Of a DNA stretch of 64,000 nucleotides, positions 1 through 64,000 are shown piece by piece. Made by a program: the position numbers and the translations under genes. The stretch's first letter is position 1; each line of letters opens with the position of its first letter. The notes under the pieces were generated by a model. It made no database searches. It was not told the DNA's origin and saw nothing but the letters and a program-made list of their open reading frames with translations. The stretch is from Actinophytocola gossypii. GTDB taxonomy: Bacteria > Actinomycetota > Actinomycetes > Mycobacteriales > Pseudonocardiaceae. Location: NCBI RefSeq assembly GCF_025165815.1, contig NZ_JAFFZE010000024.1, positions 1-64,000 of the forward strand, read 5' to 3'.

Positions 1-223
1 CCGGCAGGGTGCCCGCAGGAGCGCGGATCTCGGCCGGGAAGTTCGGCAGCGTCGCCAGGTCGTTGCCGAACGCGGCCGCCTCCGAGGTGAACCGGTCACC
101 GGTCAGCTGCATACCGTCACCGGAGTCGCCAGCAAACCTGATCACCACGCGGTCGAGCTTGGTCACCTGGGTGGGCCGGGTGCTGCCCAGCTCGCCGTTT
201 CCTCCGTTCACGCTGGAACTCAT
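1..223 (-). CDS. korA: 2-oxoacid:ferredoxin oxidoreductase alpha subunit, N-terminal part (truncated by window edge)
   Basis: Only the first 74 codons lie in the window. Reading leftward from the ATG at 223, residues 24-74 match the start of KorA-type alpha subunits: a hydrophobic beta strand (RVVIRF) followed by [12 protein letters not shown] at 31-42, then an [18 protein letters not shown] stretch typical of the gamma/alpha fusion subunit. The enzyme oxidatively decarboxylates 2-oxoglutarate with CoA and a low-potential acceptor in the cytoplasm, together with KorB, which would be expected further left. A purine-rich AGAGAGGGA ribosome-binding site lies about 10 nt upstream. It is on the same strand as the crotonase gene, 132 bp away. 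Confidence 0.85.
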
Positions 224-355
224 GTTGTGCTGGTCCCTCTCTCGCACGGCTACGTGCCTGTGTCGAGCCTAGCTGTGCACGTTGTGGGTCTCCCTGTTCT
301 CCAGGGTATGCGGGTCCCACATCACAGTCAGATCTCCCAGAGTCTGGGACGACGG

Positions 356-1117
356 TCAGGCCTGCCGGGAGATGCGCTCGCGCATGGCGGCCAGCAGCTC
401 GGCGAAGGCGGGCGTGTCCATGGACGCCAGCTGCGCCACGAGCTCGGTCTCGACCGCGTCCTCGTGACGATCGTAGGCCGCCGTCGTGCGGAGGGTTCGC
501 TTGGTGGTCGTGACCAACTCACGCGGCGCCTTCGCCGCCGGTCCCGCCAGCTCGACCGCCGCGCTGACCAGGGCGGCGTGGTCCCCGTCCACCTGCCGGA
601 ACGCCAGCCCGGTCCGCACCGCCTCGGCCCCGTCGAACCGCTGCCCGAACACGGTCATCGCCATCGCCGTCTGCGGCCCCACGACCCGCTGCAGCATCCA
701 CGTCATCCCGCCACCCGGGTGCAGCCCCAACTGCAGGAACCGCGCGTCGAACCGCGCCGCCGGGCCCACGAGTCGAACGTCACACGCCAGTGCCAGGTTC
801 AGCCCGGCCCCGACCGCCGCACCCCCCACCGCCGCGATCGTCGGCAGCGCACAGTCGGCGACCGCGAGGAAGCCGGCGTAGATCGCCCGCAGCCCCTCCT
901 CCCGGGCTTCCCCGAGCGCGGTCAGATCGGCGCCCGCGCAGAACGCGGGCGGCGCGCCGGTGACCACGAGCGCGTGCACGGAGTCGTCCCGCTCACACTC
1001 CCGCACCAGTTCGACCATCCGCCCGGCCATCCCCAGCGTGATCGAGTTGCGGCGGTCGGGAACGTTGAGAGTGAGCACCGCGACCCCGTCCCGGCGCTCG
1101 AGCAGCACGTCGTCCAT
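356..1117 (-). CDS. Enoyl-CoA hydratase/isomerase family protein (crotonase fold)
   Basis: 253 residues, the usual crotonase length. The fold signature is clear: CAGADL (oxyanion-hole strand) near residue 65, the AVGGAAVGAGLNLALACD helix-strand, and LGLHPGGGMTWML, the family's LGxxPGGG segment. The Glu normally found just before this segment (xPExxLG in hydratases) is replaced (ARFLQLG), so true hydratase activity is uncertain and an isomerase or hydrolase role is possible. An upstream in-frame extension exists, but the ATG at 1117 matches the family N-terminus and lies 11 bp after the Lrp stop codon, suggesting co-transcription with the regulator. Confidence 0.82.
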   Translation of the reverse strand: MDDVLLERRDGVAVLTLNVPDRRNSITLGMAGRMVELVRECERDDSVHALVVTGAPPAFCAGADLTALGEAREEGLRAIYAGFLAVADCALPTIAAVGGAAVGAGLNLALACDVRLVGPAARFDARFLQLGLHPGGGMTWMLQRVVGPQTAMAMTVFGQRFDGAEAVRTGLAFRQVDGDHAALVSAAVELAGPAAKAPRELVTTTKRTLRTTAAYDRHEDAVETELVAQLASMDTPAFAELLAAMRERISRQA

Positions 1118-1128
1118 GGCCGGGAACT

Positions 1129-1587
1129 CTAGGTCACCTCGGGCGCTGGCGGCCGCTCCAGCAACCGCGAGAGCACCACGGTCGAGACGGTCCGGTCGAT
1201 CATGTCCACCGCTCGGAGCCGCTCCAAGGCGTCCTCCAGGTGGTGGATGTTCGCGGCCCGCAGGTGCACGATCGCGTCCGCCGCCCCCGTCACGCTGTAC
1301 GCCGCCACCACCTCCGGCAGCGGCAGCAGCCGAGCCCGGATCCGGTCCGGAGTGACGTTCCCCATGCAGTGCACCTCGACGAACGCCTCCGTCCCCCAGC
1401 CCAACGCCTCCGGGTCGACCACGGCGGTGAACCCCCGCAGCACGCCTTCGTCCAGGAGCCGGTCCACCCGCCGCTTCACCGCCGGAGCGGAGAGTCCGAC
1501 CGCCTTCCCGATCTCCGAGTACGACGAGCGGGCATCGGCAACCAGTCGCGAAATGATTCGCTGATCCAAGCCATCCACACGCAACAT
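1129..1587 (-). CDS. Lrp/AsnC family transcriptional regulator
   Basis: 152 residues from the ATG at 1587 (MLRVDGLDQRII), the typical Lrp start; an ATG at 1617 would add ten non-conserved residues. An N-terminal winged helix (about 1-60: LDQRIISRL, YSEIGKAVGLS, VKRRVDRLLDEGVL) is followed by a RAM ligand-binding domain (about 65-150, VEVHCMGN, YSVTGAADAIVHL). Such proteins bind DNA as dimers or octamers and sense amino acids. It is divergent from a dimethylarginine-hydrolase-like gene; the same pairing occurs beside mycobacterial arginine-catabolism genes (Rv2323c/Rv2324). A palindrome in the shared intergenic region is the likely operator. Confidence 0.9.
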   Translation of the reverse strand: MLRVDGLDQRIISRLVADARSSYSEIGKAVGLSAPAVKRRVDRLLDEGVLRGFTAVVDPEALGWGTEAFVEVHCMGNVTPDRIRARLLPLPEVVAAYSVTGAADAIVHLRAANIHHLEDALERLRAVDMIDRTVSTVVLSRLLERPPAPEVT

Positions 1588-1616
1588 TCTGCATGCAGGA
1601 GGGTGCCAAAGCGACA

Positions 1617-1631
1617 TTGATCGCCGATCAA
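1617..1631. promoter_or_regulatory. Palindromic operator between lrp and ddaH
   Basis: TTGATCGCCGATCAA is a 15-bp palindrome with 7-bp arms around a single central base, lying between the divergent regulator and hydrolase genes. Lrp-family dimers bind such short dyads. It overlaps the -35 hexamer of the rightward promoter, so binding could repress or activate ddaH. Assignment to the adjacent Lrp protein is inference from position. Confidence 0.6.
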
Positions 1632-1652
1632 CCCCGCACTTACATTGGAATC
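1617..1652 (+). promoter_or_regulatory. Predicted promoter for a leaderless ddaH transcript
   Basis: TTGATC at 1617-1622 and TACATT at 1641-1646 are separated by 18 bp. Transcription starting 7 nt after the -10 falls on the A of the ATG at 1653, and no Shine-Dalgarno sequence precedes that ATG. This is what a leaderless mRNA, common in Actinobacteria, would look like. Confidence 0.5.
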
Positions 1653-2486
1653 ATGACGGAAGCCCGCGTGCCGACCCGGCGTCGCTACCTGATGTGCGAG
1701 CCGAAGCACTTCACGGTCGAGTACACGATCAACCCGTGGATGGACCCCAGCCAGCCGGTGAGCACGGAGCTGGCGGTCAAGGAGTGGACCGAGCTGGCGG
1801 ACACCTACCGCCGCTGGGGCCATCAGGTCGAGTTCATCCAGCCCCAACCGGGCCTCCCCGACATGGTCTTCGCCGCCAACTCCGGCACCGTCATCGACGG
1901 CCGGGTGCTTGGCGCCCGCTTCCGCGCTCCCCAGCGGGCCGCCGAAGCCGACCACTACCGCCGGTGGTTCCTCGACCACGGCTACCGCGACGTGACCATG
2001 CCGACCAAAACGAACGAGGCCGAAGGCGACTTCACCTGGACCGGCGAGGTGCTACTGGCCGGCACCGGCTTCCGCACCGACCCCGGCGCGCACGCCGAGG
2101 CCCAGGAGATCCTCGGCGTCCCCGTGATCTCCCTGCAGCTGGTGGACCCCCGCTACTACCACCTGGACACCGCGCTCTGCGTCCTCCAGGAAGCGACGTC
2201 GGACCGCCGGGCCCACGTCGCCTACTACCCCGAAGCCTTCAGCCCCGGCTCCCAACGCGTCCTCTACCGCCTCTTCCCCGACGCGATCGTCGCCAACGCC
2301 GCCGACGCCGAGTGCCTCGGCCTCAACGCCGTCTCCGACGGCCGCAACGTAGCGATCCCCATGGAAGCCACCCACCTGGCCGACCAACTCATCAACCACG
2401 GCTACGACCCCACCTTCCTCGACATCTCCGAACTCCGAAAGTCCGGCGGCGGCCCCAAGTGCTGCACGATGGAACTCCGGGGCTGA
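1653..2486 (+). CDS. ddaH: Dimethylarginine dimethylaminohydrolase / amidinotransferase-family hydrolase
   Basis: 277 residues of the guanidine-modifying pentein superfamily. Visible signatures are FAANSGTV (about 73-80), EGDFTW (acidic substrate-binding motif), YYHLDTALC with the catalytic His, and the C-terminal GGGPKCCTME with the nucleophilic Cys. Members hydrolyse methylarginines or arginine-like substrates to citrulline plus amine. The ATG at 1653 gives the family N-terminus (RRYLMCEPKHF); an upstream in-frame ATG at 1593 would run through the operator region. The divergent Lrp gene supports a role in arginine or methylarginine catabolism, but rocD/rocE are not adjacent here. The exact substrate (ADMA, arginine or ornithine) is not decided by sequence. 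Confidence 0.82.
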   Translation: MTEARVPTRRRYLMCEPKHFTVEYTINPWMDPSQPVSTELAVKEWTELADTYRRWGHQVEFIQPQPGLPDMVFAANSGTVIDGRVLGARFRAPQRAAEADHYRRWFLDHGYRDVTMPTKTNEAEGDFTWTGEVLLAGTGFRTDPGAHAEAQEILGVPVISLQLVDPRYYHLDTALCVLQEATSDRRAHVAYYPEAFSPGSQRVLYRLFPDAIVANAADAECLGLNAVSDGRNVAIPMEATHLADQLINHGYDPTFLDISELRKSGGGPKCCTMELRG

Positions 2487-2514
2487 ACAAATCGGTGGAC
2501 GGAACGTCGGCGCG

Positions 2515-2664
2515 CCCCTACGGTTCCGGCGACCGTGACTCGACGCCCGGAGGTGAGACCCATGAACGCTGTTTCGATGTGGGTGCTCCCCTCGTCGTCA
2601 CGGTCGGGCGACTGACGTAGGGGTTGCCGGGAGTACCTCGAGCAGGCACTCCCGAAAGGCAACC
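2515..2664 (+). promoter_or_regulatory. Structured 5' leader with ribosome-binding-site hairpin (putative translational attenuator)
   Basis: Two nested structures can be drawn by eye. A long-range stem pairs CCCCTACG (2515-2522) with CGTAGGGG (2616-2623) and CGACCGTGAC (2530-2539) with GTCACGGTCG (2597-2606); a short upstream ORF lies in its loop. Directly after that ORF's stop, GGTTGCC (2622-2628) plus GGGAGT (2629-2634) pair with ACTCCC (2648-2653) plus GGCAACC (2658-2664), leaving the GAAAGG ribosome-binding site of the acetyltransferase gene partly in the bulge and stem. This is the layout expected for ribosome-mediated control of translation. Confidence 0.6.
2562..2615 (+). CDS. Putative 17-residue leader peptide upstream of the GNAT gene
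   Basis: ATG at 2562 is preceded by a very strong Shine-Dalgarno sequence, GGAGGTGAG (2549-2557). The ORF reads MNAVSMWVLPSSSRSGD then TGA. An in-frame GTG at 2553 could extend it by three codons. It stops 6 nt before the hairpin that covers the next gene's ribosome-binding site, which is the position expected of a regulatory leader peptide. No homologue is recognised; the call rests on the ribosome-binding site and the architecture only. Confidence 0.45.
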   Translation: MNAVSMWVLPSSSRSGD

Positions 2665-2668
2665 ACCC

Positions 2669-3430
2669 ATGAACACTTCGCGCTTCACCGCGGGCGAACC
2701 CGCGGTGGAGATCACCCGCGTCGAGCCGGGACTGTGGCACGCGCTGGACGACGGCCGGGTGACCGGCCGCGCCGAGACCACCACCCGTCCCGACGGCCGG
2801 GTCTTCCTCAGCGTCGACGCCTGGCACCGCTCCGTCTTCGACCAGCTCGCCCACGCGATGCTCGCCGCCCTGCCGGAACCGCTGCACACCGTGGTCGACG
2901 AGACCGACGACGAAACGCTGGCCGCCTGGCGACAGGCCGGGTTCACGATCCGGCGGCGCGAGTGGGAGTACGCCGTGCCCACCGATCCGCGCGTCACCGG
3001 CCCGGCTCGCCCGGTCACGATCGTGCCCGCCGAAGCCGATCCGCTGCGCGAGCTGGACCGCGTCGTCCGCGCCGAGGTCGACGCGACCGTCGGCTGGGCG
3101 GAGATGCCGGCCGAGGTGCTGGTCCGGCCGCCCGACGACCCGGCGAAGTACGCCGTGGCCGTCGAGGACGGCGAGTACGTGGGCCTGATCCGAGTGGCCC
3201 AGGTGACCCGTCTGCCCCGGATCGGCCTGGTCGCCGTCCGCGCCGACCGGCGCCGCCGGGGCATCGCCCGCGCGCTGCTGGCCGACGCGCTCGGCGTCCT
3301 GCACCGGGCGGGGATCGAGACGGCGTCGGCCGAGGTGAAGGAGACCAACGAGGCGGCGACGGCACTGTTCGATGGCATCGGTGCCCGGCGGACGAACAGC
3401 ACCCTGGAGCTGGTGCGCCATGGCCGGTAA
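2669..3430 (+). CDS. GNAT family N-acetyltransferase
   Basis: 253 residues. The C-terminal half carries a clear GNAT domain: [10 protein letters not shown] (beta 4), [20 protein letters not shown] (motif A, acetyl-CoA pyrophosphate loop RRRRGIA), and a final [13 protein letters not shown] segment (motif B). The N-terminal 100 residues look like a degenerate second acetyltransferase half. ATG at 2669 follows GAAAGG; the in-frame upstream extension lies inside the leader hairpin. Its last 11 nt overlap the start of an IF-1-like gene, so the two are probably translationally coupled. The substrate (drug, amino acid or protein N-terminus) cannot be told. Confidence 0.85.
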
Positions 3431-3641
3431 GGGCGGGATCGAGGTGGAGGGAACCGTCGTCGAGTGCCTGCGTGACGCCCGGTTCACGGTCGAGCTGGCG
3501 AACGGGCACCACGTGCTCGCCCACGTCAGCGGCAAGATCAGGAAGAACTACATCAAGATCCTGCCGTACGACCGCGTCCTGGTCGAGCTGAGCCCGTACG
3601 ACCTGAACCGGGGCCGAATCCTGTTCCGCTACCGGACCTGA
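3420..3641 (+). CDS. Translation initiation factor IF-1 family protein (probable second copy)
   Basis: 73 residues, the full length of IF-1, with the S1/OB-fold landmarks [42 protein letters not shown] and the closing [11 protein letters not shown]-1 binds the 30S A site during initiation. The start overlaps the acetyltransferase gene (ATG at 3420, upstream stop at 3430). In actinobacteria the main infA lies after adk-map downstream of the spc operon, outside this window, so this is probably a paralogue with a conditional or stress role. It diverges from typical actinobacterial infA ([14 protein letters not shown] in place of LENGHKVLAHISGK). Confidence 0.85.
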
Positions 3642-3650
3642 GGCACGGAA

Positions 3651-3686
3651 GGCCGTTCCCGTCGGCGGTCCGCCGCGGGAACGGCC
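3651..3686. terminator. Bidirectional hairpin terminator
   Basis: GGCCGTTCCCG (3651-3661) pairs perfectly with CGGGAACGGCC (3676-3686), with a further GGCGG/CGCC pairing inside the loop. It sits in the 47-bp gap between the convergent IF-1-like and VOC genes, so it can serve both. Confidence 0.8.
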
Positions 3687-3688
3687 CG

Positions 3689-4012
3689 CTACCCGGCCAG
3701 CGACAGGCTGTTGCCGTCCGGATCCAGCACGACGACGTGCCGCACGCCGTTGGGATAGGTCTCCACCGCCTCGTGCTCGATCCCGTGCGCGGCGAGGCGG
3801 GCCAGGATGTCGTCGAGGTCGGTCACGCCAAGGGTGACCATCGCCCCGCCCGCCCGATCGCCCCGATGATCGACCACGATCCAGGCGTTCTCGCCGATCT
3901 GCCACAGGTGTTCCTCGCCGATGACCTCGTCGGCCGGGCGCCCGAAGAACGCTCCGTACCACTCCAGTGCCCTGGCCCGGTCACTCACGCCCATGACGCT
4001 GTACAGGTCCAC
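3689..4012 (-). CDS. VOC superfamily (glyoxalase/bleomycin-resistance-like) protein
   Basis: 107 residues forming one betaalphabetabetabeta module pair: RALEWYGAFFGRPAD near the N-terminus, MVTLGVTDLDDILARLAAHG in the middle, and VVLDPDGNSLSLAG at the end, the usual DPDGN close of the fold. Family members are metal-dependent lyases, dioxygenases or drug-binding proteins. The gene is divergent from an ArsR-type regulator, with two palindromes in the 103-bp gap, so the pair may be coregulated. Its substrate is unknown. Confidence 0.8.
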   Translation of the reverse strand: MDLYSVMGVSDRARALEWYGAFFGRPADEVIGEEHLWQIGENAWIVVDHRGDRAGGAMVTLGVTDLDDILARLAAHGIEHEAVETYPNGVRHVVVLDPDGNSLSLAG

Positions 4013-4082
4013 GTCCTCGGCTCCTCTCGATCGTCCCGAGAAAGTAGACCGTTGCCGCGACCGGAACTCATCGGAAGCTCTT

Positions 4083-4110
4083 GAAAGGAACCTTTCGAAA
4101 GGATACTTTC
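4083..4110. promoter_or_regulatory. Two tandem 14-bp palindromes (ArsR-type operator)
   Basis: GAAAGGAACCTTTC (4083-4096) and GAAAGGATACTTTC (4097-4110) are directly adjacent. The first is a palindrome with 6-bp arms, the second has 5-bp arms. They end 5 bp before the regulator's ATG at 4116, so a dimer bound here would block its own transcription and could also affect the divergent VOC gene. ArsR-family dimers bind dyads of this size. Confidence 0.75.
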
Positions 4111-4115
4111 ATATC

Positions 4116-4673
4116 ATGCGACACCGCGTCACCGACAGCGAACTCATGGGCGCGCTCGCCCACCCCCTGCGCGCCGCGCTGCTGCGCCACCTCATGGCCG
4201 TGGGACCGCGCACCGCCAGCGAGTGCGCCGAGGCGGTCGGGTCGACGGCCTCCAACTGCAGCTGGCACCTGCGCCAGCTCGCCCGGTTCGGACTCGTCGA
4301 GGAGGCCGGCGAGCGCGGCGGACGGGAGCGGCCATGGCGGTCCGCGGTCGTCGGGCTCGAGCTGGGGGAGCCGGCCGCGGATCCGACGACCAACGCGGCG
4401 CGGCGCGCGATCCTCGCCAACGCGCTCAACGAGGAGGCCACCCTCACCCAGCGCTTCCTCGACCGCGCCGACGAACTCGAGCCCGAGTGGCGCGACGCGG
4501 GCGCCCTGGACACCTACGGCCTCACGATCACCGCCGACGAACTGCGCCAGCTGGTCGCCCGGATCGACGAGCTGGTCCGGCCCTACGTCGCCACCGTGCG
4601 TACCGCGCCGCCGGACGACGCGCGGGCCGTCCACCTCGGGCTCCGCGCCTTCCGCCGCCTGGATCGGGCGTGA
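4116..4673 (+). CDS. ArsR/winged-helix transcriptional regulator
   Basis: 185 residues. The N-terminal 80 form a winged helix: LAHPLRAALLRHLM, TASECAEAVGSTASNCSWHLRQLARFGLVEE (helix-turn-helix with recognition helix) and a wing ending RPWRS. The C-terminal 100 residues (NEEATLTQRFLDRADEL onward) are helical, as in ArsR proteins with an extended effector domain. No Cys pair typical of metal sensors is visible. The start at 4116 follows the palindromic operator. Its stop overlaps the MFS start by 4 nt (GTGA), so it heads an operon with an MFS transporter and a siderophore-interacting protein. Confidence 0.85.
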   Translation: MRHRVTDSELMGALAHPLRAALLRHLMAVGPRTASECAEAVGSTASNCSWHLRQLARFGLVEEAGERGGRERPWRSAVVGLELGEPAADPTTNAARRAILANALNEEATLTQRFLDRADELEPEWRDAGALDTYGLTITADELRQLVARIDELVRPYVATVRTAPPDDARAVHLGLRAFRRLDRA

Positions 4674-5827
4674 ACCGGAGCTTCGCCCGCCTGTGGACAG
4701 CCGCGTTCTGCTCCGAGACCGGCGAGTGGATGCTCCAGGTCGCGTTGCCGGTCCTCGTCTACCAGAGCACCGGCTCGGCCGCCTCCACCGCCGCCATGAT
4801 GATCGTCGGGATGGTTCCGGCCGTCGTGCTCAGCCCGGTCGCCGGAGTGCTCGCCGACCGCGCCGACCGGCGTCTGCTGCTCCTGCTCGTCTGCCTCGGC
4901 CAGGCCGTGGTCGCGCTGCCGCTGCTGGTGGTCGACGGCGCCGGCTGGTACCTCGTGATGGCGGCGCAGGCCGCGCTCGCCGCCGTGTTCGAACCCGCCC
5001 GCACCGCGCTCGTGCCCGCGCTCGTCGCCCCGGAGCGGGTCACCGCCGCCAACGGGATGCTCGCCTCCGCCGGCAACGTCGCCCGGCTCGCCGGGGCCTG
5101 GCTGGGCGGCCTGCTGTTCGCGCTCGGCGGCATCGGGTTGGTGGTCGGCGGGTACGTGGTCGTGCTGCTGGCCGCGGCGGGCGCGCTGGTGGTGCCGTTC
5201 GGCGACCGTGGCCGTGCGCCGGCCGATCGCCGACCGGCCGTGCGGGAGTGGCTCGACGGGCTGAACCTGATCCGGCGGAACCGGCGGCTGTGGGTGGTCG
5301 GCGCGGCCATGGTGCTGATGGCCGCGGCGCAGGGCATGTTCCTGGTGCTGTTCGTTCCGTTCGTGCTCGACGTGCTGCGGGCCGGGCCGGAGGGGGTGGG
5401 GCTGCTGCGTGGGGTGCAGGCGGTCGGTGGGCTCCTGGCCGGGCTGGGGATCGCGGTACTGGCCAGGCGGGTGTCACCCACGCAGATGTACGGGTGGGGA
5501 GCGGTCACGTTCGGTGTCGTGTCCGCGGTGGGCTGGCACGCCCACGGGTTCGGCGCCGGCCTCGGGGTGTACGTCGGGTTGTTCGTGCTGGTCGGCGTGC
5601 CGTCGGTGGTCGCGGCGACGGGGCTGGTGTCGACGCTGCAACGTGCCGTGCCACCCGCCGCGGTCGGCCGGTTGACCAGCACCGCGTTCGCCGCGATCGC
5701 GCTGGGGACGGCCGCGGGCATGCTGATCGCCGGCTGGACCGCGACCTGGCCGCCGATCCTCGACGTACAGGCGGCCGGCTACCTGGTGGGCGGAGCTTTG
5801 GTGCTCATCGGCGAAAATGGCCGGTGA
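4670..5827 (+). CDS. Major facilitator superfamily transporter
   Basis: 385 residues, starting with GTG at 4670 that overlaps the regulator stop. It opens with RLWTAAFCSETGEWMLQVALP, a common start of the enterobactin-exporter/MFS_3-like group, followed by the loop GVLADRADRRLLL (the MFS DRxxRR loop between helices 2 and 3). About 11-12 hydrophobic helices are visible, e.g. MVLMAAAQGMFLVLFVPFVL and GVYVGLFVLVGVPSVVAATG. Membrane-located, proton-driven export is likely. The following siderophore-interacting protein suggests a siderophore or related substrate, but drug efflux is equally possible. Confidence 0.85.
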   Translation: MNRSFARLWTAAFCSETGEWMLQVALPVLVYQSTGSAASTAAMMIVGMVPAVVLSPVAGVLADRADRRLLLLLVCLGQAVVALPLLVVDGAGWYLVMAAQAALAAVFEPARTALVPALVAPERVTAANGMLASAGNVARLAGAWLGGLLFALGGIGLVVGGYVVVLLAAAGALVVPFGDRGRAPADRRPAVREWLDGLNLIRRNRRLWVVGAAMVLMAAAQGMFLVLFVPFVLDVLRAGPEGVGLLRGVQAVGGLLAGLGIAVLARRVSPTQMYGWGAVTFGVVSAVGWHAHGFGAGLGVYVGLFVLVGVPSVVAATGLVSTLQRAVPPAAVGRLTSTAFAAIALGTAAGMLIAGWTATWPPILDVQAAGYLVGGALVLIGENGR

Positions 5828-6588
5828 TGAGTACCAACACCGCACGCAGGCGTTCCCGCCGGCAGGAGACCGGCCTCTGGCGGGTCCCGGTGCGCCGGGT
5901 CGAGCAGGTCACCCCCCGCCTGGTCCGGGTCACCGTCGGCGGCGACGAGCTCGCCGGGTTCGTCAGCGCCGGCACCGACCAGAACGTGATGCTGTACTTC
6001 TACCCCGACGACGTCCCCCCGCCGGAGACGCTCGAGGACGCGCGCGCCAGGTGGTCCACGAACCGCCCGCTGACCAGGACGTACACCATCCGCCGGCACG
6101 ACCCCGCCGCCCACGAGCTCGACTTCGACTTCGTCCTGCACGACGCCCCCGGCCCGGCCTCCGACTGGGCCAAGCGCGCCACCCCCGGCGACCACCTGAT
6201 CCTCGTCGGCCCGTCGCCCGCCTACCAGCCCGATCCGACCGCCGACTGGCACCTGCTCGCCGGGGACGAGACCGCGCTCCCGGCCATCGCCGCCATCCTC
6301 GACGTGCTCCCCGACGACGCCGTGACCAGGGTGTTCGTCGAGGTCGAGGACGCCGCCGAGGAGCAGCCCCTGCCCGCTCCGGTCACCTGGACGCACCGCG
6401 CCGACGGCGGCTCGCTGGCCGCCGCCGTCGCCGCCGCGGAGCTGCCGGACGGCCGGGTCGACGCCTGGCTCGCGGGGGAGCGGTCGTCGATGGTCGAACT
6501 GCGCGCGCACCTGCTGGACCAGCGCGGATTCGACCGCCGCCAGGTCCGGCCGACCACCTACTGGCGGCGCGGCGCCCCCGGCAGCTGA
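5827..6588 (+). CDS. Siderophore-interacting protein (FAD-dependent ferric-siderophore reductase)
   Basis: 253 residues of the ViuB/SIP family. The N-terminal FAD-binding barrel contains the RTYTIRRHD signature (about residues 87-95, R-x-Y-T) and GDHLILVGPS; the C-terminal domain carries LLAGDETALPAIAAIL and ends WLAGE...YWRRG, as in the family. These flavoproteins reduce Fe(III)-siderophores in the cytoplasm to release iron. The ATG shares one base with the transporter stop (TGATG), so the genes are translationally coupled in an ArsR-MFS-SIP operon. Confidence 0.9.
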   Translation: MSTNTARRRSRRQETGLWRVPVRRVEQVTPRLVRVTVGGDELAGFVSAGTDQNVMLYFYPDDVPPPETLEDARARWSTNRPLTRTYTIRRHDPAAHELDFDFVLHDAPGPASDWAKRATPGDHLILVGPSPAYQPDPTADWHLLAGDETALPAIAAILDVLPDDAVTRVFVEVEDAAEEQPLPAPVTWTHRADGGSLAAAVAAAELPDGRVDAWLAGERSSMVELRAHLLDQRGFDRRQVRPTTYWRRGAPGS

Positions 6589-6687
6589 CCTGCGCATTCG
6601 ACGCGAATCGGAACTCAGGTGCCCGGAACGACGTTGTACGGCGAGGAGTCCACGACAGTCACAGGAGTTGGTGGAGGAGCGCCGGAA

Positions 6688-7554
6688 GTGCACAGGCACT
6701 ACAACGGGTTGAAGACCGCGCTGCTGCTCGGCGGCATGAGCGCGCTGATCATCCTGATCAGCTCGCTGTTCGGCCGCACCGCGCTGTTCATCGGACTTGG
6801 CCTCGCGCTGCTGATGAACGGCTACGCCTACTTCAACTCCGACAAGCTGGCGCTGCGGGCCATGCGGGCGAGGCCGGTGTCCCAGGCCGAGCAGCCGGAG
6901 ATGTACCGGATCGTGCGCGAGCTGGCGACCTCGGCCCGGCAGCCGATGCCGAGGCTGTACGTGAGCCCGACCCAGGCCCCGAACGCGTTCGCCACCGGCC
7001 GCAACCCGCGCAACGCGGCGGTGTGCTGCACCACCGGCATCCTGGACCTGCTCGACCAGCGTGAGCTGCGCGCGGTGCTCGGGCACGAGCTGTCCCACGT
7101 CTACAACCGCGACATCCTGATCTCCTGCGTCGCGGGCGCCCTGGCCAGCGTGGTCAGCGTCCTGGCCAACCTGGCGATGTTCGCCGGCCTGTTCGGCGGC
7201 TCCGACGAGGACCGCCCGAACCCGATCGCGATGCTGCTGCTGGCGCTGCTCGGCCCGGTCGCGGCCGGCATCGTGCAGATGGCGGTCAGCCGGTCGCGGG
7301 AGTACCAGGCCGACCAGTCCGGCGCGGAGCTGACCGGCGACCCGATCGGCCTGGCGTCGGCGCTGCGCAAACTGGAGTACGGCACCCGGGTGGCGCCGCT
7401 GGCGCCCGAGCCGAGGGTCGTGTCCCAGTCGCACCTGATGATCGCCAACCCGTTCCGCCCCGGGGAGCGTGCGGCCAGGATGTTCTCCACGCACCCGCCG
7501 ATCGCCGACCGCATCCGCCGCCTGGAGGAGATGGCCCGCCGCCAGGGCTTCTAG
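6688..7554 (+). CDS. htpX: Membrane zinc metalloprotease HtpX
   Basis: 288 residues, normal for HtpX. The family start [15 protein letters not shown] follows the GTG at 6688, which has a strong GGAGGAG site 8 nt upstream; a GTG at 6619 would add 23 unsupported residues. Two N-terminal membrane helices, zinc-binding HELSH at 133-137, the third ligand Glu205 in [11 protein letters not shown], a further hydrophobic pair between them, and a C-terminal STHPP segment are present. HtpX degrades misfolded membrane proteins. It is convergent with rmlA (6 bp between stops). Confidence 0.93.
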
Positions 7555-7560
7555 CCGGGT

Positions 7561-8442
7561 CTAGCCGGTGGCCCCCGCCGCGCGCGCGATGGACATGACG
7601 TACTCCCCGTAACCCGACTTGGCGAGCTTCCGGCCGAGTTCGAGGCACTGGTCGGCGTCGATGAACCCCCGCTCGAGCGCGATCTCCTCGAGGCAGGCGA
7701 TCCGCACGCCGGTCCGGTGTTCGAGCACCTGCACGAACTGCCCCGCCTCCAGCAGCGAGTCGTGCGTGCCCGTGTCCAGCCAGGCGAACCCGCGCCCGAG
7801 GTCGAGCAGCCGCGCGCGCCCCTGACGCAGGTAGTGCATGTTGACGTCGGTGATCTCCAGCTCGCCCCGCGGCGACGGCTCCAGCGACTTCGCGATCTTG
7901 ACCACGTCGTTGTCGTAGAAGTAGAGCCCGGTGATCGCCCGGTTCGACTTGGGCTCGGCCGGCTTCTCCTCGATGGAGATGAGCGTGCCGTCGGCGTCGA
8001 CCTCGCCGACCCCGTACCGCTGCGGGTCCTTGACGGGGTAGCCGAAGAGCACGGCCCCGTCCATCCCGTGCACGTAGTCGGCCATCAGGGCGGAGAAGTC
8101 CGCCCCGAAGAAGATGTTGTCCCCCAGCACGAGCGCGACGTCGTCGTCCCCGACGAAGTCCTCGCCGATGATGAACGCCTCGGCCAGCCCGTTCGGCTGC
8201 GGCTGCTCGGCGTAGCTCAGCGAGATGCCGAACTGGTGTCCGTCCCCGAGCAGCCGCCGGAAGTTCGGCAGGTCGTTGGGGGTGGAGATGATCAGGATGT
8301 CCCGGATGCCGGCCAGCATGAGGACCGACATCGGGTAGTAGATCATCGGCTTGTCGTAGACCGGCAGGAGTTGCTTGGAGACGGCCTGCGTGATCGGGTG
8401 CAGCCGGGTGCCGCTTCCCCCCGCGAGGATGATGCCCTTCAT
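7561..8442 (-). CDS. rmlA: Glucose-1-phosphate thymidylyltransferase
   Basis: 293 residues with the nucleotidyltransferase signature [11 protein letters not shown] at 8-18, [36 protein letters not shown] and [15 protein letters not shown], all characteristic of RmlA/RfbA. The enzyme joins dTTP and glucose-1-phosphate to make dTDP-glucose, the first step to dTDP-rhamnose and other deoxysugars for wall or glycosylated natural products. ATG at 8442 gives the canonical MKGIILAGG start; an ATG four codons earlier is less typical. No rmlB, C or D is adjacent, so it is a stand-alone copy here. Confidence 0.95.
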
Positions 8443-8532
8443 CAGCGTTCTCAACCCGTCACTCGACTACGTGGGACCTCGAACACCGTAGCCGGGTGTC
8501 GTGGTCGTCCGCCGCCGCCTTCGAGCCGCCGA

Positions 8533-9024
8533 TCAGCGGTAGTTGGTGAACTGGAGCGCGATCCCGAAGTCGGACTCCTTGAGCAGGGCGATGGCGTCCT
8601 GCAGGTGGTCCTTCTTCTTGCCGGAGACGCGGAGCTGGTCGCCCTGGATCTGCGCCTGCACGCCCTTGGGCGCCTCGTCCCGGATCTTCTTCGCGATCTC
8701 CTTCGCCTTGTCGGAGGCGATGCCCTGCACGATGGTCCCGGTGACCTTGTGCACCTTCCCGGAAGGGGTGGGATCACCCACGTCGAAGGCCTTCAGCGAG
8801 ATGTTCCGCTTGATCAGCTTGTCCTTGAACACCTCGATCGCGGCCCGGCACCGCTCCTCGGTCTCCGCCTCGATGGTGACGGCCTCCTCGCCGGCCCACT
8901 TCACCGAGGCTCCGGTTCCCCGGAAGTCGAAGCGCGTGGACAGCTCCTTGGCCGCCTGGTTGAGCGCGTTGTCGACCTCCTGCCGGTCCACCTTGCTCAC
9001 CACGTCGAACGACGGGTCCGCCAC
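8533..9024 (-). CDS. yajQ: YajQ family nucleotide-binding protein
   Basis: 163 residues matching the full YajQ family: [20 protein letters not shown] at the start, [37 protein letters not shown] and the ending [12 protein letters not shown]. Some homologues bind cyclic di-GMP or tRNA; the cellular role is not settled. GTG at 9024 is preceded by GGAGGTG at an 8-nt spacing and matches the conserved N-terminus, whereas the upstream ATG at 9123 would add 33 low-complexity residues. Confidence 0.93.
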
Positions 9025-9164
9025 CTGACACGCACCTCCACCTAGAAGCCTGGACCTCCCCACCGGGATGCTACCGCCGCCCGCCGAGCGTCGGCGGGAT
9101 ACCGGTTGGCGACCGCCCGACACCGTTGGGTATGGTTTCGCCCGTCCGGTTCCGACCGGTCACC

Positions 9165-9248
9165 GGCGGGTTGCCCGAGCGGTCAAAGGGAGCAGACTGT
9201 AAATCTGTCGCGAAAGCTACGAAGGTTCGAACCCTTCACCCGCCACCA
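9165..9248 (+). tRNA. tRNA-Tyr (GTA)
   Basis: GGCGGGT (9165-9171) pairs with ACCCGCC (9238-9244), followed by A and an encoded CCA (9246-9248). The anticodon loop CTGTAAA gives GTA. A long variable arm and the GGTTCGAACCC T-arm fit a class II tRNA-Tyr. Confidence 0.95.
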
Positions 9249-9249
9249 G

Positions 9250-9264
9250 CCTGGTCCGACCAGG
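9250..9264 (+). terminator. Short hairpin after tRNA-Tyr
   Basis: CCTGGT (9250-9255) and ACCAGG (9259-9264) form a 6-bp stem with a 3-nt loop immediately after the encoded CCA. It is consistent with a tRNA terminator, though short. Confidence 0.45.
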
Positions 9265-9465
9265 CAGGACAACTGAAGACGAGATCAACAGCCAGACGAG
9301 AAGTTGATCCTTTGGTATGGCCTTGGGTGCGAGTTGCGCTCAGGGCCATAACTGTCTTGCCCGAGGATGGTCGCGTGTCACCTGGGTGCCTTGGTTCCAA
9401 GTACCCACCGTCACAGGCTGAGGTGCACGGCTCAGGTCCGCTGGGATTGAAACAGAACGCCACAT

Positions 9466-9500
9466 CCCCACGAATACCTGTGAGAGGTGGTTTCGTGGGG
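9466..9500 (+). promoter_or_regulatory. Hairpin overlapping the start of a small ORF
   Basis: CCCCACGAA (9466-9474) and TTCGTGGGG (9492-9500) form a perfect 9-bp stem. The 3' arm contains the predicted GTG start at 9495 and the loop contains the GAGAGGTGG ribosome-binding site. If the ORF is real, this structure would restrict its translation. The preceding stretch (9265-9465) shows only a TATGGCC/GGCCATA inverted repeat (9316-9350). Confidence 0.4.
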
Positions 9501-9860
9501 ACGAATGGCTTCGAGCGACACAAGCACGACGTGCTCAAGGTGTACCGGGAATACAAGGAGTATCGCCGGGCCACTGGAGCCGCGGCGAGCGCATACAGGG
9601 ACACACTCCTACGCCTGCTCTGGAGGGTTACGGGTGCTCGTACAAAAGAGCAGGCCCTGATGATCGCCCGATCGTACGACCGGGAGGCCACGCGAAAGCG
9701 GAATCCCGCTCCGAAGTCGCACGCGCGAATCAAACTAGTCAAACCGGATGCGAAGCCGAGGCCCACGCGAAAGCCGAAGGGCAAAGCGCGAAAGGCTTCC
9801 CGCGGTGGCAGCGTCTGGACCGTGAGCGGTGGCCTGCCTGGTCTTGGCAAGCGCGCGTAG
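9495..9860 (+). CDS. Hypothetical protein, basic C-terminus
   Basis: 121 residues from GTG at 9495. The N-terminal two thirds looks helical and charged (HDVLKVYREYKEYRR, YRDTLLRLLWRV, EQALMIARSYDREATRKR); the C-terminus is Lys/Arg/Pro-rich, which could bind nucleic acid. I do not recognise a family. Codons such as ACA, CTA, AAA and GTT are unusually frequent and the stretch is visibly lower in GC than its neighbours. It lies directly after tRNA-Tyr, a common integration site, so it may be a remnant of an acquired element. An ATG at 9505 in another frame gives a less protein-like product. Confidence 0.45.
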   Translation: MGTNGFERHKHDVLKVYREYKEYRRATGAAASAYRDTLLRLLWRVTGARTKEQALMIARSYDREATRKRNPAPKSHARIKLVKPDAKPRPTRKPKGKARKASRGGSVWTVSGGLPGLGKRA

Positions 9861-9908
9861 CCGCATCGCGACTCTCACCAACACGGCCCGGTGGCTGTTC
9901 GCGCTGGA

Positions 9909-9922
9909 TAGGGTGCGGCGTG
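9909..9922 (+). promoter_or_regulatory. Predicted -10 element for a leaderless NACHT transcript
   Basis: TAGGGT at 9909-9914 fits the actinobacterial TANNNT -10 consensus and places the transcription start at or next to the GTG at 9922. No Shine-Dalgarno sequence precedes that GTG. No convincing -35 is visible. Confidence 0.35.
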
Positions 9923-12093
9923 TGACTGGCCAGTTCGGTGGGCTGCTTCGGGGGTCGCGGCGGCGGGCGGGGTTGACGCAGGAGGAGCTGGCGGAACGCA
10001 CCGGCCTGTCGGTGCGGACCGTTCGGCGACTGGAGACCGGCGCCAGTGCCAACCCGCAGCTCGACACCGTGCGGCTGCTCGGCGACGCGCTGAACCTCGA
10101 CCAGGACGACCGGGCCCGGCTGCTCGCCGCGGCTGACGGGCGTGTGGTGGCGGAACCGGCGGTGAACGCGAACCGGCCGGAGTCGGCGTTCGAGCGGAGG
10201 CTGGCGGACGCCTGTGACGAGCTCGCGCACGCGGTCCGCAAACCCCTTCGCGAGGACGAGGAGCAACGCCGGATCCAGGACCCCACCCCGCTCCCGGTCC
10301 GCTGGCAGCTCGCGCCCGACAACGTCATGGACCACTGGGAGAACATCTGCCGCACGCCACCCGGCGCGACGGCGGCAGCCCTGGACCTGGACGGGCGCCT
10401 GCCGGAGATCGCCGACGTATACCGGCGGGTTCCGTCCGGGCGGCTCGTGGTGCTCGGGCGTGCCGGCTCGGGCAAGTCCGTACTCGCCGTGCGGTTCGTT
10501 CTCGATCTGTTGCGGACCCGCACCCGGGGCGACGCGGTGCCGGTCGTCTTCGGTCTCGGGTCGTGGGATCCGACTCGGACCGGGCTTCGGGAGTGGCTCG
10601 CGGGTCAGCTGATCCGCGATCATCCGGGGCTCGCCGCCACCGGTGCGGACGGAACGAACCTGGCCGACGCGCTGGTCGAGGCCGGCCTCATCCTCCCGGT
10701 GCTGGACGGGTTCGACGAGCTCGCGGCCGGCCTGCACCGGGCCGCCCTGGACGCGCTCAACGTCACCACCATGCCCCTGCTGCTGACCAGCCGGCCCGGC
10801 GAGTACGCGGCCGTCGCCGGTGTCGACGCGCTCACCGCGGCGGCGGCCGTGCGGCTGACCGACCTCACCGTCACCGACCTGGTCGACTACCTCCCGCGCA
10901 CCACCCGCGCGAACGTCTGGAACCCGGTCCTGGACGAGCTGCGCGACCATCCCGAGCGCCCGGCCGCCGTCAACCTCCGCGCGGTGCTGACCACCCCGCT
11001 GATGGTGAGCCTCGCCCGCACCATCTACAGCGACCCCGCCGCCGGGAACCCGGCCGAACTCCTCGACACCGCCCGGTTCGGCAGCCAGTACGCGCTCGAG
11101 GACCACCTGCTCGCCACCTTCGTCCCCACCGTCTACCGAAACCCGCGCTGGGACCCGGACCGCACCCGCGGCTGGCTCGGGTACCTCGCCCGGCACCTCG
11201 ACCGGCTCGGCACCCACGACCTGGCCTGGTGGCACCTGGGCGGCGGGATGCGCCGACGCTTCCGCGCGCTCGTCGTCGGGCTCGTGTCCGGGTTGGCCGT
11301 CGGGCTGGCCACCGGACCCCTGCTCGGAACGGTGAACACGCTCCTCGGCGGGAGCTGGACCATCGGGCTCGTCGCCTTCTTCGGCAACTGGACCGCGTTC
11401 GGGCTGGCGCTCGGACTCGTGCACGGCGCCGGGATCACCCTCGGCGGCGGGGCGTTCGAGCCGTCGCGGGTCCGGCTGCGGGCCAGGGGCGGCGCGCGGC
11501 AGCTGCGGTCGACGTTCGTGCCCCGGCTCGCGGCCGGGACGGCGGGCGGCGTCGGTCTCGGGCTGGTGCTGGGGGCCGCGGGTGCCGCCGGACTCGACCC
11601 CCTGGGCCTCGTCGGGTTCGGGTTCCTCGGCGCGTTCGGGACCGGGGTCGGACTGGGGGCGCTGGCCGGCCTCGGGTGGGGCCTGATGGCCGTTTTCGAG
11701 GCCCCGGTCGACATCAGGTCCGTCGTGCGGCCGGCCGACCTGCTGCGGACCAACCGGAAGACCGTGGTGGTCCAGTTCCTCGGCGGCGGGCTCGTACTCG
11801 GGACCGCGTACCTGCTGGTGATCGCGTTCCTGGTCGGGGACCTGCATCCGTTGGCGATTCCGCTCGTCGTCGTGATCAGCCCGGTGATCGGGTTGGCGAT
11901 CGGGACCAGCCTGACCGCGTGGGGGCAGTGGGTGGTGTTCGCGCGGATCTGGCTGCCGCTGACCGGGCGGCTGCCCTGGGCGGTGTCCGCGTTCCTCGAC
12001 GACGCGTACCGGCGCGGCGTGCTGCGGCAGGTCGGCGCGGTCTACCAGTTCCGGCACGCCCGCCTCCAGACCCACCTGGCCGACACGGCCTGA
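9922..12093 (+). CDS. XRE-family HTH / NACHT NTPase / polytopic membrane protein
   Basis: 723 residues. An N-terminal XRE helix-turn-helix (about 8-60: LRGSRRRAGLTQEELAERTG, SVRTVRRLETG) is followed by a NACHT NTPase domain with Walker A GRAGSGKS near residues 176-183 and Walker B LPVLDGFDEL near 257-266. The C-terminal 250 residues contain several Gly-rich hydrophobic segments (about 445-690), suggesting anchoring in the membrane. NACHT proteins are STAND signalling ATPases; bacterial ones include antiphage sensors. Joining a DNA-binding domain to a multi-pass membrane domain is characteristic of actinobacterial proteins without a known role. The function here (transcription, immunity or development) is inference. 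Confidence 0.8.
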   Translation: MTGQFGGLLRGSRRRAGLTQEELAERTGLSVRTVRRLETGASANPQLDTVRLLGDALNLDQDDRARLLAAADGRVVAEPAVNANRPESAFERRLADACDELAHAVRKPLREDEEQRRIQDPTPLPVRWQLAPDNVMDHWENICRTPPGATAAALDLDGRLPEIADVYRRVPSGRLVVLGRAGSGKSVLAVRFVLDLLRTRTRGDAVPVVFGLGSWDPTRTGLREWLAGQLIRDHPGLAATGADGTNLADALVEAGLILPVLDGFDELAAGLHRAALDALNVTTMPLLLTSRPGEYAAVAGVDALTAAAAVRLTDLTVTDLVDYLPRTTRANVWNPVLDELRDHPERPAAVNLRAVLTTPLMVSLARTIYSDPAAGNPAELLDTARFGSQYALEDHLLATFVPTVYRNPRWDPDRTRGWLGYLARHLDRLGTHDLAWWHLGGGMRRRFRALVVGLVSGLAVGLATGPLLGTVNTLLGGSWTIGLVAFFGNWTAFGLALGLVHGAGITLGGGAFEPSRVRLRARGGARQLRSTFVPRLAAGTAGGVGLGLVLGAAGAAGLDPLGLVGFGFLGAFGTGVGLGALAGLGWGLMAVFEAPVDIRSVVRPADLLRTNRKTVVVQFLGGGLVLGTAYLLVIAFLVGDLHPLAIPLVVVISPVIGLAIGTSLTAWGQWVVFARIWLPLTGRLPWAVSAFLDDAYRRGVLRQVGAVYQFRHARLQTHLADTA

Positions 12094-12119
12094 CCTGCGG
12101 TTTTCTCTACCGGACACAG

Positions 12120-13268
12120 ATGTCCGGTGCCAAGTCCTGGTCGGCGCCACCGGTCCACGCCACCGTCCTCGGTGTGTTCGAAACCGTCGACGACCTAACG
12201 AGCGCGGTCACCTCCGTCCTGAGTCCGGACGGGCCGCTCGGGACGCTCGCCCAGACCCTGACCGACGCGCTGGACAGCGTGTGGGCGGAGTTCCTCGGTT
12301 CGCCCGCCCCGCCGGGCGGTACGAACTGGAACGCCTACAGCCACGAACAGCTGTACCGGATGCTGTGGGAGGACGCCGACGTCGGCGACGTCGGCACGGT
12401 GGCCGCCGAGTGGGGGCGGCACAGCGCCGAGCTGACCGGCTTCGCCGACGCGTTGCGCCGGGAGGCGACCACGCTGCGGTCGCACTGGCAGGGCCGCGCG
12501 GCCGAACTCGCCGCGGGCCGGCTCGCGGAACTGTCCGACAAGATCTGGAACGCCGGGGCCAGGGCGGGCACGGTGCAGAAGGCGGCCGCCGACGCCGGTG
12601 ACGCGCTGGCCCACGCCAGGAACACCATGCCACCGCCGCCACCCGATCCGATGACGCTGATGACGAGCGCGGTCGGCGCCGGACCGCTGCCGCCCCTCCA
12701 GGCGGTGATCGTCGGCGGCGCCCGGGTGTTCACCGCCGACGCGGTGGCGGGTGCGTCGAAGGCCGAGGCGGTGGCCGTGATGCAACGCTACGAGGCGAGC
12801 CTGCGGGACAGCGTCCGGCACGTGGTGCCGGCGCGGCCCGACGCCACCACGTCCAGGACGTACCAGGTGGACGGGCCGGACGGGACGACGACGACCAGCG
12901 GGGCCGCGGCGTCCACGGGTGCGCTCGGCGGGATCGGCGGACTCGGCGGGGGCGCGACGGGCGGTGTGGCGTGGGACCGGCTCGTCGGGGGCGCCCCGCC
13001 GGGTCCGGGTGGGCTGGTGGGAGCCGGCCCCGGGCCCGTGCGGGGCGTGCTGGGCGGCGGTCCGCTCGCCGACCCGGGCGCCCGGCGCGCGATGGGCCCC
13101 GGCGGCTTCATGTCACCCGGCATGGTCCCCAGGAACGGCGACGACGAGGACAAACCCCACCACAACCGCCTGCCCCACGTGGACAGCGGCCTGTTCACGC
13201 TGGACGAGCGCACGAGCGCCCCGGTGATCGGGGACGTGACCGACCGGGAGCGCAACGTTGGCCTCTGA
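12120..13268 (+). CDS. PPE-like type VII secretion substrate
   Basis: 382 residues. Residues 70-165 form a helical hairpin with NWNAYSHEQLYRMLW and a WQG turn (W123-Q-G125), the WxG-type motif of PPE/WXG100 substrates. It is followed by a Pro/Gly-rich linker (about 255-345) and a conserved-looking acidic/His C-terminus (NGDDEDKPHHNRLPHVDSGL). It is the first gene of a six-gene cassette with EspG and YbaB homologues, which matches substrate/chaperone clusters of Pseudonocardiales ESX systems. The ATG at 12120 lies 26 nt after the NACHT stop with no good ribosome-binding site; a leaderless start is possible. Confidence 0.7.
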   Translation: MSGAKSWSAPPVHATVLGVFETVDDLTSAVTSVLSPDGPLGTLAQTLTDALDSVWAEFLGSPAPPGGTNWNAYSHEQLYRMLWEDADVGDVGTVAAEWGRHSAELTGFADALRREATTLRSHWQGRAAELAAGRLAELSDKIWNAGARAGTVQKAAADAGDALAHARNTMPPPPPDPMTLMTSAVGAGPLPPLQAVIVGGARVFTADAVAGASKAEAVAVMQRYEASLRDSVRHVVPARPDATTSRTYQVDGPDGTTTTSGAAASTGALGGIGGLGGGATGGVAWDRLVGGAPPGPGGLVGAGPGPVRGVLGGGPLADPGARRAMGPGGFMSPGMVPRNGDDEDKPHHNRLPHVDSGLFTLDERTSAPVIGDVTDRERNVGL

Positions 13269-13602
13269 CATGTCACCCCCGCACGGCTTCGAGGTCCTGG
13301 CCGACGAGCTGTTCGCGCAGGTCAAGGCGCTGACCGGGATCGGGGACCAGACGAACGGGCTGGTGTCCTCGGCGGAGCGGCTGGCCGAGCACCGGCCGTT
13401 GCTCGGCACCGCGCCGCCCGCGCTGCACCTGGCGGCGCGGCTGCGGGAGGCGGCCGGCCCGACCGGGCTCACCGGCGAGGTCAGCGCCGCCGACACGGAA
13501 CTGGCCAGCTACCACCAGGCGCTGCGGGCCACCGTGCACCGGTACCAGGACGGCGACCGCGACGTCGCGTGGGAGCTCTCCGGCGAGGAGCGCGCGGAGT
13601 GA
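13258..13602 (+). CDS. EspC/WXG100-like ESX secretion-associated protein
   Basis: 114 residues from TTG at 13258, which has GGGAG at a 7-nt spacing; an ATG at 13270 gives 110 residues and also fits. The pattern HGFEVLADELFAQVKAL, GLVSSAERLAEH and a long C-terminal helix (ADTELASYHQALRATVHRYQ) resembles the DUF2580/EspC group of about 100-residue helical-hairpin proteins that accompany ESX loci. It overlaps the PPE-like gene and the EspG gene, implying coupled expression. Confidence 0.6.
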   Translation: MASDMSPPHGFEVLADELFAQVKALTGIGDQTNGLVSSAERLAEHRPLLGTAPPALHLAARLREAAGPTGLTGEVSAADTELASYHQALRATVHRYQDGDRDVAWELSGEERAE

Positions 13603-14303
13603 CCACCCGCTTCGGGCTCGTCGAGCTGGACCTGCTCGCCGCGCACGCCGGCGTCCGGTTCCCGTTTCCGTTGCGGGTGCCGGAGTTCGGCCGGATCGCG
13701 GGGGAGCGGGAGGTGCTGCTGGCCGGCGCCGGCATGACCCTGCGAGCGCGCGGGCTGGCCGGCGAACGCGGGCCGCTCGGCGTCGCGGCCGAGGTGGTCA
13801 CGGCGTTGCGGGAGCACCGGGGCACGGTCGACCTGGTGCTGGCCGGCCCCGGCACGGCGGTCGGTGTGGTGGCGCTGGTCTACCGGTCCTGGGCGCTGTT
13901 CTGCCGCCAGCCGCTGACCGGCGACCTGGCGGAGAACGGCGTGCTGGTCCGGCGGATCGCCCAGCACGCGCTGGCCGACGAGCTGGCCGGGCTGGTGCCC
14001 GAGGTCGGAACGGCCACCACCATGCCGGTCACGCTGCCGCCGGACGACCCCGACCCCGAGGTGCTCGACGAGCTCGGCCGGTTGCTCCCCGAACTGACCG
14101 GCGCCGGACAACTCGGCGCGTCCCGCCGCGACGCCGGCCGGTCCGGAACCGGACTGTCCTGGTTGGACGGTCCACGCGGCCGGCTGCGGGTGCATCGCGC
14201 CGACGACGGCTGGACCAGCGTCAATGCCTTGCGGCACAACGAACTGCGGCACACGCTCGACAACCTGTCGATGATCGCCAGAAGGGAACGAGATGGATAC
14301 TGA
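13599..14303 (+). CDS. ESX secretion-associated protein EspG
   Basis: 234 residues, starting with GTG in a GTGA overlap and preceded by GGCGAGGAG. Features of the EspG family are LVELDLLAAHAGVRFPFPLRVP at the N-terminus and a C-terminal WLDGPRGRLRVHRADDGW strand pair. EspG proteins are cytosolic chaperones that bind the tip of cognate PPE substrates to keep them soluble for export by ESX machinery. The PPE-like gene two positions upstream is the obvious client. Confidence 0.8.
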   Translation: MTTRFGLVELDLLAAHAGVRFPFPLRVPEFGRIAGEREVLLAGAGMTLRARGLAGERGPLGVAAEVVTALREHRGTVDLVLAGPGTAVGVVALVYRSWALFCRQPLTGDLAENGVLVRRIAQHALADELAGLVPEVGTATTMPVTLPPDDPDPEVLDELGRLLPELTGAGQLGASRRDAGRSGTGLSWLDGPRGRLRVHRADDGWTSVNALRHNELRHTLDNLSMIARRERDGY

Positions 14304-14691
14304 ACAGTGGCTCGCGCAGTACGACAAGCGGATCAGCGAGATCGCCGCGCGCGCCGAGGAGGCCGGTGCGCGCCTGCGGCAGGTGGGCGGCACGGCGTCC
14401 TCGCCCCGAGGTGAGGTCGAGGTGAGGGTCGGCGCGAGCGGCGTGCTCGAGGACCTGACGCTCACGCCAGCCGCCCGCGCCCTCGAGTCCGACGAGCTGT
14501 CCCGGCTCATCGTCGACACCACGCGCAGGGCCCGGCACGCCGCCGGTGCGCGCGTCGCCGGCATCTCGGCCGAGTTCTTCGGCGAGGGTCCCGCGCTCGA
14601 GGTGATCAGGCAGCACCTGCCGGCCGGCGCGCCGGCGCCGAGGAACCGTGACGAGGACGACTACTTCGCCAACCCGGAGGTCACCCGATGA
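14293..14691 (+). CDS. YbaB/EbfC family protein of an ESX-associated cassette
   Basis: 132 residues. A helical start (MDTEQWLAQYDKRISEIAARAEEAGARL) is followed by the YbaB-fold strand GEVEVRVGASGVLEDLTLTPAA and a helix LSRLIVDTTRRARHAAGARV. YbaB proteins bind DNA as dimers, but actinobacteria carry divergent copies beside EspG and WXG genes whose role is unknown. The gene overlaps EspG by 11 bp, with AGAAGGGAACGAG as the ribosome-binding site. Confidence 0.75.
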   Translation: MDTEQWLAQYDKRISEIAARAEEAGARLRQVGGTASSPRGEVEVRVGASGVLEDLTLTPAARALESDELSRLIVDTTRRARHAAGARVAGISAEFFGEGPALEVIRQHLPAGAPAPRNRDEDDYFANPEVTR

Positions 14692-14993
14692 CGCACTTCG
14701 ACGTCGACCTGGACCAGCTGCGGGGCCACGCGGGCAACGTCGGTGACGTCGCCGACGAGCTGTCCGCGATCGGCGGGCGGCTGCCGAGCGGCCTCACCGA
14801 CCTCGCGCTCGGGGTGTTCGCCCGGTTCCTCGCGGCCGGCGTGCAGGACGCCATGGCCCGGGTGGCGAACACGATCACCGACGCGTCGTCCTCGGTGGCC
14901 GAGCTGGGCGACGGCCTGACCCGCACGGCCGCCGCCTACCAGAACACCGACGAGACCAACGCCACCAACCTGACGGAGGAGTACCCCCGATGA
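14688..14993 (+). CDS. WXG100/EspC-like type VII secretion target
   Basis: 101 residues, ATGA overlap with the previous gene. The pattern FDVDLDQLRGHAGNVGDVADELSAI and SSSVAELGDGLTRTAAAYQNTDE matches small ESX-1 secretion-associated proteins with two long helices. No WxG motif is seen. It is likely to pair with the following larger WXG protein. Confidence 0.65.
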   Translation: MTHFDVDLDQLRGHAGNVGDVADELSAIGGRLPSGLTDLALGVFARFLAAGVQDAMARVANTITDASSSVAELGDGLTRTAAAYQNTDETNATNLTEEYPR

Positions 14994-15784
14994 CCGACAC
15001 GAACACCGCCCAACTCGCCGCCGAGCTGAGGGCGACGGACGAAGCCGTGCGCGCCAAGGGCTGGGTGTCACCGGGACTCGGCGTGCCGGGTGCGCCACTC
15101 GGCCTGCTCGGCTCGACCCTCAACCCGCTGACCGGCCTCGCCGCGGCCGGCCTCGGCTGGTTCGCGCCGCTGGTGTCGTTCCTCGGCGAGCCGCTCACCC
15201 AGCTCCAGGGCGGGGAGTCGGCGTCGATCACCTCGGGCGCCCAGGACTTCGGCGACGCCGGCCGGGACGTCGCTGGCGTCGCCGGCTCGTACAAGGACTC
15301 GACCAGTGCGCAGACGTCCGACTGGTCCGGCACGGCCGCGACGGAGTACCGGGATTCCGCGGCACGGCACGCGGACGGCGTCGCCGGCCTCGGCGAGGCG
15401 AGCAACACCGTGGGCAGCGCGATCATCGGGGCGGGTCAGGTGGTGGCGCAGGCCATCGCCGAGGTCACCCAGCTGATCGCGGAGGCGGTCTCACAGATCG
15501 TGCCGATCATGACCCAGGCGGTGGCCCGGGCGGGGGAGACCTTCGGCCAGAGCGTCGTCGAAGCCATCCCCCCGTGCGTCGGGATCGCCGTCTCGTACGC
15601 GCTGCGCATCGCCGGCAAACTGGCCGCGCTGGTGGCCAGCGGCCAGAACCTGCTCAAGCTCGTCCAGGGCGGCCTGGCCGTAGTCGACCTGATCAAGCAG
15701 GCCCTGACCAGCATCAGCCACCAGAGCATCACCGCCGACGCGAGCGTGCGCGCCGGTGTTGTGGGTTCGGGAAGCACCGCGTAA
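14990..15784 (+). CDS. WXG100-type ESX substrate with hydrophobic C-terminus
   Basis: 264 residues. The central DWSGTAATEYRD (W112-S-G114) is a WXG turn inside a helical hairpin. The rest is Ala/Gly-rich, with amphipathic or membrane-interacting stretches (GQVVAQAIAEVTQLIAEAVS, GIAVSYALRIAGKLAALVAS). It is the last gene of the overlapping cassette (ATGA overlap). It probably is the exported partner; the EccB/C/D/E and MycP machinery is not in this window, so export would rely on an ESX system encoded elsewhere. Confidence 0.7.
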   Translation: MTDTNTAQLAAELRATDEAVRAKGWVSPGLGVPGAPLGLLGSTLNPLTGLAAAGLGWFAPLVSFLGEPLTQLQGGESASITSGAQDFGDAGRDVAGVAGSYKDSTSAQTSDWSGTAATEYRDSAARHADGVAGLGEASNTVGSAIIGAGQVVAQAIAEVTQLIAEAVSQIVPIMTQAVARAGETFGQSVVEAIPPCVGIAVSYALRIAGKLAALVASGQNLLKLVQGGLAVVDLIKQALTSISHQSITADASVRAGVVGSGSTA

Positions 15785-15833
15785 CGCGCACACCTCCGAT
15801 CGCGACTGAGGGGTAATCACCTGGGAGGTCGAG

Positions 15834-16988
15834 ATGGACATCGCCGAGCGGACGCAGGCGTTGGCGTTGAAGCTGCGGAAGCAGAAAGCCGGCATCGAGA
15901 CCGAGGAGGCGACCAAGAACGCCTTCGTCATGCCGTTCATCAGCACCGTTCTCGGGTACGACGTCTTCAATCCGGCCGAGGTCATCCCGGAGTTCACCGC
16001 GGACGTGGGGCTCAAGAAGGGCGAGAAGATCGACTACGCCGTAGCCCACGACGGGAAGATCCAGCTGCTCGTCGAGGTGAAGAAGGTCAACGATCCCCTT
16101 CGGATCGAGCACGCTTCTCAACTCTTCCGCTATTTCGCGGTGACCAACGCCCGCATCGCGATTCTGACCAACGGCGAGGTCTATCAGTTCTACACCGACC
16201 TCGACGCGCCGAACCGGATGGACGCGAAACCCTTTCTCGTACTCGATTTCTCCGCTCTCGACGAGACCTTGCTGCCGGAGCTCGCGAAACTCACCAAGGA
16301 GTCCTTCGACCTTGACTCGGTGATCAGTGCCGCCGGCGAGTTGAAGTACATCGGTCAGCTCAAGCGGGTGCTCGCCGCACAGTTCAAACAGCCAGAGGAC
16401 GAATGGGTCAAGTTCCTGACGACGCGGGTCTACGATGGGTCGTTCACCCAGCGGGTGCGCGAACAGTTCGTTCCCCTGGTCGCCAAGGCCACCCGGCAGT
16501 TTTTGAACGAGCAGGTGAACGACCGCCTCAAGAACGCCCTTGGCGGCCCGGACGCGTACGTCACCGTGTCCAGCGGTTCATCGGAGGTGGAACCGGCGCC
16601 GGCCGAGGAGCAGAGCCCGGAGCCGGTCGAGACCAACGGTGACATCGTCACCACCGACGACGAGATCGAGGGCTACCGGATCGTCCGAGCGATCGTCTGC
16701 AGCGAGGTACCGGTATCCCGAGTGGTAGCACGGGACACGAAGACCTACTGCGGCGTGCTGCTCGACGACAACAACCGCAAGCCGATCGCGCGGCTCTGGC
16801 TCAACCGGTCGAAGAAGTACCTCGGCGTGTTCGACGAGAACAAGGTCGAGACCCGCATCCCCATCGACGACGTCGAGGACATCTACCGACATGCCGAGTA
16901 CCTGCGGAAGACGGTTGTCCGGTACCTCACCAAACCCGGCGTGATCGACGTCGTCACCGAGGGGTCGGAGTCGGTTGTGACAGCCTGA
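15834..16988 (+). CDS. Orphan restriction-endonuclease-like protein (HsdR N-terminal type)
   Basis: 384 residues. The N-terminus resembles type I restriction enzyme R-subunit nuclease domains: helix ERTQALALKLRKQK, NAFVMPFISTVLGYD, then the PD-(D/E)XK core KIDYAVAHDGKIQLLVEVKK (Asp, then E-x-K), with HASQLFRYFAVTNARIAILTNG after it. No helicase motor and no HsdM/HsdS genes are adjacent, so it is a stand-alone nuclease-like protein. The C-terminal 110 residues (EGYRIVRAIVCSEVPVSRVV onward) form a second small domain often attached to this family. GGGAGGT precedes the ATG. It may act in defence or DNA repair; the role is unknown. Confidence 0.75.
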   Translation: MDIAERTQALALKLRKQKAGIETEEATKNAFVMPFISTVLGYDVFNPAEVIPEFTADVGLKKGEKIDYAVAHDGKIQLLVEVKKVNDPLRIEHASQLFRYFAVTNARIAILTNGEVYQFYTDLDAPNRMDAKPFLVLDFSALDETLLPELAKLTKESFDLDSVISAAGELKYIGQLKRVLAAQFKQPEDEWVKFLTTRVYDGSFTQRVREQFVPLVAKATRQFLNEQVNDRLKNALGGPDAYVTVSSGSSEVEPAPAEEQSPEPVETNGDIVTTDDEIEGYRIVRAIVCSEVPVSRVVARDTKTYCGVLLDDNNRKPIARLWLNRSKKYLGVFDENKVETRIPIDDVEDIYRHAEYLRKTVVRYLTKPGVIDVVTEGSESVVTA

Positions 16989-16993
16989 GCCAC

Positions 16994-18052
16994 GTGCGGC
17001 GGTTGGGTGCTGATCAGGTTCGGCGGGCTCGGGTGGCTCGGCAGGGGCTGGGGGTGGAGCGGGCTTCTTCCGTCGGTGGTGTGGTGCGGCGGGTGGTGGG
17101 GTTGCAGGCGCAGGACGTTCGGGCGAACCGGCTCGGGGTTTGGGGGCGGAGTTCGGGGTTGACGGCGGGGAACGTGGGTGCTGCCGTTCAAAGCCGCTGC
17201 GTGGTGCGGACCTGGGCGATGCGGGGGACGCTGCACATTGGTCGCCGTCGATGACCTGCCTGGGTGCACGCGGCGGTTGGGAGCTACTTCGCGGCGCGGG
17301 GAGCGCCGCGGCGCCGGCGGTCGGGGCTCGACGACGCCTTGCTGGAGCGGGCGGCTACGGCGTTGGAGACCGTCCTCGGCGAGCCGACCACTCGGGGGGT
17401 GCTGGTGGAGCGACTCCGCGAGTGCGGGGTCGAGCTGGATCCGACTGGTCAGGCGCCCGCTGACCTGCTGGCCTGGGGGGCGAACGTGGGCCTCGTCTGC
17501 CGAGGGCCGGACACGGCGAACGACGAGCCGACCTACGTACTGATGGGCCGCCTTCCGCGTGTCGAGCCGGACGAGGCGTTGGCGACGCTGGCTCGGCGGT
17601 ACCTCGCGGGCTACGCGCCGGCCACCGCCGGGGATCTCGGCGCCTGGTCGGGGCCGCCGGTCACGTGGGCCCGGCGGGTGCTGGCGGCGATCGGGGATCT
17701 CACCGAGACCGTCGACGCGGACGGGCGGGAGGCGTTCGTGCTGAAGGCGGAGGGTGAGATAGATGACACCTCAACCGTCCGGCTGGTGGGGCACTTCGAC
17801 GCCTATCTGCTCGGGTACCGGGGGCGGGAGTTGGCGGTGCCGAACCCGTTCGCGAACCGGATACAGGCTGGTGGGGGGTTCGTGATGCCGGCCGTCGTGC
17901 ACGGCGGGCTCGTGGTCGGAACCTGGCGGAGCCACGTCAAGGGTGACGTTCTTCGCGTTGAACTCGACGTTTGGCGGAAGATTTCCGGCGCAATCGGTAA
18001 CGAGGTGGTTGACCTCGGACGATTCCTCGGGGTGCGAACCTCGACCAGCTGA
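16994..18052 (+). pseudogene. Winged-helix DNA-binding domain protein (HTH_42 type), two compensating frameshifts
   Basis: The sequence from GTG at 16994 encodes a member of the actinobacterial winged-helix DNA-binding family (YcaQ-like): LGADQVRRARVARQGL, VVGLQAQDVRANRLGVW and VVRTWAMRGTLH. One extra base near 17237 shifts the frame; the correct continuation LVAVDDLP is read in the second frame until a base is missing near 17260, after which WVHAAVGSYFAARG resumes in the first frame and continues to LVGHFDAYLLGYRGRE and the stop at 18052. Without both shifts a TGA at 17252 would end the protein after 86 residues. It is either a recent pseudogene or two base-call errors; the rest is intact. 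Confidence 0.75.
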
Positions 18053-18213
18053 GTCCGTGCTCGAGTTTCGGTAGTGATGTCCTCTTAGCACAGTCGGATT
18101 CTTCGCTCGAACGGGGTACAGTAACGCGACCGTGACGCGCCCGTTCGGGTGACTTCGTCACTGTGCGAGCAGTTACCTGACCTGGTTGTCGCCCGGACGG
18201 CCGAGGAGAGTGC

Positions 18214-20850
18214 ATGCCCGACACGGCCCACGAGCGCGTCCCCGACCTCCAACCGGACCCCACGGTCGACCGGCGCTTCGGGCAGTTCTCCGTCCTCGTC
18301 CTCGTCATCAGCGTCGCCGCCGCGCTGCTCGTCTCCTGGTGGCTGCCGCTCACCCCCTCCGCCGACCTCATCGGGATCGGGCTCCTGCTCGTCCTCGCCT
18401 TCCTGGTCGTCGAGCAGGTCTCGGTCAACATCGACGTCCGCGGCGGGGTCTCCTGGACCATCTCCTTCACCGAGATCCCGCTCGCCATCGGGCTGTTCGT
18501 CGCGCCCTTCCAGGTCGTGCTGGCGGCGCACCTCATCGCGGGCGTCGGCACGCTGCTCGCCCGGCGCGTGCAGGACCGCGTCCTCTACAACACGGGCGCG
18601 GAGATCCTGGAGATCACCGCCGCCTTCTCCGTCTTCACGGTCGTCGGCTCCGCACTGCAGGGCACCGGACCCCGCTGGCTCGCGGCCTTCACCGGCGCGT
18701 TGAGCGCACCCGTCGCCAGCACCCTGCTCGCCCTGCTCGCCGTGCACATCCTCGGCCGCCGCATGCGGTTCGGCGCCGCCACCCGGCTCGTCTCGCGCAC
18801 CCTCGTCCTCGGCCTGGTCAACGCCTCGGTCGGCGTCGTCGGCTACGAGGTCGCCACCAACGTCGCCTACGGCTGGCCGCTCGTGCTGGCCCTGCTCGCC
18901 GGCGTCTGGGCGCTCTACTTCGCCTACTCCGGCCTCCTCCGCGAACAGCGCGACCTCGAAGCCCTGTCCGAGGTCAGCCTGATCGTCGCGCGCTCCGGCC
19001 GGCGCGCGGCCGCCCGGCCGGCCACCGGGCAGGACGCCGCCACCGCGGTCCGCACCGACGACTGGCTCGGCGTCGCCAACCGGATCCGGGACCAACTCGG
19101 TGCCGCCCGCGTCGTGCTGCGGCTGCGGTTCGACCCGCAGGCCCCGATGCACACCGTCGTCGCCGGGGACGAGCTGCCGGCCGAGCCGGAGCCGGCCGAG
19201 CGGGCCGACGCGCTGCTGCGGCTCCCCGGCTCCCACGTCCGGCACTTCCGCCGCCTCGACGCCCTGCCCGAGATCCGGCACGCGCTCGTCCAGCGCGGCG
19301 CCCAGGAGGCCCTGGTCGTCCCGCTGCGCAGCGCCAGCCACCTGCTCGGCGTCGTCGAGGCGCACGACAAGCTGTCCCGCTGGCGCGGCTTCGGCCAGGC
19401 CGACCTGCGGATGATCGGCACCACCGCCAGCCACCTCGCCACCGCACTGGACAACCGCCGGCTGCTCGCCACGCTGCGGCACGACGCCTACCACGACCCG
19501 CTCACCGGCCTGCACAACCGGCCCGGCTTCCGCCAGCTCGCCACCGAGCTGCTCGCCACCCACCCCGGCTCGGTGGTGCTGCGCGTCGACCTCGAGGTGC
19601 AGCCCGCGATCAGCGACGCCCTCGGCTACGCCTGGTACGACCGGATCACGATCGCCGCCGGGCGCCGCCTGCGGGACGCGCTCGGCGAGGACACCCCGTT
19701 GGCCCGGCTCGAGGGCGGCGCGTTCGCCGCGCTGCTCGTCGGCGCCGACTTCGAGCGCGCGCACGAGGTCGCCGAGCTGCTCGTGGCCAGCCTGTCCGTG
19801 CCCTACCCGGTGGACCGGCTGACCGTCGAGGCCGGCGTGGTCGTCGGCTACTCGTCCCCGGCGACGTCCGAAGGGGTGGTGTTCTCCGACGCCGCTGGCG
19901 CCCCGCGGGACGGCGCCGGCGTCGAGCCGGACGTCGACGAGCTGCTCAAGCGCGCGGACGTGGCGCTGCGGGCCGCGCGCAGTGGCGGCGACCGGGTGCG
20001 GGCCTACGCGCCGAGCATGGGGCAGATGTTCCTGCGCCGGTTCCAGCTGGTCACCCAGTTCCGGCAGGCGCTGGAGACCGGGCAGGTCAGCGTGCACTAC
20101 CAGCCGAAGGTGGCGCTGCCCAGCCGCGAGGTGCTCGGGGTGGAGGCGCTGGTGCGCTGGGTGCACCCGGAGTTCGGCCGGCTCGACCCGGACGAGTTCG
20201 TTCCGGCCGTCGAGGCCGCCGGGCTGGTCGACGCGCTGACCGACTTCGTGCTCGACAAGGCGCTCGTGCGGATCCGGGCGTGGATGGACCGGGGCCTGCG
20301 GATCGGCGTCGCGGTCAACCTGTCCGTGCGGAGCCTGGCGAACCTGGACTTCCCGGAGCTGGTGGCCGGCGCGCTGGAGCGGCACCGGGTGCCGCCGGAG
20401 CTGCTGACGCTCGAGCTCACCGAGTCCGGCGTGATGGCCGACCCGCAGCGGGCGCTGCCGGTGCTGCGCGGGCTGCACACGCTCGGCGTCGTACTGGCGG
20501 TCGACGACTTCGGCACCGGGTACTCGTCGCTGGCCTACCTGCGCCAGCTCCCGGTGGACGAGGTGAAGATCGACAAGAGCTTCGTGTTCGGCATGGGCAG
20601 CGATCTCGGCGACCTGGCGGTCGTTCGCTCGATCGTGGAGCTGGGTCACTCGCTCGGGCTGGTCGTGGTCGCGGAGGGCGTCGAGGAGGACACCGCCCGG
20701 GACCAGCTGGCCGCGATGGGATGCGACGTGGCGCAGGGCTACCTGATCTCCCGGCCGCTGTCGGAGGACCGGCTGGAGGCGTGGTTGCGGGCCAGGACCG
20801 CCCAGGCCAGAGGACTGCGGGACGAGACCGTGCTGACCCTGCTGTCGTAG
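18214..20850 (+). CDS. Membrane GAF-GGDEF-EAL protein, probable c-di-GMP phosphodiesterase
   Basis: 878 residues. The N-terminal 235 contain about six or seven membrane helices; a GAF-like sensor follows (about 270-410, ALVVPLRSASHLLGVVEAHD), then GGDEF (from HDPLTGLHNRPGF near 426) and EAL (about 610-865). In the GGDEF active site the signature is RLEGGAFAAL, so cyclase activity is probably lost. The EAL site is intact: GVEALVRW, NLSVRSL, ELTESG, DDFGTGYSSL, KIDKSFV and AEGVEE. The protein should hydrolyse c-di-GMP, affecting development or morphology. GAGGAGAG precedes the ATG at 18214. TACAGT at 18117-18122 may be a -10 element. Confidence 0.9.
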   Translation: MPDTAHERVPDLQPDPTVDRRFGQFSVLVLVISVAAALLVSWWLPLTPSADLIGIGLLLVLAFLVVEQVSVNIDVRGGVSWTISFTEIPLAIGLFVAPFQVVLAAHLIAGVGTLLARRVQDRVLYNTGAEILEITAAFSVFTVVGSALQGTGPRWLAAFTGALSAPVASTLLALLAVHILGRRMRFGAATRLVSRTLVLGLVNASVGVVGYEVATNVAYGWPLVLALLAGVWALYFAYSGLLREQRDLEALSEVSLIVARSGRRAAARPATGQDAATAVRTDDWLGVANRIRDQLGAARVVLRLRFDPQAPMHTVVAGDELPAEPEPAERADALLRLPGSHVRHFRRLDALPEIRHALVQRGAQEALVVPLRSASHLLGVVEAHDKLSRWRGFGQADLRMIGTTASHLATALDNRRLLATLRHDAYHDPLTGLHNRPGFRQLATELLATHPGSVVLRVDLEVQPAISDALGYAWYDRITIAAGRRLRDALGEDTPLARLEGGAFAALLVGADFERAHEVAELLVASLSVPYPVDRLTVEAGVVVGYSSPATSEGVVFSDAAGAPRDGAGVEPDVDELLKRADVALRAARSGGDRVRAYAPSMGQMFLRRFQLVTQFRQALETGQVSVHYQPKVALPSREVLGVEALVRWVHPEFGRLDPDEFVPAVEAAGLVDALTDFVLDKALVRIRAWMDRGLRIGVAVNLSVRSLANLDFPELVAGALERHRVPPELLTLELTESGVMADPQRALPVLRGLHTLGVVLAVDDFGTGYSSLAYLRQLPVDEVKIDKSFVFGMGSDLGDLAVVRSIVELGHSLGLVVVAEGVEEDTARDQLAAMGCDVAQGYLISRPLSEDRLEAWLRARTAQARGLRDETVLTLLS

Positions 20851-20917
20851 GGGACCCCCTGCTTCGGGCCTCGACCCGGGCCATGTACAGTCATCTCGGC
20901 TCAAGCGGGAAGAGCAC

Positions 20918-20990
20918 GCCCCAATAGCTCAGTCGGCAGAGCGTCTCCATGGTAAGGAGAAGGTCTACGGTTCGATTCCGTATTGGGGCT
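20918..20990 (+). tRNA. tRNA-Thr (GGT)
   Basis: GCCCCAA (20918-20924) pairs with TTGGGGC (20983-20989). The anticodon stem TCTCC/GGAGA encloses loop ATGGTAA, giving GGT. The T-arm is ACGGTTCGATTCCGT. No CCA is encoded. Confidence 0.95.
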
Positions 20991-21008
20991 CGCAAGTGGG
21001 AGAGGTGT

Positions 21009-21028
21009 GTCCACGCTGCGGCGTGGAC
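21009..21028 (+). terminator. Hairpin terminator after tRNA-Thr
   Basis: GTCCACGC (21009-21016), a TGCG loop and GCGTGGAC (21021-21028) form a perfect 8-bp stem 18 nt after the tRNA. Confidence 0.65.
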
Positions 21029-21048
21029 CTGGCTTGCTCGCTGTTATT

Positions 21049-21135
21049 CTGGGGGCCGAGCCCCCAGGCCCCAGCCAGGGGGCAAGCCCCCTGGACCCCC
21101 GGATGTGGTGCGGTTGCCCGGATGTGGTGCGGTTG
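21049..21135. repeat. Two GC-rich palindromes and a 17-bp tandem duplication between tRNA-Thr and tRNA-Met
   Basis: CTGGGGGC-CGA-GCCCCCAG (21049-21067) and CCAGGGGGC-AA-GCCCCCTGG (21075-21094) are perfect palindromes with very short loops. They are followed by two copies of CGGATGTGGTGCGGTTG (21100-21116 and 21119-21135), 19 bp apart. Such paired GC hairpins are typical intergenic repeats; no coding potential is visible. Confidence 0.75.
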
Positions 21136-21180
21136 AAGGGGACCGTGTCCGTTGGGTTCTGGGTCCATCGGGTTGGGTAT

Positions 21181-21253
21181 GGCGGTGTAGCTCAGTCGGT
21201 AGAGCAAGCGGCTCATAATCGCTGTGTCGCCGGTTCAAGTCCGGCCACCGCTA
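21181..21253 (+). tRNA. tRNA-Met (CAT), elongator type
   Basis: GGCGGTG (21181-21187) pairs with CACCGCT (21246-21252, one terminal G-T). The anticodon loop CTCATAA gives CAT. The 5' end is base-paired and the anticodon stem lacks the three G-C pairs of initiator tRNA, so it is the elongator. It immediately precedes rpmG. Confidence 0.92.
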
Positions 21254-21282
21254 CGCGTTACGCAGGAGAGAGAGGCAAGGCC

Positions 21283-21447
21283 GTGGCTGGCAGCGACGTA
21301 CGACCGAAGATCACCTTGGCGTGCGAGGAGTGCAAGCACCGCAACTACATCACCAAGAAGAACCGGCGCAACGACCCGGACCGCTTGGAGATGAAGAAGT
21401 TCTGCCCGAACTGCGGCACGCACCGCACGCACAAGGAAACCCGCTAG
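21283..21447 (+). CDS. rpmG: 50S ribosomal protein L33
   Basis: 54 residues from GTG at 21283, preceded by [31 protein letters not shown] and [15 protein letters not shown] carry two CxxC pairs, so this is the zinc-binding form (C+). Its stop is followed directly by the hadA GTG, as in the mycobacterial rpmG2-hadA order. Confidence 0.95.
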
Positions 21448-21897
21448 GTGCCGTTGGACCCGTCGTACGCGGGTCACGCGTACCCGCGCACGGAGGCCTA
21501 CGAGGTCGGGCGGGCCAAGATCAGGGAGTTCGCGGACGCCATCGGCGACCCGAACCCGATGTACCGGGACGTCGAGGCCGCCGAGGCGGCCGGGTACCCG
21601 GACGTGATCGCCCCGCCGACCTTCGCCACCATCCTGTTCGGCAAGTTCTCCCTCGAATCCCTGGTCAACGACCCGGAGCTCGGGCTCGACTACGACCGCA
21701 TGGTGCACGGGGACATGTCGTTCACCCACGAGCGCCCGGTGCGGGCCGGTGACCGGCTGACCGTGGTCACCCACATCGACGGGATCATGAACCGCGCCGG
21801 CAACGACTTCCTCAACCTCCGGGTCGACGTGGACACCGTCGACGGCGAACGGGTCGTCGTCGCGCGCGCGCAGCTGGTCGTGCGGGGGCCGGAGTGA
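21448..21897 (+). CDS. hadA: (3R)-hydroxyacyl-ACP dehydratase subunit HadA
   Basis: 149 residues of the MaoC/hot-dog fold, non-catalytic stabilising subunit type: YEVGRAKIREFADAIGDPNPMY, APPTFATILF, MVHGDMSFTHERPVRAGDRLTV. With HadB it dehydrates beta-hydroxyacyl-ACP in FAS II elongation in mycobacteria. GTG at 21448 abuts the rpmG stop. Location between rpmG and the secE/nusG region is the mycobacterial arrangement. Confidence 0.9.
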   Translation: MPLDPSYAGHAYPRTEAYEVGRAKIREFADAIGDPNPMYRDVEAAEAAGYPDVIAPPTFATILFGKFSLESLVNDPELGLDYDRMVHGDMSFTHERPVRAGDRLTVVTHIDGIMNRAGNDFLNLRVDVDTVDGERVVVARAQLVVRGPE

Positions 21898-22304
21898 CCG
21901 AGATCGCCGTGGGTACCGAGCTGCCGCCCCTCTCCGTCCGGATCACCCGGGCCGACCTGGTCCGCTACGCCGGCGCGTCGCTCGACTTCAACCCGATCCA
22001 CTGGAACGAGAAGGTCGCCGACGAGGTGGGCCTGCCCGGTGTGATCGCGCACGGGATGCTGACCATGGCCCTCGCCGGCCGGCTGGTCACCGACTGGCTC
22101 GGCGACCCCGGCGCGCTGATCGAGTACGGCGCCCGCTTCATCCGGCCCGTGATCGTGCCCAACGACGACACCGGCGCGTGTGTCGAGCTGACCGGCAAGG
22201 TCCGCGAGGTCCGCGAGGACGGCACCGCCCGCGTCGACATCACCGCCAAGTTCGACGGCAAGGCAGTCCTCGGCAAGGCCGTCGCGGTCGTCCGACTGCC
22301 CTGA
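21894..22304 (+). CDS. hadB: (3R)-hydroxyacyl-ACP dehydratase subunit HadB
   Basis: 136 residues, GTGA overlap with hadA. The catalytic hydratase-2 motif is present: YAGASLDFNPIHWNEKVADE (Asp and His) followed by GLPGVIAHGM. HadB supplies the active site of the HadAB heterodimer. No hadC follows, so the mycolate-specific HadBC enzyme is absent from this locus, which argues for a non-mycolate actinomycete. Confidence 0.9.
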   Translation: MTEIAVGTELPPLSVRITRADLVRYAGASLDFNPIHWNEKVADEVGLPGVIAHGMLTMALAGRLVTDWLGDPGALIEYGARFIRPVIVPNDDTGACVELTGKVREVREDGTARVDITAKFDGKAVLGKAVAVVRLP

Positions 22305-22320
22305 GGGTCACCTTCAGGGC
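22298..22320. terminator. Hairpin overlapping the stop codons of hadB and the IclR gene
   Basis: GCCCTGA (22298-22304) pairs with TCAGGGC (22314-22320) across a 9-nt loop. The convergent genes end inside the two arms, so one small hairpin can terminate both. Confidence 0.6.
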
Positions 22321-23075
22321 ACTCCGCAGGCCTCCGTGAGGTCCGCCGCCGCGCGCTTGGTGTGCCAGATGAGTTCCGGCGGGAGCTCCTCCGCCCGGGT
22401 CGAGGCGACCACCGCCCATGCGTCCGTGCGCCGGCGTGCCAGCGCCCCCACGCAGGAGACCCCGTCGCGGAACTGGCCGTGCTCCAGCACCGGCCGGCCC
22501 GCGTACACGCCGGCCAGCTCGGTCTCCAGCTCGTCCAGATCGACCACCGTGCGCGCGGTGAACCGGCGCATGCCCTGCTCGGCCAGGTACGCCATCCGCC
22601 GGGCGCGGGGGAGCGAGGCGAGCAGCACCTTGCCCAGCGCGGTCGCGTGCGCGGCGACGTTCAGGCCGACCTCGAGGTCCTCCAGGTACGGCGACTCCGG
22701 GCCCTCCACCAGGTCGGTGATCACCACCCGCCCCGCCACGATCCGCGCGAGGTAGGCCGTGCGGCGCGTGGTCGCCGACAGGTGCCGCAGCACCTCCCGC
22801 GCCTCCGGCGGCTGGCCGAACGACGCCTGCAGGTCGTGGAACCGGAGCGCCACCGCCGAGCCGAGGTCGTACCGGCCGTCCTGGTCACGCACCAGGTAGC
22901 CCTCGTAGGTGAGGGTGCGCACCAGGTGGTAGGTCGTGGAGAGGTTCAGCGAGCAGCGCCGGGCGATCGCCTTGACGGTCAGCGGACCGGGTTCGGCACC
23001 GACCTCCTCGAGGATCCGGAAGGCCCTGGACACCGAGCGGACGAGGTCGGACGGCTCTGGCACTCGTTCGCGCAT
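22314..23075 (-). CDS. IclR family transcriptional regulator
   Basis: 253 residues. The N-terminal winged helix (about 12-75: VRSVSRAFRILEEVG, LTVKAIARRCSLNLSTTYHLVRTL) is followed by the IclR effector domain with GLNVAAHATALGKVLLASL, ARTVVDLDELETELA and GVSCVGALA. Effectors are usually small carboxylates. It is transcribed in the same direction as the aspartate aminotransferase gene but separated from it by a strong terminator. Its targets are unknown. Confidence 0.9.
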   Translation of the reverse strand: MRERVPEPSDLVRSVSRAFRILEEVGAEPGPLTVKAIARRCSLNLSTTYHLVRTLTYEGYLVRDQDGRYDLGSAVALRFHDLQASFGQPPEAREVLRHLSATTRRTAYLARIVAGRVVITDLVEGPESPYLEDLEVGLNVAAHATALGKVLLASLPRARRMAYLAEQGMRRFTARTVVDLDELETELAGVYAGRPVLEHGQFRDGVSCVGALARRRTDAWAVVASTRAEELPPELIWHTKRAAADLTEACGVP

Positions 23076-23189
23076 CCGTCACCGTCCCGCGAGGATTGTC
23101 GCCATCTGAAAACTTGCCGCTTCCGCGCGCGCGGCACCGATGCGAGCCTCGAAGCACATGTTGCTCGTGTTCGGGCGACTCCGCACAAC

Positions 23190-23222
23190 GGAGACACCGC
23201 GGAGACACCTCGGAGACACCTC
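23190..23222. repeat. Three tandem 11-bp repeats upstream of the IclR gene
   Basis: GGAGACACCGC, GGAGACACCTC, GGAGACACCTC run without gaps from 23190 to 23222, followed by a degenerate GGACACACAG. The unit is close to one DNA helical turn. The array lies about 115-150 bp before the regulator's start, where it could be a binding array or a simple slippage repeat. Confidence 0.7.
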
Positions 23223-23271
23223 GGACACACAGCAGGACACACCGGACGCCGGCCCGGACCCCGCCGGAAAC

Positions 23272-23313
23272 GCCCTGAACGGCGCCGACGGTGTCGACGG
23301 TGCCGTTCAGGGC
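23272..23313 (-). terminator. Strong hairpin after the aspartate aminotransferase gene
   Basis: GCCCTGAACGGC (23272-23283) and GCCGTTCAGGGC (23302-23313) form a perfect 12-bp stem, placed just past the aminotransferase stop at 23321. Confidence 0.8.
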
Positions 23314-23320
23314 ACTTGGC

Positions 23321-24538
23321 CTACCGGGCCTCGCGCAGCAGGTCCCCCATGCGGGTGACGCCGGTGGCGAGGTCCTCGTCACCGAGGGCGTAGGACAGGC
23401 GGAAGTAGCCGGGCGTGCCGAACGCCTCGCCGGGAACCACGGCCACCTCGGCGTGCTCCAGGACCGCCGCCGCCAGGTCGACGCTGGTCTCCACGCGGGT
23501 CCCGCGGATCTCCTTGCCCAGCAGGTTCTTCACCGACGGGTAGGCGTAGAACGCGCCCTGCGGGGTCGGCACGTCGACGCCGGGGATCTCCGACAGCAGC
23601 TTCACGATCGTGCGCCGCCTGCGGTCGAACGCCTCGCGCATCTCGTGCGCCGCGTCGAGCGGGCCGGCGACGGCGGCCAGGGCCGCGCGCTGGGACACGT
23701 TCGCCACGTTCGACGACAGGTGGGACTGCAGGTTGCCGGCCGCCTTGGTGACGTCCGCCGGGCTGATCATCCAGCCGACCCGCCAGCCGGTCATCGCGTA
23801 CGTCTTGGCGACCCCGTTCACCACGATGCAGGTGTTCGCCAGCTCCGGCACGACCACCGGCATCGACGCGGCCTCGACGCCGTCGTAGGTCAGGTGCTCG
23901 TAGATCTCGTCGGTGATCACCCAGATGCCGTGCTCCAGCGCCCAGCGGCCGATCGCCTCCACCTGCTCGCGCGGGTAGACCGCGCCGGTCGGGTTGGACG
24001 GGCTGCAGAACAGCAGCACCTTCGTGCGCGGGGTGCGGGCCGCCTCCAGCTGCTCGACCGACACCAGGTAGCCGGTGGACTCGTCGGTCACCACCGGCAC
24101 CGCGACGCCGCCGGCGAGCGCGATCGACTCGGGGTAGGTGGTCCAGTACGGCGCCGGCAGCAGCACCTCGTCGCCCGGGTCGAGCAGGGTGGCGAAGGCC
24201 TGGTAGACGGCCTGCTTGCCGCCGTTGGTGACCAGCACCTGGCCGGGCAGCACCTCGTAGCCGCTGTCCCGCGCGGTCTTGGCCGCGATCGCCTCGCGCA
24301 GCTCGGGCAGGCCGGCGGCGGGCGTGTAGCGGTGGTTGCGCGGGTCCTTGGCGGCCTCGATCGCCGCCTCCACGATGGCGGGCGGGGTCGGGAAGTCCGG
24401 CTCGCCCGCGCCGAAGCCGATGACCGGTCGCCCGGCCGCCTTGAGAGCCTTGGCCTTGGCGTCCACAGCGAGCGTGGCGGACTCGGCGATGCCGCCGATC
24501 CGCGCGGAGATCCTGGTGACAGTGCTGTCTGCGACCAT
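23321..24538 (-). CDS. aspC: Aspartate aminotransferase (class I/II, PLP-dependent)
   Basis: 405 residues, the usual length. The fold-type I landmarks are [72 protein letters not shown], the PLP-lysine segment [16 protein letters not shown] and the C-terminal [12 protein letters not shown] with the substrate-carboxylate Arg. It interconverts aspartate and 2-oxoglutarate with oxaloacetate and glutamate. ATG at 24538 gives the family N-terminus; an ATG at 24574 is a less likely alternative. This gene is regularly found beside secE/nusG in Pseudonocardiales and Streptomyces. Confidence 0.93.
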
Positions 24539-24595
24539 GGGGGAATCGTCGCAGATCGGCCGGATGGACGTCATCGCGGCCTCGGGAGGGCGCGG

Positions 24596-24626
24596 TTGCG
24601 GGGCGTGCGGACGCTTGCCGTACACT
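24596..24626 (+). promoter_or_regulatory. Possible promoter for tRNA-Trp/secE/nusG
   Basis: TTGCGG (24596-24601) and TACACT (24621-24626) are 19 bp apart, about 60 bp before tRNA-Trp. The -10 is good, while the spacing is long. Confidence 0.4.
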
Positions 24627-24690
24627 CTTGAACTTGGAAGTTGTCGACCAGCCCCACGAGGGACAGTGGGGTGGGTCGACTGCGTCCAAT

Positions 24691-24763
<73 letters not shown>

Positions 24764-24805
24764 CGTCAGCGCAAGGTGCGAGATCCATCGAGCGGAGGAA
24801 CTGGC

Positions 24806-25264
24806 GTGGTTGACGACGACCGCGACAAGGATCGGGACAAGGGACAGGAGCGCCCGTCTCGTCCGGTCACCGCCGCCGCACGGCGGGAACGCCGCGCGTC
24901 CGCTCGCCCCGCCGCGCGCAAGGACGCCGCGCAAGCCGGCGACAAGAAGTCGGACAAGGCCGAGGCCAAGGCCGACGACAAGTCCCGGCCGCGGCCGAAG
25001 AGCAAGGGCGGCGAGCGCAAGACCGGCGAGCACAAGGGCCGGCCGACGCCGTCACGGGACCGCAAGGAGCAGCCCGGCCTGTTCGCGCGGATCGCCCGGT
25101 TCCTGCGCGAGGTGGTGGCCGAGCTCCGCAAGGTCATCTGGCCCACCCGCAAGCAGATGATCACGTACACGGCTGTCGTGTTGGTTTTCGTGGCCTTCAT
25201 GGTTGCCCTGATCGCGGGGCTGGACCTCGCGCTCTCCCAGGGCGTGTCCGCGCTGTTCGGCTGA
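24806..25264 (+). CDS. secE: Preprotein translocase subunit SecE
   Basis: 152 residues. The C-terminal 60 are the conserved SecE core: [20 protein letters not shown] followed by one membrane helix ([20 protein letters not shown]). The first 90 residues are a Lys/Arg/Asp-rich extension typical of actinobacterial SecE. GTG at 24806 follows GGAGGAA at 5 nt. SecE stabilises SecY in the translocon. Confidence 0.95.
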
Positions 25265-26203
<939 letters not shown>

Positions 26204-26236
26204 CGAACGCAGACACGTAATCGAGCAGGGATAGAA

Positions 26237-26671
26237 ATGCCACCCAAGAAGAAGAAGCTGTCCGCGATCATCAAGTTGCAGATCACGGCAGGCCAGGCCA
26301 ACCCGGCGCCCCCGGTGGGTCCCGCGCTGGGTCAGCACGGCGTCAACATCATGGACTTCTGCAAGCAGTACAACGCCGCGACCGAGTCGCAGCGGGGCAC
26401 TGTGGTCCCGGTCGAGATTTCCGTGTACGAGGACCGCTCGTTCGACTTCAAGCTCAAGACCCCGCCGGCGGCGAAGCTGCTGCTCAAGGCCGCTGGTGTG
26501 GACAAGGGCAGCGGCGAGCCGCACCGCAACAAGGTCGGCAAGGTGACCTGGGACCAGGTGCGCGAGATCGCCGAGACGAAGAAGGCGGACCTCAACGCCA
26601 ACGACGTCGACCAGGCGGCCAAGATCATCGCCGGCACCGCCCGGTCGATGGGTCTGACCGTCGGCGACTGA
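26237..26671 (+). CDS. rplK: 50S ribosomal protein L11
   Basis: 144 residues, complete. Pro-rich N-terminal [18 protein letters not shown] and C-terminal RNA-binding [12 protein letters not shown] are conserved. L11 shapes the GTPase-associated centre and is the thiostrepton-site protein. It lies 33 nt after nusG and 62 nt before rplA. Confidence 0.97.
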
Positions 26672-26733
26672 GTAACCAGAACGCGTGGGAGGGCCGGGCG
26701 CGGCCCGCTACCACTTCCTGATTGGAATCAGAC

Positions 26734-27453
26734 ATGGCAAAGCGCAGCAAGGCCTACCGTCAGGCCTCCGAGCTGGTCGACCGCGACCGGCTGTACTCGC
26801 CGCTCGAGGCCGCGAAGCTCGCCAAGGAGACGTCCCGGGTGAAGCTGGACGCGACCGTCGAGGTCGCCATCCGGCTCGGGGTCGACCCCCGCAAGGCGGA
26901 CCAGATGGTGCGCGGCACGGTGAACCTGCCGCACGGCACCGGCAAGACCGCGCGCGTGATCGTGTTCGCCACCGGTGACAAGGCCAACGAGGCCGTCGCC
27001 GCGGGTGCGGACGAGGTCGGCGCCGAGGACCTGATCGAGCGTATCCAGGGTGGCTGGCTCGACTTCGACGCCGCGATCGCGACCCCCGACCAGATGGCGA
27101 AGGTCGGCCGCATCGCGCGCATCCTCGGCCCGCGCGGCCTGATGCCGAACCCGAAGACCGGCACCGTGACCCCGGACGTCACCAAGGCCGTCGCCGACAT
27201 CAAGGGCGGCAAGATCAACTTCCGGGTGGACAAGCAGTCGAACCTGCACCTGGTGATCGGCAAGGCCTCCTTCGACCAGGAGAAGCTGGTCGAGAACTAC
27301 GCGGCCGCCCTCGACGAGGTCCTCCGCGCCAAGCCCTCCGCCGCGAAGGGCCGCTACCTCAAGAAGGTCACCTTCTCCACCACCATGGGCCCCGGCATCC
27401 CGGTCGACCCGGCCCGCACCCGCAACATGCTGGCCGACGAGCCCGTCGCCTGA
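26734..27453 (+). CDS. rplA: 50S ribosomal protein L1
   Basis: 239 residues from the ATG at 26734 ([10 protein letters not shown]); an in-frame ATG four codons earlier is less typical. [18 protein letters not shown] is the family signature. L1 forms the mobile stalk at the E site and can repress its own operon. A strong terminator follows. Confidence 0.97.
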
Positions 27454-27469
27454 CCCAGCACACACGCGA

Positions 27470-27507
27470 AACGGCGCCCCGCGAGGACAACCTCGTGGGG
27501 CGCCGTT
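27470..27507 (+). terminator. Strong hairpin terminator after rplA
   Basis: AACGGCGCCCCGCGAGG (27470-27486) pairs with CCTCGTGGGGCGCCGTT (27491-27507) over 17 bp with one mismatch position (G-T) and a 4-nt loop. Confidence 0.85.
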
Positions 27508-27516
27508 CCACTATCC

Positions 27517-27637
27517 GCGAGTCGTACCGTCCCGTCGCGCGAGTCGTACGTTCCGGTCGCGCGAGTCGTACGTTCCGGGAGCGTACGGCTCGCCGGACGG
27601 GAGCGTACGGCTCGCCGGACGGGAGCGTACGACTCGC
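27517..27637. repeat. Inverted array of six GCGAGTCGTACG repeats, 22-bp period
   Basis: Three direct copies begin at 27517, 27539 and 27561 (consensus GCGAGTCGTACGTTCCGGTC) and three inverted copies at 27577, 27599 and 27621 (consensus GGGAGCGTACGGCTCGC). Within each half the period is exactly 22 bp, about two helical turns, and the two halves meet in a dyad near 27578. There are no unique spacers. The same unit recurs at 41392-41453. No coding potential is supported here; the array ends 5 bp before the protease stop codon. Confidence 0.85.
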
Positions 27638-27642
27638 GGGGT

Positions 27643-28575
27643 TTACTGGGGGAGGATCTGGGCGTCGACGGCGGCCAGGGCGGTGGTCACCGGCTGGAAG
27701 AAGGTGACGCCGCCGGTGGTGCAGTTGCCGGCGCCGCCGGAGGTGAGGCCGACGGCCTCGCCGTTCTCGGTGAACAGCGGGCCGCCGCTGTCGCCTGGCT
27801 CGGCGCACACCGTGGTCTGGATCAGGCCGGTGACGGTGCCCTCCGGGTAGTTCACGGTGGCCTCCAGGCCGGTGACCTCGCCGTCGAACAGGCCGGTCGT
27901 GCTGCCCATCCGGAACACCCGCCTGCCGATCTCCGCGTCGGCGGCCTCCTCGATCGGGAACAGCTCGCCGTCGCCCAGGTCGACGGCGCTGGGTGCGTCG
28001 ACGGCCGGGTCGTCGTAGGTCAGCAGGGCGAAGTCGCCCTCGCCGGGGAACACGGCGTCCCGCACGGTGCCGATCGGGGCGCCATCCGGCGAGTCCGACC
28101 ACTCGTCGGCGATCACGCCGCAGTGCCCGGCGGTCAGGAAGCCAGGGGTGCCGTCGCCGGTGACGACGTTGAAGCCGAGCGAGCAGCGCCCGCCGCCGGC
28201 GAAGATGGCGTCGCCGCCCTCGGCGAACAGGCTCAGCTCGCCGGGTGTGCGGCGCAGCTTGGCCGTGTCCTCGCCGAGCGTGTCGACCGTGCTCTCCAGG
28301 GCGTCCCAGGTGTCGCCGGTCACCGTGGCGTCGGCGGTGACGATCATCCGGTCCGTCCTCGGGTCGACCGCCCAAGCGGTGCCGGGGATGCGGTCCTGCC
28401 GGAGCTGGTTGAGCGTGGTCATCGCCATGTCCCGGTCCGACGGCCTCGGCACGGGTGACGTGTTCCGCTCGGCCTGGGCCTGCGGCAGCAGGACGGCGAC
28501 CAGCGCCGCGACCGCGACCGCGGAAGCCCCGGCCACCAGGCCTTTCCTGCTCGTTGGACGGTGTTTGGCGCGCAC
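27643..28575 (-). CDS. Secreted S1-family serine protease (chymotrypsin fold)
   Basis: 310 residues. A signal peptide (RKGLVAGASAVAVAALVAVLL, cleavage after AQA near 35) is followed by a short pro-region (about 36-125) and the protease domain. The catalytic triad is visible: His in FLTAGHCG, Asp in GEGDFALLTYDD, Ser in EPGDSGGPLF; Cys pairs bracket the triad as in alpha-lytic/streptogrisin enzymes. It is exported and probably self-processed. GTG at 28575 has CGAGGAGG at a 7-nt spacing, and this site lies inside a strong hairpin. The pro-region is compact relative to most streptogrisins. Confidence 0.88.
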   Translation of the reverse strand: MRAKHRPTSRKGLVAGASAVAVAALVAVLLPQAQAERNTSPVPRPSDRDMAMTTLNQLRQDRIPGTAWAVDPRTDRMIVTADATVTGDTWDALESTVDTLGEDTAKLRRTPGELSLFAEGGDAIFAGGGRCSLGFNVVTGDGTPGFLTAGHCGVIADEWSDSPDGAPIGTVRDAVFPGEGDFALLTYDDPAVDAPSAVDLGDGELFPIEEAADAEIGRRVFRMGSTTGLFDGEVTGLEATVNYPEGTVTGLIQTTVCAEPGDSGGPLFTENGEAVGLTSGGAGNCTTGGVTFFQPVTTALAAVDAQILPQ

Positions 28576-28582
28576 TTCGCGA

Positions 28583-28623
28583 CCTCCTCGGTAGTGGGAT
28601 GCCCCACTACCGATACGAGGAGG
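28583..28623 (-). promoter_or_regulatory. Hairpin that contains the protease ribosome-binding site
   Basis: Read on the minus strand, CCTCCTCG and GTAGTGGG pair with CGAGGAGG and CCCACTAC around a short loop with a 5-nt bulge (28583-28598 with 28603-28623). The CGAGGAGG arm is the Shine-Dalgarno sequence of the protease gene. The same hairpin lies 14 nt after the stop of the upstream gene, so it could be a terminator, a translation switch, or both. Confidence 0.65.
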
Positions 28624-28636
28624 ACGCGGTGCCGGT

Positions 28637-29488
28637 TCAGGACGTCGTCGGGACGCTGGGCACGCCGGTGCACGTCTCCGCCTCGTGCGCGGTGACGATC
28701 CACTGGTTGGTGCCCTTGGAGTTCCAGTCGCGGGTGACGGTCATCCGGCCGAGCGGCGGACCGCCCTGCACACCGATGGTGCAGGAGCTGACGGTGACCG
28801 AGTCGGTGGTGGTTCCCCTGGTCACCGAGGTCATCTCCGCCGGGTTCGCGTACTCGGACTTCTGCCCGGGCACGACCTCGGCGTTCAGGCCAGCGACGAC
28901 CTCCTCGCAGGTGTCGCCGTAGCTCGCGAAGTGCTCGGCGAAGTCGGCCCTGGCCTCCTCGGTGAAGCGCCCGCACGCGGACTCCGGGTCACCCTGCGCC
29001 ACGTCGTCGTACACCCGTTGGACGGCCGCGCGCGGGTTCTCCTCGAACAGCAGGGTGCCCTCCTGCTGCCGGCCGCCGATCTGCGAGGCGGGTGGCTGGG
29101 CCGGCGGGCCGCCGAGGAAGTAGTCGATGGCCAGGTACCCGGCGGCGACGAGCAGCAGCACCACGATGACCGCGGTGGCGATCTTGCCGCCGACCGCGCG
29201 CAGCGCCCGCTTGACCGGGTTCTGCCGGGGCGGCGGACCCCAGCCCGGCGGCAGCCCGGGCGGTACGCCCTGCTCCCGCTGCTGGCGCATCAGCTCCTGG
29301 AACTGCTTGAACTCCTGGAACTGCCGGAACTCGTCGGGATCCAGGGGCGCGGGCTCGGACGGCTGCCGAGCCACCGGCGGCTGGGCCGGCGGCTGCGGCG
29401 GCGGGAGGATCAGCTCGCCGCGCGGTGGCGTCGGCTCGTCGCCGGGCGGACCCGGCGGCGGGTACGAGTTGTCGGCCACGGCTCCCAT
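28637..29488 (-). CDS. Pro-rich single-pass membrane protein of unknown function
   Basis: 283 residues from ATG at 29488. The first 110 are a cytoplasmic Pro/Gln-rich region with a short repeat ([17 protein letters not shown]), then one membrane helix (about 109-130, [23 protein letters not shown]), then an extracellular domain with [33 protein letters not shown] and paired Cys. That domain resembles small NTF2-like or DUF4878-type lipoprotein/membrane domains of actinobacteria. No enzyme motif is seen. It is on the same strand as the protease, 61 bp upstream. Longer in-frame upstream starts would cross the rplJ promoter region. Confidence 0.65.
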
Positions 29489-29511
29489 GATGCCGTACCA
29501 GGCGGGGGTGG

Positions 29512-29542
29512 TTGGAACGGCGCCGCGACCACCACGTATTCT
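29512..29542 (+). promoter_or_regulatory. Predicted rplJ-rplL promoter
   Basis: TTGGAA (29512-29517) and TATTCT (29537-29542) are 19 bp apart. The start would lie about 185 nt before rplJ, leaving a long structured leader. Confidence 0.5.
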
Positions 29543-29548
29543 TGTCGA

Positions 29549-29732
29549 CGGTTCTACCGAAGACCGCTGGTCTCCGCGTAAGCGGACGAAGGCTCCCGAC
29601 AGGGCGGCCCGCGCAGGGAGAACGAGGTTGTCGAGCGCCAGCGCGCTCCCACGCCCCGTGCCCCCGCGCCGGGGCGTTCGTCGTCTCCGGGGGTCCTCGA
29701 CAGGCGGTTCACGCCACAGAGAGGAGGCGACC
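29549..29732 (+). promoter_or_regulatory. Ribosomal protein L10 leader
   Basis: The 180-nt untranslated stretch before rplJ is rich in pairing, including ACGCCCC (29651-29657) with GGGGCGT (29671-29677). Position, length and the arrangement before rplJ match the autoregulatory L10 leader bound by the L10(L12)4 complex. I infer the family from context; a covariance search is needed to assign the kink-turn. Confidence 0.55.
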
Positions 29733-30266
29733 ATGGCGAAGGCAGACAAGGTTGAGGCCGTCGCTGAGATCGCGGACAAGTTCCGCAACAGCTCGGCTGC
29801 CGTTGTCACCGAGTACAGCGGCCTGTCCGTGTCCCAGCTGAGCACCTTGCGTCGCGCTCTCGGCACGGGGACGAGCTACCGGGTCGCGAAGAACACCCTG
29901 GTCAAGCGCGCGGCGGAGAAGGCCGAGGTGAAGGGCCTGGACGCCCTGTTCGTCGGCCCGACCGCCATCGCGTTCGTCGAGGGCGAGCCCGTGGACGCCG
30001 CGAAGGCGATCCGCGACTTCGCCAAGGACAACAAGGGCCTGGTCGTCAAGGGCGGCTACATGGACGGCCGGCCGCTGACGGTGGCCGAGGTCGACCAGAT
30101 CGCCGACCTCGACTCCCGCGAGGTGCTGCTCGCCAAGCTGGCGGGCGCCATGAAGGGCAACCTCACCAAGGCCGCCGGCCTGTTCAACGCGCCGGCGTCC
30201 CAGGTGGCCCGTCTCGCCGCGGCTCTGCAGGAGAAGAAGGAGCAGGCGGCCCCCGCCGAGAGCTAA
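29733..30266 (+). CDS. rplJ: 50S ribosomal protein L10
   Basis: 177 residues from ATG at 29733 with GAGAGGAGG upstream. [31 protein letters not shown] and [13 protein letters not shown] are typical L10; the C-terminal helix carries the L12 dimer-binding sites. L10 anchors the stalk and regulates this operon through its leader. Confidence 0.97.
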
Positions 30267-30296
30267 CACCCCACTTTTCGAGAAAGGAACGCCGAC

Positions 30297-30689
30297 ATGG
30301 CGAAGATGAGCACGGACGAGCTGCTCGACGCGTTCAAGGAGATGACCCTCCTCGAGCTCTCGGACTTCGTGAAGCAGTTCGAGGAGACCTTCGACGTCAC
30401 CGCCGCGGCCCCGGTGGCCGTGGCCGCCGGCCCGGTCCAGGGCGGCGACGGCGGCGCCCCGGCCGCCGAGGAGCAGGACGAGTTCGACGTCGTCCTCGAG
30501 GCCGCCGGTGACAAGAAGATCCAGGTCATCAAGGTCGTCCGCGAGGTCGTCTCCGGCCTGGGCCTCAAGGAGGCCAAGGAGCTGGTCGAGGGCGCGCCCA
30601 AGCCGGTCCTGGAGAAGGTCGCCAAGGAGGCCGCCGACGCCGCCAAGGAGAAGCTGGAGGGCGCCGGCGCGACCGTCTCCCTCAAGTGA
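30297..30689 (+). CDS. rplL: 50S ribosomal protein L7/L12
   Basis: 130 residues. N-terminal dimerisation helices ([21 protein letters not shown]), an Ala/Gly-rich hinge (about 38-58) and the C-terminal factor-binding domain [21 protein letters not shown] are all present. The stalk protein recruits EF-Tu, EF-G and IF2. A strong terminator follows. Confidence 0.97.
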
Positions 30690-30708
30690 CGGCACGCTGA
30701 TTTGCTCT

Positions 30709-30745
30709 GTTCAGGGCCGGTACCGCTATGGTGCCGGCCCTGAAC
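30709..30745 (+). terminator. Terminator after rplL
   Basis: GTTCAGGGCCGG (30709-30720) and CCGGCCCTGAAC (30734-30745) form a perfect 12-bp stem with a 13-nt loop. It separates the L10/L12 operon from the mce operon. Confidence 0.85.
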
Positions 30746-30836
30746 GCTTTCCAGGGTCGGGGGACTTAACTGGGCAGTAACCTCTCGGCTCCTGGCTCGT
30801 TGCACCGACGTGTAACCGGAAGTCGCAGGAGGTTCG

Positions 30837-31973
30837 ATGGGCGCCGAGGTGGTCGTCGAGGGTCTGACGAAGTCCTTCGGCCGGCAGACCATCTGGCGGG
30901 ACGTCTCACTCACGTTGCCGCCGGGTGAGGTCAGCGCGATGCTCGGCCCGTCGGGTACCGGCAAGTCGGTGTTCCTCAAGTCGATGATCGGCCTGCTCAA
31001 GCCGGACGCCGGCCGGTGCGAGATCAACGGCGTCGACATCGTCACCTGCTCCGAGCGCAAGCTCTACGAGATCCGCAAGCTGTTCGGCGTGCTGTTCCAG
31101 GACGGCGCCCTGTTCGGCTCGATGAACCTCTACGACAACGCCGCGTTCCCGCTGCGCGAGCACACCCGCAAGTCCGAGTCCGAAGTCCGCCGGATCGTGC
31201 TGGAGAAGCTCGACATGGTGGGGCTGACCGGGGCGGAGAAGAAACTCCCCGGGGAGATCTCCGGCGGCATGCGCAAACGCGCCGGCCTGGCCCGCGCGCT
31301 CGTGCTCGACCCCGAGATCATCCTGGTCGACGAGCCGGACTCCGGCCTCGACCCGGTCCGCACCTCCTACATCTCCCAGCTGTTGATGGACCTGAACGCG
31401 CAGGTCGACGCCACCATCCTGATCGTCACGCACAACATCAACCTGGCGCGCACGGTGCCGGACAACATCGGCATGCTGTTCCGCCGCGAGCTGGTCATGT
31501 TCGGGCCCCGCGAGGTGCTGCTGACCAGCGACGAGCCGGCGGTCAAGCAGTTCCTGAACGGCAGCCGGATCGGGCCGATCGGCATGTCCGAGGAGAAGGA
31601 CGAGGCCACCATGGCCGCCGAGCAGGCCCACATCGACGCCGGCCACCACGACGGCGGCACCGACGACGTGCGCGGCGTCGTCCCCCAGGTCGAGCCGACG
31701 CCCGGCCTGCCGGAGCGCCAGGCGGTCCGGCGCCGCAAGGACCGGGTGATGCAAATTCTGCACACCCTGCCGCCGAGCGCGCGGGAGGGGATCATCGACT
31801 CCCTCACCCCCGAGGAGCGCGACCGCTACGGCATCCAGTCCGGCGTCCACGCCACGCTGGGCAACCGCCGTCCCAGTCCGCGACCGAGGAACCAGGAGTG
31901 GCAGCCCGCGGAGGGCACCCTGGACACCGAGGTGGCGAACCTGCCCAGGTCCGACTGGCGCGGTGGTCCATGA
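30837..31973 (+). CDS. mkl: Mce-system ABC transporter ATPase (MceG/Mkl)
   Basis: 378 residues. Walker A GPSGTGKS at 37-44, Q-loop (LFQDGALFGSMN), signature ISGGMRKRAGLARAL, Walker B IILVDEPDSGLDP and the switch His in VTHNINLA are complete. The C-terminal 120 residues are an extension found in MceG proteins. It energises lipid/sterol import by YrbE-Mce complexes at the inner face of the membrane. GCAGGAGG precedes the ATG. It heads a long overlapping operon; in mycobacteria mkl lies in the same rplL-rpoB interval but without the mce genes. Confidence 0.93.
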   Translation: MGAEVVVEGLTKSFGRQTIWRDVSLTLPPGEVSAMLGPSGTGKSVFLKSMIGLLKPDAGRCEINGVDIVTCSERKLYEIRKLFGVLFQDGALFGSMNLYDNAAFPLREHTRKSESEVRRIVLEKLDMVGLTGAEKKLPGEISGGMRKRAGLARALVLDPEIILVDEPDSGLDPVRTSYISQLLMDLNAQVDATILIVTHNINLARTVPDNIGMLFRRELVMFGPREVLLTSDEPAVKQFLNGSRIGPIGMSEEKDEATMAAEQAHIDAGHHDGGTDDVRGVVPQVEPTPGLPERQAVRRRKDRVMQILHTLPPSAREGIIDSLTPEERDRYGIQSGVHATLGNRRPSPRPRNQEWQPAEGTLDTEVANLPRSDWRGGP

Positions 31974-32764
31974 CAGCCGGCACGACCTCCGCCACCTTCC
32001 CGGGAGCCGGCGCCCTCCGACAGACCGGCCGGCTGTTCGCCCTGGGCCTGGACGTCATCGTGCAGACCTTCCGGCGGCCGTTCCAGTTCCGGGAGTTCAT
32101 CCAGCAGTGCTGGTTCATCGCCAGCGTGACGATCCTGCCGACCGCGCTGGTCGCGATCCCGTTCGGCGCGGTGGTCGCGTTGCAGCTGGGCAACCTGATC
32201 CGCCAGTTCGGCGCCGAGTCCTTCATCGGCGCCGCCGCGGTGCTGGCGATCATCCAGCAGGCCGCGCCGCTGGTGACCGCGCTGATGGTGGCCGGCGCCG
32301 GCGGGTCGGCGATCTGCGCCGACCTGGGCGCGCGGACCATCCGCGAGGAGATCGACGCCATGCAGGTGCTCGGCGTCAACCCGATCCAGCGGCTGGTGGT
32401 GCCGAGGGTGCTGGCCGCGATGGTGATCGCGGTGCTGCTCAACGGCCTCGTCTCGGTGGTCGGCGTGCTCGGCAGCTACTTCTTCAACGTCGTCCTGCAG
32501 GGCGGCACGCCGGGCGCGTACCTGGCCAGCTTCTCCGCGCTCGCGCAGCTGCCGGACCTGTGGATCAGCGAGATCAAGGCACTGATCTACGGCTTCATCG
32601 CCGGGGTCGTCGCCGCCTACCGCGGGCTGAACCCCAAGGGCGGGCCGAAGGGCGTCGGGGACGCGGTCAACCAGTCCGTGGTGATCACGTTCCTGCTGCT
32701 GTTCCTGGTGAACTTCGTGCTCACCGCCGTGTACCTGACCGTCGTCCCGCCGAAGGGGAGCTGA
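31970..32764 (+). CDS. Mce permease YrbEA
   Basis: 264 residues, MlaE/YrbE family. Five or so membrane helices and the permease signature AGAGGSAICADLGARTIREEIDAMQVLGV (the EExDAMxVLG coupling segment to the ATPase, near 115-135) are visible. ATGA overlap with the ATPase gene. Pairs with YrbEB to form the lipid-translocating channel. Confidence 0.93.
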   Translation: MTAGTTSATFPGAGALRQTGRLFALGLDVIVQTFRRPFQFREFIQQCWFIASVTILPTALVAIPFGAVVALQLGNLIRQFGAESFIGAAAVLAIIQQAAPLVTALMVAGAGGSAICADLGARTIREEIDAMQVLGVNPIQRLVVPRVLAAMVIAVLLNGLVSVVGVLGSYFFNVVLQGGTPGAYLASFSALAQLPDLWISEIKALIYGFIAGVVAAYRGLNPKGGPKGVGDAVNQSVVITFLLLFLVNFVLTAVYLTVVPPKGS

Positions 32765-32766
32765 CC

Positions 32767-33606
32767 ATGCCCTCCATCGGGGACACCGCGAGGCGCGTCG
32801 CGAACGCGCCGCTGAACTGGCTCGACACCCTCGGCGACCAGCTGTCGTTCTACCTGCGCGCGCTCGCCTGGATCCCGCGCACGCTGCGCCGCTACCTGCG
32901 GGAGACGTTGCGGATCCTGGCCGAGGTCAGCTTCGGCTCCGGCGCGCTCGCGGTCATCGGCGGCACGATCGGCGTGATGGTCGGCCTGACCGTCTTCACC
33001 GGCACGGTCGTCGGCCTGCAGGGCTACGCCGCGCTCGACCAGCTCGGCACCGCGGCGCTGTCCGGGTTCGCCTCGGCCTACATCAACACCCGCGAGATCG
33101 CGCCGCTGGTGGCGGGGCTCGCGCTGTCGGCCACGGTCGGCGCCGGGTTCACCGCGCAGCTCGGCGCCATGCGGATCTCCGAGGAGATCGACGCGCTCGA
33201 GGTGATGGGCGTGCCGAGCCTGCCGTTCCTGGTGACGACCAGGATCATCGCCGGCTTCATCGCGGTGATCCCGCTCTACATCATCGGCCTGCTGTCGTCC
33301 TACCTGGCGTCCAGAACGATCATCGTCTACTTCTACGGGCAGTCGGCCGGCACATACGACCACTACTTCAACCTGTTCCTACCCCCGGAGGACGTGTTCT
33401 GGTCCTTCGGGAAGGTGCTCATCTTCGCGATCGTGATCATCCTGGTGCACTGCTACTACGGCTACCGCGCGTCCGGCGGCCCGGCCGGCGTCGGCATCGC
33501 GGTGGGCCGGTCGGTGCGGACCACGATCGTCACCGCGGCGCTGCTGAACTTCTTCATCGGCTTCGCCGTCTGGGGCACGAACATCACCGTGAGGATCGCC
33601 GGATGA
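32767..33606 (+). CDS. Mce permease YrbEB
   Basis: 279 residues. The same fold as YrbEA with the coupling segment ATVGAGFTAQLGAMRISEEIDALEVMGV and helices at the C-terminus (VLIFAIVIILVHCYYGYRA). ATG lies 2 bp after the YrbEA stop. It overlaps mceA by 4 bp. Confidence 0.93.
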   Translation: MPSIGDTARRVANAPLNWLDTLGDQLSFYLRALAWIPRTLRRYLRETLRILAEVSFGSGALAVIGGTIGVMVGLTVFTGTVVGLQGYAALDQLGTAALSGFASAYINTREIAPLVAGLALSATVGAGFTAQLGAMRISEEIDALEVMGVPSLPFLVTTRIIAGFIAVIPLYIIGLLSSYLASRTIIVYFYGQSAGTYDHYFNLFLPPEDVFWSFGKVLIFAIVIILVHCYYGYRASGGPAGVGIAVGRSVRTTIVTAALLNFFIGFAVWGTNITVRIAG

Positions 33607-34937
33607 GGTCGACCAGAATGGCAACGATCCGGCGCCGGCTGCTCGGCGTCGGCTTCATCGTGGTGATCGCGGCGCTGGTCGGCCTGTCCGTCGCGGTCTA
33701 CAACAAGGCGTTCAGCCCGGTGGTGCGGGTGACGCTGAGCACCGACGAGGTCGGCAACCAGCTCGACGTGCGCGGCGACGTGAAGGTCCGCGGGCTGCTC
33801 GTCGGCGAGATCCGCGAGATCACCCCGACCGCCCAGGGCGCCGAGCTGCAACTCGCGCTCGACCCGGACAAGGTCGACGTGATCCCGCGCAACGTCTCCG
33901 CCCGGTTCATCCCGAAGACCCTGTTCGGCGACCGGTACGTGGCGCTGCAGATCCCCGAGGACCCCGTCGAGGCGACCCTGAGCGAGGGTGACCGGATCGA
34001 GCAGGACCGCTCGGCGCCCGCGGTGGAGCTGTCGCAGGCCCTGGACCACCTGCTGCCGGTGCTCCAGGCGGTGCAGCCGCAGAAGCTGTCGACCACGCTG
34101 ACCGCCATCTCGACCGCGCTGGAGGGCCGGGGCGAGCAGCTCGGCCGGACCCTGGTCGACCTGGGCAAGCTGGTCGACGAGATCAACCCGCACGTGCCGC
34201 AGCTCACCGAGGACCTGGAGGCCCTGGTCGAGGTCAGCGACACCTACACCGAGGCGGTGCCGGACTTCGTTGCCGCGCTCGAGGACCTCTCGGTGACCTC
34301 CCGGACCGTGCACGAGCAGCGCGCGAACCTGCGCGCCCTGTTCGCCGACCTGACCACGTCCAGCCGCGATCTGGAGTCCTTCCTGCGGGCCAACTCCGAC
34401 AACCTGATCCGGCTGTCCGACAGCTCCCGGGACACCCTGGAGCTGCTGGCCAGGTACTCGCCGTCCTACCCGTGCTTCCTGGAGCAGATGGCCGGCCTGG
34501 TCGACCTCGCCGCCCCGGTGTTCGGCCGCGGCACCGACAAGCCGGGCCTGCACGCGACGATCGAGGTCGTGGTCAACAAGGGCCCGTACGAGCCGGGCAA
34601 GGACGAGCCCGAGTTCGACGAGCACCGCGGCCCGCGCTGCTACGACCCGGACGAGTTCCCGACCCCGTTCCCCGACCAGCCCCCGGACGGCCCGCTGCGA
34701 GACGGCACCTCGCACGGCCCGGCCAACCGCTCCGTCCAGGACGGCGTCCTGCCGCCGTCGAACACCGCGCCATCCTCCGCGACCGGCTCTGGCTCGCTGC
34801 CGAACTCACCGGCCGAGCGGGACTTCCTCGCCCAGCTCCTGGCGCCGAGCCTCGGCGTCGAGCCGTCGGACGTGCCGGCCTGGTCGAGCCTGCTGGTCGG
34901 CCCGCTCTACCGGGGGGCGGAGGTGACGTTCAAGTGA
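33603..34937 (+). CDS. MCE family protein MceA
   Basis: 444 residues. One N-terminal membrane helix (VGFIVVIAALVGLSVAVYN), an MCE/MlaD domain (about 35-120, with RGDVKVRGLLVGEIREI and PKTLFGDRYVAL), a long helical region and a Pro-rich C-terminal tail. The MCE domains of A-F form a hexameric hydrophobic tunnel in the envelope. ATGA overlap with YrbEB. Confidence 0.9.
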   Translation: MRSTRMATIRRRLLGVGFIVVIAALVGLSVAVYNKAFSPVVRVTLSTDEVGNQLDVRGDVKVRGLLVGEIREITPTAQGAELQLALDPDKVDVIPRNVSARFIPKTLFGDRYVALQIPEDPVEATLSEGDRIEQDRSAPAVELSQALDHLLPVLQAVQPQKLSTTLTAISTALEGRGEQLGRTLVDLGKLVDEINPHVPQLTEDLEALVEVSDTYTEAVPDFVAALEDLSVTSRTVHEQRANLRALFADLTTSSRDLESFLRANSDNLIRLSDSSRDTLELLARYSPSYPCFLEQMAGLVDLAAPVFGRGTDKPGLHATIEVVVNKGPYEPGKDEPEFDEHRGPRCYDPDEFPTPFPDQPPDGPLRDGTSHGPANRSVQDGVLPPSNTAPSSATGSGSLPNSPAERDFLAQLLAPSLGVEPSDVPAWSSLLVGPLYRGAEVTFK

Positions 34938-35968
34938 GGGGCATCGTCGCGCCGCTGGTCAAGCTGGCCATCTTCACCGTGGTCACGGTGGCCGCCACCG
35001 CCGTGCTCGCGATCAGCATCGCCAACGTCAACCTCAGCTCGACCGACACCTATCTGGCCCGGTTCACCGACGCCACCCAGCTGGAGCCCGGCGACGACGT
35101 GCGGATCGCCGGCGTACGGGTCGGGCAGGTCGAGGAGGTCAGCATCGTCGACCGCACCCAGGCCCAGGTCGAGTTCGAGGTCGACGCGAAGCGCACGCTG
35201 CCGGCGTCGGTCACCGCGCAGATCAAGTTCCGCAACCTGATCGGCCAGCGCTACGTCTCGCTCGGTCAGGGCGCGGGCGGCGACCCCAACGACGTGCTGG
35301 AGCCGGGGGAGACGATCCCGATCGACCAGACCAGGCCCGCGCTGGACCTGACCGAGCTGTTCAACGGGTTCAAGCCGCTGTTCCGCGCGCTGTCCCCGGA
35401 CGACGTCAACCAGCTGTCCTACGAGATCATCCAGGTCCTGCAGGGGGAGGGCGGCACCGTCGAGTCGCTGCTCGCCCACACCGCGTCGCTGACCTCGACG
35501 ATCGCCGAGAAGGACCAGGTCATCGGCCAGGTCATCGACAACCTCAACACCGCGCTGGAGACCATCAACTCCCGCGGCGACAAGCTCTCCGACCTGGTCG
35601 TGCAGGTCCAGCGGCTGGTGTCCGGGCTGGCTCAGGACCGCGAGCCGATCGGCGACGCGATCGACGCGCTCGGCGGGCTCGCGAACACCACCTCCGGCCT
35701 GCTCGACGAGGCCCGCGAGCCGCTGAAGAAGGACATCGACGCGCTCGGCGGCCTGGTCAACAACCTCAACGACAGCGAGCAGGTGGTGGAGCACTTCATC
35801 CAGTTCCTGCCGGAGAAGACCGCGAAGCTGACCCGCACGGTCAGCCACGGCTCCTGGTTCAACTTCTACCTCTGCTCGATGGAGGGCTCGGTCGCCATCC
35901 CGGGGATCATCACCGAGCCGATCGACGTCCCGCTCTCCGAGGCGGCCGCGGGGAGGTGCACCCGGTGA
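34934..35968 (+). CDS. MCE family protein MceB
   Basis: 344 residues, GTG start in a GTGA overlap. A signal anchor (VVTVAATAVLAISIANV) and an MCE domain with EPGDDVRIAGVRVGQVEEV and KFRNLIGQRYVSLGQ precede a long alpha-helical region (about 130-320). Second ring subunit of the transporter. Confidence 0.9.
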   Translation: MRGIVAPLVKLAIFTVVTVAATAVLAISIANVNLSSTDTYLARFTDATQLEPGDDVRIAGVRVGQVEEVSIVDRTQAQVEFEVDAKRTLPASVTAQIKFRNLIGQRYVSLGQGAGGDPNDVLEPGETIPIDQTRPALDLTELFNGFKPLFRALSPDDVNQLSYEIIQVLQGEGGTVESLLAHTASLTSTIAEKDQVIGQVIDNLNTALETINSRGDKLSDLVVQVQRLVSGLAQDREPIGDAIDALGGLANTTSGLLDEAREPLKKDIDALGGLVNNLNDSEQVVEHFIQFLPEKTAKLTRTVSHGSWFNFYLCSMEGSVAIPGIITEPIDVPLSEAAAGRCTR

Positions 35969-36948
35969 GATCGTTCAGCTCCCGCAACCCCATCCCGATC
36001 GGGATCGCCGGGCTCGTCGTGCTCGGGCTCGCGTTCACCGTGGCCATGTTCAGCGACGACCTGCCGATCATCGGCGGCGGCACCAGCTACAGCGCCGAGT
36101 TCTCCGAGGCCGCCGGGCTGCAGCCGGACGACGAGGTGCGGATCGCCGGGGTCAAGGTCGGCGAGGTGAACGACGTCGAGCTGGACGGCGACCGCGTGGT
36201 CGTGACGTTCAAGGTGAAGGACGCCTGGCTCGGCGACCGGTCCTCGGCCGCCATCAAGATCAAGACCGTGCTGGGGCAGAAGTACCTGTCGCTCGCCCCC
36301 GACGGCCGCGAGGTGCTCGACCCGGCCGACCGCATCCCGCTGGCCCGCACCACCGCGCCCTACGACGTGCTGGAGGCGTTCCGCGGGCTCGCCGAGACCA
36401 CGAACCGGATCGACACCGTCCAGCTCGCGCAGAGCTTCGAGGTCATCGCCGACACGTTCGCCGACACCCCGGACGACGTGAAGGGCGCGCTGACCGGCCT
36501 GCAGGCGCTGTCGAAGACGATCTCCTCGCGGGACGCCCAGCTCGCCCAGCTGCTCGACAACACCAAGAAGATCAGCAGGACCCTCGCCGACCGGGACGCC
36601 GAGGTGGTCAAGCTGCTGGAGGACGGCAACCTGCTGCTCGACGAGGTGTCCAAGCGCCGGGACGCGATCAGCGCGCTGCTGGAGGGCACCCAGCGGCTCG
36701 CCACCGAGCTCAAGGGCCTGGTCGACGACAACAACGAGCAGCTGGGGCCGGTGCTGGACAGCCTCGACCAGCTGACCGGCATGCTGATGCGGAACCGGGA
36801 CGCGCTGAGCCAGGGCATCCAGAACATGGCGCCGTTCGTGCGCCTGTTCAACAACGCCGTCGGCAACGGCCGCTGGTTCGACAACTACATCTGCGGCCTC
36901 GTCCCGCCGTCCACGGGCTCGATCAACCCGAAGGGGTGTCTGGCATGA
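35965..36948 (+). CDS. MCE family protein MceC
   Basis: 327 residues from GTG at 35965, chosen because GGGAGG lies 8 nt upstream and the start overlaps the mceB stop; a GTG at 35956 is the alternative. N-terminal anchor (IPIGIAGLVVLGLAFTVAMF), MCE domain (DDEVRIAGVKVGEVNDVEL, TVLGQKYLSLAP) and helical C-terminus. Confidence 0.9.
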   Translation: MRSFSSRNPIPIGIAGLVVLGLAFTVAMFSDDLPIIGGGTSYSAEFSEAAGLQPDDEVRIAGVKVGEVNDVELDGDRVVVTFKVKDAWLGDRSSAAIKIKTVLGQKYLSLAPDGREVLDPADRIPLARTTAPYDVLEAFRGLAETTNRIDTVQLAQSFEVIADTFADTPDDVKGALTGLQALSKTISSRDAQLAQLLDNTKKISRTLADRDAEVVKLLEDGNLLLDEVSKRRDAISALLEGTQRLATELKGLVDDNNEQLGPVLDSLDQLTGMLMRNRDALSQGIQNMAPFVRLFNNAVGNGRWFDNYICGLVPPSTGSINPKGCLA

Positions 36949-38138
36949 GCGCCACCCGCCTCGGTCGGGACCTGACCCGCGGCGTCACCATCGCGATCGT
37001 GCTGGCGCTGGTGGTGGCCGCCGCGCTCTGGTGGGTGCTGCTGGACGCCAACCAGCGGCGCTACGCGGCGGTGTTCACCGGCGTCGTCGGCCTCTACGAG
37101 GACAACGACGTGCGGGTGCTCGGCGTGAAGGTCGGCCACGTGGACTCGGTCGAGCCCAGGGGCGACCTGGTGCGGGTGGAGATGCTGGTCGACCGGTCCG
37201 TCGACATCCCGTCCACCGCCAAGGCCGTGATCGTCGCGCCGTCCCTGGTCAGCGACCGGTACGTGCAGTTCGCCCCCGCCTACACCGGCGGCCCGGTGAT
37301 GGCCGAGGGCACCGTGCTGGACCGCGAGCGCACCGCGACCCCGCTGGAGGTCGACGAGCTGTACGCGAGCCTCAACCGGGTCAGCCGCACGCTGGGCCCC
37401 AACGGCGCGAACGCGGACGGCGCCCTGTCCGACCTGCTGGACACGGCCGCGGCGAACCTCGACGGCAACGGCGCGGCGCTGAACAAGACGATCACCCAGC
37501 TGTCCAAGCTGGCCGACACGCTGTCCGGCAGTGACCAGGACCTGTTCGCCACCGTCGACAACCTGCAGAAGTTCACCTCCGCGCTGGCCGCGTCCGACGA
37601 GCAGGTGAACAGGTTCAGCGAGCAGGCCGCCGACGTCGCCTCGTTCCTCGCCGACGAGCGCGGCGACCTGGGCGCCGCGGTCAAGCAGCTCGGTGTCGCG
37701 CTCGGCGCCGTGCAGCGGTTCATCGACGACAACCGCACCCGGCTCAAGTCGAACGTCGACAAGCTGGCGTCGGTGACCCAGGTGCTGGTCGACCAGCGGG
37801 CCGCGCTCGCCGAGGTGCTCGACGTGGCGCCGGTCGCGCTGTCCAACATCATCAACGCCTACAACGGCTCGTCCGGCACCCTCGACGCCCGCCCCGACCT
37901 CAACGAGCTGTCCCAGCCGCCGATCGTGATGATCTGCCGGCTGGTCCGCCAGGGCACCCCGGCCGAGCTGCCGCCGACCCTGGCCGACACCTGCGACACC
38001 CTCGCGCCGGTGGTCGAGGGCCTGGTGCCGCTGCCGTCCACGCAGGAGATCATCACCGCGCTGGAGGCCGGCGAGATGCCGCCCATCCCGCTGCCGCTCG
38101 CGCAGGTCTACGGCATGGAAGAGGGTGGCAGCCGATGA
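36945..38138 (+). CDS. MCE family protein MceD
   Basis: 397 residues from ATG at 36945 (ATGA overlap); an in-frame GTG at 36936 has less support. Signal anchor (GVTIAIVLALVVAAALWWVLL), MCE domain (DNDVRVLGVKVGHVDSVEP, PSLVSDRYVQFAP), coiled helices and a C-terminal region with two Cys (MICRLVRQ, LADTCDTL). Confidence 0.9.
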   Translation: MSATRLGRDLTRGVTIAIVLALVVAAALWWVLLDANQRRYAAVFTGVVGLYEDNDVRVLGVKVGHVDSVEPRGDLVRVEMLVDRSVDIPSTAKAVIVAPSLVSDRYVQFAPAYTGGPVMAEGTVLDRERTATPLEVDELYASLNRVSRTLGPNGANADGALSDLLDTAAANLDGNGAALNKTITQLSKLADTLSGSDQDLFATVDNLQKFTSALAASDEQVNRFSEQAADVASFLADERGDLGAAVKQLGVALGAVQRFIDDNRTRLKSNVDKLASVTQVLVDQRAALAEVLDVAPVALSNIINAYNGSSGTLDARPDLNELSQPPIVMICRLVRQGTPAELPPTLADTCDTLAPVVEGLVPLPSTQEIITALEAGEMPPIPLPLAQVYGMEEGGSR

Positions 38139-39310
38139 AGCGCCTGGTCGCCGTGCTGGCCGCGGTGCTCGCCCTGTCCGGCTGCTCCTCGTTCACCGGC
38201 ATCTACGACCTGCCGCTGCCCGGCGGCGCCGACCTCGGCGAGAACCCGTACACGGTCAAGGCCAGGTTCCGGGACGTGCTCGACCTGGTTCCGCAGTCAG
38301 CGGTGAAGGTCAACGAGGTCGCCGTCGGCCGGGTCGAGGAGATCACCCTCGCCCCGGACGGCTGGACCGCCGAGGTCACCATGCGGGTCAACCGCGACGT
38401 CGAGCTCCCGGCCAACGCGCTGGCCATGCTGCGCCAGTCGAGCCTGCTGGGGGAGAAGTACGTGCAGCTGTCCGCGCCGCCGCCGGAAAAGGTCCGCGGC
38501 CGCCTCGACGACGGCGCGCTGATCCCCCTGGAGCGCACCAACCGCAACACCGACGTCGAGGAGGTGCTCGGCGCGCTGTCGATGCTGCTCAACGGTGGCG
38601 GCGTCGAGCAGCTGCAGAACATCTCCCAGGAGCTCAACGCGGCCCTGGCCGGCAACGAGACCGACATCCGGCGCACCCTGAACAGCGTCGACACGCTGGT
38701 GGCGACCCTGGACGAGAGCAAGTCCGACATCACCCGCGCGATCGACGGGGTCAACAAGCTGGCCGCCACCCTCCGGGACGAGAAGGACCGGCTGGCCGGC
38801 GCGATCGACACCCTCGGGCCCGGCCTGGAGGTGCTCACCAACCAGCGCACCCAGCTGGTCACCATGCTGCAGGCACTGCAGTCGCTGTCCGACGTGGCGG
38901 TGGACACCGTGAACTCCGCCCAGGAGGACCTGGTCGCCGACCTCAAGGCGCTCACGCCGACCCTGCGCAAGCTCGGCGAGGCCGGTGCGAACCTGCCCAA
39001 GGCGCTGGAGCTGCTGTTCACGATCCCGTTCACCGACGAGGCGGTGCAGGGCGTCGAGGGCGACTACTTCAACCTGTACCTGAAGATGGACCTGAACCTG
39101 CGAACGATCATCGACAACCTGTCCCGCAGCAGGCGCAACCCGCTGGAGGACGTGCCGATCGTCGGTGACCTGGTCGGCGGGCAGGAGGGCGCCGGCGGGC
39201 CCCAGCTGGACGTGCCGGTCATCGGCGGCACCCCGTCCGACGGCGGTTCCGGTGGCAACCCCGGCGGGCTGGCGGGGATTCTCGACGGCATCCTCGGCGG
39301 GGGTGGCTGA
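38135..39310 (+). CDS. MCE family lipoprotein MceE (LprK-type)
   Basis: 391 residues. A lipoprotein signal (MKRLVAVLAAVLALSGC) with lipobox LSGC, so the mature protein starts at Cys17 and is membrane-anchored by lipid. The MCE domain (SAVKVNEVAVGRVEEI, SSLLGEKYVQLSAP) and long helices follow; the C-terminal 50 residues are Gly-rich. The fifth Mce subunit is the lipoprotein in mycobacterial operons too. ATGA overlap with mceD. Confidence 0.92.
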   Translation: MKRLVAVLAAVLALSGCSSFTGIYDLPLPGGADLGENPYTVKARFRDVLDLVPQSAVKVNEVAVGRVEEITLAPDGWTAEVTMRVNRDVELPANALAMLRQSSLLGEKYVQLSAPPPEKVRGRLDDGALIPLERTNRNTDVEEVLGALSMLLNGGGVEQLQNISQELNAALAGNETDIRRTLNSVDTLVATLDESKSDITRAIDGVNKLAATLRDEKDRLAGAIDTLGPGLEVLTNQRTQLVTMLQALQSLSDVAVDTVNSAQEDLVADLKALTPTLRKLGEAGANLPKALELLFTIPFTDEAVQGVEGDYFNLYLKMDLNLRTIIDNLSRSRRNPLEDVPIVGDLVGGQEGAGGPQLDVPVIGGTPSDGGSGGNPGGLAGILDGILGGGG

Positions 39311-40581
39311 TGCTGACCAAGCGAGTGCGGTTGCAGGTCGTCGCGTTCTTCGTGATCGCGGTGGTCGCGGTGGTGTACGCGCTGTTCCGGTTCACCGACC
39401 TCGGCAAGGTGTTCGGCGCCGACGGCTACACGGTGAAGCTGAACCTGGAGGAGTCCGGCGGCATCTTCAGCAACGCCGAGGTCACCTACCGCGGGTACAA
39501 CGTCGGCCGGGTCGGCGAGATCCGGCTCACCGAGGACGGCCTGCAGGTCGACCTGGAGATCGACCCGGAGGCGCCGCCGATCCCGGCCGACCTGGACGCC
39601 GTGGTGGCCAACCGGTCCGCGGTCGGCGAGCAGTACGTCGACCTGCGGCCGAGGGACGACTCCGGCCCGTACCTGTCCGCCGCGTCCCAGATCGACGCCG
39701 AGCGCAGCAGCACCCCGGTGCGCACCGACGTGCTGATCCGCGATCTGGACGCGCTGGCCAGCTCGGTGCCGACCGAGTCGCTGCGGACCGTGGTCGACGA
39801 GCTGAACCTGGCGTTCGCCGGCACCGGCGACGACCTGCGGGTGTTGCTCGACAGCACCACCGACTTCACCAGGATGGCCACCGAGCACCTGCCGGAGACG
39901 ATCGCGCTGATCAACGACGGCGGCACCGTGCTGGACACCCAGAACGAGCAGGCCGGCAACATCAAGTCGTTCGCCGGCGACCTCGCCCTGCTGTCCGAGC
40001 AGCTCAGGAGCTCCGACCCCGACCTGCGCCGGCTGATCGAGTCCACCCCGAAGGCCGCGAACGCGGTGACCAACCTGCTCCGCGAATCGGGGCCAGGGCT
40101 GTCGACGCTGTTCGCGAACCTGCTGACGACCTCGGACATGCTCGCCCTGCGCAAGGACGGCCTGGAGTACGCGCTGGTGTCGTACCCGCTGTTCAGCGCG
40201 TCCGGGCAGGGCCTGCTCGGCGCGGACCCCGGCCAGGTGCACCTCGGGCTCGTGCTCAACCTGTTCAACCCGCCGCCGTGCGTGCGCGGCTACGAGGGGA
40301 CCCGCAGACATGACGGCACCGACGGCTCCAGCACCGGCGACCCGGTGCCGCCGAACACCTACTGCGCCGAGCCGCCCGGCAGCCCGATCAACGTGCGCGG
40401 CTCGGCCAACGCGCCCTACGGTGGCCAGCCCCAGCAGCCGCCGGAGCAGCCGCATGGCGAACCAGCCCCCGGCGGCGGGACGCCGAACGCCGCGCTCGCG
40501 CCGGGTAGCCTGCCCGGCACGCTGACCCTGCCGGGTGCCGACCAGCCCAGCCTGGCCGCCCTGCTCGGACTGCCCGGCTGA
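39310..40581 (+). CDS. MCE family protein MceF
   Basis: 423 residues, start shares one base with the mceE stop (TGATG). Signal anchor (LQVVAFFVIAVVAVVYALF), MCE domain (NAEVTYRGYNVGRVGEIRL, NRSAVGEQYVDLRP), helical region and a Pro/Gly-rich C-terminal 110 residues. It completes the six-protein Mce ring. Confidence 0.9.
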   Translation: MLTKRVRLQVVAFFVIAVVAVVYALFRFTDLGKVFGADGYTVKLNLEESGGIFSNAEVTYRGYNVGRVGEIRLTEDGLQVDLEIDPEAPPIPADLDAVVANRSAVGEQYVDLRPRDDSGPYLSAASQIDAERSSTPVRTDVLIRDLDALASSVPTESLRTVVDELNLAFAGTGDDLRVLLDSTTDFTRMATEHLPETIALINDGGTVLDTQNEQAGNIKSFAGDLALLSEQLRSSDPDLRRLIESTPKAANAVTNLLRESGPGLSTLFANLLTTSDMLALRKDGLEYALVSYPLFSASGQGLLGADPGQVHLGLVLNLFNPPPCVRGYEGTRRHDGTDGSSTGDPVPPNTYCAEPPGSPINVRGSANAPYGGQPQQPPEQPHGEPAPGGGTPNAALAPGSLPGTLTLPGADQPSLAALLGLPG

Positions 40582-40602
40582 CCGCCCTTACCCTGGAGTG
40601 TT

Positions 40603-41208
40603 ATGACTTCCCCGGCCGACCACGACCCGGACGGCGCCGAGCCCGCCCGCGACCAGGACGACCCGGCCGCCGAGGAGCCGGCCCGCTCGTCGAAGCTGCC
40701 GGCGATCGTGCTGACCGCCGCGGTCGCGCTGCTGGTCGCCTCGGTCGCGGTGGCCGGCTGGTTCGGCGTCGCCTGGGTCCAGGCCGCCAACGACGACGGC
40801 CTGGAGTACTCCCGCGCCCGCGACGAGGTCGACCGGGTGGCCCAGGCCGCGATCGTCACGATGAACACGATGGACCACCGCGAGGTCGACGAGCACCTGG
40901 CGAACTGGGCCGACGCCACCACCGGCACCCTGCACGACGAGGTCACCAAGCTCACCGAGGAGAACAAGCAGCAGATCCGCGACGCGAAGGCGGTCAGCAA
41001 GGCGGAGATCCGCTCGGCCGCCGTCCGCGAACTCGACGAGCGCGCCGGCAAGGCCACCGTGATAGCCGCGGTCGCCACCACGGTGTCCAACGGGGACGGC
41101 GAGCCGACCCAGAAGTACCTGCGCATCGAGGCCAGCCTGACCCGCACCGACGCAGGCTGGAAGCTCGACGCCATCGGCCCGGTCCCGTACGCCCCGCCCG
41201 GCCAGTAG
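40603..41208 (+). CDS. Mce-associated membrane protein
   Basis: 201 residues. An acidic N-terminus, one membrane helix (IVLTAAVALLVASVAVAGWF, about 31-55) and an extracytoplasmic domain with an amphipathic helix (RARDEVDRVAQAAIVTMNTMD) typical of Mas/VirB8-like proteins found at the end of mce operons. These stabilise or assist the transporter. It starts 21 bp after mceF. Confidence 0.85.
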   Translation: MTSPADHDPDGAEPARDQDDPAAEEPARSSKLPAIVLTAAVALLVASVAVAGWFGVAWVQAANDDGLEYSRARDEVDRVAQAAIVTMNTMDHREVDEHLANWADATTGTLHDEVTKLTEENKQQIRDAKAVSKAEIRSAAVRELDERAGKATVIAAVATTVSNGDGEPTQKYLRIEASLTRTDAGWKLDAIGPVPYAPPGQ

Positions 41209-41227
41209 CCCGAAAGGACCCCGAGCC

Positions 41228-42265
41228 GTGCCCCCCTCACGCCGCCGCCCGACCCCGAACCCGTCCCAGACCCCACCCGTCCGCCGCCGCAAGGTAGCCG
41301 GCCACAACCGCCCCACCCCACCCCCCGACACCCCCGCCGAGCCCCCCGAGCACGGGTCCGTCTCCGGCACCCTCGACCCCCAGGACCCCCCGCGAGTCGT
41401 ACCTTCCCGTCCCGCGAGTCGTACGTTCCCGTCGCGCGAGTCGTACGCTCCCGGCCCCGACGAGTGGACCGAGCCCACCGAGGACCCCGAGCCCACCGAC
41501 CTCGAAGACGCCGAGCCCGCCGAGCCCGCCGACCCCGAGCCGGCCCAGCCCGAGCCAGCCCAGCCCGCGTCCGAGTCCGAGTCCGCGCAGCCCGAGGCCC
41601 CCGAGCCGACCCACCGTCCCGCCGGCAAGCGCCGCGCCGCCGGCACGGCCCGTCCCGCCGACCTCACCGCCGCCGAGGCCGAGGCCGCCGCCCGCGAGCC
41701 CGCCACCGCCCCCCGCCGGAGCACCGTCAACCGGTACGCCGTGGCCGGCGTCCTCGCCCTGGTGGCCGTCGTGATCGCCGGCCTCGGCTTCTGGTTCCGC
41801 GGCGAAGCCCAGGCCGTGCACAGCGCCGACAACAACACCGCGCTGACCGACTCGGCCACCACCAGCGAGGTGATCGGCCAGCTGACCTCGGCCATCGAGG
41901 ACACGTTCAGCTACAACTACACCGACCTCGCCAGCACCCAGCGGGCCGTCGAGTCTGTGCTGGCCGGCACGGCCCGCTGCGAGTACGACCAGCTCTTCGG
42001 CCAGATCAAGAAGCTCGCCCCGAAGCAGAAGATCATCATCGCCACCGCGGTCCGCGACATCGGCGTGGTCCGCCTCGACGGCGACCGCGCCGAGGCACTG
42101 GTCTTCATCGACCAGGTCTCCACCCGAGTCGACACGAACAAGTCCGGCGGCGGCGACGCCATGATCGGCGTCTCGGCCCACCGCGAGGGCGACACCTGGA
42201 AGATCACCGGCTTCAACATGTTCGACCAGGCCCTGGTCAACGGCGAGTCCGCACCCAAGTGCTGA
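41228..42265 (+). CDS. Mce-associated membrane protein with long low-complexity N-terminus
   Basis: 345 residues. The first 170 residues are Pro/Glu/Ala-rich and cytoplasmic; a membrane helix (AVAGVLALVAVVIAGLGFWF) sits near 173-193; the C-terminal domain repeats the Mas fold (ALTDSATTSEVIGQLTSAIEDTFSYNYTD, DRAEALVFIDQVSTRVDTNKS). The N-terminal region includes 62 bp of a dispersed DNA repeat (41392-41453) read as protein. Because the repeat period is 22 bp, successive copies are translated in different frames, so this segment is inserted sequence rather than conserved protein. GTG at 41228, with GAAAGGA upstream. Confidence 0.8.
   Translation: MPPSRRRPTPNPSQTPPVRRRKVAGHNRPTPPPDTPAEPPEHGSVSGTLDPQDPPRVVPSRPASRTFPSRESYAPGPDEWTEPTEDPEPTDLEDAEPAEPADPEPAQPEPAQPASESESAQPEAPEPTHRPAGKRRAAGTARPADLTAAEAEAAAREPATAPRRSTVNRYAVAGVLALVAVVIAGLGFWFRGEAQAVHSADNNTALTDSATTSEVIGQLTSAIEDTFSYNYTDLASTQRAVESVLAGTARCEYDQLFGQIKKLAPKQKIIIATAVRDIGVVRLDGDRAEALVFIDQVSTRVDTNKSGGGDAMIGVSAHREGDTWKITGFNMFDQALVNGESAPKC
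41392..41453 (+). repeat. Three GCGAGTCGTACG repeats, 22-bp period, inside a coding region
   Basis: Copies start at 41392, 41414 and 41436 with consensus GCGAGTCGTACGTTCCCGTC. Sequence and 22-bp spacing match the direct half of the array at 27517-27578, 14 kb away. All three are in the same orientation, and the ORF stays open through them. Confidence 0.9.
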
Positions 42266-42407
42266 GCAAGTCCCGCTGAACATCCGCTGACGTCGGGCCG
42301 GAAACGCGATGAGATCCTGGCGCGGCATCTTGACTCACCGACGTCGCGGGGTCACGCTAGTCACCGAGCGCGCGGACCATCGGTGGGAGGACGGTTGAGT
42401 GCGGGCC

Positions 42408-42436
42408 TGGACAGTCGCCGGCTAACCGGCTAGACT
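42408..42436 (+). promoter_or_regulatory. rpoB promoter P1
   Basis: TGGACA (42408-42413) and TAGACT (42431-42436) with a 17-bp spacer, close to the vegetative sigma consensus. The predicted start is about 115 nt before the rpoB TTG. The preceding 140 bp after the Mce-associated gene shows only a weaker TTGACT (42330-42335). Confidence 0.7.
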
Positions 42437-42442
42437 GCCCCT

Positions 42443-42473
42443 TTGCGCTGCCCACTTTCGCATGCCCTAGACT
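42443..42473 (+). promoter_or_regulatory. rpoB promoter P2
   Basis: TTGCGC (42443-42448) and a second TAGACT (42468-42473), spacer 19 bp. It has the same -10 as P1, 37 bp downstream. Confidence 0.55.
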
Positions 42474-42558
42474 GTTGGGCACGACCGCACCCCTGACCAG
42501 CTTAGTTACAGTTGCTAACAAGGCTGCTCGACCGCACATAGTCCTGGAAGGACGCATC

Positions 42559-46050
<3,492 letters not shown>

Positions 46051-46100
46051 GCTGTCCGCCTCCTCGATTTTGGCTTTAAGGGAAAGAAGGAAGACCCCAC

Positions 46101-50000
<3,900 letters not shown>

Positions 50001-50012
50001 CACCGGTTTCCC

Positions 50013-50048
50013 CGGGAGCCCTCGACCGTGCTGGTCGGGGGCTCCCGG
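50013..50048 (+). terminator. rpoBC terminator
   Basis: CCGGGAGCCCTCGACC (50013-50028) pairs with GGTCGGGGGCTCCCGG (about 50033-50048) with a very short loop, followed by CTTTCTC. Confidence 0.85.
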
Positions 50049-50160
50049 CTTTCTCAGCTGGGGTGATGTCGCTCCACACGAACGTGGTGATCGAGGCGAA
50101 CGCGTGGATGGGCGACGAGCCGACGAGCACCGCGGGATCGGCCGCAGTGCTGGCGAAGGC

Positions 50161-50625
50161 TCACGAACGGGTGATCGTGAACATGAAACAGCCGTAGGCG
50201 ACGTTGCGGCTGTGCACGCGTACGACCGCTGGGTCGGCGAGCAGGTCGGCGACCACGGTCTCCGGGGCGTGCCCGTCGTGCACCCGGGCGTCGTGGATCC
50301 AGCCGCGATCGTCGTAGGCGCGGAGCACCTGGGGTCGCCCGCGCCAGGCCGGCGGGTACCCGTCGAGCCGCGCCCGGCCGGCGCAGGGTTCGGCGTGGGC
50401 GTAGACGGCGCCGGTCTCGCGGTAGGGGCTGGCCGGAAGTGGCGGCTGGTAGCCGAAGAGCAGGAGCGCCTCGCCGGCCTCGGCGTCGCGCAGGCAGCAG
50501 CGGACGGGCTCGCCACCGGCGGCGGTCAGGCGCTCCACGGCGTTCCCGAGGTCGTCGACGCCGCTGACGCGGAGGCGGTCCAGCAGCTCGGCGGGCAGGG
50601 CATGGACGCGGAAGGCGGTGGTCAT
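50161..50625 (-). CDS. DUF1203 family protein
   Basis: 154 residues. FRVHALPAELLDRLR at the start, VRCCLRDAEAGEALLLFGYQP, GAVYAHAEPCAG and the C-terminal VRVHSRNVAYGCFMFTITR match the small DUF1203 proteins whose function is unknown. The conserved Cys/His positions could bind a metal. It stands alone on the minus strand after rpoC; the 110 bp between it and the rpoC terminator show nothing recognisable. Confidence 0.75.
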   Translation of the reverse strand: MTTAFRVHALPAELLDRLRVSGVDDLGNAVERLTAAGGEPVRCCLRDAEAGEALLLFGYQPPLPASPYRETGAVYAHAEPCAGRARLDGYPPAWRGRPQVLRAYDDRGWIHDARVHDGHAPETVVADLLADPAVVRVHSRNVAYGCFMFTITRS

Positions 50626-50699
50626 GGCGCCATCCTGACGCTCCGCAAATCGTCACGCTGGCGACAATCGGCCCTCGTCCGTGCGATGCCCGATCGAAG

Positions 50700-50715
50700 T
50701 ACTACATTGATAGTA
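50700..50715. promoter_or_regulatory. Palindrome upstream of the toxin-antitoxin operon
   Basis: TACTA (50700-50704) and TAGTA (50711-50715) flank 6 bp, 11 bp before the antitoxin ATG. TA operons are commonly repressed by the antitoxin at such dyads. The AT content is unusual for the region. Confidence 0.5.
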
Positions 50716-50726
50716 GGATCGGGCTC

Positions 50727-51002
50727 ATGGAGCAGGTCCCCATCCGCGAGTTGAACCAGGACACCGCCGGTGTCCTGGCCCGTGTGGAAGCCGGCGAGTC
50801 CGTCGAGATCACCAACCGCGGCAAGCCCATCGCCCGCCTCGTCCCGGCCAGCACTCCAGGAGAGCTGGACGACCTAATCGCAGCCGGCCGGGTCATTCCG
50901 GCGACTCGACCCGGTCCGTTCCTGCCGCCGGAGGGCGAGGTCGAACCCGGCGTGGACGCCGCCGTGCTCATCCGTCAGCTCCGGGACGAGGAGCGCACGT
51001 GA
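50727..51002 (+). CDS. Type II antitoxin, Phd/YefM type
   Basis: 91 residues. The N-terminal Phd fold is clear: VPIRELNQDTAGVLARVEAGESVEITNRGKPIARLVP (residues 4-40), which binds DNA. The C-terminal 45 residues should wrap the toxin. It overlaps the toxin start by 4 bp, the usual coupling. Confidence 0.85.
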   Translation: MEQVPIRELNQDTAGVLARVEAGESVEITNRGKPIARLVPASTPGELDDLIAAGRVIPATRPGPFLPPEGEVEPGVDAAVLIRQLRDEERT

Positions 51003-51403
51003 TCTATCTGGACAGCTGCGCGATCGTCAAGCTCATCCGCCCGGAGGACGAGAGCGTGCCGCTCTCGAACTGGTTGAACGACCAGTCCGACTCGATCGTC
51101 GTGACCACCGAGCTCGCTGAGGTGGAGGTGGCGCGGGCGCTGCGTCGAAGCTCACCGGCCCGGCTGGCGGCGATGCCCAACATCCTCGCTCAGATCAACC
51201 GCATCGAGATGGACGCCTCGGTGCGGGCCACGGCTGCCGCGTACACGGAGCCGCACCTCCGGTCCCTGGATGCGATCCATCTGGCCACCGCGGATGTCCT
51301 TGTCGCATCGGGTAAGTCGGTGTCGTCCTTCGTGACCTACGACAAGCGGCTGAGCTTGTGCGCCGCCGAGGTCGGGCTGAGCGTGGTCGCCCCCGGCGGC
51401 TAG
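50999..51403 (+). CDS. VapC-like PIN-domain toxin
   Basis: 134 residues from GTG at 50999. The PIN acidic residues are visible: Asp5 (MIYLDSCAIVKL), Glu cluster 38-43 (TTELAEVEVARAL), Asp91 (SLDAIHLATA) and Asp115 (TYDKRL). Such toxins are Mg-dependent RNases that cleave tRNA or rRNA. The cognate antitoxin overlaps upstream. Confidence 0.88.
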   Translation: MIYLDSCAIVKLIRPEDESVPLSNWLNDQSDSIVVTTELAEVEVARALRRSSPARLAAMPNILAQINRIEMDASVRATAAAYTEPHLRSLDAIHLATADVLVASGKSVSSFVTYDKRLSLCAAEVGLSVVAPGG

Positions 51404-51485
51404 TCCTGGCGCCACTGGCTGGATCTGGCCGGGAAAGGGCAGGTAGTCGCTGGTGCCGGCGCCCGCCGTGGTCGAAGCTCGGTGC

Positions 51486-52031
51486 GTGACGATCACGCCG
51501 GACACCAAGGACTGGACGTGGGTGCTGAGGCGGCCGTGCCCCGACTGCGGCCTCGACACCAGCCGCCTGCGGCCCGAGGACGTGCCGACGCTGCTGCGGG
51601 CCAACGCGACGGCGTGGCGGGACGTCCTCGCCGACGGTGACCCCCGGCCGAGGCCGCGACCCGACCGGTGGTCGCCGATCGAGTACGCCTGCCACGTCCG
51701 CGACGTCTGCCGCGTCTTCGCCGACCGCCTGCACCTGATGCTCACCGAGGACCAGCCGCACTTCCCGAACTGGGACCAGGACGCCACCGCCCTCGCCGAC
51801 CGCTACGCCGACCAGGACCCGGCCGTCGTCGCCGCCGAGCTGATCGACGCCGCCGAGCACCTCGCGGTACGATTCGCCCAGGTCAGCGGCTCGCAGTGGG
51901 AACGGCCCGGCAGGCGGAGTGACGGCGCGCACTTCACCGTCGGTACGCTCGCCCGGTACTTCATCCACGACCCGGTGCACCACCTGTTCGACGTCACCGG
52001 CCGGGAACAGTCCGCGCACGCCGCGCGTTGA
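51486..52031 (+). CDS. DinB-like metal-binding protein
   Basis: 181 residues from GTG at 51486, giving MTITPDTKDWTWVLRRPCPDCGLD as in the family (a GTG at 51453 is an alternative). The DinB/YfiT four-helix fold shows WSPIEYACHVRDVCRVF and a C-terminal FIHDPVHHLFDVTG, providing the His ligands of the metal site. Relatives in actinobacteria include mycothiol-dependent maleylpyruvate isomerase-like and thiol-transferase proteins. The substrate is unknown. Confidence 0.8.
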   Translation: MTITPDTKDWTWVLRRPCPDCGLDTSRLRPEDVPTLLRANATAWRDVLADGDPRPRPRPDRWSPIEYACHVRDVCRVFADRLHLMLTEDQPHFPNWDQDATALADRYADQDPAVVAAELIDAAEHLAVRFAQVSGSQWERPGRRSDGAHFTVGTLARYFIHDPVHHLFDVTGREQSAHAAR

Positions 52032-52050
52032 GCACAGGTAGCCCCCGGTT

Positions 52051-52079
52051 TTGACCGCTTTTCGGGCGCCAGGTATCTT
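52051..52079 (+). promoter_or_regulatory. Promoter of the rpsL-rpsG-fusA operon
   Basis: TTGACC (52051-52056) and TATCTT (52074-52079) with a 17-bp spacer, one of the best vegetative promoters in the window. The start near 52086 gives a 5' untranslated region of about 235 nt before rpsL, with no ORF of note in it. Confidence 0.75.
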
Positions 52080-52320
52080 GGGTACTCGCGCCCGGCCAAG
52101 GTCGGGTCGATCCGCGTGCCTGTGCGCGGAGGTCCACCCGTAGTGGACACCCGGCAGTAACCGCGGAGTTCCTCCCGAGCCTCGTAGGGATGATTCAATC
52201 CTGCGCGAGCGTTACGGGGAAGGGCGACACGCCCGACCTCGTGATCCGAGCGGGGCAGCGGCGGGGACGCGAAGCAGCACCGACCACAGCAGTAGCTACA
52301 CCAGTAGAGAAAGCCGGTCC

Positions 52321-52695
52321 ATGCCCACGATCCAGCAGCTGGTCCGTAAGGGCCGCCAGGACAAGGTCGCCAAGCAGAAGACGGCGGCCCTCAAGGGAAG
52401 CCCGCAGCGGCGTGGCGTGTGCACCCGCGTGTACACCACCACCCCCAAGAAGCCGAACTCCGCGCTCCGTAAGGTCGCGCGCGTCAAGCTGACCAGTGGC
52501 ATCGAGGTCACGGCCTACATCCCTGGTGAGGGCCACAACCTGCAGGAGCACTCGATGGTCCTGGTCCGCGGCGGCCGGGTGAAGGACCTGCCCGGCGTCC
52601 GCTACAAGATCATCCGCGGCTCACTGGACACCCAGGGCGTGAAGAACCGCAAGCAGGCTCGCAGCCGCTACGGCGCGAAGAAGGAGAAGAGCTGA
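52321..52695 (+). CDS. rpsL: 30S ribosomal protein S12
   Basis: 124 residues. [19 protein letters not shown] and [18 protein letters not shown] are conserved; the Lys residues at the streptomycin-resistance positions (Lys43 and Lys88 by family numbering) are wild type. S12 monitors codon-anticodon pairing at the A site. Confidence 0.98.
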
Positions 52696-52696
52696 G

Positions 52697-53167
52697 ATGC
52701 CTCGTAAGGGACCTGCTGCCAAGCGGCCGCTGATCTCCGACCCGGTCTACAGCTCCCCGCTGGTCACCCAGCTGGTCAACAAGGTGCTGCGGGACGGCAA
52801 GCGCTCGGTCGCCGAGAAGATCGTCTACGAGGCCCTCGAGGGCGCTCGCGAGAAGACCAGCACCGACCCGGTGGTCACGCTCAAGCGCGCGCTGGACAAC
52901 GTCAAGCCCACCATCGAGGTGAAGAGCCGCCGCGTCGGTGGCGCCACCTACCAGGTGCCGATCGAGGTCAAGCCCGGTCGCTCGACCACCCTCGCGCTGC
53001 GCTGGCTGGTCAACTTCTCCCGGCAGCGCCGCGAGAAGACCATGACCGAGCGCCTGATGAACGAGCTGCTCGACGCGAGCAACGGTCTCGGGGCGAGCGT
53101 CAAGCGCCGCGAGGACACGCACAAGATGGCGGAGTCGAACAAGGCCTTCGCCCACTACCGCTGGTGA
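52697..53167 (+). CDS. rpsG: 30S ribosomal protein S7
   Basis: 156 residues, ATG one base after the rpsL stop. [21 protein letters not shown] at the start and RRGVG-type [17 protein letters not shown] are conserved. S7 nucleates the 30S head and can repress its operon. Confidence 0.97.
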
Positions 53168-53213
53168 CGTTCCAGATCCGCACCAACGTTTATTGAGACA
53201 GGGGAAGACACCC

Positions 53214-55313
<2,100 letters not shown>

Positions 55314-55432
55314 GTGAATCCGGTGCGGGCTGCGTGGGTAGTGCCCTCTATGGTTCCGCACAACTGACCCAGAACATACTGTCGTCCGATTCCAGGTCGA
55401 CGGAGAATTACAAGTCCAGGAGGACGAGAGAA

Positions 55433-56626
55433 GTGGCGAAGGCGAAGTTCGAGCGGACCAAGCCGCACGTCAACATCGGGACCATCGGTCACATCGACCA
55501 TGGGAAGACCACGCTGACCGCGGCCATCTCCAAGGTTCTGCACGACAAGTACCCCGAGCTGAACCCCTTCACGCCGTTCGACGAGATCGACAAGGCGCCG
55601 GAGGAGAAGCAGCGCGGCATCACGATCTCGATCGCGCACATCGAGTACGAGACCGAGAAGCGGCACTACGCGCACGTTGACTGCCCGGGTCACGCGGACT
55701 ACATCAAGAACATGATCACCGGTGCCGCCCAGATGGACGGCGCGATCCTCGTGGTCGCCGCGACCGATGGTCCGATGCCGCAGACCAAGGAGCACGTGCT
55801 GCTGGCCCGTCAGGTCGGCGTGCCGTACATCGTCGTGGCTCTGAACAAGTCCGACATGGTCGACGACGAGGAGATCCTGGAGCTCGTCGAGCTCGAGGTC
55901 CGCGAGCTGCTGACCGAGTACGAGTTCCCCGGTGACGACCTGCCGGTCGTCCGCGTCTCCGCGCTCAAGGCGCTGGAGGGCGACGAGAAGTGGGGCGACT
56001 CGGTCCTGGAGCTGCTGACCGCGGTCGACGACAACGTCCCGGAGCCGGAGCGCGACACCGACAAGGCGTTCCTGATGCCGGTCGAGGACGTGTTCACCAT
56101 CTCCGGCCGCGGCACCGTGGTCACCGGTCGCGTCGAGCGCGGTGTCCTCAAGCCGATGGAAGAGGTCGAGATCGTCGGCATCAAGGAGAAGGCCCAGAAG
56201 ACCACCGTCACCGCGATCGAGATGTTCCGCAAGACGCTCGAGGACGCGCGCGCCGGTGAGAACGTGGGTCTGCTCCTGCGCGGCACCAAGCGTGAGGACG
56301 TCGAGCGCGGCCAGGTCGTCGTGAAGCCCGGCACCACCACGCCGCACACCGACTTCGAGGCCCAGGTCGTCATCCTGAGCAAGGACGAGGGCGGCCGGCA
56401 CACGCCGTTCTTCAACAACTACCGTCCGCAGTTCTACTTCCGCACCACCGACGTGACCGGCGTGGTGACCCTCCCCGAGGGCACCGAGATGGTCATGCCC
56501 GGTGACAACACCGCCATGACCGTCGCGCTGATCCAGCCGGTGGCCATGGACGAGGGTCTGCGGTTCGCCATCCGCGAGGGCGGCCGGACCGTCGGCGCGG
56601 GTCGCGTCACCAAGATCATCAAGTAG
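55433..56626 (+). CDS. tuf: Elongation factor Tu
   Basis: 397 residues from GTG at 55433 with CCAGGAGGACGAG upstream. [39 protein letters not shown] and the C-terminal [13 protein letters not shown] are standard, with no resistance-type change noticed at Ala375. The 119-bp gap after fusA contains CATACT (55375-55380), a possible -10 for a separate tuf promoter. It delivers aminoacyl-tRNA. Confidence 0.97.
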
Positions 56627-56634
56627 TTTCCCTT

Positions 56635-56670
56635 CCGGGGCCCCCAGGCCGACTGACCTGGGGGCCCCGG
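56635..56670 (+). terminator. tuf terminator
   Basis: CCGGGGCCCCCAGG (56635-56648) and CCTGGGGGCCCCGG (56657-56670) form a perfect 14-bp stem with an 8-nt loop, 9 nt after the tuf stop. Confidence 0.9.
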
Positions 56671-56700
56671 TTATGGGTGCCGCGCGAGCGTGTGGCATCC

Positions 56701-56730
56701 TTGACAGGTTGCTCGTCGCGGTTGTATCGG
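56701..56730 (+). promoter_or_regulatory. S10 operon promoter
   Basis: A perfect TTGACA (56701-56706) is followed after 18 bp by TATCGG (56725-56730). The start would lie about 120 nt before rpsJ. Confidence 0.6.
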
Positions 56731-56857
56731 CGGCGAGGCCATCATGACCACCTCCAAGGACTCAAGTCCAAGGGGCCGGTCTGTGCGTAGGGCGCGACAC
56801 ACCCGACCGCGTGGACCGGAGCGGCACGAGTCTTAACGATAAGGACGGCAAGCCACC

Positions 56858-57163
56858 ATGGCGGGACAGAAGATCCGCATCCGGCTCAAGGCCTACGACC
56901 ACGAGGCGATCGACAGCTCCGCGCGGAAGATCGTCGAGACGGTCACCCGCACTGGCGCCCGGGTCGTCGGGCCGGTGCCGCTGCCCACCGAGAAGAACGT
57001 GTACTGCGTCATCCGCTCGCCGCACAAGTACAAGGACTCGCGCGAGCACTTCGAGATGCGCACGCACAAGCGTCTGATCGACATCCTCGACCCGACGCCG
57101 AAGACGGTCGACGCCCTCATGCGCATCGACCTCCCGGCCAGCGTCGACGTCAACATCCAGTGA
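56858..57163 (+). CDS. rpsJ: 30S ribosomal protein S10
   Basis: 101 residues. [41 protein letters not shown] is typical. S10 (NusE) also binds NusB and NusG in antitermination and coupling. First gene of the S10 operon. Confidence 0.97.
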
Positions 57164-57176
57164 GGCCTGAGCACTA

Positions 57177-57830
57177 ATGTCTTCCCGGCAGATGAAAGGG
57201 ATCCTGGGCACGAAGCTCGGGATGACCCAGGTCTTCGACGAGAACAACCGGATCGTCCCGGTGACCGTCGTCAAGGCCGGACCGAACGTGGTCACCCAGG
57301 TCCGTACCCAGGACAACGACGGGTATGCCGCGGTCCAGCTGGCGTTCGGCGCCATCGACCCGCGCAAGGTGAACAAGCCGCGCACCGGCCACTTCGAGAA
57401 GGCCGGCGTGACCCCGCGCCGCTTCCTGGCCGAGCTGCGCACCACCGACGCCGACACCTACGAGCTCGGCCAGGAGATCACCGTCGAGGTGTTCGAGGCC
57501 GGCGCCGTGGTCGACGCCACCGGCACCAGCAAGGGCAAGGGCACCGCGGGTGTGATGAAGCGCCACGGCTTCAAGGGCCTCGGCGCCTCGCACGGCACCC
57601 AGCGCAAGCACCGCTCGCCCGGCTCCATCGGCGGCTGCGCCACCCCGGGCCGCGTGTTCAAGGGCCTGCGCATGGCCGGCCGGATGGGCAACGTCCGCGT
57701 CACCACCCAGAACCTCAAGGTGCACCAGGTGGACGCCGACGAGGGCCTGATCCTGGTCAAGGGCGCCATCCCCGGTCCAAAGGGCGGCGTGGTGTTCCTC
57801 AAGACCGCCGCGAAGGGTGATGAGAAGTGA
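57177..57830 (+). CDS. rplC: 50S ribosomal protein L3
   Basis: 217 residues. [19 protein letters not shown] and [15 protein letters not shown] (the loop reaching the peptidyl-transferase centre) are present. The start at 57177 gives five residues before MKGI; an ATG at 57192 is the alternative. Overlaps rplD by 4 bp. Confidence 0.96.
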
Positions 57831-58492
57831 CCACCACCGTTGAGGTGAGGACCCCGGCCGGCAAGACCGACGGCACCGTCGAGCTGCCCGCCGAGATCTT
57901 CGACGTGCAGGCGAACATCGCCCTGATGCACCAGGTCGTCGTGGCCCAGCAGGCCGCGGCCCGCCAGGGCACGCACGACACCAAGACCCGCGGCGAGGTC
58001 CGCGGCGGTGGCAAGAAGCCGTACCGGCAGAAGGGCACCGGCCGCGCCCGTCAGGGCTCGACCCGCGCGCCGCAGTTCGCCGGTGGTGGCGTCGTCCACG
58101 GCCCGACCCCCCGCGACTACACCCAGCGCACCCCCAAGAAGATGAAGGTCGCCGCCCTGCGCGGGGCCCTCTCCGACCGGGCCCGCGCCGGCCAGGTGCA
58201 CGTGGTCAGCGACCTGGTCGACGGCGACGCGCCGTCCACCAAGTCCGCCAAGGCGTTCCTGGCCACGGTCAGCGAGGCGCGCAACGTGCTGGTCGTGCTC
58301 ACCCGCGTCGAGGAAGCCAACTGGAAGTCGGTGCGCAACCTCGAGCGCGTGCACGTGATCTCGCCCGACCAGCTCAACACCTACGACGTGCTGGTCAACG
58401 ACGACGTCGTGTTCTCGCGCAGCGCCCTTGAGGCGTTCCTGGCCGGCCCGGTGAAGGGCGGCACGAAGGCCGCGAAGGAGGACGACAAGTGA
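57827..58492 (+). CDS. rplD: 50S ribosomal protein L4
   Basis: 221 residues, GTGA-type overlap. The extended loop [23 protein letters not shown] lines the exit tunnel. In other bacteria L4 represses the S10 operon. Confidence 0.97.
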
Positions 58493-58785
58493 TCCCCGAC
58501 CACCGCGACGTACTGCTCGCGCCGGTGATCTCCGAGAAGTCCTACGGGCTGCTCGAGGAGAACAAGTACACGTTCGTCGTGGCCCCCAACGCCAACAAGA
58601 CCCAGATCAAGATCGCGGTCGAGAAGGTCTTCGGCGTCCAGGTGGTGAGCGTGAACACGCTGAACCGGCAGGGCAAGCGCAAGCGCACCCGCACCGGTTA
58701 CGGCAAGCGCAAGGACACCAAGCGGGCGATCGTGACCCTCTCCGCGGAGAGCAAGCCGATCGAGATCTTCGGCGGACCGGCCTGA
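58489..58785 (+). CDS. rplW: 50S ribosomal protein L23
   Basis: 98 residues, GTGA overlap with rpl[24 protein letters not shown] is typical. L23 sits at the tunnel exit and docks trigger factor and SRP. Confidence 0.96.
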
Positions 58786-58819
58786 TCCGGCGAGTAGAGA
58801 CCAAGAGGACTGCGTAGAG

Positions 58820-59656
58820 ATGGGCATTCGCAAGTACAAGCCGACGACGCCAGGGCGTCGTGGCTCGAGCGTCTCCGACTTCGCCGAGATCACCCGGTCG
58901 ACGCCGGAGAAGTCGCTGATCCGCCCGCTGCACGGGCGGGGCGGCCGCAACGTGCACGGCAAGATCACCACCCGGCACAAGGGCGGCGGGCACAAGCGCG
59001 CGTACCGGCTGATCGACTTCCGCCGGCACGACAAGGACGGTGTGCCGGCCAAGGTCGCGCACATCGAGTACGACCCGAACCGCAGCGCCCGCATCGCGTT
59101 GCTGCACTACGCCGACGGCGAGAAGCGCTACATCATCGCGCCGGACAAGCTCCGCCAGGGCGACCGGGTGGAGAACGGGCCGGGCGCGGACATCAAGCCG
59201 GGCAACGCTCTGCCGATGCGCAACATCCCGGTCGGCACCGTGATCCACGCGATCGAGCTGCGGCCCGGCGGCGGCGCCAAGATCGCCCGCTCCGCCGGCG
59301 CGCGTGTGCAGCTCGTCGCCAAGGAGGGCCCGAACGCCCAGCTGCGGATGCCCTCGGGCGAGATCCGCAACGTGGATGTCCGCTGCCGCGCCACGATCGG
59401 CGAGGTCGGCAACTCGGAGCACGCGAACATCAACTGGGGCAAGGCGGGCCGCATGCGGTGGAAGGGCAAGCGCCCGACCGTCCGCGGTGTCGCGATGAAC
59501 CCGGTTGACCACCCGCACGGTGGTGGTGAGGGCAAGACCTCCGGTGGCCGTCACCCGGTCAACCCGGCCGGCAAGCCGGAGGGCCGCACCCGCCACAAGG
59601 GCAAGCCGAGCGACCGGATGATCGTCCGCCGCCGCCGTACCGGCAAGAAGCGCTGA
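58820..59656 (+). CDS. rplB: 50S ribosomal protein L2
   Basis: 278 residues. [21 protein letters not shown]-like [11 protein letters not shown] and the C-terminal [17 protein letters not shown] with the conserved His near the peptidyl-transferase centre are present. Confidence 0.97.
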
Positions 59657-59677
59657 CAGAGCAGGAGGGAGTGACAG

Positions 59678-59959
59678 ATGCCTAGGAGTTTGAAGAAGGG
59701 CCCGTTCGTCGACGACCACCTGCTCAAGAAGGTGGACGCGCTGAACGAGTCCGGCAAGAAGACCGTGATCAAGACCTGGTCCCGCCGGTCCACGATCATC
59801 CCGGACATGCTCGGCCACACCATCGCGGTGCACGACGGCCGCAAGCACGTCCCGGTCTTCATCTCGGAGGCGATGGTCGGGCACAAGCTGGGCGAGTTCG
59901 CCCCGACCCGGACCTTCAAGGGCCACGTGAAGGACGACCGCAAGGCGCGCAGGCGCTAG
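59678..59959 (+). CDS. rpsS: 30S ribosomal protein S19
   Basis: 93 residues. [38 protein letters not shown] and [13 protein letters not shown] are conserved. Binds 16S rRNA in the head with S13. AGGAGGGAG ribosome-binding site. Confidence 0.97.
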
Positions 59960-59976
59960 GACACAGGGAGTAACCG

Positions 59977-60401
59977 ATGAGTAACGAGACCGCCGTGGAA
60001 GAGCTTCCGCGCGCGATCGCTCGGGCTCGCTACGTCCGCGCCACGCCGATGAAGGTGCGCCGGGTGGTCGAGCTCATCAAGGGCCGCAGTGCCGACGAGG
60101 CGCTCAACGTCCTGCGGTACGCGCCGCAGTCGGCGAGCGAGCCGGTGGCGAAGGTCCTCGCGAGCGCCATGGCCAACGCCGAGAACAACCTCGACCTCGA
60201 CCCGGAGACGCTCTGGGTCAGCGCGGCCTACGTGGACGAGGGCCCGACGCTCAAGCGGTTCCGGCCGCGGGCGCAGGGTCGCGCGTACCGGATCCGGAAG
60301 CGGACCAGCCACATCACCGTCGAGGTGGAGTCGCGGCCGAAGCCGGAGCCGAAGAAGGCGGCCAAGGGTCGCAAGCCCAGTGCGAAGAGGAGTGCCAGCT
60401 A

Positions 60402-60402
<1 letters not shown>
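59977..60402 (+). CDS. rplV: 50S ribosomal protein L22
   Basis: 141 residues. [20 protein letters not shown] and the tunnel loop [20 protein letters not shown] are conserved; a Lys/Arg/Pro-rich C-terminal tail adds about 20 residues, as in other actinobacteria. Shares one base with rpsC. Confidence 0.97.
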
Positions 60403-61259
<857 letters not shown>

Positions 61260-61262
61260 GCA

Positions 61263-61682
61263 GTGCTCATCCCACGCAAGGTCAGGCACCGCAAGCAGCA
61301 CCACCCCAAGCGGGGCGGCGCCGCGAAGGGCGGTACCCGGGTCACGTTCGGTGAATTCGGGATCCAGGCGCTCACGCCGGCCTACGTGACCAACCGGCAG
61401 ATCGAGTCCGCTCGTATCGCCATCAACCGGCACATCCGTCGTGGCGGCAAGGTCTGGATCAACATCTTCCCGGACCGTCCGCTGACCAAGAAGCCCGCCG
61501 AGACCCGCATGGGTTCCGGCAAGGGCTCGCCGGAGCACTGGATCGCCAACGTGAAGCCCGGCCGGGTCATGTTCGAGCTGAGCTTCCCGAACGAGGCGGT
61601 GGCGCGTGAGGCGCTGACCCGTGCGATCCACAAGCTTCCGATGAAGTGCCGCATCGTGACGCGTGAGGGTGGTGACTTCTGA
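61263..61682 (+). CDS. rplP: 50S ribosomal protein L16
   Basis: 139 residues, GTG start. [37 protein letters not shown] are conserved. L16 organises the A-site tRNA region. Confidence 0.97.
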
Positions 61683-61930
61683 TGGCCGCGGGAACCCAGG
61701 CGTCCGAGCTGCGTGAGCTCAACGACGAGGAGCTCGTGCTGCGTCTGCGGGAGTCGAAGGAGGAGTTGTTCAACCTTCGCTTCCAGATGGCGACCGGGCA
61801 GATGGACAACAACCGCCGGCTCCGCACGGTCCGGCACGACATCGCCAGGATCTACACCGTCATGCGTGAGCGTGAGCTGGGTCTTTCGGTGTCCCCGGAC
61901 GAGGTTTCCAGTGATGAGGGTGCCGCATGA
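61682..61930 (+). CDS. rpmC: 50S ribosomal protein L29
   Basis: 82 residues, shares one base with rplP (TGATG). [32 protein letters not shown] is typical. The C-terminal 15 residues are an acidic tail. Confidence 0.96.
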
Positions 61931-62208
61931 GCGAGACAACTGAGACGACTCAGCAGGAGCGTGGCCGCCGCAAGGTCCGCGAGGGCCTGGTCGTGTCCGA
62001 CAAGATGAGCAAGACGATCGTGGTCGCGCTCGAGGACCGTAAGAAGCACCCGCTCTACGGCAAGGTCATGCGCTCGACGACCAAGGTCAAGGCGCACGAC
62101 GAGGAGAACACGGCCGGCATCGGCGACCGCGTGCTGCTGATGGAGACCCGCCCGCTGTCGGCGACCAAGCGGTGGCGGCTGGTGGAGATCTTGGAGAGGG
62201 CAAAGTGA
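61927..62208 (+). CDS. rpsQ: 30S ribosomal protein S17
   Basis: 93 residues, ATGA overlap. [22 protein letters not shown] and [16 protein letters not shown] are the OB-fold signatures. Early 30S assembly protein. Confidence 0.97.
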
Positions 62209-62573
62209 TCCAGCAGGAGTCGCGACTGCGCGTCGCCGACAACACGGGTGCGAAGGAGATCCTCTGCATCCGCGTGCTCGGCGGCTCCGCTCGTCGCTAC
62301 GCGGGCATCGGCGACATCATCGTCGCCACGGTCAAGGACGCGATCCCGGGCGCCAACGTGAAGAAGGGCGACGTCGTCAAGGCGGTCATCGTCCGCACGG
62401 CCAAGGAGAAGCGCCGCCCGGACGGTTCGTACATCCGCTTCGACGAGAACGCCGCCGTGCTGATCAAGCAGGACAACGAGCCCCGCGGGACCCGCATCTT
62501 CGGACCGGTCGGTCGCGAACTGCGCGACAAGCGGTTCATGAAGATCATCTCGCTGGCTCCGGAGGTGCTCTGA
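62205..62573 (+). CDS. rplN: 50S ribosomal protein L14
   Basis: 122 residues from GTG in a GTGA overlap with rps[20 protein letters not shown] and [23 protein letters not shown] are conserved. Bridges to the 30S subunit. Confidence 0.97.
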
Positions 62574-62574
62574 C

Positions 62575-62910
62575 ATGAAGATCAAGAAGGGCGACACGGT
62601 CGTCGTCGTCGCGGGCAAGGACAAGGGCGCCAAGGGCAAGGTCATCCAGGCCTACCCGAAGACCGAGCGGATCCTGGTCGAGGGCGTGAACCGGATCAAG
62701 AAGCACACCCGGATCAGCCAGAACCAGCGCGGCGCGCAGAGCGGCGGGATCGTCACCCAGGAGGCGTCGATCCACGTCAGCAACGTGATGCTGGTGGTCG
62801 ACGGCAACGCGGTCCGGGTCGGCTACGAGATCGACGAGGACGGCAACAAGGTCCGCGTCGCCCGCGGCAAGGCCGGGTTGGACAAGGACGGAAAGGCGAA
62901 GCGGGTCTGA
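62575..62910 (+). CDS. rplX: 50S ribosomal protein L24
   Basis: 111 residues. [22 protein letters not shown] is the KOW motif. Initiates 50S assembly on 23S domain I. Confidence 0.97.
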
Positions 62911-62912
62911 TC

Positions 62913-63476
62913 ATGACTACCGCCGAGAAGATCGCTCCGCGCCTGAAGACGCGGTACCACGAGGAGATCGTGGCCGGTCTGCGGGAGGAGTTCTCCTACG
63001 CCAACGCGATGCAGGTGCCGCGTGTGGTCAAGGCCGTGGTGAACATGGGTGTCGGCGACGCCGCCCGCGACGGCAAGCTCATCGAGGGCGCCGTCCGCGA
63101 CCTGTCGCTGATCACCGGCCAGAAGCCGCAGCTCCGCCGGGCGCGCAAGTCCATCGCGCAGTTCAAGCTGCGCGAGGGCATGCCGATCGGTGCGAAGGTG
63201 ACCCTGCGCAACGACCGGATGTGGGAGTTCCTCGACCGGCTGCTGACGATCGCGCTGCCGCGTATCCGCGACTTCCGCGGTCTGTCGCCGAAGCAGTTCG
63301 ACGGCAACGGCAACTACACGTTCGGCCTCAACGAGCAGTCGATGTTCCACGAGATCAACCCGGACTCGATCGACCGGCAGCGGGGCATGGACATCACCGT
63401 CGTCACCACCGCGATCAACGACGAGGAAGGCCGAGCGCTGCTGCGGCGGCTGGGCTTCCCGTTCAAGGAGAGCTGA
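62913..63476 (+). CDS. rplE: 50S ribosomal protein L5
   Basis: 187 residues. [42 protein letters not shown] and [20 protein letters not shown] are conserved. Binds 5S rRNA. Confidence 0.97.
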
Positions 63477-63477
63477 C

Positions 63478-63663
63478 ATGGCCAAGAAGGCTTTGGTTCA
63501 CAAGGCCGCGCAGAAGCCGAAGTTCAAGGTCCGGGGTTACACCCGGTGCCAGCGCTGCGGCCGGCCGCGTGCGGTCTTCCGCAAGTTCGGCCTGTGCCGG
63601 GTGTGCCTGCGCGACATGGCGCACCGCGGTCAGCTGCCCGGCGTGAACAAGTCCAGCTGGTAG
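63478..63663 (+). CDS. rpsN: 30S ribosomal protein S14, zinc-binding (type Z)
   Basis: 61 residues. Two CxxC pairs (CQRCGRPR and CRVCLRD) mark the zinc form, as opposed to the zinc-free 101-residue paralogue some actinobacteria carry elsewhere. Ends KSSW as usual. Confidence 0.97.
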
Positions 63664-63725
63664 TAACCACAGGATCGCCAAAGGCCCGCGAGGGAACCAT
63701 GGCGAGAAAGGTGCACAGGTCACCA

Positions 63726-64000
63726 TGACGATGACCGACCCGATCGCAGACTTCTTGACCCGTCTGCGCAACGCGAACTCGGCGTATCACGACGAGGTCG
63801 TTCTGCCCCACTCCAAGCTCAAGGCGAGCATCTCCGAGATCCTGCAGCGCGAGGGCTACATCGCCGGCTACCGCAGCGAGGACGGCGAGAAGGGCAAGAA
63901 CCTCGTCGTCGAGCTGAAGTACGGCCCGAACCGGGAGCGCAGCATCGCGGGCCTGCGCCGGGTGTCCAAGCCGGGTCTGCGGGTGTACGCGAAGTCGACC
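63726..64000 (+). CDS. rpsH: 30S ribosomal protein S8, truncated by window edge
   Basis: The first 91 codons are present: [52 protein letters not shown] at 63726 or two codons later; both are plausible. The spc operon continues beyond the window. Confidence 0.95.

Follow-up and report, generated by a model that had tools for sequence, protein, structure and literature searches.

A 22-bp-periodic, probably mobile repeat family behind stop codons of Actinophytocola gossypii and other Pseudonocardiaceae

A six-copy inverted array between rplA and a protease gene

We analysed 64,000 nucleotides of Actinophytocola gossypii (contig NZ_JAFFZE010000024.1, positions 1 to 64,000; henceforth the window), which contain an array of three direct and three inverted copies of a 12-nucleotide core (positions 27517-27637), bounded by a hairpin downstream of rplA on the left and by the stop codon ending a protease gene on the right. 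The features concerned are given below; gene positions here and throughout come from a simple codon-usage gene caller, not from Prodigal.

26734..27453, plus strand: rplA (Pfam Ribosomal_L1), left neighbour of the six-copy array
27470..27507, plus strand: terminator-like hairpin behind rplA, outside the repeat family; a comparable inverted repeat was seen by eye in congeners that have no array
27515..27639, no strand: the whole dyad, an inverted repeat with 62-nt arms that are 82% complementary around a 1-nt centre
27517..27572, plus strand: three direct units with cores at 27517 (one mismatch), 27539 and 27561; period 22
27582..27637, minus strand: three inverted units with cores at 27582 and 27604 (one mismatch each) and 27626; period 22
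27643..28536, minus strand: trypsin-like protease with an alpha-lytic-type prodomain, right neighbour, its stop codon flush with the array
41392..41447, plus strand: second array of three direct units, 66 bp including their linkers, within the reading frame 41228-42265, which stays open

The period is exactly 22 bp in each half of the six-copy array, the halves meet as an inverted repeat, and the outermost inverted core (the unit at 27626) begins 5 nt past the stop codon of the protease gene. An earlier note, made from the letters of the window alone, had reported the same six units with inverted copies at 27577, 27599 and 27621; the units are indeed the same, but their cores begin 5 nt later. 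RNA folding of positions 27455-27645 gave a z-score of -12.2, in part because this stretch also contains the rplA hairpin, and the array with short margins gave -11.4. At the gathering score, a search of Rfam 15 with the window and five array loci returned only four tRNAs, meaning that the repeat was left without an RNA family match.

The second array that the earlier note had placed 14 kb away is present as three direct copies, but its position is within a coding frame rather than at a gene end. Two others of the five arrays within called reading frames (L063:3953-4008 and L069:3951-4006; the L numbers denote loci and the G numbers below genomes) likewise have exactly three units (66 bp), a length that leaves the frame intact despite the 22-bp period. 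Counted only within the window, matches to the 12-mer with at most two mismatches were no more frequent than expected by chance (20 matches vs. 16.3 expected; 21 of 100 shuffles reached 20).

A genome-wide family of phased arrays

Across the A. gossypii genome (7.38 Mb in 53 contigs) the exact core GCGAGTCGTACG occurs 197 times, 98 and 99 times on the two strands, compared with 0 and 1 for a reversed-pattern control. The loci fetched from this genome contain 190 of the 197 exact cores, and in them we mapped 57 arrays: 28 with units in one orientation, 28 with units in both orientations and one single copy. Steps between neighbouring cores were highly regular: same-orientation cores were 22 bp apart (94 and 80 steps), with 19 bp where runs part (n = 22), 21 bp where runs meet (n = 11) and five other steps, so that 207 of 212 steps fell on a 22/21/19-bp lattice. 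Mismatched copies were retained only if they lay on the lattice, which biases this count towards it; a step list made without the filter shows the same 22-, 21- and 19-bp steps. The dispersed family proposed in the earlier note is thus borne out, both by these copies and arrays and by the presence of the unit in relatives from the same family (see below).

Linkers were 0.908 identical within a run and 0.746 identical between arrays, and none of 2000 shuffles gave a value as high. By contrast, the linkers of opposite runs within one array were only 0.587 identical, compared with 0.742 for different arrays. These values indicate that each run is homogenised separately and that the linkers do not preserve arm pairing. 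The 28 one-orientation arrays had, taken together, weak predicted RNA folds (median z = -1.3; z from -6.5 to 0.1), whereas arrays with both orientations folded very stably, with median z-scores of -11.4 for convergent (n = 7), -8.8 for divergent (n = 14) and -10.2 for mixed layouts (n = 7). The dyad layout stressed in the earlier note, while real at 27517-27637, is therefore not essential to the family, given that 28 of 57 arrays have one orientation and fold weakly and that opposite arms show no special match; on the same grounds we rejected the hairpin as the sole selected unit.

Arrays gather in convergent gaps and directly behind stop codons

Most arrays are extragenic: 28 of the 57 lie in convergent gaps, 21 in tandem gaps and 3 in divergent gaps (52 outside called genes), with the other 5 inside reading frames. 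Among gaps of up to 1500 bp, which excludes one intergenic array in a longer gap, 28 of 51 array-bearing gaps were convergent vs. 47 of 418 array-free gaps (Fisher p = 5e-12); the loci had been picked around arrays, meaning that the background gaps stem from the same neighbourhoods. The same excess was found in the congener G005 (32/64 array-bearing vs. 26/222 array-free gaps; Fisher p = 5e-10; 100 of 103 places listed and 60 loci fetched) and in Saccharothrix yanglingensis (15/23 vs. 23/153; Fisher p = 1e-6; 27 loci, each chosen for two adjacent exact cores). Two-orientation arrays in particular concentrate in convergent gaps, with 22 of these 28 arrays lying there vs. 6 of the 29 other arrays (p = 1.6e-5).

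Of 32 edges whose run is sense to the gene ending there, 23 have a core that starts 3-6 nt behind the stop codon (3-4 nt for 20 edges), and the junction at these 23 stop-flush edges mostly reads stop codon, CCC(C), core. The stop codons at the 23 junctions are TGA (20) and TAA (3). Within 26 nt of sense edges we counted 23 TGA, 3 TAA and no TAG, compared with 89 TAG among the 475 stop codons of all called genes. Antisense edges are near stop codons too, less exactly than sense edges. The phased arrays at gene ends that the earlier note would have taken as a sign of a functional family are hence numerous, as judged by the 57 arrays, the convergent-gap excess and the stop-codon junctions. One-orientation arrays in tandem gaps were sense in nine cases and antisense in seven, and a strand-specific RNA function is therefore not favoured.

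Patchy distribution and differing unit types

The general unit GAGTnnnACGnnC, searched with a pattern allowing a period of 20-23 bp, was found in 60 of 390 Pseudonocardiaceae genomes and in 14 of 46 genera, with a patchy distribution that includes matches in only one of five congeners of A. gossypii. About 32 genomes of the family had at least ten matches, and control counts there were zero or nearly zero. In a class-wide sample of 394 genomes, which includes A. gossypii and two other family members, nine genomes outside the family had one or two matches each. The reversed control pattern itself matched several times in four genomes (G257, G259, G347 and G415), and in G347 the control (29 + 21) exceeded the forward matches; this suggests that unrelated tandem families lie behind the control matches in these four.

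The earlier note's exact 22-bp period, which holds in both halves of the window's array, does not extend to all relatives: judged by the places listed for 15 genomes, 13 of these have it, but two (G068 and G083) have a period of 21 bp. The genera Saccharothrix, Amycolatopsis and Lentzea belong to the Pseudonocardiaceae, and Amycolatopsis suaedae (L055, genome G062) has 113 exact cores, mostly with a 21-bp step in the places listed.

While the GAGT and ACG blocks of the unit are conserved across genera, the central triplet differs between two congeners: it is CGT in 200 of 208 units of A. gossypii and CCA in 174 of 184 units of G005. Three clear array sites are common to the two genomes (L081/L162, L072/L200 and L099/L201), with a doubtful fourth whose near flanks do not align (L096/L182), and the difference in unit type also holds at the three clear ones. 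Such prevailing types, differing even at common sites, imply that the family turns over genome-wide; if the common sites were inherited, conversion or replacement has altered the unit type throughout the genome. Inheritance is suggested by L081/L162, where the repeats flank the same gene in both species; as the sites in common are few, they may also stem from independent insertion at favoured places. The rplK-rplA tree gave no resolved sister grouping of A. gossypii and G005. At 3 of its 27 loci (L085/L042, L079/L045 and L065/L033), S. yanglingensis has arrays in the same gaps as A. gossypii. CGT units occur there in both species, accompanied in S. yanglingensis by further types, and these common positions suggest that some of the family may be of old, inherited origin.

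Other sites are filled in one species and empty in another. The gap between rplA and the protease gene has no array in any of the congeners G001-G005, all five of which have a hairpin-like stretch there, and measures 65-80 nt between aligned ends vs. 189 nt in A. gossypii. The gaps of S. yanglingensis that match the A. gossypii arrays L067 and L074 contain no units, even under a relaxed search, and neither does the G005 counterpart of the array at L097:4004; conversely, one site is filled in G005 (L213) and empty in A. gossypii (L097). The empty sites are too diverged to show a target-site duplication of the kind associated with MITEs.

In some relatives the last unit of a run deviates from the rest. 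Its triplet is TCT in 20 of 50 S. yanglingensis runs, and in a set of 16 g22 loci (one of which, L119, is from S. yanglingensis) it is TCA in 13 of 25 runs vs. 2 of 35 inner units. Runs of A. gossypii and G005 stay mainly CGT and CCA, respectively, to the end.

Search for a mobilising enzyme

No match to PF01797 (Y1/RAYT) was found in the A. gossypii genome, with a positive E. coli control, and a match was present in 5 of 30 array-bearing genomes (A. gossypii included) vs. 1 of 13 array-less genomes. With no Y1 transposase match in 25 of the 30 array-bearing genomes, A. gossypii among them, we rejected a RAYT-driven REP as the source of the arrays. Comparing 109 proteins encoded next to arrays by blastp showed no recurrent dominant family (13 distinct pairs at 1e-5, one being the same gene twice). 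One gene drew attention by its position: a DUF559/Vsr-like nuclease gene (L081:4254-5078) sits between two facing arrays (L081:3993-5153, contig C28), and its G005 orthologue (L162) is flanked by an array on one side only, the opposite side having two degenerate units. A tblastn search with this protein in the window and the loci from L031 upward (1.23 Mb) returned, besides its own locus, only the G005 orthologue (matched twice, as two of the loci overlap), and we treat this single locus as only a lead to a mobiliser.

Comparison with known repeat systems

CRISPR arrays consist of direct repeats with a constant period and unique spacers and can end in a deviant last unit. The arrays described here resemble them in their constant-period direct repeats and, in some relatives, in a different last unit. 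Unlike CRISPR, the arrays of A. gossypii have no unique spacers and their linkers are near-identical within a run, which upholds the earlier note in setting CRISPR aside.

A closer likeness is to REP and BIME elements. According to PMC2817692, REP/BIME sequences associated with RAYTs (IS200/IS605-like Y1 transposases) are present in more than 100 copies, are extragenic and form regularly spaced clusters with alternating orientation. The family in A. gossypii is likewise abundant, extragenic, located behind genes and clustered in both orientations, but is dominated by direct tandem runs on a 22-bp lattice. Its unit is not a clear palindrome (one-orientation arrays have the weak median noted above, although a few fold better, down to -6.5), and no GTAG tag was seen by eye in the unit consensus. 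CGTC is present in the A. gossypii linker (CCCGTCGC) and absent from the G005 consensus, and by eye no stem ends there. Lacking a clear palindrome, any GTAG or CGTC tag where a stem ends, and a RAYT match in this genome, the repeat was not filed as a REP.

CGTC-tagged REPs, as described in PMC3733652, have stems of 8-9 bp and loops of 4-5 bp and mostly form head-to-head dimers, with clusters being rare. Shared with them are the absence of a dedicated transposase, a location mostly behind coding regions and some intragenic copies; here, unlike there, copies usually occur in arrays and the unit yielded no stem of that kind. Neither 'Actinobacteria' nor 'Saccharo' occurs in the text of that paper. 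For REPINs, PMC3116915 proposes an inverted doublet with compensatory changes as the replicating unit. As in REPINs, facing copies form hairpins and evenly spaced tandem arrays exist; what differs is that half of the arrays (28) are one-directional and that linkers of opposite runs match less well than those of different arrays (0.587 vs. 0.742). Finally, PMC12306157 (RepRanger) reports that 446 of 4,072 predicted E. coli REPs are no more than 15 nt away from a stop codon. A location shortly after stop codons is thus common to both, with 23 of 32 A. gossypii sense edges being as close as 3-6 nt. The paper mentions neither 'Saccharo' nor 'Streptomyces'.

We found no description of the repeat among the CC-licensed PMC papers listed by our searches, where the exact 12-mer gave just an unrelated mammalian-promoter match. 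Judged from these papers and Rfam only, the family is undescribed.

Origin and possible roles of the arrays

The arrays are probably best explained as a REP/BIME-like, RAYT-less, mostly non-coding mobile repeat of Pseudonocardiaceae, which multiplies, settles behind stop codons and is largely tolerated. This reading is favoured by the copy number, the lattice, the convergent-gap excess, the stop junction, presence and absence at matching sites, linker identity, the prevailing unit types of two congeners and the patchy distribution. The spreading element that the earlier note had offered as one of two readings accordingly fits the genome-wide copy number, the arrays at gene ends and the occurrence across the family's genomes. 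A unit or short run would insert directly behind a stop codon by some process; run length would then change in 22-bp steps through slippage or unequal exchange, giving rise to variants private to an array. At convergent gene pairs, either gene end may acquire its own run, such that dyads form and the long hairpin would be mainly a consequence. Ectopic gene conversion or repeated waves of insertion could replace the unit type genome-wide. A secondary effect of the arrays on mRNA 3' ends or terminating ribosomes, of the sort reported for E. coli REPs close to stop codons, would be plausible. Against this reading, neither transposition, target duplication nor a mobilising enzyme was seen; two kinds of stop codon at the junctions (TGA and TAA) are odd for plain sequence-specific insertion, and plain slippage does not predict the deviant last unit in the S. 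yanglingensis and other g22 runs. The possibly inherited S. yanglingensis sites and the small number of sites in common with G005 also count against it.

Alternatively, the arrays may be selected 3'-end elements, i.e., bidirectional terminators, mRNA stabilisers or ribosome-stalling structures behind stop codons. The convergent-gap excess, the stop-flush position and the very stable folds of two-orientation arrays all point this way, as does the report of ribosomes stalling at REPs that lie no more than 15 nt from a stop codon (PMC12306157). We nevertheless consider this rather unlikely, as arrays of one orientation have weak folds overall and, in tandem gaps, are almost evenly split between sense and antisense, opposite arms show no special linker match, and rplA already has a hairpin, with all five congeners managing without the array.

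A bolder variant of mobility, which we rate as unlikely, is a new class of self-amplifying repeat in which a dedicated enzyme (candidate: the DUF559 Vsr-like nuclease) would set down 21- or 22-bp units directly behind stop codons. It would do so in polar order, end the runs of some genomes with a special unit and recode the central triplet genome-wide; if true, species would use partly the same sites, each with a unit code of its own.

The other reading in the earlier note was a binding platform, in which a sequence-specific nucleoid, segregation or regulatory protein would occupy units about two helical turns apart. It is consistent with the GAGT and ACG blocks being kept across genera at a 21- or 22-bp period (15 genomes, with a pattern allowing 20-23) and with one-orientation arrays retaining the unit without a hairpin. 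This appears distinctly unlikely to us, given that core-to-core steps shift to 21 and 19 bp at junctions, that the number and place of arrays vary widely (most congeners having no pattern match at all) and that the central triplet differs genome-wide between congeners.

A dedicated repeat-addition system that writes units behind stop codons in polar order would account for the CCC(C) junction and the deviant last units, and the DUF559 gene between arrays is a conceivable component; since there is just one such gene locus, and runs of A. gossypii and G005 have little or no special last unit, we regard this system as highly improbable. Chance or a one-off tandem duplication, with which only the near-chance 12-mer count in the window agrees, is refuted by the genome-wide count of 197 exact copies vs. 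1 in the control, the lattice spacing and the many genomes with zero control counts, and has next to no probability.

As a REP/BIME-like mobile repeat, the family would extend REP-like repeats to the Pseudonocardiaceae, with a tandem lattice, no clear palindromic unit, a precise stop junction and, in A. gossypii, no RAYT match. The two congeners, differing in unit type also at common sites, provide a natural experiment on chromosome-wide repeat homogenisation, and the arrays are a test case for why dispersed repeats gather behind stop codons.

Minor features of the units

Three features of the A. gossypii units were observed in passing. The base after the core is not T (being nearly always C instead) in 33 reverse vs. 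7 forward units as the contigs are written, a surprising bias in that the orientation of contigs should be arbitrary. The GC skew of the sampled loci spoke neither for nor against a replication-strand origin of this bias. Of the 14 arrays whose runs meet, 8 combine, by eye, a T-type left arm with a C-type right arm, which allows U.G pairing on one strand only. ACC in place of ACG is commoner in the unit at an array's outer 5' end: 14 of 49 outer units have C at this position, compared with 27 of 220 other units.
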